Shown here in pieces: positions 1 to 64,000 of a stretch of DNA of 64,000 nucleotides; within the stretch, counting starts at the first letter, position 1; the number at the start of each line of letters is the position of its first letter. Under the pieces are notes generated by a model. That model searched no databases and was not told the DNA's origin. It worked only from the letters and a program-made list of their open reading frames with translations. Location of the stretch: the IMG/VR virus record IMGVR_UViG_3300034109_000283, positions 1 through 64,000 of that record. One strand, written 5' to 3'. The position numbers were made by a program, and so were the translations under genes. This DNA comes from a virus.

Positions 1-73
1 CTATAGCACAATTGGTTAGTGCAAACGACTCATAATCGTTAGGTTACAGGTTCGAGTCCTGTTGGGCCCACCA
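1..73 (+). tRNA. tRNA with CAT anticodon (Met/Ile2), 5' end cut by window edge
   Basis: The D arm, the anticodon loop CTCATAA, the T arm with TTCGAGT loop and the 3' acceptor strand ending in CCA are all present. Most of the 5' acceptor strand lies before base 1. The CAT anticodon could be elongator Met, initiator Met, or Ile after lysidine modification; the cut acceptor stem prevents a choice. Confidence 0.9.
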
Positions 74-82
74 TTTAATTTT

Positions 83-174
83 GGAGCGTTGACCGAGAGG
101 CTGAAGGTAGCGGTTTGCTAAACCGTCCACGTACTAAAATACGTGCATAGGTTCGAATCCTATACGCTCCGCCA
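83..174 (+). tRNA. tRNA-Ser(GCT)
   Basis: A complete class II tRNA. The acceptor GGAGCGT pairs with the 3' ACGCTCC, the anticodon loop is TTGCTAA (GCT), a long variable arm with ACGT...ACGT pairing follows, and the T loop is TTCGAAT. Discriminator G73 and encoded CCA fit serine. Confidence 0.96.
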
Positions 175-185
175 AAGGACATAAT

Positions 186-548
186 ATGCACTTTACTATT
201 CCTGAAGAATATATTACTGATGTTACAGTTAGGCATGAATACGATTATGTTAAAGATCGTAACAATCCTACACATGAAGACCTTATCAAAATCCTTAAGG
301 GATATGATAAAGGATATAGTATCAGTAGCAAAGACCACGATGAGTTTACTAAATTGCGTAACCAACTTGAAAGTGAAGGTTACATTAAGTGTGAGCGTGG
401 TTGGTGGAATGGTGATCGTGTATTAAAGCCGTTCTATTTGAATGAATGGAAGTTTAAAAAGAATCATAAGTTTCCTTGCGCGGCAGCAATGCGTACAGGT
501 ATTGACTGTGCTAGGAAATTTGGATGGAAAAGTATTTCAAGTTTATAA
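186..548 (+). CDS. Conserved phage protein of unknown function
   Basis: A 120-residue protein starting at an ATG behind an AAAGGA ribosome-binding site and lying directly between tRNA genes. It is rich in aromatic and charged residues, with a central KDHDEF segment and a GWWNGDR stretch, and has no signal peptide or membrane helix. It resembles small soluble proteins often found in large myoviruses (from memory, not searched). No enzymatic motif is recognisable. Confidence 0.8.
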   Translation: MHFTIPEEYITDVTVRHEYDYVKDRNNPTHEDLIKILKGYDKGYSISSKDHDEFTKLRNQLESEGYIKCERGWWNGDRVLKPFYLNEWKFKKNHKFPCAAAMRTGIDCARKFGWKSISSL

Positions 549-561
549 CAGAAAGGTAAAA

Positions 562-735
562 ATGAAACCTACTTCAACTTTTAAATTGCCCAAGTCTACT
601 AAGATGTTACTAGATAATATCTTGGATCCGCATCTCCGCGGATCAATGCGTAGAGATTATATTAAGGCAATTTTAGAAAATCAAGTAAAAGCGAAATCTA
701 ATAAAAAGGATCGCAATCAAACTAACGATGAATAA
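562..735 (+). CDS. Small basic phage protein, unknown function
   Basis: A 57-residue Lys/Arg-rich protein. The ATG at 562 follows AGAAAGG at good spacing; an upstream in-frame ATG lies inside the previous gene and has no ribosome-binding site. The helical N-terminal half contains LPKSTKMLLDNIL and the tail is KDRNQ-rich. The charge suggests nucleic-acid or ribosome association, but nothing specific is recognisable. It sits 13 bases after the previous stop, so probably the same transcript. Confidence 0.7.
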   Translation: MKPTSTFKLPKSTKMLLDNILDPHLRGSMRRDYIKAILENQVKAKSNKKDRNQTNDE

Positions 736-740
736 TTAAT

Positions 741-825
741 GTATCGGTGGCAGAGTGGTTGAATGCAACGGATTGCAAATCCGTACCGTATAGGCGCGTC
801 GGTTCGAATCCGACCCGATACTCCA
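741..825 (+). tRNA. tRNA-Cys(GCA) with an enlarged variable region
   Basis: Acceptor GTATCGG pairs with CCGATAC, discriminator is U73, and the anticodon loop TTGCAAA gives GCA. The stems ACGGA/TCCGT and GTCGG/CCGAC are clean. About 13 bases lie between anticodon and T stems, so the gene is 85 bases against about 74 for normal tRNA-Cys. U73 and GCA are cysteine identity elements; the long arm is unusual. Confidence 0.88.
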
Positions 826-830
826 TTAAT

Positions 831-920
831 GGAAGCGTGGTAGAGCGGTTGAATACACTGGTCTTGAAAACCAGCGAACATGAAAGTGTTCCGTGAGTTC
901 GAATCTCACCGCTTCCGCCA
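831..920 (+). tRNA. tRNA-Ser(TGA)
   Basis: A complete class II tRNA with acceptor GGAAGCG/CGCTTCC, anticodon loop CTTGAAA (TGA), a long variable arm, T loop TTCGAAT, G73 and encoded CCA. It reads UCN serine codons. Confidence 0.96.
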
Positions 921-935
921 ACAAAGGAGTCTAAT

Positions 936-1514
936 ATGCCCAGCGTGTTTTTAGTAAGTGATACTCACTTCGGTCACGCCGGAGTGTGTAGATTTTTGCG
1001 TGATGATGGAACCAAACTGCGTCCCTGGGATGACCCCAATGAAATGGACGAAGAAATGGTCAAGCGTTGGAACGAAAGAGTAAAGCCTAACGATAAAGTT
1101 TATCATTTAGGTGATGTAGTAATTAATCGTAAAGCACTGAACATCCTTCGTAGATTGAACGGGGATAAGGTGCTTATCAAAGGTAACCACGATATTTTTA
1201 AGTTGGAAGATTATACTGACCACTTTAGAGATATTCGTGGCTATCATGTTATGAACGGTATGATTTTAAGTCATATCCCTGTCCATGAAGAAAGTTTGGG
1301 CCGTTTTGGTGTAAACATTCACGGACATCTTCATGCAAACCGCGTTGTCAAAATCAAGCACAAGGGTGCTACACCTGAAGTTGATCACAGATATCATTGT
1401 GTTTGTGTGGAACAAACTGATTTTGCACCTATCTTATTTGAGGATGTGTTAAAGCGAATCAAAGAAGAAGGTGGCGAAGTTGGCTTTAAAAATGGTAATG
1501 GTGTTGTTATGTAA
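936..1514 (+). CDS. Calcineurin-like metallophosphoesterase
   Basis: A 192-residue protein with all blocks of the binuclear metallophosphoesterase fold: DTH near residue 9, GDVV near 59, GNHD near 83, SHIP near 111 and a terminal HGHLH near 129. All metal ligands are present, so it should be active. The family hydrolyses phosphomonoesters or phosphodiesters, and small phage members often act on nucleic-acid ends or nucleotides; the substrate here is unknown. The start follows AAAGGAG, 15 bases after tRNA-Ser. A second intact paralogue lies at 36124-36954 and a degenerate one at 46374-47072. Confidence 0.92.
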   Translation: MPSVFLVSDTHFGHAGVCRFLRDDGTKLRPWDDPNEMDEEMVKRWNERVKPNDKVYHLGDVVINRKALNILRRLNGDKVLIKGNHDIFKLEDYTDHFRDIRGYHVMNGMILSHIPVHEESLGRFGVNIHGHLHANRVVKIKHKGATPEVDHRYHCVCVEQTDFAPILFEDVLKRIKEEGGEVGFKNGNGVVM

Positions 1515-1530
1515 CTTTACCCAAAATTAC

Positions 1531-1559
1531 TTGTCAACAAGTGACTTTGGTGACATAAT
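1531..1559 (+). promoter_or_regulatory. sigma70-like promoter for the structured leader and Ro-like gene
   Basis: TTGTCA (1531-1536), a 17-base spacer and CATAAT (1554-1559). It lies just after the phosphoesterase stop and predicts a transcript start near 1566, ahead of the long structured leader. Confidence 0.65.
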
Positions 1560-1565
1560 AACATC

Positions 1566-2010
1566 ATTGAGTTAGAGATTATAAGGATCGGTACAGCAAC
1601 ATTTACTTTATAGTGAATGGTCTGGGCATAGTATGGTACATGCTGGAGGGACAACCCGTTGAAGGTGTGTATTGAAATACTCCGGACGAACTCAGAGTGA
1701 TGGCCTGAGTATAATAAAAGCAGTCAACAACGATCCTGTTATTTTGTTAGGATGATGACAGCAATCTAAAACAATACTGCCTTGTTTTAGGGAAACCTAA
1801 ACAGCCTGTTGGGGTTAGCCAACTTTGTGTCTAGTCAAGATACTAGGATCGGTCATGTACGATACATGATAGGCTTGTGGTACAAACTCCCTTAGTGGTA
1901 GGGGGCAAGCAGAAATATAAAATACCCGTATCGGTCATCCTGTTAGAATTAGTGAATGCTAACAGCAACTTTTTATTCAAACTTGAAAATTGAAATAAAA
2001 CGCATTCAGA
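1566..2010 (+). ncRNA. Long structured RNA or 5' leader upstream of the Ro-like gene
   Basis: About 450 bases without a supported reading frame but with many strong hairpins: ACTCAG/CTGAGT (1690-1710), ATCCT/AGGAT (1733-1753), CTAAAACAA/TTGTTTTAG (1766-1790), TCATGTA/TACATGA with 3-base loop (1853-1869) and CTGTTAG/CTAACAG (1940-1965). ATCGGT recurs near 1587, 1847 and 1930, and ACAGCAA follows hairpins at several points, suggesting repeated modules. Ro proteins bind structured RNAs, so this may be a ligand or an autoregulatory leader (inference). I cannot assign it to a known RNA family by eye. Confidence 0.55.
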
Positions 2011-2022
2011 AAGGAAAATGAA

Positions 2023-3438
2023 ATGAACGCATTTGTAAACGCAGTAGCGAACCAAGAAGCCCGTACCCAAAATGGTATGAAGGCTCGTAAGTCTAGTGCT
2101 AACGCACTGGTTGATCTGTTCTATAACATCGGTGCAAGCCGTGGTAAGAACATTGTACCTGCTTTTACCTCTGCCTATGTCCAAGATAAGGACTTGGCAT
2201 TGCGTATCGCATTGTGGGCCCGCGATGCCCGTAGTGGAGCAGGCGAACGTCAATTGTTCCGTGATATCTTGACTCATTTGGAAAAGACTGATCCCGATGC
2301 GGCAGTCCGTCTGTTGAACAAGGTACCTGAACTTGGTCGTTTTGATGACTTGTTTGTTTTCAAGTCAAAGGACATGAAGGCTAAGGCTTACACTCTGTTG
2401 GGTGATAACCTTCGTGTTAAGAATGGTCTTGCGGCTAAGTGGACTCCTCGTAAGGGCCCTGTTGCCCGCGAAATCCGTGAGTTCTTCGGCATGAGTCCTA
2501 AGAACTACCGTAAGACTTTGGTCTCTATGACCAATGTCGTTGAATCACAAATGTGTGCCAACGACTGGGACAACATCAACTTCAGCCATGTTCCCTCACA
2601 GGCTGCACGAATCTACAAGAAGGCGTTCAACCGTCATTCTGTTAAGTTCGCAGAGTATGTACAGAAGTTGGTTAGTGGAGATAAGACTGTCAAGGTTAAC
2701 GCCGGCGCGATCTATCCTCATGATGTCCTGAAGGGTGTGATCAATGCATATGGTCGTGCGTCTTATGACAAGACCGAGTTGGATCACATTGTTGCGCAAT
2801 GGGATGCATTGCCTAACTATGTTGGTGATGCTAACATCATGCCGCTTGTTGACGTTAGTGGTTCTATGACTTGCCCTGCAGGTAAGAACACTAACGTTCG
2901 TTGCTTGGATGTTTCAGTCTCATTGGGATTGTACTTGGCTGATAAGAACAAGGGTGCGTTCCACGGAACCTTCTTGACTTTCAGCGAAAAGCCTGAATTG
3001 ATGACCCTAAAGGGTAACATCGTTCAAAAGGCTGATCAAATGATCAAGTCAACTTGGGGCATGAGTACCAATCTACATGCGGCTTTTGACAAGATCCTTA
3101 GCACCGCAGTTAAGAATTCTGTTCCTAACAGCGATATGCCAAAGATGTTGTTGATCCTTAGCGATATGCAGTTCAACCAATGCGTCCGTCATGATGACTC
3201 AGCAATGGAAATGATTGAACGCAAGTATCGTGACGCAGGCTACGAAATGCCAGCAGTGGTTTTTTGGAACTTGAACAGTAGCGACAACGTTCCTGTCAAG
3301 TCAGACAAGAGTGGTGCGGCACTTGTGTCAGGGTTCAGCCCAAGCATCATGACTAGTCTGTTGTCAGCAGACCCGCTGGAATTCACTCCAGAAGGTATGA
3401 TGATGAAGACCATCATGGCAGATCGTTACGATTGCTAA
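2023..3438 (+). CDS. Ro60/TROVE-like RNA-binding protein with vWA domain
   Basis: A 471-residue protein. The N-terminal ~270 residues are a helical-repeat region of the TROVE/DUF2828 type, with LALRIALWARDAR and GAGERQLFRD blocks. The C-terminal half is a von Willebrand A domain whose metal site is LVDVSGSM, with a later ILSDMQF strand. Ro60 homologues form a ring that binds misfolded RNAs and Y RNAs; bacterial Rsr works with exoribonucleases in rRNA and tRNA decay. The gene has an AAAGGA ribosome-binding site, a structured leader of ~450 bases and its own terminator, and it sits among tRNA genes with a tRNA-like RNA 1.1 kb downstream. An RNA-quality or tRNA-handling role is likely but inferred. 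Confidence 0.8.
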   Translation: MNAFVNAVANQEARTQNGMKARKSSANALVDLFYNIGASRGKNIVPAFTSAYVQDKDLALRIALWARDARSGAGERQLFRDILTHLEKTDPDAAVRLLNKVPELGRFDDLFVFKSKDMKAKAYTLLGDNLRVKNGLAAKWTPRKGPVAREIREFFGMSPKNYRKTLVSMTNVVESQMCANDWDNINFSHVPSQAARIYKKAFNRHSVKFAEYVQKLVSGDKTVKVNAGAIYPHDVLKGVINAYGRASYDKTELDHIVAQWDALPNYVGDANIMPLVDVSGSMTCPAGKNTNVRCLDVSVSLGLYLADKNKGAFHGTFLTFSEKPELMTLKGNIVQKADQMIKSTWGMSTNLHAAFDKILSTAVKNSVPNSDMPKMLLILSDMQFNQCVRHDDSAMEMIERKYRDAGYEMPAVVFWNLNSSDNVPVKSDKSGAALVSGFSPSIMTSLLSADPLEFTPEGMMMKTIMADRYDC

Positions 3439-3446
3439 TGGACTAT

Positions 3447-3479
3447 AAAGTTATATCGGATTAATCCGATATAACTTTT
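3447..3479 (+). terminator. Perfect-palindrome terminator after the Ro-like gene
   Basis: A 32-base perfect palindrome with two 16-base arms (AAAGTTATATCGGATT and its complement) follows the stop codon by 8 bases and ends in TTTT. It probably ends the Ro-like transcript; it is AT-rich, so termination may be partial. Confidence 0.6.
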
Positions 3480-3498
3480 CTAGGAGTTATAATTTAAA

Positions 3499-4104
3499 AT
3501 GTTTGAAAAATTACAATTAATAAATCCTCATCCTAGCACAGAGTCTATATATGTAGGTGATATTCCTGCTGAAATTTTTTCAGAAATACAAACTAAGGTC
3601 AGTAAACTTCAAAAAAATTTTTTTGCAGTGTCTAAACTAACTTCTATGAATAAAAGTTTAGTTGGTCAAATAGAAAACTCGGTAAGAATGACTCCTCTAC
3701 CTAGTTTAGAATCTTTCTTAAAAAACTTCTTTAAAGAAAATATATCAACTAAAGACATTGAAATTCATAGTAATTGGGTAAACTTTCAAAAGAAAACAGA
3801 ATACAATCCCAATCATACTCATACCGGTGACTGGGCATATGTGATATGGGTTAAAATACCCTTTTCATTTAATGAAGAGGACATAGCACCCAATTCTATT
3901 CATTCAAGCACGAAAACTAATGGAAGATTTGAATTATCCTACATAAATGAAAATCTAGAAGTTACTTCAAAAAAGCTTGAAGTTGATTCAAAATTTGAAG
4001 GAAAATTTATTTTATTCAGATCCAATACACGGCATTGTGTATATCCATTCTATACCTCAGATGACTATAGAATTTCTATGGCAGGAAATATTATATTTGT
4101 ATAA
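3499..4104 (+). CDS. 2-oxoglutarate/Fe(II) oxygenase-like protein
   Basis: A 201-residue soluble protein. The C-terminal half looks like a double-stranded beta-helix oxygenase: HTHTGDW near residue 110 supplies a putative HxD-type iron site, and a distal RHCVYPF...YRISMAGNI segment supplies the second His and the cosubstrate Arg. Phage enzymes of this superfamily hydroxylate proteins or nucleic acids; the substrate is unknown. It has an AGGAG ribosome-binding site about 12 bases upstream. The first 90 residues carry no recognisable motif. Spacing of the iron ligands is judged by eye. Confidence 0.7.
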   Translation: MFEKLQLINPHPSTESIYVGDIPAEIFSEIQTKVSKLQKNFFAVSKLTSMNKSLVGQIENSVRMTPLPSLESFLKNFFKENISTKDIEIHSNWVNFQKKTEYNPNHTHTGDWAYVIWVKIPFSFNEEDIAPNSIHSSTKTNGRFELSYINENLEVTSKKLEVDSKFEGKFILFRSNTRHCVYPFYTSDDYRISMAGNIIFV

Positions 4105-4107
4105 ATA
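4100..4107 (+). promoter_or_regulatory. T4-late-like promoter box TATAAATA
   Basis: An exact TATAAATA overlaps the stop codon of the oxygenase gene and lies 8 bases before the first helix of the 4115-4384 structured RNA. It matches the T4 late consensus, but AT-rich stop regions produce such boxes by chance. Confidence 0.4.
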
Positions 4108-4114
4108 AAATTGC

Positions 4115-4384
4115 AACTAGGTAAGTGTATAACGACACTTTAAACAAGATTGTGGACGCACATGATTCGGCCTAGTTCAACGATCACTCGGCTTACACTT
4201 TGCCGTAATCAAAAGTGGGTAGGCAGTTACCATATCTGCCGGGTACGCACGAACTTGACCTTAAGGCCCGCGATGTATGGGCGACTTAAAAATATCGTGG
4301 GGCAGAACTTGACTGTCCATATGGAGACAAGTAGGACGGAACCTTACACCCATGTCGGGGCTTGGTAGTGCGAGTAGCCGACAT
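4115..4384 (+). ncRNA. Candidate structured non-coding RNA, ~270 nt
   Basis: GC-richer than its surroundings and full of complementary segments: AACTAGG/CCTAGTT (4115-4177) closing an AAGTGT/ACACTT hairpin (4123-4140), CGGC/GCCG (4189-4205), GGCAG/CTGCC (4222-4240), TTAAGGCCC/GGGC..CTTAA (4261-4289), and ATGTCGG/CCGACAT (4352-4384). The open frame at 4150-4368 has no ribosome-binding site and an implausible composition. It ends immediately before a perfect promoter for the next tRNAs. I see no tmRNA, RNase P or 6S hallmark. Confidence 0.5.
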
Positions 4385-4389
4385 TCTTC

Positions 4390-4418
4390 TTGACAATAAT
4401 TCCTACTTAGTATATAAT
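4390..4418 (+). promoter_or_regulatory. Consensus sigma70-like promoter for the second tRNA block
   Basis: TTGACA, a 17-base spacer and TATAAT, a perfect match to the consensus, followed by AAGTGC. It should drive tRNA-Lys, the tRNA-like RNA, tRNA-Glu and downstream genes. Confidence 0.9.
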
Positions 4419-4473
4419 AAGTGCATACGCTGAGAAATCGGCAATGCTCTTTAACAGTTTATTGGTTTTATTT

Positions 4474-4550
4474 GGGACGTTAGCTCAGTTGGTAGCAGCA
4501 CTCGGCTTTTAACCGATAGGTCATTGGTTCGAACCCAATACGTCCTACCA
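4474..4550 (+). tRNA. tRNA-Lys(TTT)
   Basis: Complete cloverleaf with acceptor GGGACGT/ACGTCCT, anticodon loop CTTTTAA (TTT), T loop TTCGAAC and encoded ACCA. Confidence 0.96.
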
Positions 4551-4654
4551 TATTAAAACACATTCAAGGCAAAGTACAAGCCTGGCAGAAGGTGCAGCCT
4601 TGCCCCGTATGGAGCAATGGTGGACGGTGCTACTCCGTCGAGTGTGTTTTAATA
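4551..4654 (+). ncRNA. tRNA-like RNA with a long terminal stem (Y RNA-like candidate)
   Basis: The ends form a near-perfect 15-pair stem (4551-4565 with 4640-4654, one G-U). Inside are three hairpins in cloverleaf order: AGGC/GCCT with a 9-base loop (4567-4583), GGC..AAGG/CCTTGCC (4584-4604), and GACGG/CCGTC with a 7-base TGCTACT loop (4623-4639). The last has exactly the size of a T arm, keeps the U54, C56 and A58 equivalents, and abuts the closing stem as in tRNA. There is no CCA end. Bacterial YrlA RNAs pair such a tRNA-like module with a terminal stem bound by Ro; a Ro-like gene lies 1.1 kb upstream. The Y RNA assignment is inference. Confidence 0.6.
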
Positions 4655-4664
4655 TGGTATCTTT

Positions 4665-4740
4665 GCTCGGTTCGTCTATCGGTTTAGGACGCTAGCCTTT
4701 CACGCTGGAAAGACGGGTTCGATTCCCGTACCGAGTACCA
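4665..4740 (+). tRNA. tRNA-Glu(TTC)
   Basis: Acceptor GCTCGGT/ACCGAGT with G-U at the first pair, anticodon loop CTTTCAC (TTC), T loop TTCGATT, encoded ACCA. Confidence 0.94.
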
Positions 4741-4754
4741 GTATTAAATACAGT

Positions 4755-4949
4755 ATGATTGTTGAAACCGTTAAAACTTATACTCATTGGGCCCGTGATA
4801 ATATTGTTACCAAACAATATGTCACCGAAGTGGACAATAGCAATAAAAGAGTTTTAACAGTTATTGAAAATTCTTACATGCCCTACAGTATCAGAGGTGA
4901 GTTGCAAAAAGAAGATACTAAAGGTAAACATATTGATGTAAAAGTTTAA
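4755..4949 (+). CDS. Small hypothetical protein
   Basis: A 64-residue soluble protein between tRNA-Glu and tRNA-Tyr. The ATG has no clear Shine-Dalgarno sequence. Composition is ordinary for this phage (charged, beta-prone, QKEDTKGKHIDVKV tail), and the stop lies 3 bases before the tRNA-Tyr gene. No motif recognised; reality is supported mainly by codon use and tight fit. Confidence 0.6.
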   Translation: MIVETVKTYTHWARDNIVTKQYVTEVDNSNKRVLTVIENSYMPYSIRGELQKEDTKGKHIDVKV

Positions 4950-4952
4950 AAC

Positions 4953-5037
4953 GGAGATGAAGCATCAATGGTGATGCAGTGGACTGTAAATCCGCCGCCT
5001 TATGGCACGACTGGTTCGATCCCAGTAATCTCCACCA
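4953..5037 (+). tRNA. tRNA-Tyr(GTA)
   Basis: Class II tRNA with acceptor GGAGAT.../ATCTCC, anticodon loop CTGTAAA (GTA), the long variable arm expected for bacterial tRNA-Tyr, T loop TTCGATC and encoded CCA. Confidence 0.94.
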
Positions 5038-5044
5038 AGATATT

Positions 5045-5121
5045 GCACCGTTAGATCAGTTGGTTAGATCGCATGCCTGTCACGCATGAGGCCAGGGGTT
5101 CAAGTCCCCTACGGTGCGCCA
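5045..5121 (+). tRNA. tRNA-Asp(GTC)
   Basis: Acceptor GCACCGT/ACGGTGC, anticodon loop CTGTCAC (GTC), T loop TTCAAGT, encoded GCCA. Confidence 0.96.
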
Positions 5122-5125
5122 AATT

Positions 5126-5202
5126 GGTCGGGTATCTTAAGAGGAAGTAGAGCCTCCCTCATAAGGAGGAATGTGGGATTTCGAGCGTCCCCCTGACCAC
5201 CA
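5126..5202 (+). tRNA. tRNA with CAT anticodon (Met or Ile2)
   Basis: Acceptor GGTCGGG/CCTGACC, anticodon stem CCTCC/GGAGG around CTCATAA, T loop TTCGAGC, encoded ACCA. The first acceptor pair is G-C, so it is not an initiator. It is elongator Met or lysidine-modified Ile2; the two cannot be separated by eye. Confidence 0.9.
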
Positions 5203-5217
5203 GATAAATAATTTTGT

Positions 5218-5294
5218 GCGGGTATAGTGTTTAACGGTAGCACGGCAGCCTTCCAAGCTTTAAGAGAGGAGTTCGAATCTCCCTACCCGCTCCA
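5218..5294 (+). tRNA. tRNA-Gly(TCC)
   Basis: Acceptor GCGGGTA/TACCCGC, anticodon loop CTTCCAA (TCC), T loop TTCGAAT, U73 and CCA. Confidence 0.95.
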
Positions 5295-5295
5295 G

Positions 5296-5324
5296 TTGAC
5301 AATATGTATGAAATCAAATATACT
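5296..5324 (+). promoter_or_regulatory. sigma70-like promoter
   Basis: TTGACA starts one base after the CCA of tRNA-Gly, then a 17-base spacer and TATACT. It predicts a start near 5331, ahead of tRNA-Leu and the HNH gene. Confidence 0.75.
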
Positions 5325-5356
5325 TCATACTTGTTCTTTAAGATAAATAGTTTTTT

Positions 5357-5441
5357 GCCCTGGTGGTGTAATTGGTAGCCACGCTGGTCTTAGAAGCCAG
5401 TGCTTAATCGCGTGTCGGTTCGAGTCCGACCTAGGGCACCA
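5357..5441 (+). tRNA. tRNA-Leu(TAG)
   Basis: Class II tRNA with acceptor GCCCTGG/CTAGGGC, anticodon loop CTTAGAA (TAG), long variable arm, T loop TTCGAGT, encoded ACCA. Confidence 0.95.
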
Positions 5442-5484
5442 CAATTTATTGGGAAATCACTTGCCTAGAGGAATAAATACTTAT

Positions 5485-6039
5485 ATGAAAAGAGTTTATA
5501 TAAGTGATATGCCCTGGGAAGAAATACAAAGGCACTACAACGAAGGAATGTCTTTGCGTGATTTACAGAAAAAGTTCAGAATTAGTTTTAAAACTTTTCA
5601 AAAAGCAAAAAAATTGAACTTATTTGTGCCTAGAGATTTATCATCAGCAATGAAAATAACTTTGATGATTAACCCTAGAAATTACTCACATATAAGAAAG
5701 AACAGGTCAGCACTTAAAAATTATAGGGCTGATTGTACTTTTAAGTTTAACTTGTCAGATTATCCTGACGAATTCAATTTTGAATTGATTGAAAGCTATG
5801 GTTGGTATAAACCCAAAAATAGGGGCGATAATATCAATGGTGTTAGCAGAGACCATGCAGTAAGTGTAAAATACGGGTTCGACAACAATTTACCTGCTGA
5901 ACATTTGGCTCACCCTGCTAATTGTGTTTTAATGAGACACGGTGATAATGTGTCTAAATATAGCAAGATATCAATGTCTTATGAAGAATTGCTCAAACGC
6001 ATTGAAGCATGGGACCAGAAATATGGGGGATTGGTATAG
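5485..6039 (+). CDS. HNH-type homing endonuclease-like protein
   Basis: A 184-residue protein from the ATG at 5485, which follows AGAGGA by 12 bases; a TTG at 5449 would add 12 residues. Near residue 15-35 is a helix-turn-helix-like segment (GMSLRDLQKKF). The C-terminal part has the HNH-like pattern GVSRDHAVSVKYGF followed by HPANCVLMRHGDN, seen in free-standing phage HNH nucleases. Such genes commonly sit in phage tRNA clusters as mobile elements. The last 15 bases, including the TAG stop, lie inside tRNA-Ala. Confidence 0.75.
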   Translation: MKRVYISDMPWEEIQRHYNEGMSLRDLQKKFRISFKTFQKAKKLNLFVPRDLSSAMKITLMINPRNYSHIRKNRSALKNYRADCTFKFNLSDYPDEFNFELIESYGWYKPKNRGDNINGVSRDHAVSVKYGFDNNLPAEHLAHPANCVLMRHGDNVSKYSKISMSYEELLKRIEAWDQKYGGLV

Positions 6040-6099
6040 TTGGGAACACGATGCCCTTGCAAGGCATAGTCAGCGGTTCGACCCCGCTATCCTCCACCA
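6025..6099 (+). tRNA. tRNA-Ala(TGC), 5' end shared with the HNH gene
   Basis: Acceptor GGGGGAT/ATCCTCC, anticodon loop CTTGCAA (TGC), T loop TTCGACC, encoded ACCA. The first 15 bases are also the last codons and stop of the HNH reading frame. Confidence 0.94.
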
Positions 6100-6105
6100 A
6101 TCAAT

Positions 6106-6181
6106 TGCGGCCGAGGGAGACAGTAACCCGCCAGTCTCATAAGCTGGAGATACCTGGTGCGACTCCAGGGGTTCGCAACCA
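6106..6181 (+). tRNA. Atypical CAT-anticodon tRNA or tRNA-like gene
   Basis: The anticodon arm CCAGT-CTCATAA-GCTGG and a 5-pair T stem (CCTGG/CCAGG) are clear, but the T loop is TGCGACT, not TTCGANT. The D loop lacks the usual GG, one extra base follows the T stem, and the acceptor TGCGGCC/GTTCGCA has a mismatch. The 3' end GCAACCA and weak T1-A72 pair recall initiator tRNA, but the three G-C anticodon-stem pairs are absent. It may be a divergent or decaying tRNA. Confidence 0.5.
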
Positions 6182-6224
6182 ATTAATATTTTTATTCTAT
6201 ATCTTATAGATAAGTAAGTTTACT

Positions 6225-6300
6225 CTCGGATTAGTATAGCCTGGTAGTATCCGTGCTTTGGGAGCATGTGGCGGGGGTTCAAATCCCTCATCCGAGACCA
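6225..6300 (+). tRNA. tRNA-Pro(TGG)
   Basis: Acceptor CTCGGAT/ATCCGAG, anticodon loop TTTGGGA (TGG), T loop TTCAAAT, encoded ACCA. Confidence 0.94.
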
Positions 6301-6317
6301 TTTAAATTGAGGAAAAT

Positions 6318-6449
6318 ATGGCAGCAAAAAGTGAACAAAGAAAGAGTGTTGTAAAGCGTACTAGTCAAGGCGGTAGTAGCCCCAAGACCAGTTCAATGAA
6401 TAAAACTGAAAAGCGTAGTTTCAAAAAGAATAGAGGACAAGGCAAATGA
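6318..6449 (+). CDS. Small basic phage protein
   Basis: A 43-residue protein, strongly basic and Ser/Gln/Gly-rich (KRTSQGGSSPKTSSMNK, then KKNRGQGK), starting at an ATG after TTGAGGAAAA. The TGA overlaps the next ATG as ATGA, so the two are translationally coupled. The pattern resembles short disordered basic proteins common in large phages; function unknown. Confidence 0.75.
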   Translation: MAAKSEQRKSVVKRTSQGGSSPKTSSMNKTEKRSFKKNRGQGK

Positions 6450-6622
6450 GTGGCAAAGGTAGTAGTCCAAGACCTTTTAGTGTGTCTCAAGAAGAATACG
6501 CAAATCGCTGGGACGCTATCTTTGGACGAGATTTAACTGATGATCTTAAAGTTAAGGAAGATGAACAAGCATTGGACGAAGCTTTTGATCAAATAGAAAC
6601 AGAGCAAGAAATTCGTAAATGA
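6446..6622 (+). CDS. Small acidic phage protein coupled to the preceding basic one
   Basis: A 58-residue protein beginning MSGKGSSPRPF and containing NRWDAIFGRD, followed by an acidic helical tail. It starts in the ATGA overlap with the previous gene and ends 7 bases before tRNA-Val. The MSGKGS...YANRWDAIFG pattern recurs in myovirus small proteins (memory, not searched). Function unknown. Confidence 0.75.
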   Translation: MSGKGSSPRPFSVSQEEYANRWDAIFGRDLTDDLKVKEDEQALDEAFDQIETEQEIRK

Positions 6623-6628
6623 AATATT

Positions 6629-6704
6629 GGATCGTTAGCTCAGTTGGTAGAGCGGCGCCCTTACAAGGCGTAGGTCGGCGGTTCGAACCCGTCACGATCC
6701 ACCA
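6629..6704 (+). tRNA. tRNA-Val(TAC)
   Basis: Acceptor GGATCGT/ACGATCC, anticodon loop CTTACAA (TAC), T loop TTCGAAC, encoded ACCA. Confidence 0.96.
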
Positions 6705-6719
6705 ATAATAAATAATGTT

Positions 6720-6869
6720 ATGAAATTGTTTGAGGCAACAATAAGAGTTAATGGTAAAGAGTTTAAAGATAGAGTCGGCGCAAACAACGCTGAAGAAGCT
6801 AAACTCTTACTGCAACAACGACATGGTCCAAGAGCCGTTCCTTATTTGCCAAAAATGATTCCAAGTTAA
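6720..6869 (+). CDS. Small conserved phage protein
   Basis: A 49-residue protein: MKLFEATIRVNG begins a likely beta hairpin, followed by a helix AEEAKLLLQQRHG and a Pro-rich end. Similar 45-60 residue proteins with this strand-strand-helix layout are frequent in T4-like phages. It fits exactly between tRNA-Val and tRNA-Gly, its stop lying one base before the latter. Function unknown. Confidence 0.75.
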   Translation: MKLFEATIRVNGKEFKDRVGANNAEEAKLLLQQRHGPRAVPYLPKMIPS

Positions 6870-6870
6870 T

Positions 6871-6944
6871 GCGGGTATGATGTAAAGGTAACCTGAATCC
6901 TTGCCAAGGATTATTTGCGAGTTCGATTCTCGCTACCCGCTCCA
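6871..6944 (+). tRNA. tRNA-Gly(GCC)
   Basis: Acceptor GCGGGTA/TACCCGC, anticodon stem AATCC/GGATT around TTGCCAA (GCC), T loop TTCGATT, U73 and CCA. Last tRNA of the array. Confidence 0.95.
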
Positions 6945-6946
6945 AA

Positions 6947-7528
6947 TTATTTTATCCCAATTACCATAAATCTTTTATACTCAAAGTGTGAGTAAACAAT
7001 GGGTAACTCATCCTTAAACAAGATTTGTTCTAATGGGTATTTGTCTATAATAGAATCAATAGTGGGTGTATAGTCTTTTATATACCATGGATGATCTGTG
7101 ATATCAATGTCGGTAGCTTGTAAACACACAATGCTACCTTTTTTTATGTTTGGAAACCAATCTCTGTTTTCAAGGTGTTCAATTGAACAGTTGATGTAAA
7201 TCAAATCACCCTCATGATTGGTATAATCAATATGATTGATATCAACTAAATGATTTTGTATTTTAGGTTCTTCATAGTTCCAAGCATCAGTAATTTGATT
7301 CGCAATAGTTATAGATGAAGTATCAATGTCGTAAGAATGAATTTCTTGATACTGATGACCTTTACGGACACTAAGCATAAAGCCCAAAATATTAGTCCAG
7401 CCGGCTAGAATATGCACATTGTACTTTACATCATTTTGTATAATATTTTCTAATTCATTGCATAGCCAAAGTTTGCTTTTAATCAAACCATGCTTGAACG
7501 ATTCAAAAGTTTCAAACTCTTTTCCCAT
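6947..7528 (-). CDS. Class I SAM-dependent methyltransferase-like protein
   Basis: A 193-residue protein on the opposite strand to the tRNA array. AGWTNILGFML near residue 41 matches a glycine-type motif I and SYDID near 68 an acidic motif II; VDINH and YINCSIEHLE follow as later strands. This layout is typical of small Rossmann methyltransferases found in marine and freshwater phages. The substrate cannot be inferred. Its stop abuts tRNA-Gly, so the two transcripts converge. Confidence 0.6.
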   Translation of the reverse strand: MGKEFETFESFKHGLIKSKLWLCNELENIIQNDVKYNVHILAGWTNILGFMLSVRKGHQYQEIHSYDIDTSSITIANQITDAWNYEEPKIQNHLVDINHIDYTNHEGDLIYINCSIEHLENRDWFPNIKKGSIVCLQATDIDITDHPWYIKDYTPTIDSIIDKYPLEQILFKDELPIVYSHFEYKRFMVIGIK

Positions 7529-7574
7529 AATCTTACTTAGTCATAATTTTGTAACAATTTTTTTATATACTCTG

Positions 7575-7582
7575 TATAAATA
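7575..7582 (+). promoter_or_regulatory. T4-late-like promoter box TATAAATA
   Basis: Exact TATAAATA, 15 bases before the ATG at 7598, leaving room for the ribosome-binding site GAGGA in the transcript. Located between divergent genes. Confidence 0.55.
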
Positions 7583-7597
7583 ATCGTAGAGGATATC

Positions 7598-8038
7598 ATG
7601 CTTCAATTCATCAAAGACCTAACTGACAAACTACTAGAATTCATTAAAGATGATCCCGTTAGACCCGAAATTTCAAAAGATTTTCGTGTCAGTGACGGAC
7701 GAATGGTTGCGGCATTAGTTGATGAAGAACGGAACCCCGAAGCTATGGTATGCGTTAGCTTTCATGACTTTGTTCCTGAAACTGTAGAAGGATTGAACAA
7801 GACTACTCAAGTGCCCACAACTGCGGTATTCTATACAATTTGGAGTTATAAGTCAGGCGCCGGTGCTGAATTGTTGGCTGCGGCTGTACATGGCATCAAA
7901 GAACAATACCCCAGTGTAACAAGGTTTGTTACTTTAAGCCCAAAAACAAACATGGCTAGACGATTTCATTTAAAGAATGGTGCTATTGTTTTTCGTGAGA
8001 ACGATGACACAGTAAATTATGAGTACATTACCAGATAA
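7598..8038 (+). CDS. GNAT-like acetyltransferase-fold protein
   Basis: A 146-residue protein with the strand-helix order of small GNAT-like folds: MVAALVDEE...AMVCVSFHDF strands, a YKSGAGAELLAAAVHGIKE segment resembling the CoA-binding turn and helix, then FVTLSPKTNMARRFHLKNGA as the C-terminal core. Several phages carry such proteins with unknown substrates. The match is structural by eye, not a strict motif. The stop overlaps the next gene by 20 bases. Confidence 0.55.
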   Translation: MLQFIKDLTDKLLEFIKDDPVRPEISKDFRVSDGRMVAALVDEERNPEAMVCVSFHDFVPETVEGLNKTTQVPTTAVFYTIWSYKSGAGAELLAAAVHGIKEQYPSVTRFVTLSPKTNMARRFHLKNGAIVFRENDDTVNYEYITR

Positions 8039-8468
8039 TGGTAAGATACAATTTATTTACAACACGGATACTTTTGATGGTGTCCGTGAAACTGTAATTA
8101 CTAATCTTACAATCAAGGCTAGGAAATTTTTAGAACTTCCACCTAGCTTGGAAGTTGAATTTAAAAAATTACCTATGCATATGCATGCTGAAACATTATT
8201 GAATCCTAGATTCAATAACAGAATAAGACTGCAGGATATGCTAAACAGCAAAGAAGTTATTGTTCCCTACTTGCATGAACTTATACACATAAATCAAGTT
8301 TACAAAAAAATACTGATTCCTAGAAATAACTCCTATGTGTCATGGAAAAATAGGTTGTATGTTATACAAGCAAACCAATCTGATCCTGACGAGTGGGCCA
8401 AACTTCCATGGGAAATAGACGTTGCCAATCGGCTGCCTACTTTAGTTCAAAATATCCTATCGGCTTGA
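8019..8468 (+). CDS. Putative zinc metallopeptidase-like protein (HELIH)
   Basis: A 149-residue protein with a single HELIH motif near residue 87, preceded by a hydrophobic strand and followed by WEIDVANR. The 10654-11064 protein has the same plan (AHELVH ... PWEVEAFSR), so the two are paralogues. HExxH with a downstream acidic residue suggests a zincin fold. Whether it is a protease or a dead relative is unknown. It starts inside the preceding gene by 20 bases, indicating coupling. Confidence 0.6.
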   Translation: MSTLPDNGKIQFIYNTDTFDGVRETVITNLTIKARKFLELPPSLEVEFKKLPMHMHAETLLNPRFNNRIRLQDMLNSKEVIVPYLHELIHINQVYKKILIPRNNSYVSWKNRLYVIQANQSDPDEWAKLPWEIDVANRLPTLVQNILSA

Positions 8469-8524
8469 CAATAATTATTTGTTAGTAAGCACTCACTTAC
8501 CAATATTGTAAGGAATCTGTAAGG

Positions 8525-8553
8525 TTGACAATAAATCAAATTGGGTATACAAT
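8525..8553 (+). promoter_or_regulatory. Early-type promoter TTGACAATAAAT family
   Basis: TTGACA, 17 bases, TACAAT. The -10 ends only 7 bases before the ATG at 8561, so the predicted transcript starts at or next to the start codon (leaderless). Confidence 0.8.
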
Positions 8554-8560
8554 ATGAATT

Positions 8561-8896
8561 ATGTTGAAAGTTACCCGTAAGCGCAGATCCGATCGTAATC
8601 AGGTCATCTACTTCATTGAGGATGTAGTGACCCGTGAGGTCTATATCGGTCTGACCGCACTCTCATTCAAAGGCAATGTGTTTCGTACCCTTCGCCGTCG
8701 TATGCAAAAGCATATGCAACGGGCCCTTGCTGAAAACAAGGATTGGGGTCTGAGCCGTGCATTGCGTGAGCGTGGTGCCGAGCGTTTTGTGTTCGGTGTT
8801 GTAGAGGTTGTGCGTGGTAAGAAAGCCGCTCATGCACGTGAGACCGAACTTATTAACACTATGCAACCCGCCCTTAACACTTTTGGAATCAAGTAA
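8561..8896 (+). CDS. GIY-YIG family endonuclease
   Basis: A 111-residue single-domain GIY-YIG protein. VIYFIED...EVYIGLTA corresponds to the GIY...YIG core, RRRMQKHM supplies the conserved Arg and His helix, and EVVRGKKAAHARETELI carries the catalytic-type Glu. Free-standing members act as phage homing nucleases or repair nucleases. Arg/Lys content is high. It has its own promoter with essentially no leader and a strong terminator, so it is a stand-alone transcription unit. Confidence 0.85.
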   Translation: MLKVTRKRRSDRNQVIYFIEDVVTREVYIGLTALSFKGNVFRTLRRRMQKHMQRALAENKDWGLSRALRERGAERFVFGVVEVVRGKKAAHARETELINTMQPALNTFGIK

Positions 8897-8913
8897 ATAG
8901 CCTTCTTAGCCTT

Positions 8914-8939
8914 ATAGGGACTTCGGTCCCTATTTTTTT
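8914..8939 (+). terminator. Rho-independent terminator after the GIY-YIG gene
   Basis: ATAGGGAC / TTCG tetraloop / GTCCCTAT followed by seven T: a classic strong intrinsic terminator. Confidence 0.95.
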
Positions 8940-8955
8940 GGCTACCCAACCTACC

Positions 8956-8963
8956 TATAAATA
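8956..8963 (+). promoter_or_regulatory. T4-late-like promoter box TATAAATA
   Basis: Exact TATAAATA 16 bases before the ATG at 8980 and directly after the terminator, so a new promoter is needed here. Confidence 0.5.
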
Positions 8964-8979
8964 ATGTAGGAGCAGTAGC

Positions 8980-9126
8980 ATGATTCGGGCAAAAACACTA
9001 TTGCGGGTTTTTAAGTACCTTGCTATAATAATAAGTGTCATAGGATTTTTTATTCTGTGGACAAGTGTACCTGAAGATAATCTAAATGAAACAGAGGTTA
9101 ATCATGCATCTGAGCAAAGTAAATGA
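8980..9126 (+). CDS. Small single-pass membrane protein
   Basis: A 48-residue protein: a basic N-terminus (MIRAKTLLRVFK), a hydrophobic helix (YLAIIISVIGFFILW) and an acidic polar tail. It follows AGGAGCAGTAGC, a good ribosome-binding site, and overlaps the start of the next gene by 23 bases. Size and topology would fit an antiholin, holin-like or small envelope protein, but nothing specific can be said. Confidence 0.7.
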   Translation: MIRAKTLLRVFKYLAIIISVIGFFILWTSVPEDNLNETEVNHASEQSK

Positions 9127-9619
9127 AGCACTAGACCATCGTATTACTGGTGGTAGCGAATATCAATGGGACTGTTACGGTCTTGATGTGAGGTTTCTTG
9201 ACTACGAAAGTGATTACGCACATGCCAGTGTAGTTTTTGATACTACCACACAGACTGTATACGAGGCTACGGTAAATAGCAAGGACGAGTCAGTTAGGCC
9301 ATATCGTTGGTTGAATCCTAATACCAAACAAGAATATTTGGATGAATGTAAGGATAGAAACATTGACCCTAATGAAGCATGGGACGATGTAAAGTGGGTA
9401 GACCTTGAAACTATGGAAGACTTCCTTGACAAGGCTAGTGCTATCTTTAATGGTGAATCATTTGATGAGCGTGTTCAAGTCCCTCTTGATTTGAGTCGTG
9501 ATGAGTTGTTCCAACTTATGCAAATGGCGCATGAGCGTGATATGACATTGAATGAATTGGTTGAGGACATTCTTTGGGATGTAATAAATCGTGAGAAAAA
9601 GGTCGGGGTTTTTGAATAA
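9104..9619 (+). CDS. Conserved phage protein with ribbon-helix-helix-like C-terminus
   Basis: A 171-residue protein. The ATG at 9104 is preferred because GAGG stands 6 bases before it; an in-frame ATG at 9086 lacks a site. The N-terminal part contains GGSEYQWDCYG and a long beta region. The last ~45 residues (LDLSRDELFQLM...ERDMTLNELVEDIL) resemble CopG/MetJ-type segments appended to many T4-like proteins. It is acidic and soluble. Function unknown. Confidence 0.75.
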   Translation: MHLSKVNEALDHRITGGSEYQWDCYGLDVRFLDYESDYAHASVVFDTTTQTVYEATVNSKDESVRPYRWLNPNTKQEYLDECKDRNIDPNEAWDDVKWVDLETMEDFLDKASAIFNGESFDERVQVPLDLSRDELFQLMQMAHERDMTLNELVEDILWDVINREKKVGVFE

Positions 9620-9631
9620 ATAATTTGTCAA

Positions 9632-9659
9632 CTATATAATGCTCAAATGCGTTATATAG
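9632..9659 (+). repeat. Inverted repeat upstream of the lipoprotein gene
   Basis: CTATATAA and TTATATAG arms separated by 12 bases, inside an AT-rich TATATA tract 16 bases before the lipoprotein ATG. It could be an operator or an mRNA hairpin. Confidence 0.45.
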
Positions 9660-9675
9660 TATATAGGAGCAAGTT

Positions 9676-10077
9676 ATGAAGAAAATCATTCTAGCATCAT
9701 TGGTATTGATAACACTTACCGGCTGTGCTACCAATCGTCAAAATGGTGAATTACTAGGGGCGATGACCGGTGCCGCAGTAGGAAAAACATTTGGCGGTAC
9801 AGGGGGTGCAGTTATTGGAGCTGCTGTGGGAGCCGCGGCCGGAGGGCAAGTTGGTCAGTCTATTGACAATCAAACACCAATGGCTCCGCCCATTGTAACA
9901 CATGTTGATCCTAAAGACATACCATATGTAGCACCTCCTTCAGTAGTATATGTTCAACCATATTGGCCAGCACCATATGTAGGAATGCGTTGGATCTATG
10001 TTCCTAGATATGGATGGGGTTGGCATCATCATAGACATGGTTTTTACTATCGCCATCCACATCGCCACTGGCGTTAA
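9676..10077 (+). CDS. Glycine-zipper outer-membrane-type lipoprotein
   Basis: A 133-residue protein with a lipoprotein signal (lipobox LTGC, Cys17), then a glycine-zipper segment (GAMTGAAVGKTFGG, GGAVIGAAVGAAAGG) like host 17-kDa antigen/SlyB-type proteins. A Pro/Tyr/Trp/His-rich tail of about 60 residues ends in HHHRHGFYYRHPHRH. Glycine-zipper lipoproteins insert in the outer membrane and affect envelope integrity. Such a gene is unusual in a phage and probably host-derived; superinfection exclusion or envelope remodelling is possible (inference). It has a good AGGAGC ribosome-binding site. Confidence 0.85.
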   Translation: MKKIILASLVLITLTGCATNRQNGELLGAMTGAAVGKTFGGTGGAVIGAAVGAAAGGQVGQSIDNQTPMAPPIVTHVDPKDIPYVAPPSVVYVQPYWPAPYVGMRWIYVPRYGWGWHHHRHGFYYRHPHRHWR

Positions 10078-10094
10078 TTTTTTAAAGGAAAAAA

Positions 10095-10400
10095 GTGAAC
10101 GATATTATTGTACCGGCACCTACCGCTGAATGGACTGATAAAGATTGGAATAAATTCCGTGATTGGTTGAAGGGTATGTTGAAAGTAGGTGAAATGACAA
10201 TCACCTTCACAAAGAAAGATGGAACCGAGCGTGTTATGAATTGCACCTTGAATCCTGACCAGTTGCCTCCTGCACCAGTTACTGAAAATAAAAAAGAACG
10301 CAAGGTCAATGATGATGTTTTGGCAGTGTATGATATTGAGGCAAAAGGATGGCGTAGTTTTACACTTAAGACCGTTATCCGTGTTCAACTAACCATTTGA
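10095..10400 (+). CDS. Small SH3-like beta-barrel phage protein
   Basis: A 101-residue protein starting at GTG 10095 behind AAAGGAAAA. WNKFRDWLKGMLKVGEMTITFTKKDG and VLAVYDIEAKGWRSF match the small SH3-like/WYL_2-type proteins abundant in large myoviruses, where a Trp-rich helix is followed by a beta barrel. The function of the family is not known. Promoter 10397-10425 overlaps its final codon. Confidence 0.7.
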   Translation: MNDIIVPAPTAEWTDKDWNKFRDWLKGMLKVGEMTITFTKKDGTERVMNCTLNPDQLPPAPVTENKKERKVNDDVLAVYDIEAKGWRSFTLKTVIRVQLTI

Positions 10401-10425
10401 CAATAAATGCCATATCTGCTAGAAT
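10397..10425 (+). promoter_or_regulatory. Early-type promoter TTGACAATAAAT family
   Basis: TTGACA, 17 bases, TAGAAT. The TGA stop of the preceding gene is the TGA of this -35 box. It drives the small gene at 10452. Confidence 0.8.
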
Positions 10426-10451
10426 ATGGGTTATGTCGTTAGAGATTCATT

Positions 10452-10622
10452 ATGAACAAGCAACACCTTTCTTTTAAGATTCCACGAATCAAGCCTCGTT
10501 CACACAAGGCGCTTTTTGACAATGATCTTCCTTTCCAACCCAAGATTGAGAAGGCCAAAAAGTCTCAGTACAATCGGCGTCCCAAGCATAGAAACACCCC
10601 AGATTGGGATTCCGAATATTGA
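10452..10622 (+). CDS. Small basic conserved phage protein
   Basis: A 56-residue basic protein: SFKIPRIKPRSHKALFDNDLPF, then a Lys/Arg-rich KKSQYNRRPKHRN segment and acidic WDSEY end. The plan recurs in large phages (memory only). It has its own promoter, and its TGA stop is embedded in the -35 box of the next promoter, an extreme case of packing. Confidence 0.75.
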   Translation: MNKQHLSFKIPRIKPRSHKALFDNDLPFQPKIEKAKKSQYNRRPKHRNTPDWDSEY

Positions 10623-10647
10623 CAATAAATGGATATCCTGTTACACT
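10619..10647 (+). promoter_or_regulatory. Early-type promoter TTGACAATAAAT family
   Basis: TTGACA, 17 bases, TACACT. The next ATG lies 7 bases after the -10, so the transcript is predicted to be leaderless. The -35 box contains the stop codon of the preceding gene. Confidence 0.75.
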
Positions 10648-10653
10648 TAAAAC

Positions 10654-11064
10654 ATGGAAATCAAAGTAGAAGGTAGTCGCAGGAACCGTAAATTCGTAGA
10701 GGCATTATTGCCTTCTATGATTACTCAACTGAACCTGGACAACTGCCGTAAAGGTCTGCTCATTCGCATTTATGATGAATGTGAGGACAATCAAGGGATA
10801 ACACTAGACCTGACCAATCTTACTGGTTGCTATCTTGTTGTTATCAAGCCCGACCGTAACTTGAAAGAAATGGGACTTACCCTTGCCCATGAATTAGTAC
10901 ATGTAAAGCAAATGGCTAAAGGTACACTAAAGACCACAAAAAATGGAAACCATCTTTGGGCCGGCAAAAAGTATAGTAAGAAAATGGCATACTTAAATAT
11001 GCCTTGGGAAGTTGAAGCCTTCAGTCGCCAAGAACTCATCCTCCGTCGTGCATTTGAGGAATAA
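10654..11064 (+). CDS. Putative zinc metallopeptidase-like protein (HELVH)
   Basis: A 136-residue protein with LAHELVHVKQ near residue 75, followed by a Trp-containing loop and PWEVEAFSRQ near the C-terminus, as in the 8019-8468 protein. The HExxH helix and distal Glu fit a gluzincin-like fold. Substrate unknown. The upstream promoter leaves no room for a ribosome-binding site, so translation would be leaderless unless another start upstream is used. The N-terminus MEIKVEGSRRNRKFVEAL looks natural. Confidence 0.65.
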   Translation: MEIKVEGSRRNRKFVEALLPSMITQLNLDNCRKGLLIRIYDECEDNQGITLDLTNLTGCYLVVIKPDRNLKEMGLTLAHELVHVKQMAKGTLKTTKNGNHLWAGKKYSKKMAYLNMPWEVEAFSRQELILRRAFEE

Positions 11065-11069
11065 AAAGG

Positions 11070-11098
11070 TTGACAATAAATCAATTTGGGCATATAAT
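11070..11098 (+). promoter_or_regulatory. Perfect early-type promoter with conserved leader
   Basis: TTGACA, 17 bases, TATAAT, all consensus. It is followed by the leader element CATAGACAGTT (11104-11114) and ACGGAGCAA before the ATG. The same leader occurs at 11453, 38469, 42865 and 56218. Confidence 0.92.
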
Positions 11099-11131
11099 AG
11101 TCTCATAGACAGTTGATTAACGGAGCAACAA

Positions 11132-11416
11132 ATGGAACGATTGACGGAAATTCAGCAAATCAATTCTAGCATCATGTTCGGTTCGTTTAGTAACGACCAA
11201 CTGGACTCCATTATCATGGCAGTAAAGTTCGCTAGGAATCAGATTGCCAAACAAACCAAATATACCCTTGTCAAAGGTGCTAAGGTCAAGTTCACTTCTA
11301 GCCGTACAGGGCAGACCGTCGTCGGCGAAGTGACCGAGGTCAAGCGTAAGTTCGCACATGTCCGTAGCGGCATGACCAACTGGCGTGTTCCCATGAATAT
11401 GTTGTCGGCCGCATAA
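11132..11416 (+). CDS. Conserved phage protein, possible small beta-barrel domain
   Basis: A 94-residue basic protein. An N-terminal helix (DQLDSIIMAVKFARNQIAKQ) is followed by GAKVKFTSSRTGQTVVGEVTEVKRKFAHV, a KOW/SH3-like strand pattern ending in WRVPMNML. This suggests nucleic-acid or ribosome binding (inference). It has a consensus promoter, conserved leader and CGGAGC ribosome-binding site, and is followed at once by the promoter of the next gene. Confidence 0.75.
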   Translation: MERLTEIQQINSSIMFGSFSNDQLDSIIMAVKFARNQIAKQTKYTLVKGAKVKFTSSRTGQTVVGEVTEVKRKFAHVRSGMTNWRVPMNMLSAA

Positions 11417-11418
11417 GG

Positions 11419-11447
11419 TTGACAATAAATCGGTTTGGGTATATAAT
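11419..11447 (+). promoter_or_regulatory. Perfect early-type promoter with conserved leader
   Basis: TTGACA, 17 bases, TATAAT, then CATAGACAGTT (11453-11463) and ACGGAGCAATAA before ATG 11481. Nearly identical to the promoter at 11070. Confidence 0.92.
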
Positions 11448-11480
11448 ACATACATAGACAGTTAGATAACGGAGCAATAA

Positions 11481-11912
11481 ATGGCTTACATGAATCCGGA
11501 ACGCAAAGCAAAGATCGCAACTGCTATCAAGCCGATCCTTAGTAAGTACGGTGTCAAGGGTTCCTTGAGTGTTAGGAATCATTCTAGTATCGTGTTGACC
11601 CTCAAGTCCGGTAAGATTGATTTCATTGAGAATTTTATCAAGACCGACACCGATAGTATTGTTGGTCGGAAAATGGATCAAAGTCAGATTGATTACATCC
11701 GCAAGAATCAGAGTTTGGATGTAAATCCCTACTGGTTTCAGGAGCATTTCAGTGGTGATGCTAAGGCTTTCTTGGCCGAGGCTTTCAAGGCACTGAAGTC
11801 GGCTGACTGGTATGATGAGTCCGATCCAATGACGGATTATTTCAACATCGCCTACTATGTTGATGTTAATGTTGGTAAATGGGATCGTCCTTACGAGGTG
11901 ACCAATGCTTGA
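11481..11912 (+). CDS. LPD29-like conserved protein
   Basis: A 143-residue soluble protein beginning MAYMNPERKAKIATAIKPIL, with a GVKGSLSVRNHSSIVLTLKSG block and a C-terminal DYFNIAYYVDVNVGKWDRPY block. The sequence resembles the LPD29-type domain found in phages and polyvalent proteins of conjugative elements; its function is not established, but polyvalent proteins are thought to protect incoming DNA or modulate the host. It is strongly expressed judging by its consensus promoter and leader. Confidence 0.65.
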   Translation: MAYMNPERKAKIATAIKPILSKYGVKGSLSVRNHSSIVLTLKSGKIDFIENFIKTDTDSIVGRKMDQSQIDYIRKNQSLDVNPYWFQEHFSGDAKAFLAEAFKALKSADWYDESDPMTDYFNIAYYVDVNVGKWDRPYEVTNA

Positions 11913-12024
11913 CAAAATTAAAGAATGGCTGTATACTTATTTTTGGTGGCTAGAGCCTGCTGTATGGTTGGCTATAGTTTTGTGTAGTGTGTATTTTCTA
12001 GCATGGAATGCGAGGTTAATATGA
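11905..12024 (+). CDS. Very small membrane protein
   Basis: A 39-residue Trp-rich protein: MLDKIKEWLYTYFWW followed by a hydrophobic helix (VWLAIVLCSVYFLAW) and a short basic end. It overlaps the preceding gene by 8 bases and the next by ATGA, which supports coupled translation. Likely a small inner-membrane peptide of unknown role. Confidence 0.6.
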   Translation: MLDKIKEWLYTYFWWLEPAVWLAIVLCSVYFLAWNARLI

Positions 12025-12179
12025 ATCAATATTGGGTACTTGTGAAGTTTAAAGATGAGCCTGGATCAGCTTTTCAACGGATGTATATTTTTGCTGGTGA
12101 TCCTTATCAGGCAATTCAAATGGCCAAGGCACAGTACGGTCGTTTGCTGATTTCAGAATCAGCAACCCCGGTTTATTGA
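12021..12179 (+). CDS. Small conserved phage protein
   Basis: A 52-residue protein: MNQYWVLVKFKDEPGS forms two likely strands, FQRMYIFAGDPYQAIQMAKAQYG a strand and helix. The same architecture is seen in the 6720-6869 protein (strand-strand-helix, A-K-x-x-YG ending), so they may be distant relatives. Starts in an ATGA overlap. Function unknown. Confidence 0.65.
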   Translation: MNQYWVLVKFKDEPGSAFQRMYIFAGDPYQAIQMAKAQYGRLLISESATPVY

Positions 12180-12197
12180 ATTCGGGCAAATTAATGG

Positions 12198-12226
12198 TTG
12201 ACATTTACTACGCCCGGTACTATAAT
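12198..12226 (+). promoter_or_regulatory. Perfect sigma70-like promoter
   Basis: TTGACA, 17 bases, TATAAT. It differs from the TTGACAATAAAT family in the spacer (TTTACTACGCCCGG). It gives a ~45-base leader before ATG 12279. Confidence 0.9.
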
Positions 12227-12278
12227 AGTAAATGTCGCAATGACTTTTTTATCAACTCTAGACAACAAAGGAAACACA

Positions 12279-12677
12279 ATGTCTAATCAAACTTTCAAAG
12301 TCGCTGGTATTACTGTTCACAATGGCAACGCTAAGGTCCGTTTTACGGATGACATGGTCCGTCGCATTAAGCAATTTACGAAAGGTGGCGCAACCCGTGC
12401 TGACTTCGTAGAGTTGCCGAGTGAGATGACCAAGGTTGAAGCACTTACTTATATGCTTACTCTTCCCGAGTTCGCAAGTGCAGGAGATCAGGCAACCATC
12501 AATGATGCACTGGCTGACCGTGCTAAGGATGCAAGCAAGGGTACGGTCAAGGTCAAAGTGTCCAAGGCAAAGGCTAAGCCTAGCATTGACAGCATCAAGG
12601 CACGTGCCAAGAAGTCTGCTACTGTTGAGACTCCCGCCGAGACTCCTGTTGAAGCCCTTCCCGAAGCTCCTTTCTAA
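12279..12677 (+). CDS. Phage protein with Ala/Lys/Pro-rich C-terminus
   Basis: A 132-residue protein. The ATG at 12279 is chosen because AAAGGA stands just upstream; the longer frame begins inside the promoter. The first ~75 residues are a compact mixed domain (KVAGITVHNGNAKVRFTDDMV, then helices). The remainder is a low-complexity Lys/Ala then Glu/Pro/Thr tail (PAETPVEALPEAPF). Probably abundant given its promoter. Function unknown. Confidence 0.75.
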   Translation: MSNQTFKVAGITVHNGNAKVRFTDDMVRRIKQFTKGGATRADFVELPSEMTKVEALTYMLTLPEFASAGDQATINDALADRAKDASKGTVKVKVSKAKAKPSIDSIKARAKKSATVETPAETPVEALPEAPF

Positions 12678-12682
12678 TAGGC

Positions 12683-12704
12683 AGGTGATAGGCAACTATC
12701 ACCT
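12683..12704 (+). terminator. Hairpin, possible weak terminator
   Basis: AGGTGATA / GGCAAC / TATCACCT followed by TTAT, directly after the stop codon. The short T run makes it a weak or partial terminator, or an mRNA 3' stabiliser; the next ATG follows 8 bases later. Confidence 0.5.
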
Positions 12705-12712
12705 TTATCCTT

Positions 12713-12946
12713 ATGCGATACTCTGTACTAAACAATTTTCATCAACGCCGCAGATTTGATCCTACGAATACTGAGGATCTTGCTGAACTGAAATTCTTTT
12801 TAGAACACAATCATTGGCGTAATGCTTGTCCGTTCTATGCTGAGTATCCTTGGGAAGATATTCCGGCAATGTGTTATTACAAATACACTGAACGCATGTT
12901 GTCACATTTAAAAGTGACTACACAAAAACAAAAAAGCCCCGAGTAA
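12713..12946 (+). CDS. Small conserved phage protein
   Basis: A 77-residue soluble protein rich in aromatic residues and histidine: LAELKFFLEHNHWRNACPFYAEYPWEDIPAMCYYKYTERML. Two Cys and several His could bind metal, but there is no standard finger. No ribosome-binding site is evident, so it may be translated by coupling after the hairpin. Its last codons lie in the shared terminator, and the converging fibre gene follows. Confidence 0.65.
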   Translation: MRYSVLNNFHQRRRFDPTNTEDLAELKFFLEHNHWRNACPFYAEYPWEDIPAMCYYKYTERMLSHLKVTTQKQKSPE

Positions 12947-12957
12947 GGGGCTTTTTT
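12931..12957. terminator. Bidirectional intrinsic terminator
   Basis: AAAAAGCCCC / GAGTAA / GGGGCTTTTTT: GC stem with A run on one side and T run on the other, so it ends both the (+) small gene and the (-) fibre gene. Confidence 0.92.
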
Positions 12958-12974
12958 ATGGCTACCTAATTCAA

Positions 12975-15900
12975 TTAAGCGTTAGGTGCTTTTATAACCA
13001 TAAATCTTATTGTTACTGCTTCATTGGCTGTACTAAATGTATCTATATTTTTTAAGTATAAATAAAATCCATTACCCACAAGGCTTGTAGGCAATGGAGT
13101 AACTAAATAACACCCATTGTGATAACTTACTACTTGAGCATATACAATATCAGTTGCAGGATCTACTTGATTGTTATTGACCACAATAGCATCTACTTGA
13201 TTTGGAACCATAACAGCACTTGTGGTGATGATAGTACCAGCTAAACTATTGATAGTTACACCTTGACTTCTGTTAGTAGTTTGAGTAACAGTAGAACCTG
13301 ATGCATAACCAATTTTACCAGTTGAAGTTAATGTACCAGTTACATTAGCACCAGTACCAGTAACTGTCATAGTTGTGTTACCAACTGCGGAAATAGTTAC
13401 ATTACCGTTTGCTGTTGCGATAGAAACATTACTATTACCGTTAGCGATGATAGATGATGATGGAATAGCAGCGAATGCACCGTTGCCTAACAGGACCTGA
13501 CTTGTGTTTCCATTCAAGTTGATAGTGGCGATATTACCAAATGCTGCCGAACCATTAGCAAATTTAATTGCCACTGCATTACCCGGTAGTGTCAAGTTAC
13601 CTGTGCTATCAAATGCCCAAGTGTTGATTGTACCAGTAGCATTGGTTTGAATAGTAGCGTTAGTAGCGTATGCTGATACGATACTAGTTGCAGCTCCTGC
13701 ATTAGTCATTGACAACAATTGTGCTGGGTTGTTTGTACCATTATCAACTGCCGCAATACCGATAGAAGCATTTGCTACTGTTTTAATGAATCCACCTGAT
13801 GAACCTGGAATAATCAAGTTACCAGTGCTATCAAATGTCCAAGTGTTTGAGTTGGCGTTGATAGTTACATTTGAGTTACCATTTGTGAATTGTAGTGCGC
13901 TTACGCTGCTAAATCCTCTGATGACTGGAGCAGGGCTTGCGCTTATTGCAACTAAGTCACCGGGTAATGTTAAGTTACCATCTACGCCAAAGGCCCATGT
14001 ATTAGTATTGGCTGTGATATTAACACTAGTATTAGCAGTTTCACTTATTTGGCTACCTTGAGGCAATGTTAATACACCGTCATTACCAAATGTCCAACTG
14101 TATTCAGTATTGCCGCCCGAGTTAGCCCAAATCTGAAGATTTGCTGTTGAACTAATTTCACCATCATCAGGATAAATCTTAATTGCGTCACCAGTGAAAC
14201 CAGTGAATATAGTATTAAGAGCCGAAATACCAAGATTAGCAGGACCTGCTAAACTAGCGTCAGTTGAAGTGATTGTAGGATTTGCACCACCGATAATATT
14301 TAAGATAGGATCAGTAGTATTAGGACCAGTATCACGCGGGAATACTAGAGTACCAGCAGTGTCAAATGTCCAAGTGTTGTTATTACTGTGAATGTATAAG
14401 TTAGGAACATTACCGTTATAATAACCTACTTCAAAACTTGATGCTTCACCACCTAAGAAGATATTAGCATCTGGTTCGTCAATATTTGCACCTGGTGCTC
14501 GTAAGTGAATATGACTTGGACCAGTTGGGTCAAGTACTAGTGACTGTGAACTAAGGAGAGCATCAGGTGTAAAGACCATTGTGCTGACATTTGGATATAA
14601 TGGCTCCGATGAACTGTTAGCGATACTTTGAATCACACTGTTGCCACCTGCTAATATTAAATTACCAGTTGTGTCAAGTGTCCAGGTATATGATGTGTTA
14701 CCATCATACGAACTCATAATGATATTGCCAGTGCTGCTTACTTGAACAAACTTATCATCATTACCTACAATCAAATCATATGCTTCACTATTACCCGTAT
14801 CAAAGTGAATATGACTTGCTACATCGCCCGCACGAACTTGCAAATATGCTAAGTTAGCAGTATAGTCTGGGCCGGCACTCAAGTTCAATTCATTGTCGCC
14901 CTGAACTGTTACGTCATCAAATGTCACATTGCCGAGTTGAGCAGCGCCAAGTGGTACTTGAGTACCGTTAGCATAGTTAACTGCGAAAGTATTGTCTGGT
15001 AAGGTTAGGTTGCCAGTACCGTCAAATGTCCAAGTGCCACCGTTACCATTAGCACTGCTAGGTATGTTTATTTGCACTCGGCCCGCTAATGCGTTTGCAC
15101 CAGCAAGACCGGTATTTAGAATGATTTCGCCACCACTATCACCATTGCCAGTACTATCACCGGCATTTATGGTTACATCACCGCCGCTAGCACCTAGGGC
15201 AATATTGCCACCGTTACCACCAGCATCGCCTGCACTAAATGTAAGAGAACCGCCACTTAACGCCTCGTAATTAGCAGAGGCTGCACCACCATCACCGGCT
15301 TCAATCCGAATAAATCCACCCGAACCACCAAAGTCAATATTAGATGCTCCGCCATTACCGGCTTCAATGATAACATCACCTCCTGATGTGTCACTATCTT
15401 CAGCAGAATCACCGGCAAAGATATTAATGTCACCACCTTCTGAGGTAGATCCTGTAGCACGATCACGGGCTTGTAGTGTGATATCGTCGGCTGAATATAG
15501 ATTAATATCTGCACTATTACCAGAAGCACGGTTGTCAATTTCTATTGTGCTTGATCCAATAATGTTCCCACTTAAATTAACATTACCTGCACCTATATTG
15601 CCTGTATATGTTGGAAGATATGCTGCAACATTACTATTTCCATAGTCTCCGTTTCCGCCGCCACCTGTTGCATTAATAGTGACAACACCGGTACCACTAG
15701 CACCAGTAGAAGTAATAGTTACACCAGTGCCTGCAAGAATTTGACTGACTCCGGAATCTATAGAGGTATACTGATTGATGACTTGATTGATAGGATTTAC
15801 AGTAATACGACCAGCAGTTGTATAAACAGTTGTAATATCTCCGGTATCATTATTAACTGATGAGTTAATTGTGACTGAGTTGCTACTTGTTGTTGTAGTG

Positions 15901-16103
15901 GACTGTGGGAAAATAACATCTTCACCTGATACTACAGGTGCTACGGCTCGGATTCCACTTGAAGTTACAGTGGGAGTTGTAGTTCCGCCCACTACCGTTG
16001 GATTAGAAGCGGGTTTAACAAGTGCCGTATCTGTTTGACGCTGAATTTGTCTTAAAATAGATGGGTCACTTCCGTTGACATTAGGTGCTGTATTTGCTGC
16101 CAT
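12975..16103 (-). CDS. Long repetitive tail-fibre-like protein
   Basis: A 1042-residue protein of low complexity (Asn, Gly, Thr, Ser). At least seven copies of a module like NTWTFDSTGNLTLPG are visible, plus a GGGDVTINAGDSTG-rich central region that looks like a beta-helix. The N-terminal ~40 residues may attach to the virion and the C-terminal ~100 residues (after TTNRSQGVTINSLAG) are a different, non-repetitive domain that may bind the receptor. Such architectures are typical of cyanophage and freshwater myovirus fibres. Receptor unknown. It shares a module with the 16196-17536 protein. Confidence 0.8.
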   Translation of the reverse strand: MAANTAPNVNGSDPSILRQIQRQTDTALVKPASNPTVVGGTTTPTVTSSGIRAVAPVVSGEDVIFPQSTTTTSSNSVTINSSVNNDTGDITTVYTTAGRITVNPINQVINQYTSIDSGVSQILAGTGVTITSTGASGTGVVTINATGGGGNGDYGNSNVAAYLPTYTGNIGAGNVNLSGNIIGSSTIEIDNRASGNSADINLYSADDITLQARDRATGSTSEGGDINIFAGDSAEDSDTSGGDVIIEAGNGGASNIDFGGSGGFIRIEAGDGGAASANYEALSGGSLTFSAGDAGGNGGNIALGASGGDVTINAGDSTGNGDSGGEIILNTGLAGANALAGRVQINIPSSANGNGGTWTFDGTGNLTLPDNTFAVNYANGTQVPLGAAQLGNVTFDDVTVQGDNELNLSAGPDYTANLAYLQVRAGDVASHIHFDTGNSEAYDLIVGNDDKFVQVSSTGNIIMSSYDGNTSYTWTLDTTGNLILAGGNSVIQSIANSSSEPLYPNVSTMVFTPDALLSSQSLVLDPTGPSHIHLRAPGANIDEPDANIFLGGEASSFEVGYYNGNVPNLYIHSNNNTWTFDTAGTLVFPRDTGPNTTDPILNIIGGANPTITSTDASLAGPANLGISALNTIFTGFTGDAIKIYPDDGEISSTANLQIWANSGGNTEYSWTFGNDGVLTLPQGSQISETANTSVNITANTNTWAFGVDGNLTLPGDLVAISASPAPVIRGFSSVSALQFTNGNSNVTINANSNTWTFDSTGNLIIPGSSGGFIKTVANASIGIAAVDNGTNNPAQLLSMTNAGAATSIVSAYATNATIQTNATGTINTWAFDSTGNLTLPGNAVAIKFANGSAAFGNIATINLNGNTSQVLLGNGAFAAIPSSSIIANGNSNVSIATANGNVTISAVGNTTMTVTGTGANVTGTLTSTGKIGYASGSTVTQTTNRSQGVTINSLAGTIITTSAVMVPNQVDAIVVNNNQVDPATDIVYAQVVSYHNGCYLVTPLPTSLVGNGFYLYLKNIDTFSTANEAVTIRFMVIKAPNA

Positions 16104-16131
16104 GAGCTAGTTTCCTTATTATAATTATAAT

Positions 16132-16139
16132 GTATTTAT
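16132..16139 (-). promoter_or_regulatory. Late-like promoter box ATAAATAC
   Basis: ATAAATAC on the minus strand, 28 bases before the fibre ATG at 16103, with AAGGAAA as ribosome-binding site between. Consistent with late expression of a fibre. Confidence 0.5.
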
Positions 16140-16144
16140 CGTGG

Positions 16145-16177
16145 AAATGGAAAAAGCCCTAAGGGCTTTTTCCATTT
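16145..16177 (-). terminator. Intrinsic terminator between the fibre genes
   Basis: A 16-base perfect inverted repeat (AAATGGAAAAAGCCCT and complement) with a one-base centre; AGGGC followed by TTTTT. It ends the 16196-17536 gene; symmetry means it could act in both directions. Confidence 0.9.
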
Positions 16178-16195
16178 TGAGCAATCTAAATCAGA

Positions 16196-17536
16196 TTACC
16201 AACTTGTTGTACCTGTGAACTTAGCCCAAGTATTTGTTGACACACATACATACAAGTTACCGCCCGTATCATATGCAGCCTGTCCTGCTGTTCCTGCACT
16301 TGTGTTTGCTACAGGAGCAGTAGTCCAAACTACAGTGTTTGCGTTGATAACTGGAAGAGCAACGAATGTACCATTGCCGGTTAGGACATTTGAAACGTTG
16401 CCGTCTAAGTTAGTAGCAACAATGTTTCCAAATGCGGCTGAACCATTAGCAAAGTTAATTGCTACAGTATTTCCGGGCAATTGTAAGTTACCATCATTGC
16501 CGAATGTCCATGTTGTAGTTCCGTTTGCAGTAATTGTGACATTACCGTTAGCGGTAGCAATATTAAGATTGCTATTACCATTTGATAGTGGTAAACCACC
16601 TCCACCGGCTTGTGCTACCCAAGCACCATTGCCTCCTAGTACTTGATTACCATTACCGTTTAGGTTGATACCAGCAATATTACCTAAACCAGTGACATTA
16701 CCTGCAGGTAAACCATGTGCAAACGCTAAATCACCTACAAAATAAGTCGCATCTACTCTTGATACTGTTAATATTCCGTCTGCTGGATTATATTGAAAAT
16801 CATCATCAATATCATTGTGTAATGTATAGTCATTAGGACCGGTTGTTAAAACCACATGATAACTAAAATTATTACTTACAGCTTCTACATAAACACTATT
16901 TGCAAATTCTGCATTTTGAACTGTGCCACTTACATTTGCCCCATTAATGTTAGATAAATTTCCACCGTCCCCGGTTAAACTAACTGATGGGCTAGCAGCA
17001 AACACGCCGTTACCATATAGTATATTGCTTGTATTGCCGTCTAAATTTAACTCAGCTATGTTTCCGATATTATTTGCAGAAATATTACCAGTAACGCTGA
17101 TGTTTCCTGCTGTTAAATTTCCTGTATATGTTGGTAAATAACTAGCAACATTACTGTTACCATAAGACGTACCATCTGCTACCCAACTTAAATTACCTGT
17201 ACCGTCGGTTCTTAAAATTTGTCCTACTGATCCGCCTAGTATTCTAACATTTGCAACACTACCTAAATTTACAGTGCCGCCTACAGTTAAGCTTGTTAAA
17301 GTACCAACACTTGTAATGTTTGGTTGTGCTGCATTGGTTACAGATTGAGAATAGATTGATGAATTTGCGCTAGGGAAACCGTTGCCTGCGTTGTTCAAAA
17401 TTAAGTTACCAACAATCTGCAAGTTTGCTTTTTGCGTTGTTGGAGTCCCTGCCATGTTAACTACTGGCACTAGTGTATTTTGATTTAAACTATTGCCGAT
17501 GTTTGTTAACTCAGTAATTTTTATTTGCGTTGTCAT
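16196..17536 (-). CDS. Tail-fibre-like repeat protein
   Basis: A 446-residue protein from the ATG at 17536 (AGGATAATAAAA upstream; 19 extra residues of the longer frame look spurious). It begins MTTQIKITELTNIGNSL, a pattern common in virion fibres, then Asn/Gly/Thr-rich repeats with GNISVTGNISANNIG and one WTFGNDGNLQLPG module. About 40 residues after that module match the corresponding part of the 1042-residue protein (ANGSAAFGNI, then GNGxF). The last 40 residues (YDTGGNLYVCVSTNTWAKF) resemble a small C-terminal cap seen in other fibres. Confidence 0.8.
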   Translation of the reverse strand: MTTQIKITELTNIGNSLNQNTLVPVVNMAGTPTTQKANLQIVGNLILNNAGNGFPSANSSIYSQSVTNAAQPNITSVGTLTSLTVGGTVNLGSVANVRILGGSVGQILRTDGTGNLSWVADGTSYGNSNVASYLPTYTGNLTAGNISVTGNISANNIGNIAELNLDGNTSNILYGNGVFAASPSVSLTGDGGNLSNINGANVSGTVQNAEFANSVYVEAVSNNFSYHVVLTTGPNDYTLHNDIDDDFQYNPADGILTVSRVDATYFVGDLAFAHGLPAGNVTGLGNIAGINLNGNGNQVLGGNGAWVAQAGGGGLPLSNGNSNLNIATANGNVTITANGTTTWTFGNDGNLQLPGNTVAINFANGSAAFGNIVATNLDGNVSNVLTGNGTFVALPVINANTVVWTTAPVANTSAGTAGQAAYDTGGNLYVCVSTNTWAKFTGTTSW

Positions 17537-17553
17537 TTTTATTATCCTATTTA

Positions 17554-18654
17554 TTATGCAAATGCTACACCGTTCTGTCCTATGCAATACCATTTACTGT
17601 TTATATATTGCAAGGTGCATCCATCACCTATATCACCGAATGTGATTGTACCTGTTCCTGATGTTTTCCATCCAGCGTTTGTGACTGTGATTACCATGTC
17701 ACCGCCGTCAGCTACCATCATAAATGTTTTGATTAATCCTGCGGTGCCAGCAGCTAATGTTGCTGTGCTAGCACCAGTTGTTGTAAAATAACTAGCCGTT
17801 ACTAATAAATTAGCAGCACTACCACTAGTTAAATTTTCACTACCACTTAAAGTAAGTTGACCAGTAACTGGAACATTTGCTTTTAATTCTATACCGATCG
17901 TTCCTGATGTTACCACTGGGCTACTGGTTACATTCAATGTTGAACTAGAAACCCCTACACTGGTAACTGTGCCACCTGCTAGTGTAGTAGAAACTGTAAC
18001 TTCTCCATTACTTCCACTTAGTAAAATACCAGTACCTGCACTTAACCGGGTTACACCGGTATTAGTAACTGTCATTGTTCCGCTGCTGGTTATTGGACTT
18101 CCTGTAACTTGTATTCCTGTGCCAGGAGTAATACCTACACTTGTAACTGTACCGACACTAGCACCATTGCTTGCCGCTGTTATTCTACCATACGAATCAA
18201 CAGTAAAAGTAGGATATGTATATTGTCCTGCAACTACACCCGTGGTCGTCAAGTCTAATGTTATACTACCTGCTCCGACAATGGGGTTACCTGCGGCTGT
18301 AATTCTTGCATTGCCTGCAGCACCAAAAACACTAATGCTAGTAACTGTTCCGCCACCGTTACCACCGCCACCAGTACTACTAATCGTAACTTGGCCATTG
18401 CTTCCACTTAAAACAACACCAGATCCTGCAACTAAAGAAGTTACTCCTGTGTTGGTTATCGTTACAATACCGGTAGTAGAATTTGCAGATGCAGAAATTC
18501 CTGCACCACTGTTAAAAGTGTTATATGGACTGGCACAAGCAAATAAATTGTTAAAATTTTGCTTTGTTTTGTTGAAGGCATCGTATAAACTGTCGCTGCC
18601 TACGGATTCATTGGGTAATCCTACATTAATTACTTGTTGTCCGGAAATCGCCAT
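17554..18654 (-). CDS. Tail-fibre-like repeat protein
   Basis: A 366-residue Gly/Thr/Ser/Val-rich protein beginning MAISGQQVINVGLPNESVGSD, a start typical of phage fibre or virion-attachment proteins. GTVTSVG occurs three times, and a unit (NTGVTSLVAGSGVVLSGSNG) is duplicated near residues 70 and 200. The C-terminus (GDGCTLQYINSKWYCIGQNG) carries two Cys in a strand-rich cap. It starts with a good GAGGAA ribosome-binding site below a late-type box, in the same direction as the other fibres. Confidence 0.78.
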   Translation of the reverse strand: MAISGQQVINVGLPNESVGSDSLYDAFNKTKQNFNNLFACASPYNTFNSGAGISASANSTTGIVTITNTGVTSLVAGSGVVLSGSNGQVTISSTGGGGNGGGTVTSISVFGAAGNARITAAGNPIVGAGSITLDLTTTGVVAGQYTYPTFTVDSYGRITAASNGASVGTVTSVGITPGTGIQVTGSPITSSGTMTVTNTGVTRLSAGTGILLSGSNGEVTVSTTLAGGTVTSVGVSSSTLNVTSSPVVTSGTIGIELKANVPVTGQLTLSGSENLTSGSAANLLVTASYFTTTGASTATLAAGTAGLIKTFMMVADGGDMVITVTNAGWKTSGTGTITFGDIGDGCTLQYINSKWYCIGQNGVAFA

Positions 18655-18673
18655 AGAAAAAGTTCCTCATAGT

Positions 18674-18681
18674 GTATTTAT
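18674..18681 (-). promoter_or_regulatory. Late-like promoter box ATAAATAC
   Basis: ATAAATAC on the minus strand 19 bases before the ATG at 18654, leaving GAGGAA in the transcript. It touches the stop codon of the iscA-like gene. Confidence 0.5.
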
Positions 18682-19004
18682 CACACACTAAAGGAACTTC
18701 CACATCCGCAAGTAGTAGTAGAATTAGGATTGTTAATTACAAAACTTGAACCTAACAGTTCTTCTTTATAATGAACTTCGGCTCCCTCTAGATATTGCAT
18801 GCTCATACTGTCAACCAGGACACTTGTGGATCCTGCAGGAATTACAAAATCATCGTCATTTTGCTCGGTATCAAGTGTAAATCCATAGCTAAATCCTGCG
18901 CATCCGCCTCCCTGTATAAACATTCTTAATTTGATGTTTGGATCGTTATTTTCTGCAATAATATCACTAATCTTTAGTGATGCCTCTTTTGTTAATGTAA
19001 TCAT
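18681..19004 (-). CDS. A-type Fe-S cluster carrier (IscA/ErpA-like)
   Basis: A 107-residue protein of the HesB/IscA/ErpA family: [15 protein letters not shown] start, GGCAGFSY carrying the first conserved Cys, and CGCGSSFSV at the C-terminus carrying the other two. All three cluster-binding Cys are present. These proteins transfer [2Fe-2S]/[4Fe-4S] clusters to target enzymes. The ATG at 19004 overlaps the SOD stop as ATGA and has GGGGGA as ribosome-binding site. It lies last in the IF-1/SOD/IscA operon. Phage copies are known but uncommon. Confidence 0.92.
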   Translation of the reverse strand: MITLTKEASLKISDIIAENNDPNIKLRMFIQGGGCAGFSYGFTLDTEQNDDDFVIPAGSTSVLVDSMSMQYLEGAEVHYKEELLGSSFVINNPNSTTTCGCGSSFSV

Positions 19005-19570
19005 AAATTCTTCCCCCATCTAGTGTTTATATAAACCCAATTGATTATTTTCCAGGTATTTTCTAAATATTGCTTCTTGTCAGCTTGGTAGTCTAAGGAC
19101 CAAGCGTGTTCCCACCAATCAACTAACAATAGTATATCGTCACGGACTTCGTGGTTTACGATAGTTTTTATGTCACCGTTGTAAGACAAGTAAATCCAAC
19201 CTGACCCTTGAATTTTCATTGCTTCAGTTTTGAACTGTTCTTTGAAATCTCTCCAATAACCATACTTGCGTTTGATAAGATTCAATACAGGTCCGTTGGG
19301 ACTATTATCATCTTGTGGTTTACGGAACTGGGCAAAATAGATATTATGAAGGAATACACCGGCATAATTGAATTCACTATCACCTTCTCCGGCGTTATAT
19401 CGTTTAGCATATCCTTTAGCTAAACTATCAAAATGGTAATCCAGTGTTGCTTTAGACAACACTGGATTTAAATCCGTGAGGGAATATTTAAGTTTATCTA
19501 ACTCTATTCTCTTTTTCTTGGATTCTTCTATGCGCTCTACAATGTCATACATTATAGAGTATTTAGTCAC
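19001..19570 (-). CDS. Fe/Mn superoxide dismutase
   Basis: A 189-residue protein of the Fe/Mn-SOD family. The four metal ligands are recognisable: His46 in LDYHFDS, His75 in FLHNIYF, Asp151 and His155 in [16 protein letters not shown] near 121 and the terminal KIINW segment also fit. It should convert superoxide to oxygen and peroxide in the cytoplasm. The start is GTG, overlapping the IF-1 stop as GTGA, so expression is coupled. Metal preference (Fe or Mn) cannot be told by eye. SODs are rare in phages. Confidence 0.93.
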
Positions 19571-19779
19571 CTGCGGCGAGTGATTCTACCTTTTGTTAGG
19601 TCATATGGACTCAAGTCTAATTCAACTGTATCACCCAATAAGATTTTAATGTCATGCTGCCGCATCTTTCCGGATATGTATCCTAGAATTACTCCATTGC
19701 CCACTTTAACTTTAAATGTGGCATTAGGCAACACATCAACTACTTGACCTTCTACTTTAATTGCTTCTTCTTTAGCCAT
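19567..19779 (-). CDS. infA: Translation initiation factor IF-1
   Basis: A 70-residue S1/OB-fold protein close in length to bacterial IF-1 (about 72). [24 protein letters not shown] matches the N-terminus, [40 protein letters not shown] the rest; phage differences are few. IF-1 binds the 30S A site and tunes start-site selection. A phage copy could bias initiation toward phage mRNAs (inference). It heads an overlapping operon with SOD and IscA. Confidence 0.95.
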
Positions 19780-19801
19780 GATTTTTAGCTATATTCTCCC
19801 T

Positions 19802-20182
19802 TTAACCTCTACGCATGGTGCTAATGTCCTTGGCTTGCTGGTCACTGAAGATTGGAACAGCGTTGGACTTGTGCATGGTACCGATACCGATAATCTTATC
19901 TCCGGTATATTGTTGTGTTTGTTTGACATTAACGGCCCCAGTAACCCAAGAATTAAGACTGGGGATTTTTTTAGTATCAGCAGTCTTGGTTACTGTACCG
20001 ATCTTTTTAACTGTAAATGATTTGGGTGCAGGCTTGCTCATAGATTTCCATTTAGCCTGATTTTCTTCCCAAAGAGCCTGAAGGTCACGGGCCTTACGGG
20101 CCTCCTCAGCATTACGGAACTTTTGTTTACCCTTACGCTTGCCTGACATAGACAACCATGGGCCTTCAAGATGCATGGTCAT
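19802..20182 (-). CDS. Conserved phage protein
   Basis: A 126-residue basic protein. HLEGPWLSMSGKRKGKQKFRNAEEARKAR at the N-terminus is followed by a linker and a C-terminal block with QQYTGDKIIGIGTMHKSNAVPIFSD. I recognise this two-block pattern from many environmental phages, where the function is unknown. It has its own consensus promoter (20212-20240) and a short leader. ATG 20176 is an alternative start. Confidence 0.8.
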   Translation of the reverse strand: MTMHLEGPWLSMSGKRKGKQKFRNAEEARKARDLQALWEENQAKWKSMSKPAPKSFTVKKIGTVTKTADTKKIPSLNSWVTGAVNVKQTQQYTGDKIIGIGTMHKSNAVPIFSDQQAKDISTMRRG

Positions 20183-20211
20183 AACATTACCATATTAGTT
20201 ATTACATGCAT

Positions 20212-20240
20212 AGTATAGCAGAAAAGGCAATTATTGTCAA
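20212..20240 (-). promoter_or_regulatory. Consensus sigma70-like promoter
   Basis: Minus strand TTGACA, 17 bases (ATAATTGCC...), TATACT. Predicted start near 20205, ahead of the gene at 20182 and perhaps the IF-1 operon. Confidence 0.88.
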
Positions 20241-20242
20241 AT

Positions 20243-20680
20243 TCACTTCTTTAAAATATCCCATATCTTTTCTTTTTCAATAATCTCTTTTTCTAGTTCC
20301 ATGTACTGTTTGCGTAAGTTACGCAATTCTTCCCATTTTTCTTCTAGTTGTTCGTTGGGGCGTAGTATCGCTAATTTTTCTTCAATCTTTTCTAAACTGT
20401 CAATAAGACTCTTGCCTTTGATTTTAATATCACCTTCAAAGTTTGCGTCACCGTTGACTTGTAGTGTATTTGACAGATTGCCCCAATCTGCGATGGTGAT
20501 AGTATCTGTGCCGGTTCCCGTTGATATAGTATTCCAATTATAACCCGGCGATGTATAAATTGGGGCTGTGTTACTTGTTTGTGTTATAGTGTATATACCA
20601 CTAGATCCACTGCCTAATGTATTAGTTCCACTGCCCAAAGTGATGGTCATGTCGTTAAAAGTATATGGATCATTATTCAT
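20243..20680 (-). CDS. Virion-associated-like protein with C-terminal coiled coil
   Basis: A 145-residue protein. The first ~75 residues are Gly/Ser/Thr-rich beta repeats (ITLGSGTNTLGSGSSG), then a short strand region (LQVNGDANFEGDIKIKG) and a charged helix from about residue 88 to the end, a probable coiled coil. A similar layout is common in T4-like small structural proteins. It overlaps the AbrB-like gene as ATGA. Role unknown. Confidence 0.7.
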   Translation of the reverse strand: MNNDPYTFNDMTITLGSGTNTLGSGSSGIYTITQTSNTAPIYTSPGYNWNTISTGTGTDTITIADWGNLSNTLQVNGDANFEGDIKIKGKSLIDSLEKIEEKLAILRPNEQLEEKWEELRNLRKQYMELEKEIIEKEKIWDILKK

Positions 20681-20868
20681 TTGTGTGCCTTTTTGATATA
20701 CAATGTTCCATCTGAAGCTACTTCAAATTCAACATCATCTCCCTCTTGGAGCTTTAATGCGCGGAGTAGTTCTTCAGGAATAGGCAACAATAAATCACCA
20801 GTGGCGTCATCCTCTTGAATGATTACTTCATAACGAATTTGTGTTTTGGCAGGATCTTTTTTAGACAT
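20677..20868 (-). CDS. AbrB/SpoVT-type swapped-hairpin protein
   Basis: A 63-residue protein. LLLPIPEELLRALKLQEGDDVEFEVASDGTLYIKK matches the SpoVT-AbrB swapped-hairpin fold used by MazE-type antitoxins and transition-state regulators. No toxin gene is beside it; it is coupled to a structural-type gene. It may be a small DNA-binding regulator or a structural reuse of the fold. Confidence 0.7.
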   Translation of the reverse strand: MSKKDPAKTQIRYEVIIQEDDATGDLLLPIPEELLRALKLQEGDDVEFEVASDGTLYIKKAHK

Positions 20869-20916
20869 ACTGCATTCTATATAATTTTCGTTGAATATTA
20901 TATATTATTGGGTAAA

Positions 20917-21477
20917 TTACCATGCGCGGCATGACCAATATCTTGCCTTCCAGCGTGGACCTGGATTATCGCAATTATGTCTAGCACGGAAGCTCTTGCG
21001 GCGTGCGGGATTTGATTTCTTTATTCGCATCTTTTTGTCACCAAAGTTCACTTTGACAACATTTCCCTTTGGACCGCGAACATAAACTTTAGATTTCTTA
21101 ACATCACCTGCCATTGGCTTGCCAAGTTGAACTTCTCTTCCCTGATACTTAGCCTCATCAATATCATTTACAGTATGCCAAAATTCTTTTATCCATTCTT
21201 CATCACCGTACTTGTCGCAGAATTCTTCTAATTCCATGCGCTCTGCATCATCATGCATTGCTTGTTTGGTCATACCTTCGGTTAATTGCTTTTTAGCGTC
21301 AATTATTAAACTAAGTGCAGTTTCATCTATTTTTACAATTACGCCATCTTCTGTGATATCTTCAATGTATGTTTCTACTAATGTATCACCTAAATCAATT
21401 CCAACTATATCACCAACCTGTGGTTCGTGGTCAACTGAAATATCTTCTAATTTGTTAAGAAAGTCTCTGAAGTTCAT
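20917..21477 (-). CDS. Conserved head/scaffold-associated-type phage protein
   Basis: A 186-residue protein. The N-terminal half is acidic (an SH3-like GDIVGIDLGDTLVETYIEDI stretch). The last ~55 residues are strongly basic and end in RHNCDNPGPRWKARYWSCRAW. That Cys/Arg/Trp-rich tail is a known signature in cyanophage and related myovirus proteins encoded near head genes (memory). A role in capsid assembly or packaging is plausible, not shown. It has an AGGAAA ribosome-binding site. Confidence 0.7.
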   Translation of the reverse strand: MNFRDFLNKLEDISVDHEPQVGDIVGIDLGDTLVETYIEDITEDGVIVKIDETALSLIIDAKKQLTEGMTKQAMHDDAERMELEEFCDKYGDEEWIKEFWHTVNDIDEAKYQGREVQLGKPMAGDVKKSKVYVRGPKGNVVKVNFGDKKMRIKKSNPARRKSFRARHNCDNPGPRWKARYWSCRAW

Positions 21478-21494
21478 AATTATTTCCTGATCTT

Positions 21495-22067
21495 TTATTT
21501 ATTCAAAAATGGACGATAAATCTTTTCTAATTGTTTTATGGTTTCTGTAGCAGAGTTAGGATCCTCATGCTCATCTTCATGCTTGACTGCGATGCCACCG
21601 GCGTTTCGCCAAGCTTGCAAATATTTGCCAAAGTCATCTACTAAGACTTGAGGTTGTCCGTCCTTCATAGCATACTTGTACTTTTCACCAGTAAAAATAG
21701 CGTTACCTGAAGTTCCTGGATTGTATTGATCTAGCCAATCTTTTTTAGCTTCAATACTAGCATCGTTATATGGTCCTCTTAGAGGAGCACTTAAAACAGT
21801 AAATGGTATTTTATTTTGATGTAGCCAAGCTACAACTTTATTACCACCTTTTAAGGGCTTCAAATCTCTAAAAAAGTCATACACTTCTTTTGCTGAACTG
21901 TTTGCTAAAATCTCAATTTCTTTTTCTTTGTCATTGATTGCCTTCCAATGACCGACTTTATTTCTTTCAGCCCAGGCACCAAAGAAGTCAGCTTGCACCC
22001 CATCCATATCTAGATATAGATGTGGCATTTGTTTTAAATCTTCAAAAATAAAATCTTTAGCTCTCAT
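21495..22067 (-). CDS. HAD-family phosphatase, 5'-deoxynucleotidase-like
   Basis: A 190-residue protein with HAD motif I LDMDGVQADF near residue 19 (both Asp present), motif II in TVLSAP near 89, a Lys region and motif III VLVDDFGK near 142. The short cap is like phage/mitochondrial 5'(3')-deoxyribonucleotidases, which adjust dNMP pools. A substrate other than nucleotides cannot be excluded. Its start overlaps the TAA of the next upstream gene. Confidence 0.78.
   Translation of the reverse strand: MRAKDFIFEDLKQMPHLYLDMDGVQADFFGAWAERNKVGHWKAINDKEKEIEILANSSAKEVYDFFRDLKPLKGGNKVVAWLHQNKIPFTVLSAPLRGPYNDASIEAKKDWLDQYNPGTSGNAIFTGEKYKYAMKDGQPQVLVDDFGKYLQAWRNAGGIAVKHEDEHEDPNSATETIKQLEKIYRPFLNK
21496..21502 (-). 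promoter_or_regulatory. Late-like promoter box ATAAATA
   Basis: GAATAAATAAA on the minus strand, 18 bases before ATG 21477; overlaps the upstream stop codon, so chance occurrence is possible. Confidence 0.35.
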
Positions 22068-22471
22068 TAGTCATCTCCGGCAGCATCTTTAACTTCTTGT
22101 GCTGTTGCCTTTCGTCCTTTAGGACCGCCTATAGGTTTGTTAGCTTCTTCGGCTGCCCGTTTAGCTGCCTCTTCTTCTTTGCGCTTTTTAAACGGATCTT
22201 GGTTAATATCCTGTTCGGCAATCATACGCTCTTTTTCAATAGTTTTACCACGCAATTGCATGACTGTTTCAACTTTTTGATTGAGGCGTATCAAATCATT
22301 ATCTAACATTCTGATGCGGTCAATCAATGCTATCAGGGTGCCATTGGCTTGACCAATCACGGGTTTAATTTCTGTAGTTACCCACTTCCAAACAAAGTAT
22401 ACGAAATACCCCATACCGACTGCTGCGATAATGGGGAATCCGTATTTGTTTACTAAATCAACTAGATCCAT
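22067..22471 (-). CDS. Single-pass membrane protein with long cytoplasmic tail
   Basis: A 134-residue protein: MDLVDLVNKYGFPIIAAVGMGYFVYFVWKW has one membrane helix, then a heptad-like region (LIALIDRIRMLDNDLIRLNQKVE) and a highly charged Glu/Lys/Ala tail. The N-terminal plan (LVNKYGFPIIAAxGxGYFVYF) is shared with the 23019-23300 protein, so the two are paralogues. The layout recalls small holin-like or BhlA-type proteins, but function is not certain. Confidence 0.72.
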   Translation of the reverse strand: MDLVDLVNKYGFPIIAAVGMGYFVYFVWKWVTTEIKPVIGQANGTLIALIDRIRMLDNDLIRLNQKVETVMQLRGKTIEKERMIAEQDINQDPFKKRKEEEAAKRAAEEANKPIGGPKGRKATAQEVKDAAGDD

Positions 22472-22475
22472 AATT

Positions 22476-22994
22476 TTATAGTATAAATGGTAACCACATC
22501 CATAGTGCCTGGCTTACGAATACAGACCCGACTGCTCCGACTACTACACTAATATAAAACATTGGCATACTAACAGCAAGAATACTAGCAGTTAGCAGAA
22601 CAATGGCGATCTGTAACACACTGCCGCCCCATGTAAACCAGGGTGACTTCTTGCGGGCTACCTCACGCTCGGCTTCGAGAGCCTTGGCCTTTTCCATAAT
22701 TTCTTTCTTGTCTGCTTCCATACGGGCAGCTTCGGCTTCAAACTTGGCTTTGTTTTCAGGAATCTTGGCCTCCATTGCGGATGTTTCATATAGAACTTGA
22801 CGCACATTTTTTGCTTGATACCAAGCCCACTGGTTATTAGCAGCAATTGTATTGTTCATAATTTTACTGCTATTTTGACCACCTATCATAGTATTGATAG
22901 CCAATAATGCTGCAAAGAACACAATAACAAAGCCTGCTTTGTCTTTAATTTTAGCTTCTTTTTCACTTCTTGAAAGTGGTTTTACCTCTGACAT
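22476..22994 (-). CDS. DUF4337-like membrane protein
   Basis: A 172-residue protein with a membrane helix near residues 20-42, a coiled region (NNQWAWYQAKNVRQVLYE, then Glu/Ala/Lys-rich helix) and two C-terminal helices ending in WMWLPFIL. The order helix / N-N-x-WAWYQAK / coiled coil / double helix matches DUF4337 proteins found in bacteria and phages. Function unknown. Good AAGGAAA ribosome-binding site. Confidence 0.75.
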   Translation of the reverse strand: MSEVKPLSRSEKEAKIKDKAGFVIVFFAALLAINTMIGGQNSSKIMNNTIAANNQWAWYQAKNVRQVLYETSAMEAKIPENKAKFEAEAARMEADKKEIMEKAKALEAEREVARKKSPWFTWGGSVLQIAIVLLTASILAVSMPMFYISVVVGAVGSVFVSQALWMWLPFIL

Positions 22995-23018
22995 TTTATT
23001 TCCTTTATGGTTATTATG

Positions 23019-23300
23019 TTAATCTTTTCTTTGGTCTGCTTGTTCTGCTCTTGACAAACGGTCATAATCAGGCTGTAATCCCAATGCATGACTGACTTTA
23101 ACATCAATTCTTTGTAATTGATTAGTCATGGTATCCACCCGAGCGTCAAGGCCCTTAATAATTCCGCCCATGCCGTTAACACTAGAAGTTACCCCGGCAA
23201 GTATAAATTTTAGTGTTAAAAACACGAAATATCCAGCCCCTAAAGCAGCAGCGATAGGGAATCCCAATTCAGCGATAAGTTTTAGCATGTCCATACGCAT
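23019..23300 (-). CDS. Small membrane protein, paralogue of 22067-22471
   Basis: A 93-residue protein with an N-terminal helix (LIAELGFPIAAALGAGYFVFLTLKFIL) and a heptad-like region (GLDARVDTMTNQLQRIDVKV). Three in-frame ATGs lie close together and none has a clear ribosome-binding site, so the exact start is open. The three genes 22067-23300 form a small membrane-protein cassette beside the curli island. Confidence 0.7.
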   Translation of the reverse strand: MRMDMLKLIAELGFPIAAALGAGYFVFLTLKFILAGVTSSVNGMGGIIKGLDARVDTMTNQLQRIDVKVSHALGLQPDYDRLSRAEQADQRKD

Positions 23301-23346
23301 ATTTATCTAAAAAATAATATATGCGTACACATATACTAAATACCAT

Positions 23347-23718
23347 ATGGACGGTATTGTCATAATGCTATTGCTCCAAATAAAGCATTGGTATGCTGAT
23401 TTTTGGATTCAAACATATCATCAAACGGTTTATAAAGGCGTTTATGGGAATCCTGTGGGTATCAGTCATACATTAGAACATACCATTGGAACAGTTTTAG
23501 CATTGCTGATAGCTAACAGTTTTGTTCCTATATCAGTCTCCGTGATTATCTTACTATCGCTTTTGGATTTTATAATCCACTATCATGTTGATTTTGTCAA
23601 AGTTAAATATGGCATTAAAGACAATAAAACCACAAGATACTGGCGAGAGTTTGGTCTAGACCAACTTGCACACCAGCTTACATACATTTTAATAACCTAC
23701 ATTATAATTAGTCGTTGA
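23347..23718 (+). CDS. DUF3307-like membrane protein
   Basis: A 123-residue multi-helix protein. KHWYADFWIQT and ISHTLEHTIGTVLALLIA carry conserved-type His residues in membrane-helix context, and FGLDQLAHQLTYILITYI another. The His-rich helix pattern resembles DUF3307 membrane proteins known from bacteria and phages. It is the first (+) gene of the island and lies upstream of the csgF control region. Ribosome-binding site not evident; a downstream ATG is possible. Confidence 0.65.
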   Translation: MDGIVIMLLLQIKHWYADFWIQTYHQTVYKGVYGNPVGISHTLEHTIGTVLALLIANSFVPISVSVIILLSLLDFIIHYHVDFVKVKYGIKDNKTTRYWREFGLDQLAHQLTYILITYIIISR

Positions 23719-23719
23719 G

Positions 23720-23776
23720 ATTACTCCCCAGTTTTATATAAATACAAGTATACTAAAAACTAAATTTGGGAGTAAT
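23720..23776 (+). promoter_or_regulatory. Inverted repeat able to mask the csgF ribosome-binding site
   Basis: ATTACTCCC (23720-23728) is the exact complement of GGGAGTAAT (23768-23776), which contains the Shine-Dalgarno sequence just before ATG 23779. The late promoter box 23737-23744 lies between the arms. Read-through RNA would hide the site; RNA started at the late box would lack the masking arm. Confidence 0.65.
23737..23744 (+). promoter_or_regulatory. T4-late-like promoter box TATAAATA for the curli genes
   Basis: Exact TATAAATA followed by C, 34 bases before the csgF-like ATG, with predicted start near 23751. Best-placed late box in the window because of the flanking inverted repeat. 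Confidence 0.65.
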
Positions 23777-23778
23777 TT

Positions 23779-24249
23779 ATGAAAAGAATCCTATTAGGAT
23801 TGTTGTTCATGCCGGTTGTAGCATCTGCACAACTTGTACAACAGTTTAAAAATCCGGCTTTCAATAGCCAGGGTTGGAGCAGCCATGCACTTACGATTGA
23901 TAGTATAGAAAAAAGTCGCAAGGATGCTATAGCTGCCGAGAAAAAGGCTGAGTTAGCAGCATTAGAAGCAGCAGCACAAAATACACCTTTAGCTAGATTT
24001 ATGAATTTGTTCAGCAGCCAAGTGTATGCGCAACTTGCTACTCAATTAAGTAATAATTTATTTCAGAACAAATGTGCTGGAGTAGCCGGGCCTATTCCGG
24101 GTTGTGTCAATCCAACTACCGGACAGTTTCAATTAGACGGCAATACGGTTACATGGGTTAAAACAGATAAAGAAGTAACATTAACTGTTGTTGATGCCAA
24201 AGGTACAATCACAATTGTTAAAGTACCTATAGCAAGTTTTGGATTCTAA
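23779..24249 (+). CDS. csgF: CsgF-like curli assembly factor
   Basis: A 156-residue secreted protein with a signal peptide (MKRILLGLLFMPVVASA). QLVQQFKNPAFNSQGW at the mature N-terminus corresponds to the CsgF segment that inserts in the CsgG pore. A helix with SQVYAQLATQLSNNLF follows, and the C-terminal strands TVTWVKTDKEVTLTVVDAKG end in a VPIASFGF-type tail typical of CsgF. CsgF sits at the outer-membrane CsgG channel and couples curlin secretion to surface nucleation. Length is slightly above the usual ~138. Ribosome-binding site GGGAG lies in a hairpin arm. It is directly followed by csgG. Confidence 0.85.
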   Translation: MKRILLGLLFMPVVASAQLVQQFKNPAFNSQGWSSHALTIDSIEKSRKDAIAAEKKAELAALEAAAQNTPLARFMNLFSSQVYAQLATQLSNNLFQNKCAGVAGPIPGCVNPTTGQFQLDGNTVTWVKTDKEVTLTVVDAKGTITIVKVPIASFGF

Positions 24250-24250
24250 T

Positions 24251-25063
24251 ATGAAATATACTAAAATATTAATTGCGTGTTTATCAGCCTTAGCATTTAC
24301 TGGATGTAGTACTATAAGACCTATGCAGGATTTAGAAAGAACTACGGAACCTAGAATTGCTGAAAATATTAATGAAAGTTTTAAGGATGTTGCAGCGCCT
24401 GCAGGCCCACCAGTTGTAGTGGCTGTGTATGGCTTCAAGGATCTGACAGGACAGCGTAAGCCTAGCACTACACTAAGCAGTTTCAGCAGTGCAGTTACAC
24501 AAGGCGCTGAAAGTTATCTAATTAAGAGTTTACAGGAAGTTGGCAACCGTCAGTGGTTTACTGTAGTTGAGCGTGTTGGTCTAGACAATCTGTTAAAAGA
24601 GCGTCAAATGATCAAACAAACCCGTGAAATCTATGATGGTGCCAATGCTAAGATGTTACCTCCTCTTGCACTAGCCGGAGTTATACTAGAAGGTGGAATC
24701 ATTGATTACAATAGTCATACATTAACAGGCGGTACTGGTGCTCGTTGGTTAGGTATTGGACCATATACACAGTATACCCAAGATTTAGTTGTTATCAGTA
24801 TGCGTTTAGTAAGTGTTCAAACCGGTGAAGTACTAACCACCGTAACCGTTGAAAGAGACCTACTAAGCACCGGAGAAGGTATAACAGCTTTAAGATTTTT
24901 CAATCAAGCAACTAAAGCTTTTGAATTTGACAGTAGCCAAACATACAACGAACCCGGCAACTATGCATTGCGTAGTGCCATAGAAACTGGGGTTGTTGAA
25001 TTGATTCGCAAAGGAGAACGTCAGGGCCTTTGGAAGTACAAAACACCTGACACTAAAAAATAA
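24251..25063 (+). CDS. csgG: CsgG curli secretion channel lipoprotein
   Basis: A 270-residue lipoprotein: signal peptide with lipobox FTGC (Cys19), then the CsgG domain including VVVAVYGFKDLTGQRKP, WFTVVERVGLDNLLKERQ, GGIIDYNSHTLTGGTGARWLGIG and the YTQDLVVISMRLV strand series. Length and order match CsgG, the nonameric outer-membrane pore that exports curlin subunits. The ATG at 24251 is one base after the csgF stop; a TTG 12 bases earlier is less likely. Base composition is phage-like (AT-rich), which argues for long residence in the phage. Confidence 0.95.
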   Translation: MKYTKILIACLSALAFTGCSTIRPMQDLERTTEPRIAENINESFKDVAAPAGPPVVVAVYGFKDLTGQRKPSTTLSSFSSAVTQGAESYLIKSLQEVGNRQWFTVVERVGLDNLLKERQMIKQTREIYDGANAKMLPPLALAGVILEGGIIDYNSHTLTGGTGARWLGIGPYTQYTQDLVVISMRLVSVQTGEVLTTVTVERDLLSTGEGITALRFFNQATKAFEFDSSQTYNEPGNYALRSAIETGVVELIRKGERQGLWKYKTPDTKK

Positions 25064-25087
25064 TAATAACAAGGGAGTATTCCTCAT

Positions 25088-25882
25088 ATGAAATTTAATA
25101 AAATATTTGCAGCAGCAATATTATCTTTAAGTGGGTTATCTGCATTTGCGCAAACTGCCGTGACACCACCCACTGCACCCACTGTTCCCAACACAGTAAC
25201 AGTTAGTCCCAATGCTACCACAGCATTGGGTAACAGCACAACCAACCGCATCTTTATTGATCAAAGTGGTTCCAATCCTGATGTGAACATGACACAAGAT
25301 GGCAGTGGCAACAAGCAAGGAAGCGCACAAAGACCCATTTACTTGCGTGGTGCTGATCAGGTGATCATCACTCGTCAGATTGGCAACAACAATGAGATAG
25401 ACTTAGAAGTTTCCAATCCCACAACAGGAGCCAGTGTGGGTGCCAAAGTTACCATTCAACAGATTGGCAACAGCAACAAAGTTGATGCAGCTTGCGGATA
25501 TGGTAACAGCAGCACTGGCACAGCTCTAACAGGTTGCAAGAATGCTGACTTGAACTGGAAGTTCACTGGCAACAGCAATGAGTTTCAGTTCCGTGCCAGT
25601 GGTGACGACATTCGCAGTGCTGTCACAGTAGCAGGCAATGGCAACAAGTTCTGGATTGACGCTGTGGGCAACAAGCACAGTCAGACTCTAATGGTAACTG
25701 GTGACAACAATGAATTCAATCTAAGTCAAACCAGTACTGGCAGTGCTGGCAGCAGCATCTGGATTGATCAGACTGGCACTGGCACCAAGTTCTTTGTGGC
25801 TCAAAGTGGAACTGTTGACAACGTTCTGAACATCAAGAGTGTTGCAACAGGAGGAACCTTTAATATAGTTCAGAAGAACTAA
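25088..25882 (+). CDS. Curlin-repeat amyloid subunit (CsgA/CsgB-like)
   Basis: A 264-residue secreted protein with a signal peptide ending in SAFAQ. About eight degenerate curlin repeats follow, of the type V.I.QIGNNNEID or VTIQQIGNSNKVD, rich in Gln, Asn, Gly and Ser. Curlin repeats stack as a beta-solenoid and polymerise outside the cell. It has two extra Cys and a Pro/Thr-rich linker after the signal. GC content is higher than in csgF and csgG. A good GGGAG ribosome-binding site precedes it. Whether it is the major fibre or the nucleator is unknown. Confidence 0.88.
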   Translation: MKFNKIFAAAILSLSGLSAFAQTAVTPPTAPTVPNTVTVSPNATTALGNSTTNRIFIDQSGSNPDVNMTQDGSGNKQGSAQRPIYLRGADQVIITRQIGNNNEIDLEVSNPTTGASVGAKVTIQQIGNSNKVDAACGYGNSSTGTALTGCKNADLNWKFTGNSNEFQFRASGDDIRSAVTVAGNGNKFWIDAVGNKHSQTLMVTGDNNEFNLSQTSTGSAGSSIWIDQTGTGTKFFVAQSGTVDNVLNIKSVATGGTFNIVQKN

Positions 25883-25890
25883 GGATCATT

Positions 25891-27141
25891 GTGAAGCGAC
25901 TACTTGTGGCCTTGTGTGGGCTAGTACTAAGCACAAGTGTACTAGCCAATGTGGGTTCTGTAGCAGAACTCACGGGCACAGCCGTGATCAAGCGAGGCAA
26001 AACCACTGTACCAGTGACAAATGGCACAGTGGTTGAAATGAATGACCGAGTAGAAACTAAAAACGGTAAACTGAAAATTGTTTTCCGTGATAAAACCACT
26101 GTTAGTGTCACTGAAAGTAGTGCATTAGACATAGATGAGTTTGTGTATGATCCGAAAAATGCTGGTGCAGGCAAACTAGGTATAAAAGCTGCGGCGGGCA
26201 CAGTACGATATGTCAGTGGTGCTATTGCTGGCGCTAATCCCAACGCTGTAAACATCAAAACACCCACAGCAGCCATCGCAGTTCGTGGTACAGATTTTGT
26301 CATGAGTGTGAATGAGATCGGTGGTAGCATGATTATCTTGATGCCACAGTGTGAGGAGCATGGTGTAAATGTTCGTGGCATGATATGTGGTAGTGGCCGG
26401 ATAGATGTTGAAAGTGGCGGAACAGTGGTGAACATGTCCAGACCCTATCAAGCCACACTAGTAGAAAAAACAGGCTCACCACCTAGTCCGCCCATTACAG
26501 TAAATCTATTCAATACACCAATTAGTAATAACTTGCAAATAGCTCCACCCAGAACCATGAGTGGTGGCAGTGTGGTAGCAGCAGCCCGGGCAGCAGTAGC
26601 ACAAACTAGCAGTGGTGTTCGCAGTGCTGCAAGATCAAGTAGTGGCAGTGGTAGTTCAAGTGGCAGTAGTGGTTCAAGTGGCGGCGGAGCAGAACCTGCA
26701 GCAGCAAGCGATGCACCTCCAGCAGAGGCTGTTGTAGCCAGCGAATCAAATAAACCTGAAACGGTCGCCAGTAAAAGCGAAGAAACAACGACAGCAGTAG
26801 AAGCACCCAGTAATATCGTGTCTCTTGAACCAGTGCTTGAGCTAGTTACTAAAACAACAGAATCTGCCAAAGATGAAAAAGCTGAACCCGCACCAACTGT
26901 GACAACCACTGAAACTAAAAGCGATGAAGATGCCAATCTCAGAAAGATTTATAGTGGAGCTTCACAATCAGGATGGGGCTACGAAAGTTTGAGTAAAACC
27001 AGTCGTAACTATGCCAACATTGTGTTGCCTATCAATACTGCCATACAAATTTACATAGTTCAAGATAACATGGTTGCTGCTAAAAACTTTAGCAGTGGTC
27101 GCCCACAAGGGCAAATAGTAATCAATCAGACATTCAGATGA
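25891..27141 (+). CDS. Secreted FecR-domain protein
   Basis: A 416-residue protein starting at GTG 25891 after AAGGA. A signal peptide (to STSVLA) precedes a FecR domain: GKLKIVFRDKTTVSVTESSAL, GKLGIKAAAGTVRYVSGAI, and VNIKTPTAAIAVRGTDFVM are the classic blocks. After residue ~200 comes a low-complexity Ser/Gly/Ala/Glu linker and a C-terminal ~60-residue domain. FecR domains bind periplasmic or surface ligands and act in signalling or assembly. In many proteobacteria FecR proteins neighbour CHASE2 cyclases. The stop overlaps the next ATG (ATGA). Confidence 0.9.
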   Translation: MKRLLVALCGLVLSTSVLANVGSVAELTGTAVIKRGKTTVPVTNGTVVEMNDRVETKNGKLKIVFRDKTTVSVTESSALDIDEFVYDPKNAGAGKLGIKAAAGTVRYVSGAIAGANPNAVNIKTPTAAIAVRGTDFVMSVNEIGGSMIILMPQCEEHGVNVRGMICGSGRIDVESGGTVVNMSRPYQATLVEKTGSPPSPPITVNLFNTPISNNLQIAPPRTMSGGSVVAAARAAVAQTSSGVRSAARSSSGSGSSSGSSGSSGGGAEPAAASDAPPAEAVVASESNKPETVASKSEETTTAVEAPSNIVSLEPVLELVTKTTESAKDEKAEPAPTVTTTETKSDEDANLRKIYSGASQSGWGYESLSKTSRNYANIVLPINTAIQIYIVQDNMVAAKNFSSGRPQGQIVINQTFR

Positions 27142-28961
27142 AACTCTTACTAGCATTCATATTACTGTTGTTTTCAAATTTCAGTCAGGCAGCTTTTACT
27201 GACATAAAGTTTGGCCGCTATCAAGTAGCCGACAGTCAGTGGAATGTGAGTGCCTGCTTGAATACAACCACTTGCCAGATATACAGCAAGAATCCAGGAA
27301 CTATGTACAAGATACCCTGGACCAGTGGCCAGTGGAGTTGGCAAACTGGGCAGTATGTTCAGTTCAGCCTAAGTGGTAACGCCAGCTTTCCCTATGAAGG
27401 CAAAGTGTATAATAGTAACGGCACCTTAGCAGGTACTATAGGCATTGGCAAGATAGTAAACATGGGCCCTGACTATTTCTTCTTTGTGGGCAGTGACAAT
27501 AACACAGGTCAATTGTTCAGCGGTAGTAGTGGCATGAGTAACACCAGTGGTGTTAGTTGGACAGGAACATTGAATCCTACAACAGCACAAGCAGATGCTT
27601 ATGCTGATGCAAGTTATAGCACAGTGCCTTTAGCGGCAGGACAAACTGCTACAGTAACTCCCAGTTCATCTAATACACCTGCACCCAACCCCAGACCAGT
27701 TTGGCCTGTGATCAATCGTGCCGCCAATCAAGTTCAGTTTGGCAGTGGTCGCACTGGTGGCTGGAGTACATACTGGCAAGATTGTTGTGGCAGTGGAGGC
27801 GGAACATGGGGGTCAATAAATTATGGTGGCAATGGAAACAGTTCAGCACAATTTTGGGCTACAACATATATGCGTTGGCCAGGAGCAGACAATGGGGTAA
27901 GCAGAACCATATGGTTTAGAACGGGTCTGGATGACGCCCATCAATTACGAATAAATGGTCAACTGGTCACTAGTGGTGGTTGCTGTAGTTGGGCATATGG
28001 GTCATATACTGCCAAGCCTGGCGAAATTGTAAAACTTGAGTTCTACAGTAATAACTCTGGCGGCAATGACTGGGTATTTCAGGTTGCCTGGGATCCGCAA
28101 GGTGATGGTAGTTATGAATTACTAGACAGCAACACAGTCGCACTACAAAGTGCCACAGATGGTGGTGGCGGTTTCTGGTACGGCAGCGGTATAACCACAG
28201 ATCAAACTAATATCATGAACAGTGCCAGAACACGCACAGGAGCTGTAGCACTGGGCAATCGCATTGACCTAGAACAAAAAATAGGCACTAGTGGCAGTGT
28301 AGTTACAATAGAACAGACTGGTAACTATAATTTGATTCAGGGGTTAGGTGGCGGCAATGCCATCATTGATGGTCAGAACAACACACTAAACATCAAGCAA
28401 GGTGACACATTGGGTCGTAACTTGATTGAATTGGGTGTATACGGAAATACCAATACTGTTACAGTAAATCAAGCCCGTAATACTACCACTGGGTTGCAAG
28501 ATGGCAGCGAAAGCGGCGGACATTATGCTGGCTTAGGCGTCAATGGTAATAGTAACACAGTCACAATTAGACAGGGCAATGATGGTGGTATCAGTAGCGG
28601 ACATTTCGGTTTAATGTACATCAAGGGTGATACCAACAACATGTCACTTACACAAGCCAACAACAATGACAAGAGAGCATTTATTAGTGTTGATGGTAAC
28701 AATAATAATAGCATATTATCGCAATCAGGTTTGGGCAACCACTATATTGACTTAATGATGACTGGCAACGGTCACACAGCCAACATCACACAGTCAGGAA
28801 ATGCCACACATAGAGCCACAATCAACTTGACCAATGCCGGCGGTTCAAGCATTCTAAACTTGATTCAGCAAGGTAGTACAGCACAACAATACAGTATTGT
28901 GCAGCAATGTGCTAACTTACAGGGCTGTAGTGTTACTGTAACACAAGGCAATGGACCGTAA
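27138..28961 (+). CDS. Large curlin-repeat surface protein with PA14-like domain
   Basis: A 607-residue secreted protein with a signal peptide (to FSQAA). Residues ~20-150 form a beta-rich domain. A Pro-rich linker leads to a PA14-like lectin-type domain (~200-335) with FRTGLDDAHQLRINGQLV and VKLEFYSNNSGGNDWVFQVAWD. From ~390 to the end are roughly eight curlin-type repeats (VVTIEQTGNYNLI, NTVTVNQARN, NTVTIRQGND, SVTVTQGNG). It would be built into or onto the amyloid fibre and could give it a binding head. Translation is coupled to the FecR gene. I know of no standard csg name for it. Confidence 0.82.
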   Translation: MKLLLAFILLLFSNFSQAAFTDIKFGRYQVADSQWNVSACLNTTTCQIYSKNPGTMYKIPWTSGQWSWQTGQYVQFSLSGNASFPYEGKVYNSNGTLAGTIGIGKIVNMGPDYFFFVGSDNNTGQLFSGSSGMSNTSGVSWTGTLNPTTAQADAYADASYSTVPLAAGQTATVTPSSSNTPAPNPRPVWPVINRAANQVQFGSGRTGGWSTYWQDCCGSGGGTWGSINYGGNGNSSAQFWATTYMRWPGADNGVSRTIWFRTGLDDAHQLRINGQLVTSGGCCSWAYGSYTAKPGEIVKLEFYSNNSGGNDWVFQVAWDPQGDGSYELLDSNTVALQSATDGGGGFWYGSGITTDQTNIMNSARTRTGAVALGNRIDLEQKIGTSGSVVTIEQTGNYNLIQGLGGGNAIIDGQNNTLNIKQGDTLGRNLIELGVYGNTNTVTVNQARNTTTGLQDGSESGGHYAGLGVNGNSNTVTIRQGNDGGISSGHFGLMYIKGDTNNMSLTQANNNDKRAFISVDGNNNNSILSQSGLGNHYIDLMMTGNGHTANITQSGNATHRATINLTNAGGSSILNLIQQGSTAQQYSIVQQCANLQGCSVTVTQGNGP

Positions 28962-28974
28962 TAAATAAAAGACT

Positions 28975-31032
28975 ATGAAAAAAATCTTATTAAATCCCTG
29001 GACAGCACTTGCCACCCTCGTAATTGTGTTATTCGTCCGTATGTTAGATCCTACATTTGTAGAAAGTGTAAGGTTACGCTATTTTGATACACTAATTACT
29101 AGCCAACCGGATAAACCTGTCAGTGTTAGTGTTGTCAACATAGATGAAGCTAGTTTAGACAAGTATGGACAGTTTCCATTTCCAAGAGATGTATATGCTC
29201 AAATAATACAGGACATTTATAAACGAAACGCAGGATTAGTTGTATTCAATGTATTGATGCCTGAAAAGGACAGATTTAACAAAGATACCGTTTTAGCTCA
29301 AACATTAGAAAAAAATCCAGTTGTATTACCTGCATTAGGTAGCACTAAGAGTAAAAATACTGATGTTGGTAGCGCAGTTCAAATTGTTGGAAAAAATGTA
29401 GAAGGCAGTCTAGTACAGTACCCTGGATACATTACATCAGTTAATGAAATATCTGATAAGGCTGCAGGAGTTGGTATCGTTAATACTTTTCCAGAAGTTG
29501 ACGGTGTTGTTCGTCGCATGCCATTAGTTATTATTGCAGGAGAAAATGTTCACCCTGCACTATCATTAGAAGCATTGAGAGTTATAGCACAAGATACAAA
29601 AATTCAAGTTAAAATTTCAGAGTTGGGCGTTGAAGCATTGCGTATTCCAAATTTTGCAAAAATCAAAACAGACAATTTAAGTCGTATATGGATAGATTAT
29701 AGTGGTAAACCCGAGCAGTATAGTTTAGTTGATATGCCAAAAGATTTTGAAGGCAAAGTTGTTGTGGTTGGTTTAAGTGCAGCTGGATTAGTAAATCCTG
29801 TGCCAACAAGTCGCGGAGAAATATGGCCACAAGAACTACAAGCCAGTGTAATGGGAACCATCTTAAATGATACAGTAATCAGTCGTCCTAATTATGCCAA
29901 TGAGTTAGAAATACTTGCAATATTAGTTGCAGGTATATTATTGATATTCTTAATGAGGTGGACATATGTTGGTATTGCGGCAACAGTTGTTACGGTTGGT
30001 GGTGTTATTGTTGGTAGCATCTATGCTTACAGTAACTTTTTATTCTTATTTGATAGTACTGCCTTCGCAGTTGGCGTTGGATTGGTCGCTCTGCACGCCT
30101 ACATGGTCAAGTTCGTATCAGAATTCTTACAGAAACAGCAAATAAGAAAACAGTTCCAAAGTTATCTAAGCCCTGACTTAGTTGCTAAGTTAATCAAAGA
30201 TCCTAGTTTATTAAAACTAGGCGGTGAGGAAAAAGAACTGTCTATTATGTTTACTGATGTTCGCGGATTTACATCAATCTCTGAACATTATGGTCGTGAT
30301 GTACAAGGACTTACTAGCATCATGAACCGTTATATGACTGCCATGACTAGAACTATTCTAGAAACAGGTGGCACATTAGACAAGTACATCGGTGACGCAC
30401 AAATGGCATTCTGGAATGCACCATTAGATGAAACTAAGCACTGCAAAGATGCTGTTAAAGCCGCGTTAGAAATGTTAGGAAGTTTAGATGGGTTTAATGC
30501 AGGTATTAAAGAAGAAGGGGTTCCTCCATTCGGTATGGGCATTGGTATTAACACTGGTGTTGTTGTGGTTGGCAATATGGGTAGTGAGCAACGCTTTGAC
30601 TATACTTGCCTTGGCGACGCTGTTAATTTGGCTAGTCGTTTAGAAGGTCAATCTAAGAACTATGGCGTACTAATTGTTCTTGGTCCTGTGACTGCTGAAC
30701 GGTTAGGTGATGAATACTTTACATTAGAATTAGATTGTATTGCTGTTAAGGGTAAAAAAGAAGGTGTTAATATCTATACAGTATTCTACAATCCTTCAAC
30801 AAATGTTGAAATGGTAAAATGGAAAACAGCAAAAGAGTTACATGAATTAATGTTAGCTTATTATCGCAAACAACAGTGGGATAAGGCAATAGAATTGATA
30901 CACAGCCTTAAGGGAGAATTTAGTGGCGGCATGGATAATTATTATGATCTATGGCTTGAAAGAGTTGAAGAAATGCGCAATGCTAATTTACCAACTGATT
31001 GGGACGGAGTGTTCCGGGCTACAAGTAAATAA
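28975..31032 (+). CDS. CHASE2-domain class III adenylate cyclase
   Basis: A 685-residue membrane protein. An N-terminal helix precedes a large periplasmic CHASE2 domain (~35-310; VSVVNIDEASLDKYGQFPFPR). Two or three membrane helices follow (~315-380), then a class III cyclase domain from ~415: MFTDVRGFTSIS with the metal Asp, LDKYIGDAQMAFW with the second metal Asp and adenine-selecting Lys, and FDYTCLGDAVNLASRLEG with the transition-state Asn/Arg. Lys plus Thr suggests ATP as substrate. The expected product is cAMP, controlled by an envelope signal, perhaps through the neighbouring FecR protein (inference). Confidence 0.92.
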   Translation: MKKILLNPWTALATLVIVLFVRMLDPTFVESVRLRYFDTLITSQPDKPVSVSVVNIDEASLDKYGQFPFPRDVYAQIIQDIYKRNAGLVVFNVLMPEKDRFNKDTVLAQTLEKNPVVLPALGSTKSKNTDVGSAVQIVGKNVEGSLVQYPGYITSVNEISDKAAGVGIVNTFPEVDGVVRRMPLVIIAGENVHPALSLEALRVIAQDTKIQVKISELGVEALRIPNFAKIKTDNLSRIWIDYSGKPEQYSLVDMPKDFEGKVVVVGLSAAGLVNPVPTSRGEIWPQELQASVMGTILNDTVISRPNYANELEILAILVAGILLIFLMRWTYVGIAATVVTVGGVIVGSIYAYSNFLFLFDSTAFAVGVGLVALHAYMVKFVSEFLQKQQIRKQFQSYLSPDLVAKLIKDPSLLKLGGEEKELSIMFTDVRGFTSISEHYGRDVQGLTSIMNRYMTAMTRTILETGGTLDKYIGDAQMAFWNAPLDETKHCKDAVKAALEMLGSLDGFNAGIKEEGVPPFGMGIGINTGVVVVGNMGSEQRFDYTCLGDAVNLASRLEGQSKNYGVLIVLGPVTAERLGDEYFTLELDCIAVKGKKEGVNIYTVFYNPSTNVEMVKWKTAKELHELMLAYYRKQQWDKAIELIHSLKGEFSGGMDNYYDLWLERVEEMRNANLPTDWDGVFRATSK

Positions 31033-31035
31033 CCT

Positions 31036-31064
31036 TTGACTCATTGGTAAAAATATGTTATACT
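31036..31064 (+). promoter_or_regulatory. sigma70-like promoter for the PBP-like gene
   Basis: TTGACT, 17 bases, TATACT, placed 4 bases after the cyclase stop and 20 bases before ATG 31084. This gene can therefore be expressed separately from the curli genes. Confidence 0.8.
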
Positions 31065-31083
31065 ATAAAGAATGGATTAATTT

Positions 31084-31842
31084 ATGCTACGATCATTATA
31101 CAAAATATTTTTTATTGGTATACTACTTTCCTTATTTCCTAGCTGGGGCAGAGCCGATCCTCTGCCCAACATCACCGCGCAAGCCTGGTTAATTGCTGAT
31201 GTAAATGGTAATATTTTACAAGGTTCTAACACAACTGATGTCCGTAGTATAGCAAGTATTACAAAATTAATGACTGTGATGGTTGTTATTGATGCACAAC
31301 AAGACCTCAATGAAGTTGTCACCAAGAAGTTATTCAATAAAAATCTAACTAGAATGGATCTTATTGATTTAGCAATCGTTAAATCAGATAATGAAGCTTC
31401 AAAAATATTATGTGACAAGTACCCGGGTGGGTACAAAAGTTGCGTTCAGGCTATGAATGATAAGGCGCGTGGATTGCAAATGTACAATACCAGCTTTACT
31501 GATCCAACTGGAAGAATGCATGACAATGTAAGCACTGCTCAAGACTTAATAAAATTAGTTATAGCCTCTAGCTCTTATCAAGTAATTGTTGATGCTAGCA
31601 AAAAGGATCATTTAAGTTACTCAACAGGAAAAAGAAATTCTATAGTATTCAACAATACTAATAATTTAGTCGGAAAAGGTTACGATTTTATTGTCACTAA
31701 AACCGGCTTCATAAACAAAGCAGGTGGCTGCATTGTGTTTATGATAGACACTGTTCGTGGAGTAAGAACTGTGATTGTATTGGGAAGTAAAAATACTAGA
31801 ACTAGAATCCCCGAAGCTTTCTTGTTATCTACATTATACTGA
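31084..31842 (+). CDS. D-Ala-D-Ala carboxypeptidase/endopeptidase-type serine hydrolase
   Basis: A 252-residue secreted protein of peptidase family S11 (PBP5/PBP7 type). A signal peptide ends near SWGRA, then SITK (58-61, nucleophile Ser), SDN (101-103) and KTG (206-208) give all three penicillin-binding motifs at normal spacing. It should cleave D-Ala-D-Ala or DD-crosslinks in periplasmic peptidoglycan. No C-terminal amphipathic anchor is visible, so it resembles soluble PBP7/PbpG. In a phage it could loosen the wall for lysis, for curli export or for injection control; which one is unknown. Confidence 0.9.
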   Translation: MLRSLYKIFFIGILLSLFPSWGRADPLPNITAQAWLIADVNGNILQGSNTTDVRSIASITKLMTVMVVIDAQQDLNEVVTKKLFNKNLTRMDLIDLAIVKSDNEASKILCDKYPGGYKSCVQAMNDKARGLQMYNTSFTDPTGRMHDNVSTAQDLIKLVIASSSYQVIVDASKKDHLSYSTGKRNSIVFNNTNNLVGKGYDFIVTKTGFINKAGGCIVFMIDTVRGVRTVIVLGSKNTRTRIPEAFLLSTLY

Positions 31843-32124
31843 CTTTAAAGAATCCAAATACTTTTTGTATTTTAAATTACCTTCAGGTATGTAGTCAATA
31901 TTCATAACAGGGCTGTAATCAGTTTCAACTAGATTGACAATTTCATCCCCGAACTTAATGGTCAAGTATGATAATGTTTTATCACTATTTTCTTGACCTT
32001 CACTGAATGCCAACAATAAATGATGTAGCCACTTGATTTTTCTTTTACAATATTTTTTAACTTGGGAATCTGATAAGATATCAGTAAAGTTATTTGACTC
32101 GCGGTAAAATACTAGATATTTCAT
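31834..32124 (-). CDS. Conserved phage protein
   Basis: A 96-residue basic protein from the ATG at 32124 (TTGGAAG upstream; a longer TTG start is less likely). MKYLVFYRESNNFTDILSDSQVKKYCKRKIKWLHHLLLAF looks like a strand plus helices. Its 3' end overlaps the end of the convergent PBP-like gene by 9 bases. The start overlaps the previous stop (TAATG). Function unknown. Confidence 0.7.
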   Translation of the reverse strand: MKYLVFYRESNNFTDILSDSQVKKYCKRKIKWLHHLLLAFSEGQENSDKTLSYLTIKFGDEIVNLVETDYSPVMNIDYIPEGNLKYKKYLDSLKSV

Positions 32125-32327
32125 TATTTCTTCCAAATTGTAAAAGCGATGTAGTCTCTTTCTGATTCAAAAAAGAATATCCAGCTATTATACATTTCTT
32201 CATGCGGATCTTCCATGTACCTCCACTCACTAGTACAATTACGATCACACCATTCAACAACGGGTCGTAGTTCGCCGTATGGTAATTTTATCTCAACTTT
32301 ATACGCTGTCGGTATACTGATGGACAT
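32124..32327 (-). CDS. Small conserved phage protein
   Basis: A 67-residue protein: VEIKLPYGELRPVVEWCDRNCTSEWRY, then NSWIFFFESERDYIAFTIWKK. The strand-helix-strand layout ending in a FxFExxxDYxxF block is common among T4-like small proteins and suggests a ferredoxin-like fold. It starts 29 bases inside the dCMP deaminase gene. Confidence 0.75.
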   Translation of the reverse strand: MSISIPTAYKVEIKLPYGELRPVVEWCDRNCTSEWRYMEDPHEEMYNSWIFFFESERDYIAFTIWKK

Positions 32328-32829
32328 TGACCCCGCCTTGTTTTAAAAAGGTTACTCCTGAGTCATCGCGGTATTGCTCACGGTAGTATAGTGTATTGAT
32401 TCCTGATTGGTATATCAGTTTAGCGCACTCAATACATGGCGCATGTGTACAAAACATAGTTGCCCCGTCACTGCTTTCAGTGGACCTGGACACTTTAGCG
32501 ATGGAGTTACTTTCGGCGTGAAGTACCTCTGGTTTGGTTCGTAAGCGATAGCGTCCCTCTACCTCGTTCCCGTTGGCATCTACATATGTGCCTTCATGGG
32601 GCCAACGTTCCTCAATTTCATCAGGGTTTAGCCAACCACCTGCGTCACCGCTCATCCATTCCCGATCTTCACAATTGTTTTCCCAACCAGTGGGCATACC
32701 ATTGTAGCCTGTGCCAATGATTTGATTACCTTTAACGATTACTGCACCTACTTGTAATCGTTTCGCATAGCTTAACTTACTCGTCAAGTTTGCTATACTC
32801 ATAAAGTAATCAATAAATTTCTTTTTCAC
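32299..32829 (-). CDS. dCMP deaminase
   Basis: A 176-residue zinc-dependent deaminase: HAESN near residue 104 and PCIECAK near 131 provide the His, catalytic Glu and two Cys. LQVGAVIVKGNQIIGTGYNGMP is the typical N-terminal part. An insert with CEDREWM and a GDAGG segment is as in T4-type dCMP deaminases. It makes dUMP from dCMP for dTMP synthesis. The start is GTG in a GTGA overlap with the upstream gene. Confidence 0.92.
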   Translation of the reverse strand: MKKKFIDYFMSIANLTSKLSYAKRLQVGAVIVKGNQIIGTGYNGMPTGWENNCEDREWMSGDAGGWLNPDEIEERWPHEGTYVDANGNEVEGRYRLRTKPEVLHAESNSIAKVSRSTESSDGATMFCTHAPCIECAKLIYQSGINTLYYREQYRDDSGVTFLKQGGVNVHQYTDSV

Positions 32830-33065
32830 TTAATATAACCTAGTTTTTCAATATGAAGTTTGGCAGTTGAATCACTTAATGCTTTTAGAAAAAAATTGTT
32901 AAATCCAAATCTTTCGCAGAATGCTTCTCCGAATGTCTTACCTTTTAATTTATCAAAAATAAATTCCTCACAGAATATTTCATAGTCAACAGTACTTATT
33001 GTTTTTTCACTGTTGGTTGTTAAACTTTCTAATGCACCCAACGAATACATAAAACTGTCGTTCAT
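32826..33065 (-). CDS. Hypothetical protein
   Basis: A 79-residue protein from the ATG at 33065, which has GGGA just upstream; the longer frame runs inside the neighbouring gene. Mostly helical with FCEEFIFDKLKGKTFGEAFCERFGF, two Cys and an acidic centre. It overlaps the deaminase start. Not recognised. Confidence 0.65.
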   Translation of the reverse strand: MNDSFMYSLGALESLTTNSEKTISTVDYEIFCEEFIFDKLKGKTFGEAFCERFGFNNFFLKALSDSTAKLHIEKLGYIK

Positions 33066-33066
33066 A

Positions 33067-33606
33067 TTAATCCCAAAGATTCCTATAATACTTACCAAAC
33101 AATTCAAGACCTTCTTGAATTCGTTCTTCGTGTAATTGGTGACCAACATGATCATACCAATGTTGATTGGGATTTTTATCTACCATGCGAAATGTATCTT
33201 CCATCTTACCTGAAATGGGATTAGGATATTGTTTATCAGACTTTACAAAATCATACTCACTTTTTCCATGCCGATATTTATCTTCGTATGATTCTAGTGC
33301 TATCTGTTGGAAACTCCAAATCATCTTGTCAAGAACTTCGTCCCAAAGTTTACACTTTTCATCAAATGCTTCTTTGTGTGTTTCTTTGTAAAAGTCAAAA
33401 CTGTCTTGATCAACATAATCTTCTCCCCCTATATCAGCAATAAAATCACCAGGAACACCGTGTTTTGTTGCCTTCAATTGTAAAAGTGCAGGAAGGATAA
33501 TTAATGCAAGTGTGTAATCTAAACTGAATGTGTCGTGTCTTTCAATATCAATATCAAATCTTTGTCCAATTTCTGATTTGAGATACTTACCAATCTTTAC
33601 CTTCAT
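33067..33606 (-). CDS. Conserved phage protein
   Basis: A 179-residue acidic protein. LDYTLALIILPALLQLKATKHGVPGDF is a helical core, followed by KCKLWDEVLDKMIWSFQQIALESYED, then a loop with DHVGHQLHEERIQEGLELFGKYYRNLWD. I recall this sequence type from cyanophages and other large myoviruses, always as 'hypothetical'. It overlaps the next upstream gene as ATGA. Confidence 0.78.
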   Translation of the reverse strand: MKVKIGKYLKSEIGQRFDIDIERHDTFSLDYTLALIILPALLQLKATKHGVPGDFIADIGGEDYVDQDSFDFYKETHKEAFDEKCKLWDEVLDKMIWSFQQIALESYEDKYRHGKSEYDFVKSDKQYPNPISGKMEDTFRMVDKNPNQHWYDHVGHQLHEERIQEGLELFGKYYRNLWD

Positions 33607-33944
33607 TGTATTTTACCATTAATAATTTTAATAATTTTATTATCCGGCGCCGCAAGTAAAGCAAAGTTCACATTTTTATTTTTAAATAGATTTTCTGCAA
33701 CTTCGTCTAATGATGATCCTTGCGCCATAAAATCATTTGATTTAATGTCGTATGTATAAAAAACATTGTTATGAGTTTCTACTTTTAACATTCTAATATC
33801 AGGTGTCACAACTTTATTTTCTTCTAGGTTTATGCCTTCCTTTTCTGCTAACTTTATAAGTTGACGATATACTTTGAATGCAAAATAATTATAGCCCAAA
33901 AAACAGCCTATAACAAATCCTATGAGGTAATTTAGAAGTTCCAT
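33603..33944 (-). CDS. Membrane-anchored hypothetical protein
   Basis: A 113-residue protein with an N-terminal membrane helix (LLNYLIGFVIGCFLGYNYFAF) and a soluble C-terminal domain of alternating strands (VETHNNVFYTYDIKSNDFMAQG). Single-pass topology with the domain probably in the cytoplasm. Similar proteins occur in T4-like phages. Function unknown. Confidence 0.68.
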   Translation of the reverse strand: MELLNYLIGFVIGCFLGYNYFAFKVYRQLIKLAEKEGINLEENKVVTPDIRMLKVETHNNVFYTYDIKSNDFMAQGSSLDEVAENLFKNKNVNFALLAAPDNKIIKIINGKIQ

Positions 33945-33953
33945 GATGTGTAT

Positions 33954-34232
33954 TTATTTGATTTTAATGTTAGAATAGACTTTCAATTTCTCAAACTTTT
34001 TATTTTTGGCAGTGTTAATACCATCTTGTGAAACACCTACCTTTTGTTTCACAAGAAGTTGAATCATAGCCTGAAGATCACCGATTTCTTTTTCAAGTCG
34101 TTGAATGTTTGTTACATCAATACCATCCATCATTTGATCGGGTCCAAAACGAAAACACTTACTGACCTCTACGATAACTTCGGCGCATTCTTCTTGTAGA
34201 ATGGTTAATATTTCTTTAGTTTGTTCATTCAT
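33954..34232 (-). CDS. MazG-like nucleotide pyrophosphohydrolase
   Basis: A 92-residue protein from ATG 34232 (the longer frame lies in the upstream gene). ILTILQEECAEVIVEVSKC and LEKEIGDLQAMIQLL give the paired EExxE and ExxD motifs of all-alpha NTP pyrophosphohydrolases. Phage MazG-like enzymes hydrolyse (d)NTPs or affect ppGpp levels; the substrate is uncertain. Overlaps the upstream gene by 8 bases. Confidence 0.75.
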   Translation of the reverse strand: MNEQTKEILTILQEECAEVIVEVSKCFRFGPDQMMDGIDVTNIQRLEKEIGDLQAMIQLLVKQKVGVSQDGINTAKNKKFEKLKVYSNIKIK

Positions 34233-34647
34233 TTGTGTTTTCCGTTTCAAGGTCTTCTGGTTTTGTATGCTCGTCACAAGCAGTATATAGCCAACCGCCT
34301 CCCCTTAGTTTACCCGGTTTACCACAAACTTCACAAGTATTAGCCGCCCAACTTTCAGCCATGCGAACCATACCATCTATATAGTCATCGCCGCCGTTGT
34401 AATAGAATCTAAGTCCACCAAACTTCTCTTTAACTTGTGTAGCTACAACTTGTGCCACCTCCACCTCATTTCGGTTTTGCCAATCAATGTGACGTTGAAT
34501 TTGACTGCAAAGACTATCAAGTATTTGATACCAGCCGTCGCCGTGATCAAACCCCCAGCACATTGCTGTTAATGTCATGGGCTTGTGTCTATCAGCAAAA
34601 ATCTTTGGATACTTTTTGCAAAGTTGGTTATCTAGTTCTTTACGCAT
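34225..34647 (-). CDS. Conserved phage protein with zinc-ribbon-like C-terminus
   Basis: A 140-residue protein from ATG 34647. The N-terminal part (MRKELDNQLCKKYPKIFADRH, AMCWGFDHGDGWYQILDSLC) is a well-known phage sequence type. The C-terminal CEVCGKPGKLRGGGWLYTACDEH has a CxxC and Cys/His pair that may bind zinc. Function unknown; helical with a possible nucleic-acid-binding ribbon. Confidence 0.82.
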   Translation of the reverse strand: MRKELDNQLCKKYPKIFADRHKPMTLTAMCWGFDHGDGWYQILDSLCSQIQRHIDWQNRNEVEVAQVVATQVKEKFGGLRFYYNGGDDYIDGMVRMAESWAANTCEVCGKPGKLRGGGWLYTACDEHTKPEDLETENTNE

Positions 34648-34648
34648 A

Positions 34649-34900
34649 TTACATTCCAAAATGTTCTTTAACTGCCATCTTGCTTTTCTCAATAGTAGCC
34701 ATAATTAAATTGTGATCAAAGGTTGCATGAGCATGGTGTAGATTGGTATTGTCAATTGCAGTCAAACACTCCTGAATAATTAACTCGGCAAATGTGTAGA
34801 AGGCTTCTGTGGTTTTAACCAAGCCAGTGTTACCTTCATCATCGTATTTCTTACAACGATCAAATGCTTGGCCCAAAATATCTGCGATTCTTTCATTCAT
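34649..34900 (-). CDS. Small conserved phage protein
   Basis: An 83-residue protein: MNERIADILGQAF...FAELIIQECLTAID and a C-terminal KMAVKEHFG. This FAELIxxEC / KEHFG plan is widespread in T4-like phages and recurs within this window at 42401-42619 (YAHRVIRECARI ... KKHFG). Function unknown. Overlaps its upstream neighbour by 4 bases. Confidence 0.78.
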   Translation of the reverse strand: MNERIADILGQAFDRCKKYDDEGNTGLVKTTEAFYTFAELIIQECLTAIDNTNLHHAHATFDHNLIMATIEKSKMAVKEHFGM

Positions 34901-35118
34901 AGAATTTTCTTTTCGTGTACCAGTTTTTCAAAGGTGTTGAACAATTCATTAAACTTCATTTCATACAATGTTTGTATACCCAGTAATGCGTTAGCAATCT
35001 CATCAGTAGTCATTTCCTTAGGACCATCTAACAAATTGCGATATAACAAATCAACATCCTCAGTAACATTCCAGCACTTCAAAATCTGCTGTTCAAGATC
35101 AAAACGGTCTACTTTCAT
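34897..35118 (-). CDS. Small conserved phage protein
   Basis: A 73-residue acidic helical protein: RFDLEQQILKCWNVTEDVDLLYRNLLDG followed by DEIANALLGIQTLYEMKFNELFNTFEKL. It resembles a conserved small myovirus protein of unknown function. Part of the overlapping 33954-35118 gene string. Confidence 0.78.
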   Translation of the reverse strand: MKVDRFDLEQQILKCWNVTEDVDLLYRNLLDGPKEMTTDEIANALLGIQTLYEMKFNELFNTFEKLVHEKKIL

Positions 35119-35127
35119 GTTAATTCC

Positions 35128-35658
35128 TTAAGGTTTCTTTTTGCTCATTGCCATAGCCATCTTAGGCTCAATATAACGCTTGTGATAATCTTTATAGTTA
35201 TTCAGATAGTGTTCCCATTGAATCCATTGTGTTTTTTGCTTAGTGCGATTCACTAGAAAGCCCCAGTCTCGTTGCTGCCGACCCATGAAGAAAAGAGTAG
35301 TAGCAGGACCCACGCTCTCATCAAGTTCAAGCCAATGAAAATCTTTTGCACGGCGCCGAATAATACTACCGGGGCCACGCCATTGACATAGTTCTCCAAT
35401 GATCTTACCATCGTTTCCGTAAAGAGGTGTATGCTCGTAATAGCCACCCTTAAGAATGATTGTAAGAAAAGGCCAAGGATGATCATGCAAAATAGGATCA
35501 TCACTCTTTACAATCTTATGTAGTGTAAGATTGAAGGGAAAATTTTTACGGTCTTTCAAAAACAAGTAATACCGATGCATATAATCTTCACCAGTGCGGC
35601 GATCAGGAATCAAACGATACCGATCTAGTTTGTTCATAAGATTGTGAAAGAAACCCAT
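35128..35658 (-). CDS. Cupin-like phage protein
   Basis: A 176-residue protein with a cupin-type barrel: LHKIVKSDDPILHDHPWPFLTIILKGGYYEH supplies HxH and the distal Glu, and IIRRRAKDFHWLEL the second His motif. Many large phages encode such proteins; their ligand or reaction is unknown. It has its own promoter and an AGGAGC ribosome-binding site. A basic Met/Lys tail (MAMAMSKKKP) ends it. Confidence 0.72.
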   Translation of the reverse strand: MGFFHNLMNKLDRYRLIPDRRTGEDYMHRYYLFLKDRKNFPFNLTLHKIVKSDDPILHDHPWPFLTIILKGGYYEHTPLYGNDGKIIGELCQWRGPGSIIRRRAKDFHWLELDESVGPATTLFFMGRQQRDWGFLVNRTKQKTQWIQWEHYLNNYKDYHKRYIEPKMAMAMSKKKP

Positions 35659-35684
35659 TGATTGCTCCTGTAATCAGATATACT

Positions 35685-35713
35685 ATTGTAACATATTTTA
35701 CATTTTTGCACAA
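35685..35713 (-). promoter_or_regulatory. sigma70-like promoter for the cupin gene
   Basis: Minus strand TTGTGC, 17 bases, TACAAT; -10 ends 27 bases before ATG 35658. Weaker than the consensus promoters here. Confidence 0.55.
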
Positions 35714-35718
35714 GTAGG

Positions 35719-35741
35719 AAAAGGGCACGAATGCCCTTTTT
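35719..35741 (-). terminator. Intrinsic terminator after the HTH gene
   Basis: AAAAGGGCA / CGAA or TTCG loop / TGCCCTTTT followed by T on both strands. On the minus strand it lies 19 bases after the stop of the 35760-36017 gene. Confidence 0.88.
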
Positions 35742-35759
35742 GCTCATCTCATCCCGAGA

Positions 35760-36017
35760 TTAGTCGTTGCTCATTGCAAGAGCACGGTAGCCTGCGGCAA
35801 CAACTGCGCGGCTGGGGGTACCCAAACGGTACTTAGTGAAAGTATCACCACGGCTGTTGGTACGCTTGTTAGCGTAAACTGCAAAACCTGCAAAGCGAAG
35901 GTCGCTTACGGTTGCGGTAGGATTAGCAATACCAAAACGGCTAGTGATTTGCTTTGCGGTCAATTGCTCACCGCGCTGAAGTGCCTCAAGAAGGGCTTGT
36001 TGCTTAGTAACAGTCAT
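35760..36017 (-). CDS. Small winged-helix DNA-binding-like protein
   Basis: An 85-residue basic protein from ATG 36017 behind GAGGAAAT (the longer frame is untranslated leader). LLEALQRGEQLTAKQITSRFGIANPTATVSDLRFAGFAVYANKR is a helix-turn-helix with a beta wing, and SRAVVAAGYRALA a C-terminal helix. The sequence type is very common in large phages. Own promoter and terminator make it a single-gene unit, as expected for a regulator. DNA target unknown. Confidence 0.85.
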   Translation of the reverse strand: MTVTKQQALLEALQRGEQLTAKQITSRFGIANPTATVSDLRFAGFAVYANKRTNSRGDTFTKYRLGTPSRAVVAAGYRALAMSND

Positions 36018-36060
36018 TTTATTTCCTCTTAAAAAATCGTTGTTCTCACAACGTACATAG

Positions 36061-36089
36061 ATGATAACACGATCAGTAGTCTTTAACAA
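36061..36089 (-). promoter_or_regulatory. sigma70-like promoter for the HTH gene
   Basis: Minus strand TTGTTA, 17 bases, TATCAT, with a leader of about 35 bases that contains an AGAACAACG/CGTTGTGAGAA-type hairpin. Confidence 0.6.
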
Positions 36090-36123
36090 GACATAAGGGC
36101 AACGAAGTTGCCTTAATTTGGAT

Positions 36124-36954
36124 TTATAGTTCCAAATACTGCAATTTAAAATTTTCAGCTTGTTTTTCATAATTAATATAACCACGAGGATTACAAACAA
36201 TACGGCAATCACCGATCATATAATCAAAGTTATGATGGGTATGCCCATGGGTCCAAACTTTAATCTGCGGATGATCCAAAATAAAATCACTAAGATCGGA
36301 ACTATAAGCACCGTTCATGAGTGTGTCATCAGCATATTTTGGATGCGTACTCAACCGTGAAGGTGCCATATGGCCTACCACTACAAATTTTTCATCAAAC
36401 TTGCCTTCAATGACAGTACGAATGTACTCTACACTATGACGGTGTCTAGCCGCGGTATGGGCAGGACGCAGTTTGGTATATCCCTTACTATCCTCACGAA
36501 TGATACGGTAATCATTCATCATATCAGTAACAGTATGTAGTGTAAGTGGGTCATAATTATTCATGTTAGTCCAAAGTGTACAACCAATGAATGTAATATC
36601 ATTGATCTTTTTGGTCATGTTTTCCAAAAAGTAAACATTCGGAAACTTACTACACTCGTTCATCAGGTCGTCAAGGCTACCGTGGAATTTTCCGTGGTAG
36701 AATTCATGGTTGCCTGCAATGTAGATAACATGCGGAAACTCTGAGCTACAACGCTTCAAAAAATCACGATAGCGTTGGGCACTTAGTTGACGCCGACCCA
36801 AATCAATATTATTGGCTGCACCCTCAGGATGGTCGTGCAGATCCTGAGCGATCATAATGTCGCCACTCAGGATCAATACATCTGCATTTCCATCATTGGT
36901 TAAATTGATATCACCAAATTCAAGGTGAAGATCACTTGCTAGTGCTAGTTTCAT
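36124..36954 (-). CDS. Metallophosphoesterase
   Basis: A 276-residue protein with intact calcineurin-type motifs: SDLHLEFG near residue 7, LSGDIM near 29, IAGNHEFYH near 98, VVGHMAPS near 198 and WTHGHTHHNFDY near 235. Larger than the 936-1514 enzyme and more like UDP-2,3-diacylglucosamine-hydrolase-type or nucleic-acid phosphoesterases. Substrate unknown. A small membrane-protein gene overlaps its start. Confidence 0.92.
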   Translation of the reverse strand: MKLALASDLHLEFGDINLTNDGNADVLILSGDIMIAQDLHDHPEGAANNIDLGRRQLSAQRYRDFLKRCSSEFPHVIYIAGNHEFYHGKFHGSLDDLMNECSKFPNVYFLENMTKKINDITFIGCTLWTNMNNYDPLTLHTVTDMMNDYRIIREDSKGYTKLRPAHTAARHRHSVEYIRTVIEGKFDEKFVVVGHMAPSRLSTHPKYADDTLMNGAYSSDLSDFILDHPQIKVWTHGHTHHNFDYMIGDCRIVCNPRGYINYEKQAENFKLQYLEL

Positions 36955-37045
36955 TTCTTATTTCTTTTAAAACATATTGTGAGCTTAAATATCCTAAGAA
37001 TAAGCACACAACAATTATAATTAGTTCACGGACAACTGGTTTCAT
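36932..37045 (-). CDS. Very small membrane protein
   Basis: A 37-residue protein: MKPVVRELIIIVVCLFLGYLSSQYVLKEI has one membrane helix and a polar tail. It overlaps the upstream gene as ATGA and the downstream phosphoesterase by 23 bases, an arrangement that favours a real coupled gene. Confidence 0.6.
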   Translation of the reverse strand: MKPVVRELIIIVVCLFLGYLSSQYVLKEIRNETSTSK

Positions 37046-37431
37046 ACGAAAAATCCCGCATTACGCAACTCGTTCAAAGCAGAATTACGGACCTTCGCAT
37101 CAATATAAATTTTCTGCGGCTTGCCACTAGTCAAGTAGTCACACAGGTCCTTCGCCTCTTTCAGACCCAAACGCCGATTGTCAACACTACGCACAGCCTT
37201 AATCATAGCGACCTTGTTTGCCGAAGCACTATACCCAGTAAGAGTAATGATACCGTCGTAGTCACCAGTCAACAGAGAAAAGAAAATCTGACCCTTAACA
37301 TCAGGGTCAAGGACACTTGCGATTTGGTCCCAAAGTTTCATACCATCATTAGTTCCGTAGGCATCCGTGATGCTACGCATGAAGTTGATACCACTTTGGA
37401 TAATGTCTTGTTTGTGTTCAGCGGGAATCAT
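37042..37431 (-). CDS. Ribosomal bL12 C-terminal-domain-like protein
   Basis: A 129-residue protein. The segment from ~70 (NKVAMIKAVRSVDNRRLGLKEAKDLCDYL) to the end (NSALNELRNAGFFV) follows the bL12 C-terminal domain, including the KxxxIKxVR and GLKEAKDL signatures that contact GTPase translation factors. The N-terminal ~65 residues are helical and unlike the bL12 dimerisation domain. It could recruit or divert initiation and elongation factors (inference). It is embedded in a string of overlapping phage genes. Confidence 0.8.
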   Translation of the reverse strand: MIPAEHKQDIIQSGINFMRSITDAYGTNDGMKLWDQIASVLDPDVKGQIFFSLLTGDYDGIITLTGYSASANKVAMIKAVRSVDNRRLGLKEAKDLCDYLTSGKPQKIYIDAKVRNSALNELRNAGFFV

Positions 37432-37628
37432 TTCGTTGGACGTCTAAGTTTAGAAATTTGAGGAGTATAAACAGGTTCTTCTTCTACGATTTTAACTGAT
37501 TTTGATTTGCTTGTCAATAGCACTTCCAAATCATCATAGAAAATATAAACCAATAATCCTATCCAATAAACTATGGAAAAGAAAAATAAGATTACGGTAA
37601 ATGTTAAAAAGGCTGTGTCACTTAACAT
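37428..37628 (-). CDS. Small membrane protein
   Basis: A 66-residue protein with a long N-terminal hydrophobic segment (FLTFTVILFFFSIVYWIGLLVYIFY), probably one or two passes, followed by an acidic then basic tail (VKIVEEEPVYTP, SKLRRPTK). Overlaps both neighbours by 4-11 bases. Function unknown. Confidence 0.68.
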   Translation of the reverse strand: MLSDTAFLTFTVILFFFSIVYWIGLLVYIFYDDLEVLLTSKSKSVKIVEEEPVYTPQISKLRRPTK

Positions 37629-37992
37629 CTTGAATATGCTTGCAAGTATGCCTGAAAGTAAATCCAGGACATGTACAAGAATATTTACCAGAACTGTTTT
37701 TTGTAAGTAGATAGACTTTTCCGTTGCTACCTTGAACCTCTATAGCATTATTAGGCTTAGTCTCAACAACAGGCTTACCGAAATAAACCTCGTCACGCTC
37801 AGCCTTCTTATCCTTCAATTCTACAAATTTGCGACCACGGACATCAATGGTCATGGGCTTTGAAAACTTGAACAGTGCCTTAGTACCAACCTTGATGTAG
37901 CCGACCATTTTAGTCTTGCTGTCGTTTACATAGTAAATGTGATTGGGAGTATTGTGCGACCCCCAATCAGTAGTCTCCTGAAGATATCGCAT
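37618..37992 (-). CDS. SWIM zinc-finger protein
   Basis: A 124-residue protein. The C-terminal CTCPGFTFRHTCKHI is a SWIM finger (CxCx..CxH), a zinc site used for nucleic-acid or protein binding. The rest is a small beta domain (KMVGYIKVGTKALFKFSKPMTIDVRGRKFVEL). Stand-alone phage SWIM proteins have no defined role; nucleic-acid contact is likely. Confidence 0.82.
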   Translation of the reverse strand: MRYLQETTDWGSHNTPNHIYYVNDSKTKMVGYIKVGTKALFKFSKPMTIDVRGRKFVELKDKKAERDEVYFGKPVVETKPNNAIEVQGSNGKVYLLTKNSSGKYSCTCPGFTFRHTCKHIQDVK

Positions 37993-38007
37993 TAGGCTAC
38001 CACCTGC

Positions 38008-38451
38008 TCACGCACGAAAGCCTCGGCCGAGGGTAATGTAACCATCAGTATCATAAGACTTGACATACCAGCGACCATCCTTACGGAGAATGTACTCATA
38101 CTCCTCGTATTGATGATGAGCCAAGTAATCCTGAAAATCAACAAAGTACCGGGCGCTGACACCTGCCTCGCCCCTATCACGACCATAGAAGGTAGTCATG
38201 TTACCATAGAGGTTGTCAAACTCAGCATCGGAGATAGTAGCATCCAACTTGGAAAAAGGATGCTTGGTACCAATCATTGGCTTAAGGCTTGAAACATCTC
38301 CAAGGTCAATCAAGTCACGCAGGATGAAAGGATTGCTATAGTTTTCAAACAGGATCTTGCCGTTGTGCGACAGGTAACCGTCCCAATGACAATAAACTTG
38401 ACCAACAGTACCGTCAGCAAATTCCAGAGCGATAGTAGAGCGAGTAGCCAT
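38008..38451 (-). CDS. Conserved phage protein
   Basis: A 147-residue protein beginning MATRSTIALEFADGTVGQVYCHWDGYLSHNG, a block I recognise from many phages and plasmids. The middle contains FSKLDATISDAEFDNLYG, and the C-terminal part YEYILRKDGRWYVKSYDTDG is a strand pair. Function unknown. Driven by an early promoter with the CATAGACAGTT leader. Confidence 0.82.
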   Translation of the reverse strand: MATRSTIALEFADGTVGQVYCHWDGYLSHNGKILFENYSNPFILRDLIDLGDVSSLKPMIGTKHPFSKLDATISDAEFDNLYGNMTTFYGRDRGEAGVSARYFVDFQDYLAHHQYEEYEYILRKDGRWYVKSYDTDGYITLGRGFRA

Positions 38452-38484
38452 TTGTGAGTCCTTTTCTTAACTGTCTATGTATGT

Positions 38485-38513
38485 ATTATATACCCAAATC
38501 CATTTATTGTCAA
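38485..38513 (-). promoter_or_regulatory. Perfect early-type promoter with conserved leader
   Basis: Minus strand TTGACA, 17 bases (ATAAATGGATTTGGGTA), TATAAT, followed by the leader CATAGACAGTT (38469-38479) before ATG 38451. Confidence 0.92.
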
Positions 38514-38515
38514 CC

Positions 38516-38914
38516 TCAGAAAAGCATAGGAGTGTAGGTTTCTTCACCTTTTAGGGTCATCCAAATTTCTTTTTCCTCTGAGTAAATCAGTTCAGCATGT
38601 TCCAGTAGTGCCCTGCGTAAGCCTTCATCCATACGCAACCATCTATCAACGGTATCATAATCACCCCAGGCTCGGGTTTTCAGTCCTGTATTTTGAAGCC
38701 AAACACTCAACATCTTGAGACCTTCAACTGTATTGGCAGGATGACTGCGGCACATTGCTCCAACAAAATCATTGGCAAGCAATGCAGTGAAAAAACTGCC
38801 AGGTTGAAACCCATGAACAAAGTAATTGAAAACGGGATCCGCAAATTCTTTCGGCACGTTGTATGTGACAAAAGTTTCGTAAAACCTATTTTCACTGTAT
38901 TTGGTAAGTTTCAT
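38516..38914 (-). CDS. Conserved phage protein
   Basis: A 132-residue soluble protein from ATG 38914, in a TGATG overlap with the upstream gene. ENRFYETFVTYNVPKEFADPVFNYFVHGFQPGSFFTALLANDFVGAM is a known phage sequence block, followed by SHPANTVEGLKMLSVWL. Helical throughout. Function unknown. Confidence 0.8.
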   Translation of the reverse strand: MKLTKYSENRFYETFVTYNVPKEFADPVFNYFVHGFQPGSFFTALLANDFVGAMCRSHPANTVEGLKMLSVWLQNTGLKTRAWGDYDTVDRWLRMDEGLRRALLEHAELIYSEEKEIWMTLKGEETYTPMLF

Positions 38915-39210
38915 CAATCACCTGAGTCAATTTCATAGGATGATTGGCAATGCTTACAAGTGTACCGAGTCAGGCAACGACCGATAGTACGGCTTTCGTA
39001 TTCATGTAAACAAGGAGTGCCGTCTGGGCGCAGTAGTACCTGACCACTAGCACGACCATACATGGTTTGAGCACCACAGTTGGTACAGGCTACAGTATCA
39101 TCTTCAGCACGATAGCCATACCATCCATACTTCTGACCGCCGTCACGCAAACGATCGGGACAGGGCATATGACCGGTACCGTTACACGCAGGACAAGTTC
39201 CAAGACTCAT
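38914..39210 (-). CDS. DnaJ-like zinc-finger phage protein
   Basis: A 98-residue protein from ATG 39210. CPACNGTGHMPCP resembles a DnaJ zinc-finger repeat (CxxCxGxG), and CTNCGAQ and CKHCQ add two more CxxC pairs, so two zinc ribbons are likely. The long upstream extension of the frame is antisense to rIIB and is not translated. Driven by its own early promoter. Possibly a small chaperone-like or RNA-binding adaptor. Confidence 0.78.
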   Translation of the reverse strand: MSLGTCPACNGTGHMPCPDRLRDGGQKYGWYGYRAEDDTVACTNCGAQTMYGRASGQVLLRPDGTPCLHEYESRTIGRCLTRYTCKHCQSSYEIDSGD

Positions 39211-39234
39211 TACATTCTCCTTTAACATATCCAT

Positions 39235-39263
39235 ATTATAGTATAAAACGGATTTATTGTCAA
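39235..39263 (-). promoter_or_regulatory. Perfect early-type promoter
   Basis: Minus strand TTGACA, 17 bases (ATAAATCCG...), TATAAT, located after the rIIB terminator and before the zinc-finger gene. Confidence 0.92.
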
Positions 39264-39267
39264 CCAT

Positions 39268-39290
39268 TAAAAAAACCCCTTTCGGGGCTT
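39268..39290 (-). terminator. Intrinsic terminator after rIIB-like gene
   Basis: AAGCCCC / GAAA / GGGG followed by seven T on the minus strand, just after the rIIB-like stop. Confidence 0.93.
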
Positions 39291-39292
39291 GA

Positions 39293-40270
39293 TTAAGTAC
39301 GATTACTGGGGAAAGGCCAGAATCCTTGTGACTCATCAGGATTAACATAGCGATAACGCTCTGGTCTACCTTGTTCACGGTCTCGCTCACCCTTGACATA
39401 ACCTTCTTCGTAGTTATTGCCATCCTCGTCGGTTTCATATCCCCAAGAATCGTATTCTTCACCATTGAATCCATGACTGTAACCATCATAGAACGGAGTG
39501 CTACCAGTTTTGGGTTCGGTACGCACACTGTTGGCGTTATGCTGTACAGGCTTAGTAAACTCAACCTCATCTTTAGCATCACGCTCAACTTCACCGATAA
39601 CCTCGTAACGGCAAGTACGACCCTTAGCATTGTTGTAATCGCTAGGAATGGACACTACGTCAGCAGGGTCAATCTTAACGATAACAGTACGATCACCACT
39701 AAAACTCTGTAGATAACTATGGCTACAGAAGTGCAGACCTGCCGAGCAAGTATTGTCACGGTTGTCATCAACCATGTTGCGTTCCATTTCTACAACACGA
39801 CCAATGCTGTTGTCCATAGTGCCAGTATGACAATCAGTATAGTCACCACGCACACGCTTGTATGCGAGGAAGTGACCATCGGGAGTAATCGGCAGACTGT
39901 TCTTTTCTAAGAAGCCATAGAGTTCATCAACGGCTCGCTTGCTAGGATTACGCATGAGGTTGTTCATAAACTGAACCATTGGTTCAATGTCAAAGCCTTC
40001 TTCAAGCATACTTACAATGCGAGTAGCCAAAGCATTGTGGAATGCCTGACCACGCCAAAACATTTCACCGTCAACAACACTAACATTGCCGCGGCTGTAG
40101 TTAACAAGAACCTTAGTAGGGTTGATCAATTCCTTGACACTACCCCAATCACCAGCCTTAATAGCCTCTACGACCTTGTTATAGGTCATGTGTGTTTTGT
40201 TGATGGTATGCGGTTCACCATCAATAACGATAACAACATTATCACCTTGGAGAATAAACGGATAACTCAT
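39293..40270 (-). CDS. rIIB: rIIB-like protein
   Basis: A 325-residue protein from ATG 40270 (T4 rIIB is about 312). ITPDGHFLAYKRVRGDYTDCHTGTMDNSIG, HFCSHSYL and a DPADVVSIPSDYNNAKGRTCRYEVI block are the rIIB core. The C-terminal ~90 residues are acidic and Gly/Tyr-rich, ending in a PFPSNRT tail. In T4, rIIA and rIIB act at the membrane in lysis inhibition and exclusion of superinfecting or prophage-linked functions. It directly follows rIIA and ends at a strong terminator. Confidence 0.9.
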   Translation of the reverse strand: MSYPFILQGDNVVIVIDGEPHTINKTHMTYNKVVEAIKAGDWGSVKELINPTKVLVNYSRGNVSVVDGEMFWRGQAFHNALATRIVSMLEEGFDIEPMVQFMNNLMRNPSKRAVDELYGFLEKNSLPITPDGHFLAYKRVRGDYTDCHTGTMDNSIGRVVEMERNMVDDNRDNTCSAGLHFCSHSYLQSFSGDRTVIVKIDPADVVSIPSDYNNAKGRTCRYEVIGEVERDAKDEVEFTKPVQHNANSVRTEPKTGSTPFYDGYSHGFNGEEYDSWGYETDEDGNNYEEGYVKGERDREQGRPERYRYVNPDESQGFWPFPSNRT

Positions 40271-40271
40271 T

Positions 40272-42401
40272 TTAGATTCCTTTAACTTGATCAACCATAT
40301 TAATGTAGTCAACTACATCATCAATTTTAGCATAATAACTAGAAATATGTTGTAGCATTGGGTAACGACTCATAACCTTTTCAACCTTAACCTTGTATTG
40401 TTCAATAAGTTTGTTAGGATCAACATTGTTGACAACGATACCAAACAGTTTGAACAATTGTTCCAAATAGTGTCGCTTGTGGTCATCAACTGCCTCTACA
40501 TCCTTAAACTCAGCAAACAACTTGTAGTACGGGCTGTTTTGATTTAGATTACCGTTAATATACTTGAAATTGTTTTTAATGTCAATGCTGGCTTTGACCA
40601 AACCTAGTACATTACTGGTATCAGTAGCCAACAATTTTTCACGGACATGATCAATCAGATTGACCCAATTCTTTTGCTTACGAACCAATTCAATGTCACT
40701 CTTGCGAACACCATGAACGGTTTGACTAAAGATTTCTGCCCGTTGAAGATTCTCAACAAACATAGCCATGTCACTCATGGGCACTCCAACTGGCTCCCAG
40801 TGATTCATTTCTACATAGTAGAATGTCTTGTTGGCATCGTAGTCACTAGCAGTACCGCCATTAGCCCAAACATACTTGCGTTGATAACGGCTACGCTGGC
40901 GTTCAACAAATTGTAGGATACTTGCCTTACCCCAGTTGCCACTAACATCACGATCCTTCTCAAGCAATTGAGTAGCATACATGGTGTTGATTGGGCTGTG
41001 CAGGTCACGCAAGAAACTACCAACACTCATAGTTTTGGTTTTGTCAAATGGCTCAATCACAATGACCGACTCACTATAAGTATCCATCTTTTTATTACGC
41101 CAGTGATACTTAGCCCGTTCCAACGCACCACGCTTGGTATCAGTAATAACAAAGTGAACATTCATAGACGGTTGAATGCGCCAAGCATGAACATATTTCT
41201 TGGTAACATCATCCAATATGCTGTCGGGCTTAAAATTATTACACTTGTCACTACTACGCTCCTTATGGAAGCCACGGATAGTGATGTTGTACTTTTCCTG
41301 AAGGTCAGTAACCTTCAACATAAAGGGCTTGATAAGATTGTATGATGTAGCATCAGCAAGCGGGAATTTAGAATCAGTCACATACTTAATAGTAGCCGCC
41401 TTGAACAAGGCTTCACTATGGCGCTTGCTAAGATAATCTGCCCGTTGCCAAAAATTATCAATCTTGTCGGCTTCAGTAGCAATATGGATAGCCAGTTGGT
41501 TGTTTAATGCCTCAAGTTTATTTTTGATGGACTGAATTGTAGAAGGAATATAACTCAGACCTTCACGACTTGCTTGGAAGTCAAGTTCACCGATATTAAA
41601 TTCCATAACAAGACCGCAACCAAGAAGACCGCGTAACTCGCCTAGTGTACTATCAGCCGCCGGCACATCAATGGGATACTGAATGTTACCCATGATTGCT
41701 ACACTAGATGAACGGTCACTACCAAGACTATGTACGCCTGGGATAATGTCACGATCCTTGTATTCGGGGTCAAGGAAAGTAAAGTCCTTAGAGCCGTGAA
41801 TTACAGGGCGCAGTTTGAAATACTTGTAGACATACCTTGTCTCAGTACGGAACTTATCAAAGTCCCAGCGGTCGTTTACACTAAACTTGACCTCAACACC
41901 ATTGGGTTCGGTAGTATCATTCTCAGTCATCAATGCGATACTAGGCACACCTTGATCATTGATAAAGGCTGTGTAGATACCCTTGCGACCGTTTTGAATA
42001 GCGGTTACAGTAAAATTATCTGTATAGCTAAACGGAGACTTACTACCAAGACCAAGAGCACCAATAAAATCGTTAGAATCGGTTTTAGTAGATTCAAAAT
42101 AGGTAGTATAGATGTTTGTAACTTGTGCATGGCTAAGTCCTGTACCATAGTCACGAATACTGAACCATGGCTCTAGTTGATTCGGAAGATGAATATCAAA
42201 AGGCAAGTCTGGTTTGCCTGCGGCAACATGACTATCCACAGCATTGCAGGACAATTCACGGATGATAGCGCGGATCTTGTTAGCATACAGACCCGAACTC
42301 AGAATGTTAAAAGCCTTAGCTGAATTGCGAATACGGAACTCGCCAATCTGGCCTACATTACTAAGGATGGCCTCATTTTGAGGCGTGTTATTCAAAATCA
42401 T
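40272..42401 (-). CDS. rIIA: rIIA-like GHKL ATPase
   Basis: A 709-residue protein (T4 rIIA 725). The N-terminus holds a GHKL ATP-binding fold: ELSCNAVDSH (49-58), DYGTGLS (84-90) and GALGLGSKSPF (114-124). The rest is a large helical region without simple motifs. Known as partner of rIIB, membrane-associated. It starts in a TAATG overlap with 42401-42619 and is followed by rIIB after one base. Intact ATPase motifs indicate an active protein. Confidence 0.93.
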   Translation of the reverse strand: MILNNTPQNEAILSNVGQIGEFRIRNSAKAFNILSSGLYANKIRAIIRELSCNAVDSHVAAGKPDLPFDIHLPNQLEPWFSIRDYGTGLSHAQVTNIYTTYFESTKTDSNDFIGALGLGSKSPFSYTDNFTVTAIQNGRKGIYTAFINDQGVPSIALMTENDTTEPNGVEVKFSVNDRWDFDKFRTETRYVYKYFKLRPVIHGSKDFTFLDPEYKDRDIIPGVHSLGSDRSSSVAIMGNIQYPIDVPAADSTLGELRGLLGCGLVMEFNIGELDFQASREGLSYIPSTIQSIKNKLEALNNQLAIHIATEADKIDNFWQRADYLSKRHSEALFKAATIKYVTDSKFPLADATSYNLIKPFMLKVTDLQEKYNITIRGFHKERSSDKCNNFKPDSILDDVTKKYVHAWRIQPSMNVHFVITDTKRGALERAKYHWRNKKMDTYSESVIVIEPFDKTKTMSVGSFLRDLHSPINTMYATQLLEKDRDVSGNWGKASILQFVERQRSRYQRKYVWANGGTASDYDANKTFYYVEMNHWEPVGVPMSDMAMFVENLQRAEIFSQTVHGVRKSDIELVRKQKNWVNLIDHVREKLLATDTSNVLGLVKASIDIKNNFKYINGNLNQNSPYYKLFAEFKDVEAVDDHKRHYLEQLFKLFGIVVNNVDPNKLIEQYKVKVEKVMSRYPMLQHISSYYAKIDDVVDYINMVDQVKGI

Positions 42402-42619
42402 TATTCAACTCCGAAATGTTTCTTGAGTTTATCGCCAAAACTGTCGTAGGGATAACTAGTATCATCACTATCCAATATCCGAGCACACTCCCTGATAACC
42501 CTGTGAGCATACTCTAGCATCTTCTTTTCATCGTATAGATCAAATCCACGACCATCATGTGGCTCTTGATAATCAACTGCCCAGGGGTTAGGCAGCAGTT
42601 CTTTTAAAAGTTCATTCAT
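42401..42619 (-). CDS. Small conserved phage protein
   Basis: A 72-residue acidic protein: LLPNPWAVDYQEPHDGRGFDLYDEKKMLEYAHRVIRECARIL, then FGDKLKKHFGVE. It shares the RECxxI / KHFG pattern with 34649-34900. Lies upstream of rIIA and overlaps its start. Function unknown. Confidence 0.75.
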   Translation of the reverse strand: MNELLKELLPNPWAVDYQEPHDGRGFDLYDEKKMLEYAHRVIRECARILDSDDTSYPYDSFGDKLKKHFGVE

Positions 42620-42625
42620 AAAACC

Positions 42626-42847
42626 TCAAACGTAGAAATCTTCACCACGCTGATAAGCGCCGATGGCGTCATAAACTGCCTCACGAACCACAGTGTCAAG
42701 AGCCTCACCGTACTTCTTGGAGTCAAAATTAGCGAGGTCTTCAAGATTCTGATATACAGTTTTCCAGGAAAGATTATGCTCCTTAGCATACTGAACGATG
42801 CCAAAAACTGCGACATTGCCTTCTGAAGTGAACATACCGAAATCCAT
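42626..42847 (-). CDS. Small conserved phage protein
   Basis: A 73-residue acidic helical protein beginning MDFGMFTSEGNVAVFGIVQYAKEHNLSWKTVY. It has a CGGAGCAAATT leader and the conserved early promoter. Known type of phage small protein without function. First gene of the rIIA/rIIB transcription unit. Confidence 0.78.
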   Translation of the reverse strand: MDFGMFTSEGNVAVFGIVQYAKEHNLSWKTVYQNLEDLANFDSKKYGEALDTVVREAVYDAIGAYQRGEDFYV

Positions 42848-42880
42848 AATTTGCTCCGTGTCTTAACTGTCTATGAGACT

Positions 42881-42909
42881 ATTATATAACCAAACGGATT
42901 TATTGTCAA
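42881..42909 (-). promoter_or_regulatory. Perfect early-type promoter with conserved leader
   Basis: Minus strand TTGACA, 17 bases (ATAAATCCGTTTGGTTA), TATAAT, then CATAGACAGTT (42865-42875) before ATG 42847. Probably drives rIIA and rIIB. Confidence 0.92.
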
Positions 42910-42912
42910 CCA

Positions 42913-43236
42913 TTACCACTGATGATAAATCACCATATGATCAACATTTGGGACATTGCCCACTGGCCGGTATATTTGTTGCTCACCGTCCCATTGATCC
43001 GGGTCAAAAAGTTTATCATGTTCACCGACTACAACAAAACGCACATCCTTGCCGGTGTGATGGCTCTTGACAAAAAATTCCTGAGGCATACCGAAAAACT
43101 CAGAAGCCAACTTAAGGACTTTGCGGGTCTTGTCGTATTCGCAATACTTGAGTGAAACAGTCGGGATTGTTGCCTCTTCGGTCATTTGACGATGCCGAGC
43201 AGCCTCGTACTTGCGGTCGGTAGCACTACGATACAT
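42913..43236 (-). CDS. Conserved phage protein
   Basis: A 107-residue protein: the Arg-rich N-terminus MYRSATDRKYEAARHRQMTEE precedes KYCEYDKTRKVLKLASEFFGMP and RFVVVGEHDKLFDPDQWDGEQQIYRP. Mixed fold with a strand pair near the end. Widespread phage type, function unknown. CGGAGTCAACA ribosome-binding region and own promoter. Confidence 0.78.
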   Translation of the reverse strand: MYRSATDRKYEAARHRQMTEEATIPTVSLKYCEYDKTRKVLKLASEFFGMPQEFFVKSHHTGKDVRFVVVGEHDKLFDPDQWDGEQQIYRPVGNVPNVDHMVIYHQW

Positions 43237-43265
43237 TGTTGACTCCGTTTTCTTACTGTACCCGT

Positions 43266-43294
43266 AGTATATAAGAAAACGGAATTATTGTCAA
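43266..43294 (-). promoter_or_regulatory. Early-type promoter overlapping the clpP stop
   Basis: Minus strand TTGACA, 17 bases, TATACT. The clpP stop TGA lies inside the -35 box. Confidence 0.88.
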
Positions 43295-43881
43295 CCTCTG
43301 TTAGTAATTACTTTGTCAGCAAGTCCATAATCTACGGCTTCTTGGGCGCTCATAAAATTATCACGCTCCATATCGGCGCTCAACTGCTCAAATGTTTTAC
43401 CTGCTGAGTTATGCTTGACATAGATATTGGTCAAGTTGCGCTTCATTTCAAGTATTTCGTTAACCTGAATAAGCATATCGGTTGCCTGACCACGGGCACC
43501 ACCACTGGGTTGATGAATCATGTGCCTAGCACTGGGAAGAATAAAACGCTTATTGGGTGCACCTGCTTGTGCAAGCAAACTCCCCATGCTACACGCCTGA
43601 CCCATAACGATTGTGTGAATGTCAGGCTTAATAAATTGCATAGTATCATAGATGGCCATTCCAGCGGTTACGCTACCGCCTGGGCTATTAATATAGAGAC
43701 TAATGTCCTTATCTGGGTTTTCACTTTCTAGGAACAACAATTGGGCAACAATTAAGTTTGCCATTTGATCGTGAACTTCACCTTCAAGCAAAATTACACG
43801 GTCACGCAATAGACGGCTGTAGATATCATAACTGCGTTCACCTCGGGCTGTTTGTTCCAAAACAATAGGTACTAGACTCAT
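43291..43881 (-). CDS. clpP: ClpP protease subunit
   Basis: A 196-residue protein with all ClpP features: [18 protein letters not shown], Ser98 in GQACSMGS, His123 in MIHQPSGG and Asp174 in ERDNFMS form the catalytic triad. No propeptide is evident. ClpP forms a double heptamer barrel fed by a Clp ATPase. A phage-coded ClpX (48184-49386) and ClpS (47069-47374) are nearby, so the phage can build its own protease. It has a dedicated promoter (43906-43933). Confidence 0.97.
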
Positions 43882-43905
43882 AAATTTCCTCTATAAAATA
43901 GTATT

Positions 43906-43933
43906 ATTATACAGGAAATTTACAATATGTCAA
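43906..43933 (-). promoter_or_regulatory. sigma70-like promoter for clpP
   Basis: Minus strand TTGACA, 16-base spacer, TATAAT. The -35 contains the TGA stop of the 43930-45444 gene. The -10 lies 24 bases before the clpP ATG. Confidence 0.82.
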
Positions 43934-45444
43934 CGCTTCTTTCGCCCTACATCACCGACTTTTAATTTTTGTGATGGTTTAGATATGGTGCCAGCACCAG
44001 TAATATCTTTGGCTTTAGAAACCAAATCCTTTTCACTACTTGAATAATCTACCTCAGGTTCTCCGGGTTCGTCACTTACACTGTTATCAGTTCTTCCTAG
44101 TTTAAAACTAAATCCACCGGCAGTAGGCTCCGTGGAGCTTGATTTGTTCTCAACAGATATTTGACCGTCAAGTTTAGCAGGCCATTGTGTGGCAAATGTT
44201 AATTGACCACCCTTATAATCTGTGTATTGCTGTATGAAATTCATTTCTAATATTTGTAATACTGCATCTTGGAATTCAGGTAAGCCATCTCTAGAATTAA
44301 TTGCTTCGGCTACATCTTTTTTAACAGCATAAACTATTTTACCGCCATCAGTTCCTGCACCCGAAACGCTATCTATGATACTATTATATTTTGCTGGCAT
44401 TAAATAATCATCTCGTTTTCTACCTGCTGCAATATTTTCTCTGCACATTTCTACGATGTTTGGATGCTTATTTGACCATGGCAAATATTTATGAAATTTT
44501 TTACTAATAGCTTGGGGATTTACACTGTAAATTAAATCCATTGCGCTGAATGCTTGTTGAATTGTTCCTTCTTTCTGGCAGATATCAATAAATTTAACTG
44601 CATTTTCAAAATTAGGATCATTTCTAATGTAATCAGGAACTTTTAATCCTGATATAGCAGGGGCTGCACCTCCGCCTGTGCCTTTACTTGAAATGTTTAA
44701 TGTGTGGCTAGTTTTGGGGTTAGTAACAGTGGCAAAGCTGTCAGCAAGGTTGGTGTTTGCTTTACTGGGAAAGTTTAAAACTAACTCACCTATATCTGAA
44801 CCCAACCATTGTTCAAATTGTGCTTTTCTTGGGAAACGACTACGGTCATACAACAACGCCAAAACACCTAGATATTCACCTGCGTAATCAACAATAGCCT
44901 TTCTAACTTTTTCTTTATTCTTACCTTGATACTCTTCGGGCAACATTACATATTCGCCGGATGTAATGTATTTTGCTAATTCAATAATAACTTGACCGTA
45001 GTCGGTGCTGTTCAACGCCTTATTTTGAACGATTGTTTCATAAAAATCATGTGCAGGAATATTTTTATCTGTTATTCCTATTTGGCTAGGTTTGACTACT
45101 AAACCTTCTTTACCTGCAGTGCTAGCATCTTGACCTGCGGCAACCGCGGCGCCACCAAATTCATTTGTTTTAGCTAACTTACTTAGGGGAATTTCTCCCC
45201 CATCTATTGTTTTAGCTTTTAAAATACCTTTAAAAGTTTTACCAATATGATACATGTTGAAAAATTTGTTAGCTTCAACTGGATCAATGATAACTTCTTC
45301 CCCGTCAACAGTGGTGAACGGTTCTTGTTTTTTGATTTTATCTATAAATTTCTCAAAACGCCAGTCATATTTTGATATCTCGCCGGCACTTAAGCCAACC
45401 GCAGCTTCCGAAATTGTATCTAGAATGTTTAATAAATCACGCAT
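43930..45444 (-). CDS. Conserved phage protein of unknown function
   Basis: A 504-residue soluble protein from ATG 45444; extra N-terminal residues of the longer frame overlap the upstream gene. MRDLLNILDTISEAAVGLSAGEI opens a helical domain, with LAKTNEFGG at ~90, HTLNISSKGTGGGAAPAISGL at ~245 and a long helical region after. Residues ~420-504 are Ser/Lys/Glu-rich and likely disordered. The layout is reminiscent of large cyanophage 'hypothetical' virion or DNA-processing proteins. No catalytic motif certain. Confidence 0.78.
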   Translation of the reverse strand: MRDLLNILDTISEAAVGLSAGEISKYDWRFEKFIDKIKKQEPFTTVDGEEVIIDPVEANKFFNMYHIGKTFKGILKAKTIDGGEIPLSKLAKTNEFGGAAVAAGQDASTAGKEGLVVKPSQIGITDKNIPAHDFYETIVQNKALNSTDYGQVIIELAKYITSGEYVMLPEEYQGKNKEKVRKAIVDYAGEYLGVLALLYDRSRFPRKAQFEQWLGSDIGELVLNFPSKANTNLADSFATVTNPKTSHTLNISSKGTGGGAAPAISGLKVPDYIRNDPNFENAVKFIDICQKEGTIQQAFSAMDLIYSVNPQAISKKFHKYLPWSNKHPNIVEMCRENIAAGRKRDDYLMPAKYNSIIDSVSGAGTDGGKIVYAVKKDVAEAINSRDGLPEFQDAVLQILEMNFIQQYTDYKGGQLTFATQWPAKLDGQISVENKSSSTEPTAGGFSFKLGRTDNSVSDEPGEPEVDYSSSEKDLVSKAKDITGAGTISKPSQKLKVGDVGRKKR

Positions 45445-45463
45445 AGTTAAGTATTTATGCGTT

Positions 45464-45955
45464 TTAGCATTTATATAAGTTTTGATGCCTAAACCATCTG
45501 CGCATTCCAAATGCCCGTTTTAGGGGTATGTTTACTTCTTTTAGTTTTTGTTTATAGATAAAAAATGAAGGACCGTGGCTCATTAATGGTTCTAAACCCA
45601 ACTTGTGTCGCTTAAAACTCTCAACATCCCACTGATATTGGTGACACATTTCATGCGCTAAAGTAGCTATTAGCCATTGTTTGCAAAACCACTTGTCACT
45701 TAATCTAATTAGACAACTTGACTTATTTTTCTCTATGACTCCTGACAATCCAACACAATACCCCCAATATTTTCTGCACCTGGGTAAAATTTCAAATTCT
45801 GGGGTGGGAAGTTTGTTGTTAAAAACTTCTTCATTTAATAGCTTAAAAAGATGTTGTACTTCCCGTTTTGATGTTCTATAAGAAAGTCTTTTTTGGTAGG
45901 TTCTGGATGGTAGTTCCTGAGCCATTAGTCTTTTGATTTGACTTTCTTTAGACAT
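45464..45955 (-). CDS. SprT-like zinc metalloprotease domain protein
   Basis: A 163-residue basic protein from ATG 45955. ATLAHEMCHQYQWDV near residue 105 carries HExxH, and SHGPSFF supplies a third ligand as in SprT/Spartan domains. KYWGYCVGLSGV and the SCLIRLSD strand precede it. Spartan-type proteases act on DNA-protein crosslinks; phage versions may process virion or DNA-bound proteins. Third HExxH protein in the window but a different subfamily. Confidence 0.78.
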   Translation of the reverse strand: MSKESQIKRLMAQELPSRTYQKRLSYRTSKREVQHLFKLLNEEVFNNKLPTPEFEILPRCRKYWGYCVGLSGVIEKNKSSCLIRLSDKWFCKQWLIATLAHEMCHQYQWDVESFKRHKLGLEPLMSHGPSFFIYKQKLKEVNIPLKRAFGMRRWFRHQNLYKC

Positions 45956-45983
45956 AGTATTTGTATGTAGCATATCTCACTTG

Positions 45984-46005
45984 CGTAAAAAATGCTGATT
46001 TTACG
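45984..46005. repeat. Inverted repeat between divergent genes
   Basis: CGTAAAA and TTTTACG with an 8-base spacer, midway between the divergent 45955 and 46059 starts. It could be an operator. Confidence 0.4.
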
Positions 46006-46058
46006 GGAAAAATTGCCATTTGCTTCAGGTCAAGTAAATAGTATTTTAGGAGAAAATT

Positions 46059-46367
46059 ATGGAAATTATTATCATTGCTGGCGTTGTAATTCTTGCAGGT
46101 TGGTACATCTTTTTTCGTCAACCCAAGAAGTCAGTAAGTGACCCAGTTGTTGCTGCACCATACAAAGTTGAGGCAGAACCAGCTCCAGTCGTAGAAGCCA
46201 AGGTAGAAGCACCTAAGGTTGAAGAAACTGCTGTTCCAGAGACAAAGGTTGAAGCTCAACCCAAAAAGCGTGCCGCTAAGCCAAAGGCTCCCGCAGCACC
46301 TAAGGCTGAAAAGAAGGCCCCGGCTAAGACAGCTAAAGCTAAGTCAACCCCACGCCGAGTTAAGTAA
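46059..46367 (+). CDS. Membrane-anchored Lys/Ala/Pro-rich protein
   Basis: A 102-residue protein: one N-terminal helix (IIIIAGVVILAGWYIFF), then an Ala/Glu/Pro/Val segment and a Lys/Ala/Pro tail like histone H1 (KKRAAKPKAPAAPKAEKKAPAKTAKAK). The basic tail faces the cytoplasm if topology follows the positive-inside rule, so it could tether DNA or ribosomes to the membrane (inference). Ribosome-binding site TTAGGAGAA is strong. Confidence 0.75.
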   Translation: MEIIIIAGVVILAGWYIFFRQPKKSVSDPVVAAPYKVEAEPAPVVEAKVEAPKVEETAVPETKVEAQPKKRAAKPKAPAAPKAEKKAPAKTAKAKSTPRRVK

Positions 46368-46373
46368 TAATTC

Positions 46374-47072
46374 ATGGGCGTCGGATTTGACGTAATAAGC
46401 GATTTGCATTTATCACCAAATGATAGTTTCAATTGGGAAGGTAAAGCAACTAGTTTATATTTGATTGTAGCAGGAAATGTAAGCTCTGATGTACGAACCA
46501 TTGGACTTACATTATCCCATCTTTCAAAGTTTTATCAAGGGGTGTTTTATACCCCAGGTGCGCTTGAGTATCACGAAGTTTCAGATGTAGATGCTAGAAC
46601 GGATGAGATATTAAAGATAACGAAAAGAATCGGCAATGTCGCCGTTCTTTACCATCATGTTGTTATAATAGACGGCATAGCGGTATTAGGAACAAATGGT
46701 TGGTATGGAAATACTAACACTGATGACCCAGTTGCAAACTTAAAAGTTGAATTACTAAGAAATGATGACATTCATTATCTTAAAAATTCAATAGAAAAAT
46801 TACAAAAACATTTGGATGTAGCTAAAATTATTGTAGTTACAAACTCAGTCCCTAACACTAATTTATACTTCGGAGAAATACCCGATTATGTTAGAGGACA
46901 ATTGCCATTAGATATTGCTCTATATGCGGATACTCAGTCAAAAGTATCTCATTGGGTGTTTGGCACACATGGAAAAATAGTTGACATTACTGTTAATAAC
47001 ATCAACTATTTGAACAACCCAAGTTATAAAATTAAACCTTACTGGGCTAAAAGACTAGAAATAACTGTTTAG
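46374..47072 (+). CDS. Degenerate metallophosphoesterase-fold protein
   Basis: A 232-residue protein that follows the metallophosphoesterase fold but lacks key ligands. SDLHLS near residue 9 is kept. The GD motif is AGNVS (Asp to Asn), the GNH(E/D) motif is PGALEYHE, the GH motif is VTNSVP and the final GHxH is GTHGK. Surrounding strands (VISDLHL, YLIVAGNVS, VLGTNGWYG) align with the active 36124-36954 paralogue. It is probably catalytically dead and used for binding or structure. Convergent 4-base overlap with clpS. Confidence 0.7.
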   Translation: MGVGFDVISDLHLSPNDSFNWEGKATSLYLIVAGNVSSDVRTIGLTLSHLSKFYQGVFYTPGALEYHEVSDVDARTDEILKITKRIGNVAVLYHHVVIIDGIAVLGTNGWYGNTNTDDPVANLKVELLRNDDIHYLKNSIEKLQKHLDVAKIIVVTNSVPNTNLYFGEIPDYVRGQLPLDIALYADTQSKVSHWVFGTHGKIVDITVNNINYLNNPSYKIKPYWAKRLEITV

Positions 47073-47374
47073 GCTTCTGCTTCAACTTTAATTTGAAGAG
47101 GATAACCTTGAGACCTTGCATCTACAGTTACCTCAATGCCTTTTTGCTCTGCAATTTCATAGGGTAAAATAGCAACAACAGCACTACCTTCTTCATGAAT
47201 ATTTTTAGTTATATTCGTGGCAGTTTCTGTGTTGTAATTAAAATAATCAATTAATGATTTTACTACGAACTCCATTGTCGTTACATCATCGTTTATGTAA
47301 ATGATTTTAAACAATGGGGGTTCTTGAAGTGAAAGATTGGGTTTAATCTTAATCTTGGTTTCAGCTTTAGACAT
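47069..47374 (-). CDS. clpS: ClpS adaptor
   Basis: A 101-residue ClpS-family protein. FKIIYINDDVTTMEFVVKSL has the NDD pocket residues, and the His in ITKNIHEEG matches the N-degron-binding His; VAILPYEIAEQK also fits. ClpS delivers N-degron substrates to ClpA/ClpC in bacteria. Here no clpA is seen in the window, but clpX and clpP are, so partner choice is an open question. AAGGA ribosome-binding site. Confidence 0.94.
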   Translation of the reverse strand: MSKAETKIKIKPNLSLQEPPLFKIIYINDDVTTMEFVVKSLIDYFNYNTETATNITKNIHEEGSAVVAILPYEIAEQKGIEVTVDARSQGYPLQIKVEAEA

Positions 47375-47390
47375 ATTGAATCCTTAGTAC

Positions 47391-47410
47391 GGTGCGTATT
47401 TCTACGCACC
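47391..47410 (-). promoter_or_regulatory. Leader hairpin upstream of clpS
   Basis: GGTGCGTA / GAAA or TTTC / TACGCACC, an 8-pair GC-rich hairpin with no T run on either side, in the leader between hsp20 and clpS. Confidence 0.5.
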
Positions 47411-47419
47411 TCTATAATA

Positions 47420-47427
47420 CTATTTAT
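47420..47427 (-). promoter_or_regulatory. Late-like promoter box ATAAATAG upstream of clpS
   Basis: ATAAATAG on the minus strand, 45 bases before the clpS ATG; it overlaps the hsp20 stop, so may be chance. Confidence 0.3.
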
Positions 47428-47860
47428 TAAACGAAATAGCAATTTTCTTGGGCTTTTGTTCTTCAGGAACAATACGCTCAAGTGAAATTGTAAGAATGCC
47501 ATCAGCAACAGTAGCACCTGAAACTTCAACATGGTCTGCAAGAGTCCAGGAGCGATTGAAGTTGCGGCTACTGATACCATGATGTAGGTATTCTACATTT
47601 TCTTTTAGTTCAATTGCCTTTTCTCCCTTGACACTAAGTTGGTTCTTTTCAACAGTAATGTCAATGTCTCCTTCTTTGAATCCTGCTACTGCAAGTTCAA
47701 TAGAAAACTTATCCTCACTATGTTTCACAACATTGTATGGCGGATAATTTACTTGTTGAGTTGCAGTCTGACGCATAAGTTCATCAAACACATTTTCAAA
47801 TCCGACTGCAAATTTATGGATAGAAGGAATATCCAAGGAACGAAGTGATAGATTTGTCAT
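47420..47860 (-). CDS. Hsp20/IbpA-like small heat-shock protein
   Basis: A 146-residue alpha-crystallin-domain protein. YPPYNVVKHSEDKFSIELAVAGFKEGDIDITVEKNQLSVKG, HGISSRNFNRSWTLADHV and GILTISLERIVPEEQKPKKI are the IbpA-type core with the C-terminal I-x-I-like motif (KIAI). It binds unfolded proteins without ATP. AAGGAGATATAAT gives a very strong ribosome-binding site, so it should be abundant. Phage sHsps are known from cyanophages and huge phages, often thought to aid virion assembly. Confidence 0.95.
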   Translation of the reverse strand: MTNLSLRSLDIPSIHKFAVGFENVFDELMRQTATQQVNYPPYNVVKHSEDKFSIELAVAGFKEGDIDITVEKNQLSVKGEKAIELKENVEYLHHGISSRNFNRSWTLADHVEVSGATVADGILTISLERIVPEEQKPKKIAISFNK

Positions 47861-47921
47861 ATTATATCTCCTTTTTTAAGCAAGAATGACATTGTAGACC
47901 CGACCATCGGCATCTACATTA

Positions 47922-47929
47922 CTATTTAT
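47922..47929 (-). promoter_or_regulatory. Late-like promoter box ATAAATAG upstream of hsp20
   Basis: GAATAAATAGT on the minus strand, 61 bases before the hsp20 ATG, leaving a leader with a CCGACCATCGG-type hairpin. Confidence 0.4.
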
Positions 47930-47965
47930 TCTAACAGTAATTCTATATAAAAACTATTTTTTTGG

Positions 47966-48187
47966 TTAAAATAACTTTGGGGGAAGAGTTTGGCTTTGGA
48001 GATAACGCTGCCAACGTTTTTTAGCTTGATTCTTTGCTAGTTTCTTTTTAATTGTTGGCTTGACATATGACTGACGGTTTTGTAATTCCTGTAATAATCC
48101 ATCCTCCGCAATTTTCTTTTTAAATTTGCGAAGTGCTTTGTCCACATTACCGTCATGAACGATAACTTTTTTACCTTTTATATTCAT
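47966..48187 (-). CDS. rpsU: Ribosomal protein bS21
   Basis: A 73-residue very basic protein close to bS21 in length and order: KKVIVHDGNVDKALRKFKKKIAEDGLLQELQNRQSYVKPTIKKKLAK. bS21 sits on the 30S platform near the anti-Shine-Dalgarno region and affects initiation. Phage-coded bS21 is known from environmental phages and is thought to replace the host protein. It starts in an ATGA overlap with clpX. Confidence 0.95.
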   Translation of the reverse strand: MNIKGKKVIVHDGNVDKALRKFKKKIAEDGLLQELQNRQSYVKPTIKKKLAKNQAKKRWQRYLQSQTLPPKLF

Positions 48188-49386
48188 ATCAATGCTTTAG
48201 GATGAATTACTAATTCCTGATTAATATTTATCTCTTTAATGTTATTTTTTTGGTATCTTTTGATATTATACATATGAGGCATTAAAGTTCTTTCTATCTC
48301 TGTATGTAACCCGCGGGCCCCAGTTTTCAACTTAATACAATTATCTACTATTTGATCAATAGCTGATTCATCAAACTGAAGGTCTACTTCATCCAAACTA
48401 AAAAGATATTGATATTGACTAATGTAGTTGTTTTTGACATTTAGTAATACTTGCTTTAATTCATCCTTAGATAATTCAGTAAGTGTAACGGTAGTAGTAA
48501 AACGACCTATAAATTCGGGAATCATTCCAAACTTCGTAAGATCATCTGGGCTTACAGATGATAAATCTTGTTCTTTGCTTGATTTATTAATCACTGCACT
48601 AAAGCCCATTGTGGTGCCTTTAGTGCGGTTCTTTAAGATTTCGCTTAAGCCCACGAATGCGCCACCGGCAATGAATAAGATATCTTTGGTGTTTACTTCT
48701 ATCATTTCACCACCGGGATGTTTACGGCCACCTTGATTGGGGATTCTGCAAACAGTACCTTCTACTAGTTTAAGTAGAGCCTGCTGAACACCTTCGCCAG
48801 ATACATCTCTTGTTATACTAGTAGATTCACCTTTACGGGCGATCTTATCAATTTCATCTACGAAAACAATTCCGCGCTCTGCTTTTTTAACATCGCCATT
48901 TGCGGCATTGAGTAGCATGCTAATCATAGATTCTACGTCATCACCAACATAACCTGCTTCAGTTAAGCTTGTTGCATCTGCTACTACAAAGGGAACATCC
49001 AAAAACTTAGCTACACTTTTTGCTAGTAATGTTTTGCCTGAACCAGTGGGCCCGATTAATAACACGTTGCCTTTGCTTATTGTTAAGTCAGTGGGAGGAT
49101 AAGTAATCCGTTTATAATGATTAGCAATAGCTACACTTAAAATTGTTTTCGCATCATTTTGACCAATTGCATGTTGGTCTAAGTATTCTTTAATAGCTAT
49201 GGCATCAAATGTAGATTTATCTTTGCTTACATCTTGTACTACTGCACTATCATCGGCTATGAGTTTGTTACACAAATCAATGCAGTCATTACAGATTGCA
49301 ACGCCTTCACTTACTATTAATTTTTTAACAATATCTTTGTGATTACCGCAAAAAGAACAATGGTTCAATGTGTTTTCAATGGTCAT
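48184..49386 (-). CDS. clpX: ClpX ATPase
   Basis: A 400-residue protein (host ClpX about 420). Zinc finger Cys10, Cys13, Cys32, Cys35; Walker A GPTGSGKT (112-119); pore loop GYVG (145-148); Walker B VFVDEID (174-180); arginine finger in EFIGRF; sensor 2 in GARGL. The ClpP-docking loop reads TTMGFSA where hosts have an IGF-type tripeptide, so docking is preserved in form. It unfolds tagged proteins for ClpP. Encoded with bS21, ClpS and Hsp20. Confidence 0.97.
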   Translation of the reverse strand: MTIENTLNHCSFCGNHKDIVKKLIVSEGVAICNDCIDLCNKLIADDSAVVQDVSKDKSTFDAIAIKEYLDQHAIGQNDAKTILSVAIANHYKRITYPPTDLTISKGNVLLIGPTGSGKTLLAKSVAKFLDVPFVVADATSLTEAGYVGDDVESMISMLLNAANGDVKKAERGIVFVDEIDKIARKGESTSITRDVSGEGVQQALLKLVEGTVCRIPNQGGRKHPGGEMIEVNTKDILFIAGGAFVGLSEILKNRTKGTTMGFSAVINKSSKEQDLSSVSPDDLTKFGMIPEFIGRFTTTVTLTELSKDELKQVLLNVKNNYISQYQYLFSLDEVDLQFDESAIDQIVDNCIKLKTGARGLHTEIERTLMPHMYNIKRYQKNNIKEININQELVIHPKALI

Positions 49387-49409
49387 AAAGTACTTATCAG
49401 GTGTTTTAT

Positions 49410-51065
49410 TTAAGATTTATTTTTAGTTATGAATGTTTCAACGCTTATTTTCTCATTTTCTGTTAGCATGTCAACATCATATTCACCCGATGAAATTTTA
49501 TTTGCCAAATACTTCATATATTCATCATCATACAAATAGCTTGATGATATGTGCTTATTAATTTCTATCCATTTTCTACCATCAAACTTAAATGCTTTGT
49601 TTGGCAATACATCAACTCTAACAAAAATATCTCCTTTGTTTGAGACTCTAGGAAATTCAGTACCAAAATTTGTTGTAGACTGTTTTATGGCATCAGCATT
49701 TAACAAAAACAAGTCTGGGCGTAATTCTTTTAATGCTACCTTACTGAATACTTTGTTTTCAAAACTTACATATCCATCCATTAAATCCTTTACAGCACTT
49801 TCTTTTGTTACATTTTCTATTTCTATAACAACTTCTTTTGCTGGCTCGGGTGTAGGTTCAGGAGTTGGCTCTGTGGATTCTTCAGTTACTGGATTATGAA
49901 TTTTTTGCAAAATTTCTAATTTTTTTCCGATATTGTCAACAGCTTCATCTGACACTTCAACTGGTTCATTAGTCTCAGTGATAACATCGGGTTTGTAAAC
50001 TTGCGGTCCTGACCTATCAATGCCGGGAACTTTATCAGACCAGGGGCGATTTAAATAAGCATATTTTGTAAAGTCAGTTTTTTCGTTGTCAGTACTACTG
50101 ATTGTAGCTTCGGGTACTTTTTCTTCTACAACTTTTTCTTTTATAGGTTCGGGTTCTTTCCATTCAGTTGGCCATGGTGTTGACCCTTCAATAGGTTTGT
50201 CTAATATTTCTTTTTCTTCTTCCGTGAATGGTCTAATAGTAACACCTTTTGGTTCGGGATTTATGTTAGTGGCGTCTTTGTCATCATCTACTTCTTTATC
50301 CCATTCTTTACTTGAGTTGGCAGCTAGCACAAGTGCAATAGCTAATGGATCAAATACTACAACAAGTAATATGATAACCCAACGAACTGCTCGTTCTAGT
50401 AAATTACTATCGGGGTTATCACCGTATATCAATGCGGCAACATACTTTATGGGACCAACTTCAGCCTCTACTTTACGGTTTTCTGCGGCGATCGGTGCTC
50501 GTTCTTCGTTTAATCTAGCAATTTCTTTTTGTGCTTCACCAATTTCTTTTTGTAATTTGGTTCTTTCAGATGCTTGTTGTCTACGAATCTGTACTGCCCG
50601 TTCTGCGCCCGCCTCACTATCACCTCTATTTAATCTTGCATCAACTTGAGCATCCATTTGCTGTAATGCTTTACGGGCAATATCAATATTGTCTCGTTGG
50701 GTTTTTATTTTTTCATCGTACAACGCCAGTTTAGCTTGAACATCACCCGATGTTATGCCAGCATCCATGTGTGCTCTGGACAAGAATCCAAATATTCCCA
50801 TGCTGGTTAACAACGCCAGTGCTACAACAGCAGGAACAAGATATAACTTTAGTAGTAATCCAGACTTGTGCCAGTATTTGCGTAACCATACTGTAGCGGT
50901 TATCTTTCCCACTTCTAGGATAGAACCCATAACAATAATGGGTATAACCGCACCTGCGAAGATAGCGGTTAATCCAATAATACTGTAATACGCGGCAACT
51001 GTGCTAAGTGCTAGTGCTACAAGTAAGGTTAAGTTTGATAAGTTTAATAAATTTTTAAGTGGCAT
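49410..51065 (-). CDS. Large membrane protein with coiled coil and soluble C-terminus
   Basis: A 551-residue protein. About three membrane helices lie in residues 1-95 (STVAAYYSIIGLTAIFAGAVIP, LEVGKITATVWL), then a long coiled coil (~115-215), another helix (~225-250, WVIILLVVVFDPLAIALVLA) and an acidic Pro/Glu-rich region to ~430. The end (RVDVLPNKAFKFDGRKWIEINKHISS) is a small conserved domain. Proteins beginning with this YYSIIGLTAIF pattern are common in T4-like environmental phages. Function unknown; perhaps an envelope remodelling or DNA-entry factor. Confidence 0.75.
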   Translation of the reverse strand: MPLKNLLNLSNLTLLVALALSTVAAYYSIIGLTAIFAGAVIPIIVMGSILEVGKITATVWLRKYWHKSGLLLKLYLVPAVVALALLTSMGIFGFLSRAHMDAGITSGDVQAKLALYDEKIKTQRDNIDIARKALQQMDAQVDARLNRGDSEAGAERAVQIRRQQASERTKLQKEIGEAQKEIARLNEERAPIAAENRKVEAEVGPIKYVAALIYGDNPDSNLLERAVRWVIILLVVVFDPLAIALVLAANSSKEWDKEVDDDKDATNINPEPKGVTIRPFTEEEKEILDKPIEGSTPWPTEWKEPEPIKEKVVEEKVPEATISSTDNEKTDFTKYAYLNRPWSDKVPGIDRSGPQVYKPDVITETNEPVEVSDEAVDNIGKKLEILQKIHNPVTEESTEPTPEPTPEPAKEVVIEIENVTKESAVKDLMDGYVSFENKVFSKVALKELRPDLFLLNADAIKQSTTNFGTEFPRVSNKGDIFVRVDVLPNKAFKFDGRKWIEINKHISSSYLYDDEYMKYLANKISSGEYDVDMLTENEKISVETFITKNKS

Positions 51066-51072
51066 CTAATAT

Positions 51073-51297
51073 TTATTCAGAATCGGGCCACGGAATATCT
51101 TCAGTCTTTACGCCGAATAAGTGACCAAAGGTATTTACAAACTCGTCAATTTGCATGACTTGTTTTCTAGGTATACCCGGACCTTGCTGTAAATGGTATG
51201 TAACCCAAGGTACGCCGCCATCCCGAACTTTTATTTGAATAACGGTAATACTGTCACCATCTTCAAATGTATGGCTTTTCCCAATTAAATCATTCAT
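51073..51297 (-). CDS. Small conserved phage protein
   Basis: A 74-residue protein from ATG 51297: MNDLIGKSHTFEDGDSITVIQIKVRDGG is a strand series, VTYHLQQGPGIPRKQVMQIDEF a second, and the tail is acidic. Likely a small beta barrel. Overlaps the upstream gene by 8 bases. Function unknown. Confidence 0.75.
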   Translation of the reverse strand: MNDLIGKSHTFEDGDSITVIQIKVRDGGVPWVTYHLQQGPGIPRKQVMQIDEFVNTFGHLFGVKTEDIPWPDSE

Positions 51298-51838
51298 CAA
51301 ATACTTCTCTGTCCAATTCAGCCATTAAATCCTTATAATGTTGATCTTGGGTTTTTCCTTCTTCAGTCAACTCCACATCACTATCGCACATTGGGCATAC
51401 ATCTTTGGTGCTGTGTGAATCTTCATCACTTTCAAAGTAGTTTTCAATAACTGTGCCATCTTCACGCAAGTATTGCGTTTGTGTTTGATACTTAGACCCA
51501 GTCCAACGACATTTGGTACACTTATGTGTGGGTTCAGGTTCTTTGTCGGGTTCTATCCAACTAGACTCGTCACCTAGCTCATATGTAATTTCGTAACCAC
51601 CTTTGCGGTCAGTCCAACAATCATCGTATTGGAAGTCCCATTCTATTTCAACATCGTTATCGTAGGCTGCTTCAATAACTTCGTCAACTGATACTTCGCC
51701 ATTTTCAATTTGCTCAAGCATATTGGCGATTTCGTCATCATCCAAGTCAGGATAAATTTCACTCAATAGTTGTTCATCAAGTTCAATAGCATATTGTCTA
51801 TCGTGTTGATGCCATTCATGTTTAACAAGTGTAACCAT
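51290..51838 (-). CDS. Acidic zinc-ribbon phage protein
   Basis: A 182-residue very acidic protein. The N-terminal half has helical DDDEIANMLEQIENGEVSVDEVIE. The C-terminal half has CTKCRWTG and CPMCDSD, two CxxC pairs making a zinc ribbon. Acidic charge could mimic nucleic acid or bind basic proteins. Function unknown. Confidence 0.75.
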   Translation of the reverse strand: MVTLVKHEWHQHDRQYAIELDEQLLSEIYPDLDDDEIANMLEQIENGEVSVDEVIEAAYDNDVEIEWDFQYDDCWTDRKGGYEITYELGDESSWIEPDKEPEPTHKCTKCRWTGSKYQTQTQYLREDGTVIENYFESDEDSHSTKDVCPMCDSDVELTEEGKTQDQHYKDLMAELDREVFDE

Positions 51839-51839
51839 T

Positions 51840-52082
51840 TTATTTATATACCTTTACATTTTTATGCTCTACGCTGATGACGGTGCGTGCAACACCAGAT
51901 TTGATGATAGGCAAATCCAAGATTACATACACCAATGGTGTGGTGTCAGGTCCACCTATTTGGCTGTCATTTCCAACTGTACCCACAAATGGAATTCCAT
52001 TCCACTTACCACATACTCGGTCACCGATAAAGTATTTGGGTTTGTAACTTTCTTTTGCAAAGTAATCAGCAAGACTCGCCAT
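51840..52082 (-). CDS. Small phage protein, likely beta barrel
   Basis: An 80-residue protein from ATG 52082: MASLADYFAKESYKPKYFIGDRV, then CGKWNGIPFVGTVGNDS and PLVYVILDLP strands. The YFIGDRVxGKWxGIPFxGTV block resembles SH3-like or KOW-like barrels in phages. Overlaps the upstream gene by 17 bases. Confidence 0.75.
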   Translation of the reverse strand: MASLADYFAKESYKPKYFIGDRVCGKWNGIPFVGTVGNDSQIGGPDTTPLVYVILDLPIIKSGVARTVISVEHKNVKVYK

Positions 52083-52320
52083 GATTGCACTCCTCGTCAA
52101 AAACGCTATCCAACATTCTCTTAAGTCTATTTACTTCGGTTTTACTCATACGCAAAGTCATAGACATGGTATCGTTCATAAGTGTAAGTGTTGCCATTTC
52201 ATATGTTGAATCATAACCTACTCTATAGAGTTCATTACTAGATTCAATAGAAGGCACATTCAATTCATTTTCCATGTCAGAAGATTCTTTTACCATAGGT
52301 TTTCCTAACCAATTAAACAT
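52066..52320 (-). CDS. Small acidic phage protein
   Basis: An 84-residue protein: a disordered N-terminus with MENELNVPSIESS, then strands (ATLTLMNDTMSMTLRMS) and a helix (KTEVNRLKRMLDSVF) ending with two Cys and a His. Not recognised beyond a common phage type. Four bases before it is the ligase stop. Confidence 0.7.
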   Translation of the reverse strand: MFNWLGKPMVKESSDMENELNVPSIESSNELYRVGYDSTYEMATLTLMNDTMSMTLRMSKTEVNRLKRMLDSVFDEECNHGESC

Positions 52321-52323
52321 ATA

Positions 52324-53661
52324 TTATTTGTCATCCCTAAAACGAACGAACCTTGGGAAACGCAAGCTATATGTACCGTCTTGATTCTGCGTGATTACAT
52401 CACAAAGGATTTCAACTGTACGACCAATAACCATATTGCGATCATTCCAAAAATTATCTCGGTCATCGTCACTAAAGCCAGACCCCACATTGACACTGAT
52501 TTCTTTACCATCATCTACTCCTTCACAAACAAGAGCACCAAGCCGACCTTCATTGCGACCAGTTCCTTCTTCAAGGTCAACCACAGTCAAGTCAACAGTA
52601 ATAGTGGGCTTCCACTTCATCCAGAATGTGTTTCGCTTGCACTCGTAAGGAGCATTTACATCCTTAATCATAATGCCTTCAAAGCCCGCGTTGACTTGAT
52701 CCTTAGCATACCGGTTTAGTACATCACGACCTTCTGCGGTATCAAGGTCAACCATGATATGTGGCAACAGTTCAACATTGGGCATATTATCAACAACATG
52801 CCGCATGTTTTCAAGAATTACAACACGCTTACTCAATTGTGCGTTCCAATGTCCACGACGGAAATCTTCAAGTGGAACAACATCAAAGATGTTGAATACA
52901 CTATCATCGGCTTGAACATTTTCCTTACGCCGTGCTTGTCGCATAAGTTCTTGGAATGTATTACCGATCACTTCACCATCAAGTACAAAACCATTTATTA
53001 GTGACATTGCTTTAGCCTTGCCAACCAACATAGTAAAGTTATCACGGATTTGATTTTCAATGTGCGTGAAGTTCTCAAACACCTTGCCATTGCGGCTAAG
53101 ACTGATAACAGATACCTCTCCATCATCGGCAGGGATAACCATCATCAACACACGCACACCATCCAATTTAGGTTCAAGTCGCTTGATGCCCTTCATTTCG
53201 GGACGACCTTCACTATTGGTAGCAAGTTGACAACCGAATACAGGAATCTCGTACTCAGTCTTTTTACAGATTTTATTGATAGTCTTGTCTGAAATGCCTG
53301 CCCGCATATCACGGCGAATCACAGGAGCGCAAAAATGATTCCACTCATCGCTATCAAAACGGTATGACATTTCTTCAATAGCATCACGGGCGGCATTGCC
53401 AGTTAGTTGGCGTTTGCTAAGTTTAATCAGCAACTCGTTAAATTCTTGCCACGGATTCTCAGCATTGGTAATGCAAAAAGTATCAGGCACTTGCCGCACA
53501 TTGAAAGTTACGAAGGGATTGTAACAAGCCTTGAGCAGACCCAAAAAGATTTGAGCATTGGTGCTGCCTAGGACACTTGCCTCAAGGGCTTGCTTAATTA
53601 CATCTTCTTTGTGAAGGCGACTATCACTCTCGTTTAGTTTATGAATCCAACTTGCTGACAT
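52324..53661 (-). CDS. ATP-dependent DNA ligase
   Basis: A 445-residue T4-gp30-like ligase. Motif I is LEPKLDGVR with the adenylated Lys165, motif III NGFVLDGEV near 230, motif IV GFEGIMIKD near 335 and motif V FWMKWKP near 355. N-terminal ~140 residues are the helical DNA-binding part, and the OB fold follows motif V (DLTVVDLEEGTGRNEGRLGAL). It seals nicks in phage replication and repair. Pairs logically with the 5'-3' exonuclease at 60940-61950. Confidence 0.95.
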   Translation of the reverse strand: MSASWIHKLNESDSRLHKEDVIKQALEASVLGSTNAQIFLGLLKACYNPFVTFNVRQVPDTFCITNAENPWQEFNELLIKLSKRQLTGNAARDAIEEMSYRFDSDEWNHFCAPVIRRDMRAGISDKTINKICKKTEYEIPVFGCQLATNSEGRPEMKGIKRLEPKLDGVRVLMMVIPADDGEVSVISLSRNGKVFENFTHIENQIRDNFTMLVGKAKAMSLINGFVLDGEVIGNTFQELMRQARRKENVQADDSVFNIFDVVPLEDFRRGHWNAQLSKRVVILENMRHVVDNMPNVELLPHIMVDLDTAEGRDVLNRYAKDQVNAGFEGIMIKDVNAPYECKRNTFWMKWKPTITVDLTVVDLEEGTGRNEGRLGALVCEGVDDGKEISVNVGSGFSDDDRDNFWNDRNMVIGRTVEILCDVITQNQDGTYSLRFPRFVRFRDDK

Positions 53662-53668
53662 TATTTTC

Positions 53669-54175
53669 TCACTTAAAAGGCCAAGAACTATTGGGATTTA
53701 GTTTCGGGCGAGACTCCAATTTGATATTTTCTTCAATGACTTCATTATACTCATCACCGTTTATAATGTCAACCGTGACGGGTCCGATAATTTCTACATA
53801 ATCTTCCTCTACCATCCAATCACTAAAATCGTATAGCCAGGCTGCCCCTACTCGTTCAAACTCGTCATCAGGATCTCCGTTATACCATTTATCTTCAATA
53901 TCTGCTTTTTCCTCGTCAGTCAATTCGTCATCAAATTCAAAATCAATACTGATACTGTCATCAAGTTCACAACCCCAACCCAGTCCCGGATCACAGATTA
54001 CCCATTTATCTTCAAGATAAACAGGTTCATCAAACTCACGGAAACCTTGCCCCCAGCGATAAAGTTCACGCACTACAAAACCGCGGGCGTTGCCCCTTTC
54101 ATCAGTTTTGTAGGCAGCATAAACGGCTGTAATAGATTTTTTATCTACGGGCTTGATGCGGTATAGTTTACCCAT
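53669..54175 (-). CDS. Acidic conserved phage protein
   Basis: A 168-residue very acidic protein (FEFDDELTDEEK, DPDDEFER). N-terminal MGKLYRIKPVDKKSITAVYAAY and KWVICDPGLGWGCEL are strand-rich. It overlaps the 54168-54359 gene by 8 bases. Strong acidity suggests a binding partner with positive charge. Function unknown. Confidence 0.75.
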   Translation of the reverse strand: MGKLYRIKPVDKKSITAVYAAYKTDERGNARGFVVRELYRWGQGFREFDEPVYLEDKWVICDPGLGWGCELDDSISIDFEFDDELTDEEKADIEDKWYNGDPDDEFERVGAAWLYDFSDWMVEEDYVEIIGPVTVDIINGDEYNEVIEENIKLESRPKLNPNSSWPFK

Positions 54176-54359
54176 TATTATCTTTCTTATACTCAGCCGC
54201 GTCCCAAATTAAAAACATACCGATCACTACCCAAAGAACGGCCAAACCTGTTTGACCAGTTAAATAGTAATTAAGTGCGGCAAGCAAATTAAGCCCGCCA
54301 ATAGTATAACCAACTGCCTTACGCTTGCTACCAAGCCATTCAAGAAATTTACCAAACAT
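54168..54359 (-). CDS. Small two-helix membrane protein
   Basis: A 63-residue protein: helices around VGYTIGGLNLLAALNYYLTG and GLAVLWVVIGMFLIWDAA separated by a short polar turn, with a charged C-terminus (EYKKDNNG). Topology like a class II holin, but the family is not recognised. Confidence 0.7.
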   Translation of the reverse strand: MFGKFLEWLGSKRKAVGYTIGGLNLLAALNYYLTGQTGLAVLWVVIGMFLIWDAAEYKKDNNG

Positions 54360-54369
54360 AATTTTTCCT

Positions 54370-54765
54370 TTACCAACTAGAATTATAAAACACTTTTCGC
54401 TTTAGAAACAATTCTGCCTTGGCATCAACACAGAATTGTAGGTCTTGCTCATAGTAAACATCATCGCTGGGATTACCAAAAAAGAATCCTTGCGTGTGTA
54501 GTTTGGCTACTACACCTGATTTAATATCTTTCTCAAGCCTATCAACATCTTCCCAGGTTAGTTCAAGTTCAATGCCATTGAACCCACCGTCCCAATCAGC
54601 CATTTCAGGAGGCACACCATTGGTTTTCAGTTTTTCAAACCACAGTTGTTCCATCCAACCTTGCAGATTAGGATGCTTACGCCAGTAACTAATCTCCTGA
54701 CGGCTATCATCATCGTAATCAGTACCAGCCTTACTGGCAATGTATGCGTATTGATCAAGTCCCAT
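54370..54765 (-). CDS. Conserved phage protein
   Basis: A 131-residue protein beginning MGLDQYAYIASKAG, a start known from many phages. ISYWRKHPNLQGWMEQLWFEK and WDGGFNGIELELTWEDVDRLEKDI follow. The MGLDQYA family occurs near-universally in large myoviruses and some plasmids without known function; I do not trust kinase labels sometimes given to it. Confidence 0.8.
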   Translation of the reverse strand: MGLDQYAYIASKAGTDYDDDSRQEISYWRKHPNLQGWMEQLWFEKLKTNGVPPEMADWDGGFNGIELELTWEDVDRLEKDIKSGVVAKLHTQGFFFGNPSDDVYYEQDLQFCVDAKAELFLKRKVFYNSSW

Positions 54766-54768
54766 AAC

Positions 54769-54978
54769 TCAGATACCCTTTTTGATTTTGCCAATCACTA
54801 GTTCAGCCAGATCAGTTTCCATCTTAGTGTCATAATGACTGGCTAACATCATGTTCACTACAGTAACAGCATCAGCGCCGTACATTGCTACAATTTGTCT
54901 AATCTTTTCAGGATCGTGGGTTGTATATAGCAACATAGCAATGTACTGTTGAAGTTCATTTGCCAGTTGAATATGCAT
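54769..54978 (-). CDS. Small conserved phage protein
   Basis: A 69-residue helical protein: QLANELQQYIAMLLYTTHDPEKIRQIVAMYGADAVTVVNMMLASHYD. Starts in a TAATG overlap with the upstream gene. Amphipathic helices suggest an oligomeric adaptor. Function unknown. Confidence 0.72.
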   Translation of the reverse strand: MHIQLANELQQYIAMLLYTTHDPEKIRQIVAMYGADAVTVVNMMLASHYDTKMETDLAELVIGKIKKGI

Positions 54979-55613
54979 TAGATAACCTTGACACGGTTGA
55001 GTTGGGTGCTGTTGTCACGGTGCGCCTTGACAGTGCCTTCAGCAATAATCAATTTTCCGATAGCGATAGGTTGCTTATAAGCAAAGAATACAGCCTGATC
55101 ATCAGTAGTGACACCGCTAATAAAATGTGTCATCCATTGCTGACTGAAAGTGCAACGAACAACCTCAACAGTAACCTTAACCTTGTCACCGGGACGACCA
55201 ATAAAACCACCTGAGGCATTCTCAAGTTTACGATTTATAGTGTCACGCTGGACTGCCCGTTCATAGCAACTAGGTAGACTTGCGATCACCGCAACATCGT
55301 AGGAGTTTTCAATAACATCACGGTTAGCAATCACCATTGCGGTGTTGTCAAAATCGTTCAACTTCTTGCCTTGAAGAATCTTAAAGGTAAGACCCTTGTA
55401 ATACTTACGAACTAGTTCGCCTTGCTCTCGGTCAGCTTGTGTGATAAGGTCTGTGTTAGCAAGGAAGTTATCAATGATCTGCCGATTGGTCTCGCCGGTT
55501 TTGCCTTCCTCGATATACTTAAGGTAAGAACCGTTAATGCGTTGTGCCGCACATGCCGCAGACCAAACATCGTCGGCTTGAAGATTGAGAACTGGACGTT
55601 GATAGCGAGCCAT
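54978..55613 (-). CDS. Conserved phage protein, possible nucleic-acid binding
   Basis: A 211-residue protein: NLQADDVWSAACAAQRINGSYLK and EQGELVRKYYKGLTFKILQGKKLNDF form a helical half; KVKVTVEVVRCTFSQQWMTHFISGVTTDDQAVFFAYKQPI an OB-like strand half. Conserved in T4-like environmental phages. An OB-type half suggests ssDNA or RNA binding, but this is by eye only. Confidence 0.75.
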   Translation of the reverse strand: MARYQRPVLNLQADDVWSAACAAQRINGSYLKYIEEGKTGETNRQIIDNFLANTDLITQADREQGELVRKYYKGLTFKILQGKKLNDFDNTAMVIANRDVIENSYDVAVIASLPSCYERAVQRDTINRKLENASGGFIGRPGDKVKVTVEVVRCTFSQQWMTHFISGVTTDDQAVFFAYKQPIAIGKLIIAEGTVKAHRDNSTQLNRVKVI

Positions 55614-55623
55614 TTAATGGTCC

Positions 55624-55908
55624 TTACTTAACTTTGATGACGATACCCTTGTTCTTAAATACAGCCCAACGTTTTGCGGCTTCAAGGGGTGCATAATCAC
55701 TGCCGCCGCGACTGCGATAAGTTGGTCGGGCACGAATTTGCAATTCAGTCAGTCGGACCCATTCTTCTTTACGGAAGAGTTTACCCGCCAATATTTGTGC
55801 TACTGCTCCGCCTTCACCGCTACGGTCAAGGTCCTTCCCGCCGAGCCTTGCTCCGGGGCGGTTTTGAACAATAACAAACAATGCATCGTTATCAGTACTC
55901 TTAGTCAT
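55624..55908 (-). CDS. Small basic phage protein
   Basis: A 94-residue protein rich in Gly and Arg: VQNRPGARLGGKDLDRSGEGGAVAQILAG and RARPTYRSRGGSDYAPLEAAKRWAVFKNKG. Its ribosome-binding area is CGGAGATAGAA, following an early promoter. Function unknown. Confidence 0.75.
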   Translation of the reverse strand: MTKSTDNDALFVIVQNRPGARLGGKDLDRSGEGGAVAQILAGKLFRKEEWVRLTELQIRARPTYRSRGGSDYAPLEAAKRWAVFKNKGIVIKVK

Positions 55909-55938
55909 TTCTATCTCCGTTGTTTCAGACTATACCTT

Positions 55939-55967
55939 ATTATATGACAATTTGGATTTATTGTCAA
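55939..55967 (-). promoter_or_regulatory. Perfect early-type promoter
   Basis: Minus strand TTGACA, 17 bases (ATAAATCCAAATTGTCA), TATAAT, driving the 55908 gene. The -35 contains the stop codon of 55964-56200. Confidence 0.92.
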
Positions 55968-56200
55968 CCAATTACAACTACACGGGGGAACTCGGCACGG
56001 TCCATGAAGTGTTCACCCTGCAAAGGAGCCGTGAAGTAGTCAGTCTTAAACTTCTGATCCTCAGAACCTTGCCAAACACGCTTGATAAACTGAGCACGGA
56101 AAGTGCCGTCAGACTCAAACACGCCCACGACCTTACCGACCATGAAGCAGTCATCAATACCGACGAAATCAAAAGACTTGACAATATCACCAACTTGCAT
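55964..56200 (-). CDS. Small conserved phage protein, beta barrel
   Basis: A 78-residue protein: MQVGDIVKSFDFVGIDDCFMVGKVVGVFESDGTFRAQFIKRV then a short C-terminal strand. A small SH3-like barrel is likely. Early promoter with the CATAGACAGTT leader. Function unknown. Confidence 0.78.
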   Translation of the reverse strand: MQVGDIVKSFDFVGIDDCFMVGKVVGVFESDGTFRAQFIKRVWQGSEDQKFKTDYFTAPLQGEHFMDRAEFPRVVVIG

Positions 56201-56233
56201 TGTTTGCTCCGTTATCTAACTGTCTATGTGACT

Positions 56234-56262
56234 ATTATAGACCCAAACCCATTTATTGTCAA
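56234..56262 (-). promoter_or_regulatory. Perfect early-type promoter with conserved leader
   Basis: Minus strand TTGACA, 17 bases (ATAAATGGGTTTGGGTC), TATAAT, then CATAGACAGTT (56218-56228) and ACGGAGCAA before ATG 56200. Confidence 0.92.
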
Positions 56263-56280
56263 CCTTTTCCGTACCCGTGG

Positions 56281-56299
56281 AAAAGCCCCTTTCGGGGCA
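56281..56299 (-). terminator. Intrinsic terminator
   Basis: TGCCCC / GAAA / GGGGC followed by TTTT on the minus strand, 10 bases after the stop of 56309-56578. Confidence 0.9.
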
Positions 56300-56308
56300 T
56301 TTTATGTA

Positions 56309-56578
56309 TTACTTTTTGTTGGTTTGATTAACAAAAGCATACATCTTTTCGGCGGTTTCCAAAACTTTGTCTAGACCTGGAAACTCTGGCATAGAAACTG
56401 TACTAACAAGTTGTCCACTTTTTTCATCACGCTTGGCGCTCATTTCCCAACCGTGAAACTTCATACTGTATTCGCTTTGAACCATGTCCTTAGCCATTGC
56501 TAGGATATCGGCACGAATCTCGTAACCGTTCTTATTGAACTTGACTTCTGGCAGTCCGGGTAGCTTATTTTCACTCAT
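56309..56578 (-). CDS. Small conserved phage protein
   Basis: An 89-residue protein: VKFNKNGYEIRADILAMAKDMVQSEYSMKFHGWEMSAKRDE, then a C-terminal helix (LDKVLETAEKMYAFV). The NGYEIRxxILxMAKDMV block is a recurrent phage sequence. Ribosome-binding site AAGGAGAAGT. Function unknown. Confidence 0.8.
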   Translation of the reverse strand: MSENKLPGLPEVKFNKNGYEIRADILAMAKDMVQSEYSMKFHGWEMSAKRDEKSGQLVSTVSMPEFPGLDKVLETAEKMYAFVNQTNKK

Positions 56579-56607
56579 GTACTTCTCCTTTGTGTGTATG
56601 TGTGATA

Positions 56608-56736
56608 TTACTTCTTTTCTTGTTCTTTGTCAACAGGTTGATTAAATTTTTCTGGGTAATTTAACCTTTCCCATTCTTCATCACTAACTGGCCACCAATT
56701 AGTAATACTTGTTTTGATTTGAGTTGCGATATTCAT
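56608..56736 (-). CDS. Very small phage protein
   Basis: A 42-residue protein: MNIATQIKTSITNWWPVSDEEWERLNYPEKF then a charged tail (DKEQEKK). It starts inside the next upstream small gene. Ordinary phage composition; function unknown. Confidence 0.6.
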   Translation of the reverse strand: MNIATQIKTSITNWWPVSDEEWERLNYPEKFNQPVDKEQEKK

Positions 56737-56791
56737 TTATAGCCTCCGCCCATGCAACAAGGAAGTCATAAAATCCTTTTAAAAATTTCAT
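56699..56791 (-). CDS. Very small conserved phage protein
   Basis: A 30-residue amphipathic protein: MKFLKGFYDFLVAWAEAINE followed by YRNSNQNKYY. Behind AAAGGAATTTTTT, overlapping both neighbours. I recall near-identical short proteins (FYDxLxAWAExIxEYR) in other large phages, which supports it despite its size. Confidence 0.6.
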   Translation of the reverse strand: MKFLKGFYDFLVAWAEAINEYRNSNQNKYY

Positions 56792-56982
56792 AAAAAATTC
56801 CTTTCTTGTTTTCTTTGAAAATCAATCGCATATCTTTCAACATCACCTGGAGTTTGTGGATTACGGTTGATAATATAATTTTCTAATTCTTTTCCATATG
56901 TTGTTTCTCTAAACATACCTACCATGCTTATGAAAATTCCAGCCAAGGCAAGTACTATAGAAACTACTAAAGCACCTAACAT
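56788..56982 (-). CDS. Small membrane protein
   Basis: A 64-residue protein from ATG 56982: MLGALVVSIVLALAGIFISMVGMF is a membrane helix, then a polar domain (YGKELENYIINRNPQTPGDVERYAIDF). ATGA overlap with the next gene. Function unknown. Confidence 0.68.
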   Translation of the reverse strand: MLGALVVSIVLALAGIFISMVGMFRETTYGKELENYIINRNPQTPGDVERYAIDFQRKQERNFL

Positions 56983-56983
56983 T

Positions 56984-57253
56984 TTATTTTCCCTTCTTTT
57001 TGCTAATAGCAGGAACAAAGGAATTGAAGCTATTGGTCATCTCATCAAAGAATTCTTTGCTTGCAAAGATCATTCCCAATGATGTGGCTGCAGTTGTTCC
57101 TGCTGATATCGCAGATTTTGTATATGAGGTTTGTGTGTCAACGAATTGATTTAACGCTCTTGCGATGCCTTCGTGTGAAACAAAGGTGTTGACAAAATTC
57201 TTTTTGGATGTTTGAACCGCATCAATGGCGGCATCTGTAAATGTGTTAAACAT
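56984..57253 (-). CDS. Phasin-like small helical protein
   Basis: An 89-residue protein from ATG 57253 behind AAGGAGACACAC. FTDAAIDAVQTSKKNFVNTFVSHEGIARALNQFVDTQTSYTKSAISAG resembles phasin proteins, which coat polyhydroxyalkanoate granules, including the FVDxQTxYTKxA segment. A phasin in a phage would be unusual and would fit a PHA-storing host. The match is short and by eye, so treat as tentative. Late-type promoter upstream. Confidence 0.5.
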   Translation of the reverse strand: MFNTFTDAAIDAVQTSKKNFVNTFVSHEGIARALNQFVDTQTSYTKSAISAGTTAATSLGMIFASKEFFDEMTNSFNSFVPAISKKKGK

Positions 57254-57288
57254 GTGTGTCTCCTTGTGTGTATGTGTTTTAACATTAG

Positions 57289-57296
57289 TATTTATA
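57289..57296 (-). promoter_or_regulatory. T4-late-like promoter box TATAAATA
   Basis: TATAAATA on the minus strand followed by C, within a near-palindrome (ATTAGTA-TAAA-TACTAAT), 35 bases before ATG 57253. Confidence 0.55.
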
Positions 57297-57326
57297 CTAA
57301 TATATTGACGCAAAATATTTAGATAT

Positions 57327-57352
57327 AAAAAGTGGGGACTAGCCCCACTTTT
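57327..57352 (-). terminator. Intrinsic terminator containing a stop codon
   Basis: AAAAGTGGGG / CTAGT / CCCCACTTTTT on the minus strand. The TAG stop of 57339-57599 lies in the loop. Confidence 0.88.
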
Positions 57353-57599
57353 CTTCATACCTCTTTAGTGCCATTTGTCTTGCAAACCAAAGTCTGAATT
57401 TTACATAGTCACTAAGTTCTTCGTCATCATCAACAGGAATAAATCTGAAATCCTGAGGTCTTCTAGAATAACCAACATAAATGTCGTCATCGTAAACTTC
57501 TATTTCTACTGGATCATATCCCTGAAGTAATAATGTGAACCGATGAGGATTACTTCTTAGGAGCCTCGGCTTTAGGGGCTTCCTTTTTAGCAGGCTCAC
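57339..57599 (-). CDS. Conserved phage protein
   Basis: An 86-residue protein. The part from ~20 (HRFTLLLQGYDPVEIEVYDDDIYVGYSRRPQDF) to the end (SDYVKFRLWFARQMALKRY) is a familiar phage sequence. No ATG precedes it in frame; the start is probably GTG 57599, inside the previous gene by 50 bases. The stop lies in the terminator loop. Confidence 0.7.
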   Translation of the reverse strand: MSLLKRKPLKPRLLRSNPHRFTLLLQGYDPVEIEVYDDDIYVGYSRRPQDFRFIPVDDDEELSDYVKFRLWFARQMALKRYEEKWG

Positions 57600-57780
57600 T
57601 TTTGGTGGCGTCAGCAGGCTTGGCTTCTTCCTTCTTCTTAGCCAACTTCATTTCAGGCTTCTTTTCTTCAGCCTTGGCAGGAGCTGCGGCTGCAGGCTTA
57701 ACTTCTTCTTTCTTTGCAGGTTCTGCGGCAAAAGCAGAAACAGCGAAAAGACCAGCGATCATAGTTGCGATAAGTTTCAT
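57550..57780 (-). CDS. Secreted Ala/Lys/Glu/Pro-rich protein
   Basis: A 76-residue protein from ATG 57780. Signal peptide MKLIATMIAGLFAVSAFAAEP, then only KAEP repeats. Short secreted Ala/Lys-rich proteins of this kind are frequent in betaproteobacteria and their phages; function unknown. Ribosome-binding site AAAGGAAATT. Confidence 0.72.
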   Translation of the reverse strand: MKLIATMIAGLFAVSAFAAEPAKKEEVKPAAAAPAKAEEKKPEMKLAKKKEEAKPADATKSEPAKKEAPKAEAPKK

Positions 57781-57887
57781 GTTAATTTCCTTTTTAAAAA
57801 CACAGAACATAATTGTTACTGTGTACATATATAACGCTTGAACTATCAAACCAGTTTACAACTAATTACCCAAATACTAAATACTCT

Positions 57888-58376
57888 ATGATTTATATTT
57901 CTTATCTAGGTGTTTACGACGGACAAAACTTTGAGAAGGCTAATACGCCTAATCAGATCGGTACAGCGATTACCTCAGGATTCTCTTGTATGATAAATGT
58001 TTGGAGAATTGGCGGCAATGTTTGTGTGGGTACTCAAAACAATCCTATCGTAGTGCCCGAACGGTCTATACAAGGCCCCAGGTATATTATAAATGCTATG
58101 AATACAGATATGCAGAATTGGCTACAAACACAGCCTAGTAAATTGTATCCATCATATTTTTGGTTCCCTACCGCAATGGAGAACACAAATGTTGTTACTA
58201 GTAACAACAAGATTATAACCCCGGGTACAGTCCCAGTCAATAATACCAGTATTATGTTCTTACCTGAAATAACTGATCGTGGATTGTTAAGTACCGTAAA
58301 GTTGCGTTGTTTCGGGGTTATCAGTAACTATCTGACTTTCATCAAACGAATGCGTAATGAAGGTACTTGGTACTAA
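57888..58376 (+). CDS. Conserved phage protein
   Basis: A 162-residue protein, the only (+) gene in the right part. ATG 57888 chosen: MIYISYLGVYDGQNFEKANTPNQIGTAITSGFSCMINVWRIGG is a well-known phage block, and residues of the longer frame are not. A central RYIINAMNTDMQNWL and WFPTAMEN resemble parts of TIM-barrel phosphodiesterases, but no catalytic set is clear. Converges with 58373-58534. Confidence 0.75.
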   Translation: MIYISYLGVYDGQNFEKANTPNQIGTAITSGFSCMINVWRIGGNVCVGTQNNPIVVPERSIQGPRYIINAMNTDMQNWLQTQPSKLYPSYFWFPTAMENTNVVTSNNKIITPGTVPVNNTSIMFLPEITDRGLLSTVKLRCFGVISNYLTFIKRMRNEGTWY

Positions 58377-58534
58377 CCGCCCCTACCACTTCTTCTAACT
58401 ACAGTTGCACCTCCAAAGCCTTTATTAGGTTTCGGTGCTTTACTTTGTTTTTGGTTATTGAATGGATTAGCATTCTTTTTTGCGGCATTGGCCATATTAA
58501 TGAATGGGTTTTTGCTTTTCTTTTCTTCTGTCAT
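58373..58534 (-). CDS. Small basic disordered protein
   Basis: A 53-residue protein: MTEEKKSKNPFINMANAAKKN, an Asn/Lys/Gln-rich middle and GFGGATVVRRSGRGG end. Starts in an ATGA overlap. Basic and Gly-rich, probably disordered. It overlaps the convergent gene by 4 bases. Confidence 0.7.
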   Translation of the reverse strand: MTEEKKSKNPFINMANAAKKNANPFNNQKQSKAPKPNKGFGGATVVRRSGRGG

Positions 58535-58935
58535 CTTCTTTCCTTTACTGAATCTAAGTATTCATGGATCGTTCCGTATAATTTAACTAGCATAGAAGTT
58601 TTGCTGTCATACAGTCTTATATAAGCTGATTTGTTTCCGTTGTCTAATTTTTTAACTCCCAAATAATAAGGACATTTCAACTTTCTTGTAAGTTCAGCAA
58701 GCACAATATAATAACTTTTTTTGTCCTGTCTAAAGTCGTGGTCATAGTATTCAATATTAGCCAACTCAAAAGCAACAACGCCTTCGTCTGTTAAACGAAG
58801 GCCTTCTTGTCTGCCCGTAAACCAAAGCTTAAATATTACTTGGTCAATTGGTAATTCATGGTAAATGCTGGGATGATGAATCTCAGAAAGTATTGCCTCT
58901 GTGATTTGTTGCTTGATTGATTTAGGATTGCTCAT
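58531..58935 (-). CDS. Conserved phage protein
   Basis: A 134-residue protein: SIKQQITEAILSEIHHPSIYHELPIDQVIFKLWFTGRQEGLRLTDEG then YYDHDFRQDKKSYYIVLAELTRKLKCPYYLGVKK. Known T4-like environmental phage type with a helical first half and mixed second half. Function unknown. Confidence 0.8.
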   Translation of the reverse strand: MSNPKSIKQQITEAILSEIHHPSIYHELPIDQVIFKLWFTGRQEGLRLTDEGVVAFELANIEYYDHDFRQDKKSYYIVLAELTRKLKCPYYLGVKKLDNGNKSAYIRLYDSKTSMLVKLYGTIHEYLDSVKERR

Positions 58936-59221
58936 CGGGGTAAACTGTAGTACCCGTGTTCATAAAGACTACAGCAAATTTATTTGTTTTAAACTGTGCG
59001 TTTAATTTCCTACATAAATTTCTAGCATGTCCAGGATTACTAAAGCTAGTCTTTTTATACTTAGGTGTGCTTTCATTATCTAAGTAATGTTGACTTTTTA
59101 GATTAATAGGCTGGCCATCGTAGAATACTGCCCAAATGCCAGAAGCTTCAACAATCTGATCACATTTGTAAGTTTTCTTATCTACGATTTCAAGCAAAAC
59201 CTTTGGTTGCGTCCTACTCAT
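58922..59221 (-). CDS. Conserved phage protein
   Basis: A 99-residue protein: QPKVLLEIVDKKTYKCDQIVEASGIWAVFYDGQPINL, then GHARNLCRKLNAQFKTNKFAVVFM. Strand-rich, two Cys. Overlaps both neighbours. Function unknown. Confidence 0.75.
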   Translation of the reverse strand: MSRTQPKVLLEIVDKKTYKCDQIVEASGIWAVFYDGQPINLKSQHYLDNESTPKYKKTSFSNPGHARNLCRKLNAQFKTNKFAVVFMNTGTTVYPDEQS

Positions 59222-59424
59222 CTAAAAGTGCCACCCTTCAATTCAATTTTAATAACAGGTTCTTCAACGGGTTTCTTTTCCTGAGACTGTGTGTAACAGT
59301 CTGCTAATATTTTAGTCAGTTCGTCCCTCAACCCTCTGGCTTCAGAGATGGGAATAACGAAATCTTTACTTTGTTTACTTTCTAATAATGAAACCCGATC
59401 TATGAACCTTTTAATGTATATCAT
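59218..59424 (-). CDS. Small conserved phage protein
   Basis: A 68-residue protein: FIDRVSLLESKQSKDFVIPISEARGLRDELTKILAD then a Glu/Pro/Val tail (EEPVIKIELKGGTFR). A sequence type common in T4-like phages, with a coiled helix and a short strand end. Function unknown. Confidence 0.75.
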   Translation of the reverse strand: MIYIKRFIDRVSLLESKQSKDFVIPISEARGLRDELTKILADCYTQSQEKKPVEEPVIKIELKGGTFR

Positions 59425-59876
59425 AGACTATTTATCATAGCGTTTGCTTCGGTTTCAGATTTGTAGGGACCGATATAGGGATATCTTTGTATAAAGATGT
59501 ATTTTGGACAAAAAATGACTTGATTTTGTCCATTTTGATTGATTACATAATATCCGGCTGCGTAATAACACTTACTTTTTTGCGTTTTTGTATACAAATG
59601 CAGTTTGCGCTTAACATCAAACATGCTATTGTATACCTTTGCTGTAGTTGGATAAATCGCAAAAGGTAACTGTATTTTAGTCTTGTTTGTTTTTAAAGTT
59701 TGAAATTCAATTTTAGTTTTGCGTCTAAGGTCAGATGTATTTTTGTAGTGAACATTTGTTCCGTTTAGCTTTACATTGAACCCGGACCCCTCAGCAATTA
59801 CATTACCGACCTTTTTATCTCCGTCGGTAACTACCCAATATTGATCTTTAACAATAGGTTTGGCTGTCAATGTCAT
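59421..59876 (-). CDS. Conserved phage protein
   Basis: A 151-residue basic protein: strand-rich QYWVVTDGDKKVGNVIAEGSGFNVKLNG, then FAIYPTTAKVYNSMFDVKRKLHLYTKTQKSKCYYAAGYYVI and a helix near the end. Two Cys. Function unknown; known phage type. Confidence 0.75.
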   Translation of the reverse strand: MTLTAKPIVKDQYWVVTDGDKKVGNVIAEGSGFNVKLNGTNVHYKNTSDLRRKTKIEFQTLKTNKTKIQLPFAIYPTTAKVYNSMFDVKRKLHLYTKTQKSKCYYAAGYYVINQNGQNQVIFCPKYIFIQRYPYIGPYKSETEANAMINSL

Positions 59877-60060
59877 TTTTTATCTCCATATATGGTGCAA
59901 TATTATTATCAAAAATTTGTGCCATAGTTTGCCACAAACCTTTTCGTTCTTTATCTGTCATGCCCGCCACCCACGGCGGATCGTCATCACTGCGGGTAAG
60001 TCCGTAGTCATGACGGTAAGTATAACACATATTTGTAATTATTTCATCCCTTGTTTTCAT
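59848..60060 (-). CDS. Small conserved phage protein
   Basis: A 70-residue protein: MKTRDEIITNMCYTYRHDYGL, WVAGMTDKERKGLWQTMAQIFDNNIAPYMEI. This is a recognisable widespread small phage protein of unknown function. Overlaps both neighbours by 17-29 bases. Confidence 0.8.
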   Translation of the reverse strand: MKTRDEIITNMCYTYRHDYGLTRSDDDPPWVAGMTDKERKGLWQTMAQIFDNNIAPYMEIKNDIDSQTYC

Positions 60061-60505
60061 CTTTTGTCAATTCACAAACAAGTAAGAAATGTTCATAGGC
60101 TTTCTTCACACTAGGATTAGTCATAAGTTTTTCTGCCTCTGTAATCATTGCCCTTACACCTGCGTCAACATGGTCACGTGTGCTACCATAGGTCAATGAA
60201 CATAGTTCATCGCCCATTTCTTTAGCAAGTTTTTTCCATGCTTTATGTTGTGCTTCGGTAATTGGCTTACGCATGGGGCGAGCCTCACTAGCTTTAACCA
60301 TAGCACTACAAATAGCATCCTCAGCAACACGACCCGCGGCAATTAATGGTGCATATTCAATTTCAACATTGTAGCGAGTGCTTTGTCCGCCGGGATAAAC
60401 CATAACTAGATGAGCACCTTTGGGCATGGCATCCATGAGTGTTTGGTCATACTCATAGACGGGCTTGTAACGCCGACCAACCTTTTCATAGAAAATCTTT
60501 TTCAT
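60044..60505 (-). CDS. Conserved phage protein
   Basis: A 153-residue protein from ATG 60505: MKKIFYEKVGRRYKPVYEYDQTLMDAMPKGAHLVMVYPGGQSTRYNVEIEYAPLIAA then helices (AQHKAWKKLAKEMGDELCSLTYG). The FYEKVGRRYKPVxEYD block is a hallmark of a common large-phage family. Function unknown. Confidence 0.82.
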   Translation of the reverse strand: MKKIFYEKVGRRYKPVYEYDQTLMDAMPKGAHLVMVYPGGQSTRYNVEIEYAPLIAAGRVAEDAICSAMVKASEARPMRKPITEAQHKAWKKLAKEMGDELCSLTYGSTRDHVDAGVRAMITEAEKLMTNPSVKKAYEHFLLVCELTKDENKG

Positions 60506-60729
60506 TTTGAAAATTCTTCCCAAAACAATTCATTATCTCTAACTGTTGCTACAGGCTTTAACCAGCCATAGTTAATGCATTCTTGAATAATTGATCTATA
60601 TTCTTTTGGACAACTATTACTAATTTCAAACCCTGCTCTAGGCGCCGTGACCATACCATCAGTTAACATCCATTTGGAATCGCCTTGCTTGACAGTACGC
60701 AATGATGTTTGCCTAGTAGTGAAACTCAT
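60502..60729 (-). CDS. Small conserved phage protein
   Basis: A 75-residue protein: WMLTDGMVTAPRAGFEISNSCPKEYRSIIQECINYGWLKPVATVRDNELFWE. Winged-helix-like spacing is possible. Overlaps its neighbours by 4 bases on both sides. Function unknown. Confidence 0.78.
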   Translation of the reverse strand: MSFTTRQTSLRTVKQGDSKWMLTDGMVTAPRAGFEISNSCPKEYRSIIQECINYGWLKPVATVRDNELFWEEFSK

Positions 60730-60956
60730 TTTTTCAATTCTTCAAACACAAGTTGTTTTGCCTTATGCACAAGCATTTCTTCTTCTTTTTCTAGTATGTG
60801 AGGAGCCATCATTGTGACATATTCTAATACTGCTTGTTGGCCTTTTTCGGTTAGTTTATTATACTTGGAATCAATGGTACTAACATAATAAAGGTCTTTA
60901 TCCTGTAGTATTTCCATCACGCCTGCACTAAACTGTTTCTTAAGCAGGTTGTCCAT
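60726..60956 (-). CDS. Small conserved phage protein
   Basis: A 76-residue helical protein from ATG 60956: GVMEILQDKDLYYVSTIDSKYNKLTEKGQQAVLEYVTMMAPHIL then a charged helix. The YxxSTxDSxYxxLTxxGQxAV block occurs in other large phages. Starts 17 bases inside the exonuclease gene. Confidence 0.78.
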   Translation of the reverse strand: MDNLLKKQFSAGVMEILQDKDLYYVSTIDSKYNKLTEKGQQAVLEYVTMMAPHILEKEEEMLVHKAKQLVFEELKK

Positions 60957-61950
60957 GTAGTTCCCCTTTATAAGGAGCATTAAGCCACTTAGCATAAGCC
61001 TCAGCGTTTTCACTGATTTTGTTAAGTTCATATTTGCCACAGAATTTCATAAAGTGAACACCAACTTGGGGTGTAGTAGTAACACGCACCCCTGTACGAA
61101 TAGATTCATCAACTTTATCTTTGATATCTTGAGGTTGTGCAGTCAAGTCAATCAATGTACGGTTACGCTCGTAACAATCACGCACCCGATGTTCTTCGCC
61201 ATTGTGGTCTACCCATCGTTGTAGCATCATGTTGTTCCAATTAAAGCCTTGCTTGTTGCGGTCAGCGTAAGCCTCAATCAATCCAACCTTGTTTTTGCTA
61301 CCCTTTTCACGCACACCGGGATATGCACTAAACACATTGTCGGTACTATCACCACGCATACACTTTTTGAACAACAGGTATTGAGGATCCTCAAGTAACT
61401 TGTGTTCTTTAGTCTTTTTGTCTAGTACCGGTTTTCCATTATCCTTGAAGTATCCGTCAAGTTTGATGAGTTCGTTGGATACGCCGTTGTATTGGAACAC
61501 GTGTTCAGCAATAAGCTGAACGTAATCAGTATCAGAAGAAATAATGTAGTGCGAGTCATTGGGATGTAGATGAATAAAACGGGCAATCAAATCATCTGCC
61601 TCAGCGTTAGGTTCACGCAGTACAGATACATTGGTCTTTTCACGCAAGTAATTGGTAAACATTTCGTATGTTTCCCAAAACATCTTATTTTCTTCAATCT
61701 CGGCATCAGTCATTGCCGTTTCATCAAGTTTACGATTAGCCTTGTATGGCTTGTAATAATCTTTACGCCATGACCTTCCCTCTAAGCAGAATACCACATG
61801 GTCAATTTTATGTGTGCGTACAATTTGATTTACACTTGCCAGTGTAAGATGTAATGCCATACCAATCTTTTCCCATGTATCCGAGTTGCGGCTTGCAACA
61901 TGTCGGGCACGGAAGAATGTATTGGCTGTGTCAATGAGTGCGTAATTCAT
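60940..61950 (-). CDS. 5'-3' exonuclease (T4 rnh-type flap nuclease)
   Basis: A 336-residue protein of the FEN/5'-3' exonuclease family. ALIDTANTFFRARH (Asp7), CLEGRSWRKDYYKPYKANR, NAEADDLIARF (Glu/Asp pair near 118) and IISSDTDYVQL (Asp near 138) give the metal-binding acidic set; GDSTDNVFSAYPGVREK supplies the helix-hairpin-helix region. It removes RNA primers and flaps, working with ligase 52324-53661. Own consensus promoter. Confidence 0.94.
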   Translation of the reverse strand: MNYALIDTANTFFRARHVASRNSDTWEKIGMALHLTLASVNQIVRTHKIDHVVFCLEGRSWRKDYYKPYKANRKLDETAMTDAEIEENKMFWETYEMFTNYLREKTNVSVLREPNAEADDLIARFIHLHPNDSHYIISSDTDYVQLIAEHVFQYNGVSNELIKLDGYFKDNGKPVLDKKTKEHKLLEDPQYLLFKKCMRGDSTDNVFSAYPGVREKGSKNKVGLIEAYADRNKQGFNWNNMMLQRWVDHNGEEHRVRDCYERNRTLIDLTAQPQDIKDKVDESIRTGVRVTTTPQVGVHFMKFCGKYELNKISENAEAYAKWLNAPYKGELHGQPA

Positions 61951-61985
61951 GTATGGGATAATATATAGTTGAATAATATGCGCTT

Positions 61986-62014
61986 ATTATACGCATATTA
62001 TTCAATTTTGTCAA
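61986..62014 (-). promoter_or_regulatory. Consensus sigma70-like promoter for the exonuclease
   Basis: Minus strand TTGACA, 17 bases, TATAAT; the -10 is embedded in ACGCATATTATTCA repeats (AATAATATGCG twice). It sits 35 bases before ATG 61950. Confidence 0.9.
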
Positions 62015-62015
62015 C

Positions 62016-62438
62016 CTATACTAATTCCAAATACTTATCGGGAAAGTTTTTAATACCTTCCTCAATAGTTTTAGCATTGTATCTAGTAATGGGCAAGAAA
62101 GTCTTTTTCAATCTTAGGAGTTTAAGTGGGTGACACTTAATCCTATCCTCAACCAAATTCTGAATATACTTGACATTGATATGAATGTGTTTGGGATCTA
62201 CATATTCACTGGGCGTACGGTTACCTTGTGGATTTTCTAAATAAGGGAAAAGTTCCCTTTTCACATAATGCTCACAATTTTTAACGTGTTCATCGTACCC
62301 TTCTCTCGCAACGTAGATAGAGTGAAAAGATGGATTGTTATTTCCTTTATCGTAGGATTTAATGCGTGAACTAATCTTATGTGTAATACCCGGCTTTAGT
62401 TTACTGTATACCTCTGCAATGTACAAAAATTGACTCAT
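62016..62438 (-). CDS. GIY-YIG/T5orf172-like protein
   Basis: A 140-residue basic protein: FLYIAEVYSKLKPGITHKISSRIKSYDKGN resembles the GIY-YIG core in T5orf172-type proteins (Y-I-x-E, K-P-G-I-T then R), HVKNCEHYVKRELF supplies the Glu-containing helix. Residues differ from classic GIY-YIG, so activity is uncertain. Overlaps the ParB-like gene by 4 bases. Confidence 0.6.
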   Translation of the reverse strand: MSQFLYIAEVYSKLKPGITHKISSRIKSYDKGNNNPSFHSIYVAREGYDEHVKNCEHYVKRELFPYLENPQGNRTPSEYVDPKHIHINVKYIQNLVEDRIKCHPLKLLRLKKTFLPITRYNAKTIEEGIKNFPDKYLELV

Positions 62439-63631
62439 TTGAACAACTCCCTTTTTTCCTTACTGAGACATTGGAACATTGTCTTACCTTGCTCACAGTA
62501 ACGACTGGTCAAACTTGTAGGGACATATTGATATGTTCCGCCTGCCTTTTGATAAAGTTGCATCAATAGTACCAATGAAGCATCACGGGGGCAACCGCTA
62601 GGTCTTTCACCAAATGCCTTTTCATAATAATCAGGATATGCTTTTTGAGTAAGGTTCTTAAATTCAGCATAGCCACCTGCAACTTCCTTAATAACAGCAT
62701 TCAAATCTCGCATAAAATCTTTGAATTCTTGTGTTGAAAAGTCAGCACCCTCTTTCAACAATTTTTTACGCAAGTCTTGGAAGGGCAATACTTCCATGGC
62801 ATCAAGGGGTTCTTGTGGCCAGTATTTCTTGTGGTTCTCGCCAATGAACTTGATGTCCTCTACTTCTAGCTTCTTAAGCAGATTAACATCAATAACAGCT
62901 CCTGGTTTGAAACGGTCACTACTGTCAGGATGAACAGGAATCAAATCATGCTTTTCAAGCTCGGCTTGCTTACGCTCCGCCATGACATATTTTTCTTGTG
63001 AACTGTTGTCCAGGCGACTACCGAATACATGAATTTTATGAGTGTCAAAAGGAAGAATAGGAAGTTTATCTTCACCGTTGATGCCCAAAAAATGTTCACG
63101 GGCAAAACTGAAATCACTTGTTTCAACAACTTGACAATTTACTTCTACATCCAAAAAGTCTTGTGGATCAACATCAGGGAACAAGCCTAGCATTGCTCGT
63201 ACAGCAATAGCAAGTACCGTATGCTGTCCGTCAGTAATATAATATGTATCAGTTCCAGGAATACGAATAACGTTAACTGTCATGGGCCTGCGTGAATCCC
63301 ATGTTGTAACGATCCTAATCAAATGATCCCAGTCAATTCGGCGTTGTACTGCCAATGCCGTAAAGAGATTGCGAATTTTAATTCGCATAAGCTTTGGCAT
63401 CTGATTATATTTTTGGGGTTTACCTTTTCTGTCTTTCTTATACTCGTCAGACTCAAGGATTTTTTTCAATGCCTTCAATAGGTCACTATCTTTGAAGTTT
63501 TGAATAAGATTGGTAACGCTATTTTGCTCAATGTAACCAGGCTTTTTATCCAGTTCATTTTCTGGAAGATCCTTTTTAGTTACCTTTTTAGAGTTGGAAA
63601 CCCATGCGAACTTAAAGTTAGATGTTGCCAT
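62435..63631 (-). CDS. ParB/DGQHR-type domain protein
   Basis: A 398-residue protein from ATG 63631 (AAGGAAAAATT upstream). RPMTVNVIRIPGTDTYYITDGQHTVLAIAVRAM near ~125-155 matches the ParB/Srx nuclease-like fold with a DGQHT motif, and VVETSDFSFAREHFLGINGEDKLPILPFD follows as in DGQHR proteins. The C-terminal ~200 residues are helical. ParB-like enzymes bind CTP or cleave DNA; DGQHR members often sit beside DNA-modification or homing genes. Specific function unknown. Confidence 0.78.
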   Translation of the reverse strand: MATSNFKFAWVSNSKKVTKKDLPENELDKKPGYIEQNSVTNLIQNFKDSDLLKALKKILESDEYKKDRKGKPQKYNQMPKLMRIKIRNLFTALAVQRRIDWDHLIRIVTTWDSRRPMTVNVIRIPGTDTYYITDGQHTVLAIAVRAMLGLFPDVDPQDFLDVEVNCQVVETSDFSFAREHFLGINGEDKLPILPFDTHKIHVFGSRLDNSSQEKYVMAERKQAELEKHDLIPVHPDSSDRFKPGAVIDVNLLKKLEVEDIKFIGENHKKYWPQEPLDAMEVLPFQDLRKKLLKEGADFSTQEFKDFMRDLNAVIKEVAGGYAEFKNLTQKAYPDYYEKAFGERPSGCPRDASLVLLMQLYQKAGGTYQYVPTSLTSRYCEQGKTMFQCLSKEKRELFK

Positions 63632-63693
63632 AATTTTTCCTTTCATTAAATTAAATTAGGCTGTGCAAAGAATATTATTCAACGCACAACCTA

Positions 63694-63722
63694 AGTATAC
63701 ATGAAAAGCTTTTTATTGACAA
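63694..63722 (-). promoter_or_regulatory. sigma70-like promoter for the ParB-like gene
   Basis: Minus strand TTGTCA, 17 bases (ATAAAAAGC...), TATACT, 62 bases before ATG 63631. Confidence 0.8.
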
Positions 63723-63734
63723 CAAAATGGGTAT

Positions 63735-64000
63735 CTAACTAACCTCTGTACGCCCATTTCCTATATCTCGGGTTCTTATAACTCGCATGTCCCTGTTATC
63801 AGGATCTGCTTGTTGCTGTTCATAAACTTCTAGTGCTACATTCCTACATACAGTTTGGAACCAACGATCAACAATTAAAGCCTCGTTGTCATCTTCACGG
63901 ATTTTGTATCCTGCACGAATCAGATTTAGTACGAACTTATCATTCCAGTCTAGTTCAAATGCACCGTTATTCACATCGTTAGGATCAAGTTGGACATGAA
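63735..64000 (-). CDS. Conserved phage protein, 5' end beyond the window
   Basis: The frame reads VQLDPNDVNNGAFELDWNDKF from the right edge without a stop, then VLNLIRAGYKIREDDN and IVDRWFQTVCRNVALEVYEQQ. A GTG at 63974 could start it, but it has no ribosome-binding site and the residues before it look natural, so the true start probably lies beyond 64000. The RWFQxVCRxxxLExYE block is familiar from T4-like phages. Function unknown. Confidence 0.72.
   Translation of the reverse strand, partial: HVQLDPNDVNNGAFELDWNDKFVLNLIRAGYKIREDDNEALIVDRWFQTVCRNVALEVYEQQQADPDNRDMRVIRTRDIGNGRTEVS

What the first reader, a model, noticed from the sequence alone, without database searches (positions are those of the whole stretch)
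1531..3479. Phage Ro60-like protein with a 450-nt structured leader
The TROVE/vWA-type gene is preceded by a promoter and a long leader with at least five strong hairpins and recurring ATCGGT / ACAGCAA modules. Ro proteins bind structured RNA, so this could be a co-transcribed ligand or an autoregulatory element. The unit sits inside a tRNA array, pointing to tRNA or rRNA surveillance.
Basis: partly seen in the sequence, partly recalled or inferred. Interest (0 to 1): 0.7.

Follow-up and report, generated by a model that had tools for sequence, protein, structure and literature searches.

The report
Tandem Y-RNA-like modules before phage Ro60
The leader of this virus's Ro60-like RNA-binding protein gene is a chain of three small folded RNAs that share one signature; the same signature turns up in every other phage tested that has this protein and in none tested that lacks it, which points to an undescribed family of Ro-bound RNAs in phages.

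Summary
The 440-nt leader (about 1566-2022) is three tandem RNA modules separated by 8-nt linkers: M1 1584-1740, M2 1749-1944, M3 1953-2008. Each is a 7-bp stem, a 2-nt spacer, the box ACAGCAA, a variable interior, the 3' arm, and usually a CCUGUU end. About 80 related leaders keep this architecture, with strong covariation in the stem and in the M1 and M2 interiors. M3 ends against the Ro ribosome-binding site.

A covariance model of the short modules finds them in 22 of 22 phage records that carry this DUF2828/DUF7788 protein (13 not used in training), and in 0 of 7 without it. In several phages they lie in tRNA arrays far from Ro, so they are not only a leader. Some siblings carry a circularly permuted tRNA interior like YrlA, but the basal signature differs from YrlA's, and Rfam has no family for them. 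It resembles Dictyostelium Class I RNA.

The protein's predicted fold matches Ro60 best. Most likely these are Y-RNA-like ligands of a phage Ro protein, and M3 autoregulates Ro. Binding, processing and repression are inferred. New variant of a known kind; interest 0.8.

The parts
1531..1559 (+). sigma70-like promoter: -35 TTGTCA 1531-1536, 17-nt spacer, -10 CATAAT 1554-1559; start expected near 1566
   Evidence: read; promoter-like TTGACA/TATAAT sequences at the same place are visible in related leaders; consensus match only
1584..1740 (+). Module M1: arms AGGATCG 1584-1590 / CGATCCT 1731-1737, spacer GT, box ACAGCAA 1593-1599, ~130-nt multi-helix interior, tail GTT
   Evidence: closing stem 7/7 paired in 52/52 related loci with the 3' arm anchored independently; 36 consensus pairs, 20 with double changes, covariation score 0.440 vs shuffled 0.179 and slid <=0.063; MFE z -3.5
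1749..1944 (+). Module M2: arms AGGATGA 1749-1755 / TCATCCT 1935-1941, spacer TG, box ACAGCAA 1758-1764, ~165-nt interior (230-260 in most relatives), tail GTT
   Evidence: 65/67 related loci keep at least 6 of 7 closing pairs; 19 consensus pairs, 11 with double changes, score 0.477 vs 0.196 shuffled
1953..2008 (+). Module M3 (short class): arms TGAATGC 1953-1959 / GCATTCA 2002-2008, spacer TA, box ACAGCAA 1962-1968; its 3' arm abuts the ribosome-binding site of the Ro gene
   Evidence: 79/80 related loci keep at least 6 of 7 pairs; 7 consensus pairs, 5 with double changes; MFE z -2.5. Used in training model R1, so its R1 score (46 bits) is not independent
2011..2016 (+). Shine-Dalgarno-like AAGGAA directly 3' of M3
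   Evidence: read; the purine-rich tail follows the M3 3' arm in relatives
2023..3438 (+). Ro60-like protein, 471 aa, DUF2828 + DUF7788 (vWA domain)
   Evidence: Pfam E 5.3e-50 and 8.7e-25; AlphaFold model pLDDT 68; Foldseek top five all Ro60/TROVE, E 5.6e-7 to 8.9e-4; VIA-align Z 13.9-12.3 to four Ro structures
3447..3478 (+). perfect inverted repeat followed by TTTTC, probable terminator of the Ro unit
   Evidence: read directly from sequence; not tested further
741..920 (+). flanking tRNA genes (Cys 741-825, Ser 831-920) of the array; downstream array 4474-6944
   Evidence: ARAGORN, Rfam

Best explanation
The leader is a string of three Y-RNA-like elements for the phage's own Ro60-like protein. 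Shown: each element is a 7-bp basal stem whose pairing, not sequence, is conserved, followed on its 5' strand by two nucleotides and ACAGCAA, with an exchangeable interior. The element co-occurs with this class of Ro protein across unrelated phages. Inferred: the basal stem plus ACAGCAA is the docking site for Ro; the interiors are effector domains, as in bacterial Y RNAs; M1 and M2 (and the copies inside tRNA arrays) work in trans, probably after release from a longer transcript; and M3, pressed against the ribosome-binding site, lets surplus Ro bind its own messenger and stop translation, so that the Ro level follows the supply of these RNAs.
For: Conserved three-module architecture in about 80 leaders. 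Closing-stem covariation with independently anchored arms: 18 distinct arm pairs, 6.28 of 7 paired vs 4.76 shuffled, 0/5000. Interior covariation for M1 and M2. In 29 diverse short modules all 7 closing pairs show double changes, score 0.875 vs 0.245 (selected for pairing, so only the diversity counts). Model R1 hits 21/21 records with the DUF2828 protein at E <=5e-6, 12 of them not in training, plus GAP32, which has DUF7788; T4, phiKZ, SPO1, 201phi2-1, RB49, RB43 and Ma-LMM01 lack DUF7788 and have no R1 hit below E 0.1. Held-out records only: 13/13 vs 0/7, Fisher p about 1e-5. In 200 Pseudomonadota genomes only two hits at 1e-4, one in the MAG that holds a DUF2828 contig. Seven tandem modules stand before Ro in Aeromonas LAh_9, three in Listeria WIL-1, three just after Ro in Mycobacterium DuncansLeg. 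Modules lie inside tRNA arrays in KVP40 and, about 200 kb from its Ro gene, in GAP32, so they cannot all be cis elements. Some interiors are permuted tRNA like YrlA. The protein is Ro60-like by fold. A short module ends at the Ro ribosome-binding site also in the distant phages LAh_9 and phiM12.
Against: No binding, expression or processing data exist for this virus. The partnership with Ro rests on co-occurrence and position. Phages with this Ro often also have large tRNA arrays, so the array could be the real correlate; the negative controls were few and not matched for tRNA content. The known bacterial Ro ligand, YrlA, has a different basal signature. M2 alone is not significantly more stable than shuffles. 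The AlphaFold model is of middling confidence.
Confidence: 0.72

Rival explanations
1. Purely a cis leader: the three modules only regulate the downstream Ro gene (autoregulation or messenger stability) and have no life as separate RNAs.
For: In about 80 related viruses the three modules sit directly before Ro and M3 touches its ribosome-binding site; also in LAh_9 and phiM12.
Against: In KVP40 and GAP32 the modules lie in tRNA arrays, in GAP32 about 200 kb from Ro; in DuncansLeg and BPS17L1 they follow the gene; in L065 and L067 M1 and M2 lie more than 1 kb upstream, apart from the short module before Ro. Large covarying interiors suggest more than a binding site.
Confidence: 0.15
2. Ro-independent elements of tRNA arrays: processing or stability signals of polycistronic tRNA transcripts, or decoys of a tRNA-cleaving host defence, that merely travel with tRNA-rich phages.
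For: Many copies sit between tRNA genes, and some have tRNA-like interiors. Phages with this Ro tend to have tRNA arrays.
Against: Absent from T4 and the other Ro-less phages tested; clustered right at the Ro gene in LAh_9, WIL-1, ZZ01, DuncansLeg and about 80 viral contigs.
Confidence: 0.1
3. Ordinary bacterial YrlA Y RNAs that Rfam simply scores too low.
For: Some sibling modules have a permuted tRNA interior and weak YrlA matches: L203 1616-1680, 35 bits; L204 5582-5651, 27 bits.
Against: The window modules have no YrlA match and no tRNA-like interior. Genuine YrlA RNAs read GGCGAAUGC...CUUGUCGCC at the base, not stem-ACAGCAA.
Confidence: 0.03

Closest known systems
Bacterial Y RNA YrlA (Rfam RF02553) with Rsr/Ro60
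   Same: Small RNAs encoded with a Ro60-like protein; a basal stem closes a modular effector domain; some phage siblings share the permuted tRNA-like domain (T-arm, closed acceptor hairpin, D-arm).
   Different: Basal signature differs (YrlA GGCGAAUGC/CUUGUCGCC; here any 7-bp stem + NN + ACAGCAA); the window interiors are not tRNA-like; no RF02553 match in the window; the protein is DUF2828/DUF7788 rather than Pfam TROVE by sequence.
Dictyostelium Class I RNA (Rfam RF01414)
   Same: Short stem joining 5' and 3' ends with many compensatory changes, conserved motif C.UUACAGCAA on the 5' side, variable interior, ends CUGU (PMC7919456); the Rfam model lands on the same loci as R1 in KVP40, Ahp1, LAh_9, WIL-1, Vibrio 1.081, I1_18, ZZ01 and XbC2.
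   Different: All below the gathering score; the model also gives an unrelated T4 hit at E 0.0024; Class I is reported only in social amoebae, is 42-65 nt, and its known direct binder is the RRM protein Rnp1A; M1 and M2 are much longer.
Ro60 / TROVE proteins (D. radiodurans Rsr 2NVO, Thermus phage phiLo Ro60 9L5Y)
   Same: Predicted fold: helical-repeat region plus vWA domain; best PDB matches.
   Different: 10-17% identity; Pfam assigns DUF2828 and DUF7788.
Highly transcribed non-coding RNAs upstream of the Ro homologue of Listeria phage CKA15 (PMC12282133)
   Same: That phage group has three of these modules immediately before Ro; the authors suggested that Y RNAs might be present.
   Different: Their most transcribed region (26,236-26,727) coincides with a ROOL RNA match, not with the modules.

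Membership tests
Ro60 / TROVE-type protein | Ro60 fold (helical ring plus vWA) | tested here: met
   Foldseek top five hits all Ro60/TROVE; VIA-align Z 13.9, 12.4, 12.3, 12.3 for the four best; model pLDDT 68
Ro60 / TROVE-type protein | Pfam TROVE (PF05731) sequence match | tested here: not met
   only DUF7788 and DUF2828 at E <= 0.001
Ro60 / TROVE-type protein | binds Y RNA | not testable with these tools
   no binding data; co-occurrence only
YrlA Y RNA (RF02553) | covariance-model match | tested here: not met
   no match in the leader or the record; weak matches only in sibling phage modules
YrlA Y RNA (RF02553) | YrlA basal Ro-site signature GGCGAAUGC / CUUGUCGCC | tested here: not met
   read from bacterial YrlA loci L230-L237; absent from the modules
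YrlA Y RNA (RF02553) | tRNA-like effector domain | tested here: not met
   not in M1-M3; present in some sibling modules
Y RNA in the functional sense (RNA partner of a Ro protein) | encoded with or co-occurring with a Ro protein | tested here: met
   22/22 records with the protein vs 0/7 without
Dictyostelium Class I RNA (RF01414) | stem joining the ends, conserved 11-nt motif, CUGU end | tested here: met
   phage short modules share stem, UUACAGCAA and CUG; literature definition from PMC7919456
Dictyostelium Class I RNA (RF01414) | score above the gathering threshold | tested here: not met
   best 29.8 bits vs 41.5
Dictyostelium Class I RNA (RF01414) | length 42-65 nt | tested here: inconclusive
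   M3 about 56 nt fits; M1 (157) and M2 (196) do not

The most novel reading that the evidence does not exclude
There is one ancient Ro-type recognition element, a short stem followed by UUACAGCAA and ending in CUGU, used by DUF2828-class Ro proteins in phages and also present in the abundant, functionally unexplained Class I RNAs of social amoebae. These would then be Ro-bound RNAs, with interchangeable effector domains (short hairpins, permuted tRNAs, large ornate folds) hung on a common handle.
Probability: 0.25. Interest if true: 0.92.

Novelty: new variant of a known kind. Interest (0 to 1): 0.8.

Why it matters
Hundreds of phages carry a Ro60-like protein of unknown role (682 records), and no common RNA partner for them was found in Rfam or in the papers held here. 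A simple, searchable signature predicts that partner in every such phage tested, gives an immediate binding and knockout experiment in laboratory phages such as KVP40 or the Felix-like phages, and offers a way to ask what Ro proteins do during infection. The likeness to Dictyostelium Class I RNA would, if real, suggest a protein partner for an RNA class whose function is still unclear.

Tried and rejected
ATCGGT as a second motif: kept only where it is the M1 arm plus spacer. A known riboswitch, leader or ncRNA family: no Rfam match in the leader. YrlA membership: rejected on model and basal signature. tRNA genes hidden in the leader: none. Alternative hairpins between neighbouring modules (module-1 3' arm with module-2 5' arm) can be drawn in the window but are not kept where M1 has AGGTTAG arms and M2 AGGATGA arms (read). 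DNA-level similarity of the leader to isolated phages: none, so the comparison had to be by structure. A bacterial R1 hit, G123:C23, has no Ro gene within about 10 kb on either side and looks like an AT-rich chance match. Attempts to fetch Bxz1, T5 and the Chen 2014 YrlA paper failed because they are not held. Whether Dictyostelium encodes a DUF2828 or TROVE protein could not be checked: no eukaryotic genomes here. In the VIA-align list, vWA proteins below the Ro entries reflect only the common vWA domain.

Full report
WHAT IS THERE. The window is the first 64 kb of a 108-kb virus record. Between tRNA-Ser (831-920) and tRNA-Lys (4474-4550) lies a unit with a sigma70-like promoter (1531-1559), a leader of about 440 nt, an ORF of 471 codons (2023-3438) and a perfect inverted repeat with a short T run (3447-3478). 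The protein belongs to Pfam DUF2828 and DUF7788. An AlphaFold model (mean pLDDT 68) finds five PDB entries at E <= 0.001, all Ro60 or TROVE proteins, including a Thermus phage Ro60 and Deinococcus Rsr. VIA-align gives Z 13.9, 12.4, 12.3 and 12.3 for the best four, clearly above the unrelated vWA proteins at 9.5 and below. So 'Ro60-like' is right at the level of fold, although by sequence it is not Pfam TROVE. tblastn finds relatives in 682 phage records.

THE LEADER IS THREE MODULES. Reading 80 close relatives from viral contigs shows that nearly every leader has three ACAGCAA boxes, near -470, -300 and -60 from the start codon. Each box sits two nucleotides after a 7-nt arm whose reverse complement lies downstream, usually followed by GUU.

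IS IT MORE THAN CHANCE. In the 80 loci 241 of 280 ACAGCAA words have a perfect 6-nt complementary arm, against roughly 30-40% for three control words that do not overlap the element. To avoid circularity the 3' arms were also located without using complementarity, by the CCUG(U/C)U end or the ribosome-binding site: at least 6 of 7 pairs form in 52/52 M1, 65/67 M2 and 79/80 M3; pooled over 18 distinct arm pairs, 6.28 of 7 pair, against 4.76 for shuffled partners, 0 of 5000 shuffles reaching it. The interiors covary too. M1: 36 consensus pairs, 20 with changes on both sides, covariation score 0.440, shuffled 0.179, slid at most 0.063. M2: 19 pairs, 11 with double changes, 0.477 vs 0.196. Both structures were derived from the same alignments, which favours them over the slid control; the shuffle control does not model relatedness. 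M3 is a short stem with a variable loop.

IT IS NOT CONFINED TO LEADERS OR TO THIS VIRUS GROUP. A DNA pattern for one arm variant hit more than 120 viral contigs. Of 118 loci examined, 59 have the Ro gene in the fetched stretch; others lie among tRNA genes, and some hits are chance matches in coding sequence. Around the Ro gene of isolated phages the same element appears with other stems: seven in tandem before Ro in Aeromonas LAh_9, three before Ro in Listeria WIL-1 and Synechococcus BUCT-ZZ01, three just after Ro in Mycobacterium DuncansLeg, four after Ro in Salmonella BPS17L1, two in Campylobacter F375. On the Ro strand 44 of 92 NCAGCAA boxes have a stem of at least 7 pairs, against 15 of 70 on the other strand and about a fifth for scrambled boxes.

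CO-OCCURRENCE TEST. A covariance model, R1, was built from 29 diverse short modules (alignment A5, 7 of 7 closing pairs with double changes). Searched over whole records, it hits 21 of 21 that carry the DUF2828 protein, the weakest best hit being E 5e-6; 12 of these records gave no training sequence. GAP32, fetched as a presumed negative, turned out to carry DUF7788 and has eleven matches at E <= 1, three of them at E < 3e-6. T4, phiKZ, SPO1, 201phi2-1, RB49, RB43 and Ma-LMM01 lack DUF7788 and have no match below E 0.1. Counting only held-out records this is 13/13 against 0/7 (Fisher p about 1e-5, my calculation). In 200 Pseudomonadota genomes only two reach 1e-4, one being the bin that holds a DUF2828 contig. 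In KVP40 the module lies inside the tRNA array; in GAP32 the modules are strewn through a tRNA array at 305-312 kb while the Ro gene is at 107 kb. So the elements can act apart from the Ro messenger. The weak points: few negative phages, and phages with this Ro tend to have many tRNA genes.

WHAT THE INTERIORS ARE. A catalogue shows short hairpin types, the M1 type, the M2 type, and tRNA-like types. At least eight are circularly permuted: T-arm, closed acceptor hairpin, then D-arm. This resembles the tRNA-like domain of bacterial YrlA, described as D, T and acceptor arms on a basal stem that binds Rsr (PMC8394870), and two phage modules match the YrlA model weakly over that domain. But in bacterial YrlA loci found with the Rfam model the base reads GGCGAAUGC...CUUGUCGCC, not stem-ACAGCAA. 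The window modules match no Rfam family at threshold.

LIKENESS TO CLASS I RNA. The only Rfam family that keeps appearing at low score is Dictyostelium Class I RNA. Its model, made from amoebal RNAs, matches five of the seven tandem LAh_9 modules within that stretch at E 0.0016 to 0.78, and eight LAh_9 modules in the whole record; in whole genomes it lands on the same loci as R1 in KVP40, Ahp1, WIL-1, Vibrio 1.081, I1_18, ZZ01 and XbC2. All are below the gathering score, and an unrelated T4 hit at E 0.0024 shows the background. The published anatomy (stem joining the ends, conserved 11-nt motif on the 5' side, variable interior, end CUGU; PMC7919456) is the phage anatomy. Homology, convergence on a common protein fold, and coincidence of a short motif all remain open.

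HOW IT LIKELY WORKS. Shown: structure, conservation, co-occurrence, position. Inferred: the stem with ACAGCAA is the docking site of the phage Ro protein; interiors are effector domains; M1 and M2 act in trans; M3, whose 3' arm abuts the ribosome-binding site here and in LAh_9 and phiM12, gives feedback repression. The neighbourhood fits RNA repair or surveillance: an RtcB-type ligase gene lies downstream of Ro in Listeria WIL-1 and an RNA ligase gene upstream in Serratia BF and Xanthomonas XbC2, recalling the bacterial rsr-yrl-rtcBA operon (PMC7790460). That is context, not proof. In Listeria phage CKA15 the Ro homologue was found in virions and lies just downstream of strongly transcribed non-coding regions (PMC12282133); by mapping, the strongest of these is a ROOL RNA and the modules are the next non-coding block before Ro.

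NOVELTY. Y RNAs and Ro proteins in phages are known in outline. What appears new is a distinct, structurally defined RNA family that tracks the DUF2828-class Ro protein, is multi-copy and modular, includes a likely autoregulatory copy, and shares its signature with Class I RNA. No paper in the held library describes it, but subscription papers and preprints were not searchable. I rate it a new variant of a known kind.

Noticed in passing
L206 1471-2022 (Listeria phage WIL-1; CKA15 OR088597.1 about 26,195-26,746): A ROOL RNA match (87 bits, gathering 99.1) coincides with the most transcribed region of phage CKA15 (26,236-26,727, annotated as CKA15_059-061), which its authors could not explain and thought might be a Y RNA.
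   Followed up: partly
L206 5850-7061; L209 819-2078; L218 794-2059: RNA ligase genes (RtcB-type or other) lie close to the phage Ro gene, recalling the bacterial rsr-yrl-rtcBA repair operon.
   Followed up: no
L203 344-470 and 1600-1700 (Sinorhizobium phage phiM12): Permuted tRNA-like RNAs: one has a closed acceptor hairpin carrying ACCA on a 10-bp stem, the other a 13-bp basal stem with box ACAGCAC and a 35-bit YrlA match.
   Followed up: partly
window 4554-4656: A stretch between tRNA-Lys and tRNA-Glu is closed by a long inverted repeat (TTAAAACACATTC ... GAGTGTGTTTTAA) and has no annotated function; possibly another small RNA of the array.
   Followed up: no
window 4110-4440: About 330 nt of apparently non-coding sequence after the 2OG-oxygenase-like ORF, ahead of a promoter-like sequence and tRNA-Lys; unexplained.
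   Followed up: no
window 4953-5034 and 6107-6177: Rfam calls weak tRNAs (36 and 31 bits) that ARAGORN does not report; candidates for degenerate or tRNA-like RNAs.
   Followed up: no
L065 and L067, about 1650-1900: M1 and M2 stand more than 1 kb upstream of Ro, apart from the short module before Ro, showing that they can be separated from the Ro messenger.
   Followed up: partly

Follow-up and report, generated by a model that had tools for sequence, protein, structure and literature searches.

A late-type promoter box inside a ribosome-site-pairing hairpin ahead of csgF in a phage curli operon, and its likeness to T4 leaders

Leader hairpins of T4 and the phage curli operon

Leader hairpins that sequester the ribosome-binding site (RBS) on RNA started upstream are known from the T4 genes I-TevI, I-TevII, I-TevIII and segB and from mobE of phage Aeh1 (PMC2988022). 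For T4 e, soc, 49 and I-TevI, the long RNA is masked and the RNA from the late promoter is open (PMC3014915). The leader of csgF described here shares with the first set a late promoter beside or inside an RBS-sequestering hairpin (PMC2988022), and its 5' arm begins upstream of the box, as does that of I-TevII. Its design also resembles that of e, soc and 49, in which the Shine–Dalgarno sequence (SD) or AUG is masked on the long RNA and open on RNA from the adjacent upstream late promoter (PMC3014915). However, the T4 and Aeh1 leaders of the first set belong to homing endonucleases and were tested experimentally, whereas ours belongs to a curli secretion gene and is predicted from sequence. 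Furthermore, in e, soc and 49, the late box contains or precedes the 5' arm, and late RNA loses the arm partly or starts near it, whereas the whole 5' arm of csgF lies upstream of the box and would be entirely lost from the predicted late RNA. The likeness to T4 e and soc drawn in the original prediction is borne out at this level and extends to 49 and the I-Tev genes.

In the window, i.e., the whole analyzed stretch of 64,000 nucleotides, csgF is followed by genes for CsgG, a curlin-repeat protein, a FecR-domain protein, a further protein and a CHASE2-cyclase (coordinates in Table 1), and csgF and csgG are probably carried on one RNA. The same order (csgF, csgG, curlin-repeat gene, FecR-domain gene or homologue, further gene, adenylate/guanylate cyclase) is found in pelagiphage HTVC008M and methylophage Melnitz (PMC7029224, PMC9004378), but csgF is preceded there by other small genes, unlike the DUF3307 gene found here. 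A lysis-timing role was proposed for phage curli genes in a text in which the word "hairpin" does not occur (PMC9004378). DUF3307 is the only co-directional gene upstream of csgF in the window, and the genes beyond it lie on the opposite strand.

The source record is a 108-kb virus contig without a match to named phages at the DNA level, whose DNA polymerase and clamp-loader genes are distantly T4-like. Records of several relatives measure 250–383 kb, and the contig is probably an incomplete piece of a larger genome. The csgG sequence at both ends of one record of 383,411 bases (loci L071 and L073) suggests terminal redundancy and a near-complete genome of that size. Three large relatives encode a late sigma factor of the gp55 type; the factor from L101 was compared and is closest to its counterparts in jumbo T4-like phages, e.g., PA5oct and Phosso. 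Searches of the probably incomplete 108-kb contig for the gp55 and gp45 families found neither, and 13 records searched for the gp45 sliding clamp gave no phrog_223 match; the clamp may be too divergent or absent from these fragments.

Table 1. Features of the csgF leader, its surroundings and other late-box sites (SD, Shine–Dalgarno sequence).
Feature	Position	Strand	Remark
5' (masking) arm AGATTACTCCC	23718..23728	+	Exact complement of the 3' arm bar one G-U; shuffled-arm p = 0.007; co-variation in relatives
3' arm GGGAGTAATTT	23768..23778	+	Holds the csgF SD GGGAG (23768–23772)
Late-type promoter box TATAAATA	23737..23744	+	In the loop between the arms; close relatives keep TAAATA before csgF
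Predicted late transcription start, A	23750	+	Box +6, from T4 spacing; A preference in 83 late-box sites
csgF	23779..24249	+	Pfam CsgF, 35.6 bits (cut-off 25.8)
csgG	24251..25063	+	Pfam CsgG, 157.6 bits; starts 2 nt past the csgF stop
DUF3307 gene	23347..23718	+	Pfam DUF3307, 31.5 bits (cut-off 23); nearest source of read-through RNA
Late-type box TAAATA of the DUF3307 gene	23337..23342	+	4 nt ahead of the ATG; near-leaderless arrangement
366-aa gene	17554–18654 (region to 18680)	−	Hairpin round the late box hides the SD
Inverted repeat TACGCATAT/ATATGCGTA	23287–23327	−	Round a TAAATA 5 nt ahead of an ATG
Gene with its start codon inside an arm of TACGCATAT/ATATGCGTA	23019–23300	−
rIIA and rIIB homologues	39293–42401	−	Strong matches
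Genes of relatives for HNH/homing endonucleases and two head-tail adaptors	L125:17881-18612, L140:15069-15542, L140:14168-14671, L141:16684-17067, L133:2943-4073, L148:7795-8952		Strong hairpins flanking the late box
Near-leaderless ATGs of the window	4755, 5485, 6720, 23347, 28975	+	Also at loci L106–L150
Near-leaderless ATGs of the window	33944, 51065	−

The csgF leader and its co-variation among relatives

Two 9-mers, ATTACTCCC (23720–23728) and GGGAGTAAT (23768–23776), had been predicted to pair across a late-type box, the second including the csgF RBS. We found them to be exact reverse complements at these places, and the complementarity extends to an 11-bp stem with one G-U pair and to a 5-bp inner helix. 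The csgF ATG stands 6 nt after the SD, and the box lies in the loop. The 5' arm and the DUF3307 stop codon TGA (23716–23718) share one base, at which the arm begins and the codon ends. The observation of a late-type box inside an SD-pairing hairpin before csgF is confirmed.

The leader folds with −16.0 kcal/mol and the part after the box alone with −0.8 kcal/mol. Shuffled left arms averaged −8.0 kcal/mol (p = 0.007), and when left arms of the 82 remaining late-box sites with an SD were put in its place, none matched the pairing of the leader's own arm. The box sequence by itself is not enriched (seven occurrences in the window versus 6.2 expected), and raw counts are uninformative. T4 spacing, together with the preference for A at box +6 over 83 late-box sites, places the predicted late start at A23750, one base from the 23751 given earlier. 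Masking of the RBS in read-through RNA and loss of the masking arm from late RNA had both been proposed, and predicted folding agrees with both: here the SD is paired with a probability of 1.00 in read-through RNA and of 0.41 in the predicted late RNA.

To compare relatives, we gathered csgF leaders from about 90 loci in IMG/VR and analyzed 51 distinct box-bearing leaders, in which TAAATA starts 21–48 nt ahead of the csgF ATG; the DUF3307 gene precedes csgF in 40 of the 51 loci. Left arms were exchanged between loci, and the pairing energies of own and permuted arms were compared. Own arms reached a mean of −12.4 kcal/mol versus −8.6 kcal/mol (sd 0.33) for permuted ones (Z −11.5), and the 19 least similar loci gave Z −6.5. 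A symmetric helix score agreed (15.7 for own arms versus 12.7, sd 0.35). Conservation of the arms, as originally expected, thus holds for the pairing but not for the letters, which vary among relatives while complementarity is retained. Examples are TCTAGATTCTAT/ATAGGATCTAGA in L074, CTCCCGG/CCGGGAG in L040 and CGCTCC/GGAGCG in L044, and a change on both sides turns the ATTAC/GTAAT of the window into ATAAC/GTTAT in L063 and L054. Over the 51 loci, predicted SD pairing dropped from 0.72 in read-through RNA to 0.35 in the RNA expected from the late start (p = 1e-7); with foreign in place of own arms, it was 0.61 (p = 0.003). As close relatives keep a late-type box ahead of csgF and the arms co-vary, csgF appears fitted to the gene control of the phage, in line with the adaptation of the curli genes suggested earlier.

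About a third of the csgF leaders lack excess pairing. The stem is absent in L002, which has a divergent neighbor, and in L004, which has a terminator-like hairpin upstream; both are without a co-directional upstream transcript, in line with a masking role. Over all loci, hairpin strength showed no relation to co-directional upstream gene runs (p = 0.44), and upstream gene direction did not predict the hairpin; the csgF of the window was misfiled as divergent in this comparison, as the crude gene caller had missed DUF3307. A separate observation concerns an element resembling TTTAAT, TTAACT or ATAACT: in 28 of the 51 csgF leaders, it stands at a constant distance of about 22 nt upstream of TAAATA, and it sometimes coincides with the 5' arm. 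A role of this TTAA element at −22 as a −35-like element of late promoters in general was rejected, as the element is csgF-specific: among other late-box sites, it was present in only 6 of 83 and in 2 of 91.

Candidate functions of the stem

The hairpin is genuine and under selection; its kind is known, and its place, the phage curli operon, is new and informative. We consider it likely that it gives csgF a T4-style self-masking leader, which would tie translation of the curli operon to its own late-type promoter. RNA entering from upstream would carry both arms, and the 11-bp stem round the late box would bury the SD, so that ribosomes would start poorly on csgF. RNA started from the box would lack the 5' arm, leaving the SD mostly free and csgF translated.

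The same inverted repeat could act as DNA, namely as an operator round the late box that is bound by a dimeric repressor or activator, with RNA folding being incidental. I-TevI does bind an operator over its own late promoter and represses it (PMC2988022), and boxes of genes without an SD leader are also flanked by arms, e.g., that of DUF3307 (Z −5.8 sense, −5.4 antisense). As an inverted repeat is present on both strands while G-U pairs count in RNA of one sense only, we compared sense and antisense folding. The antisense excess was also strong (Z −8.7), as any inverted repeat must show. However, the sense excess surpassed it beyond permutation (p = 0.0007 for 51 loci; p = 0.001 for the 40 with DUF3307); among the 19 least similar loci, the bias did not reach significance (p = 0.11). 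These energies were used in place of GU and AC counts in ungapped helices, which pointed in the expected direction (38 versus 25, null 22.7 versus 19.7) but are confounded by internal loops. An operator should moreover keep its letters, whereas those of the arms change from relative to relative. The loop length is variable as well, and the SD lies under the 3' arm. We therefore regard the operator as unlikely; the sense bias and the predicted SD pairing favor masking of the SD in RNA.

Translational coupling is a minor alternative for the window and appears quite improbable as well. A ribosome terminating at the DUF3307 stop, which overlaps the 5' arm and stands 20 nt from the box, might open the stem, and csgF would then be translated from DUF3307 RNA too. 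In most relatives, however, the stop lies 27–49 nt before the box, so coupling is not the conserved function, and the retention of a strong separate late-type box also speaks against it. An element that terminates, processes or stabilizes the DUF3307 RNA would fit a stable stem immediately 3' of a stop codon, but we deem it very improbable: a scan of the + strand here found no terminator-like site, the stem is followed by ATGAAAAG in place of a run of T, the csgF SD forms the 3' arm, and an Rfam search returned no family match. A chance inverted repeat in AT-rich DNA is hardly credible even though short ones are common in the window (80 perfect 9-mer seeds with loops ≤60 nt), given the shuffles, the lack of a better foreign arm and the co-variation over relatives; at the level of the csgF family, chance is already refuted by the swap test.

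For the self-masking leader, the timing may need rewording. The original prediction had the curli genes silent early and switched on late; this order in time is the weakest part of the model, and early read-through is uncertain here. DUF3307 carries a late-type box of its own, 4 nt ahead of the ATG, and is preceded by genes on the opposite strand. The masked RNA may therefore itself be late, and "silent early, on late" may really mean masked on DUF3307 read-through RNA and open on its own RNA. Most relatives have long co-directional gene runs upstream of csgF, which make early read-through plausible there.

Ideas published on phage curli genes concern lysis timing and the capture of sibling cells. 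A late-type promoter and a masked leader kept across many diverged phages would mean that the phage needs CsgF and CsgG, but not from read-through RNA, and suggest that the curli operon is wired into phage development; the leader design predicts when in development a curli effect should be looked for. By a culture-free comparative test, it would also bring jumbo T4-like phages under the leader-hairpin mechanism of T4. The window further encodes rIIA and rIIB homologues (T4-type lysis inhibition), which are relevant to the proposed role in lysis timing.

Late boxes elsewhere in the clade

Pairing round late boxes was also examined for other genes. TAAATA sites without a following ATG, taken as controls, showed no pairing excess (Z −1.0). 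Late-box genes with an SD leader in five clade genomes gave Z values of −3.9, −1.6, −2.4, −3.9 and −3.5, each including the genome's own csgF, against +0.2 to −2.0 for controls. The Z value of a group of other leadered genes was dropped as independent support, as the group still contained csgF leaders. HTVC008M late-box genes had no excess pairing. Run on T4, the screen placed I-TevII at the top and missed e and soc, in which the 5' arm is within or downstream of the box; T4 control sites also gave Z −4.8, and T4 was therefore used for named genes only.

The best hairpins belong to the 366-aa gene of the window, several genes for HNH/homing endonucleases and two for head-tail adaptors, the endonucleases recalling the homing endonucleases with such leaders in T4 and Aeh1 (PMC2988022). 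That of the 366-aa gene, which has no PHROG match, is stronger than that of csgF (dG about −22 kcal/mol). It is conceivable, though we advance it only tentatively, that this jumbo T4-like clade places late boxes in translation-masking hairpins as a general rule and not as a rare device, for curli, head-tail adaptor and homing-endonuclease genes, beside a second, leaderless class of late genes whose RNA begins on the ATG. If both were true, the choice of transcription start would be a main translation switch of the genome.

Near-leaderless late genes were observed as 74 long ORFs in the five clade genomes with TAAATA ending 4–8 nt before the ATG; the reverse word TATTTA, taken as a control, gave six. 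The spacing peaks sharply at 5 nt (35 cases), at which T4 spacing would start transcription on the A of the ATG. In the window, this spacing is also seen on the minus strand inside the inverted repeat TACGCATAT/ATATGCGTA, one arm of which contains a start codon. Near-leaderless sites number one in the 121 kb of T4 and 14 in the 148 kb of HTVC008M.
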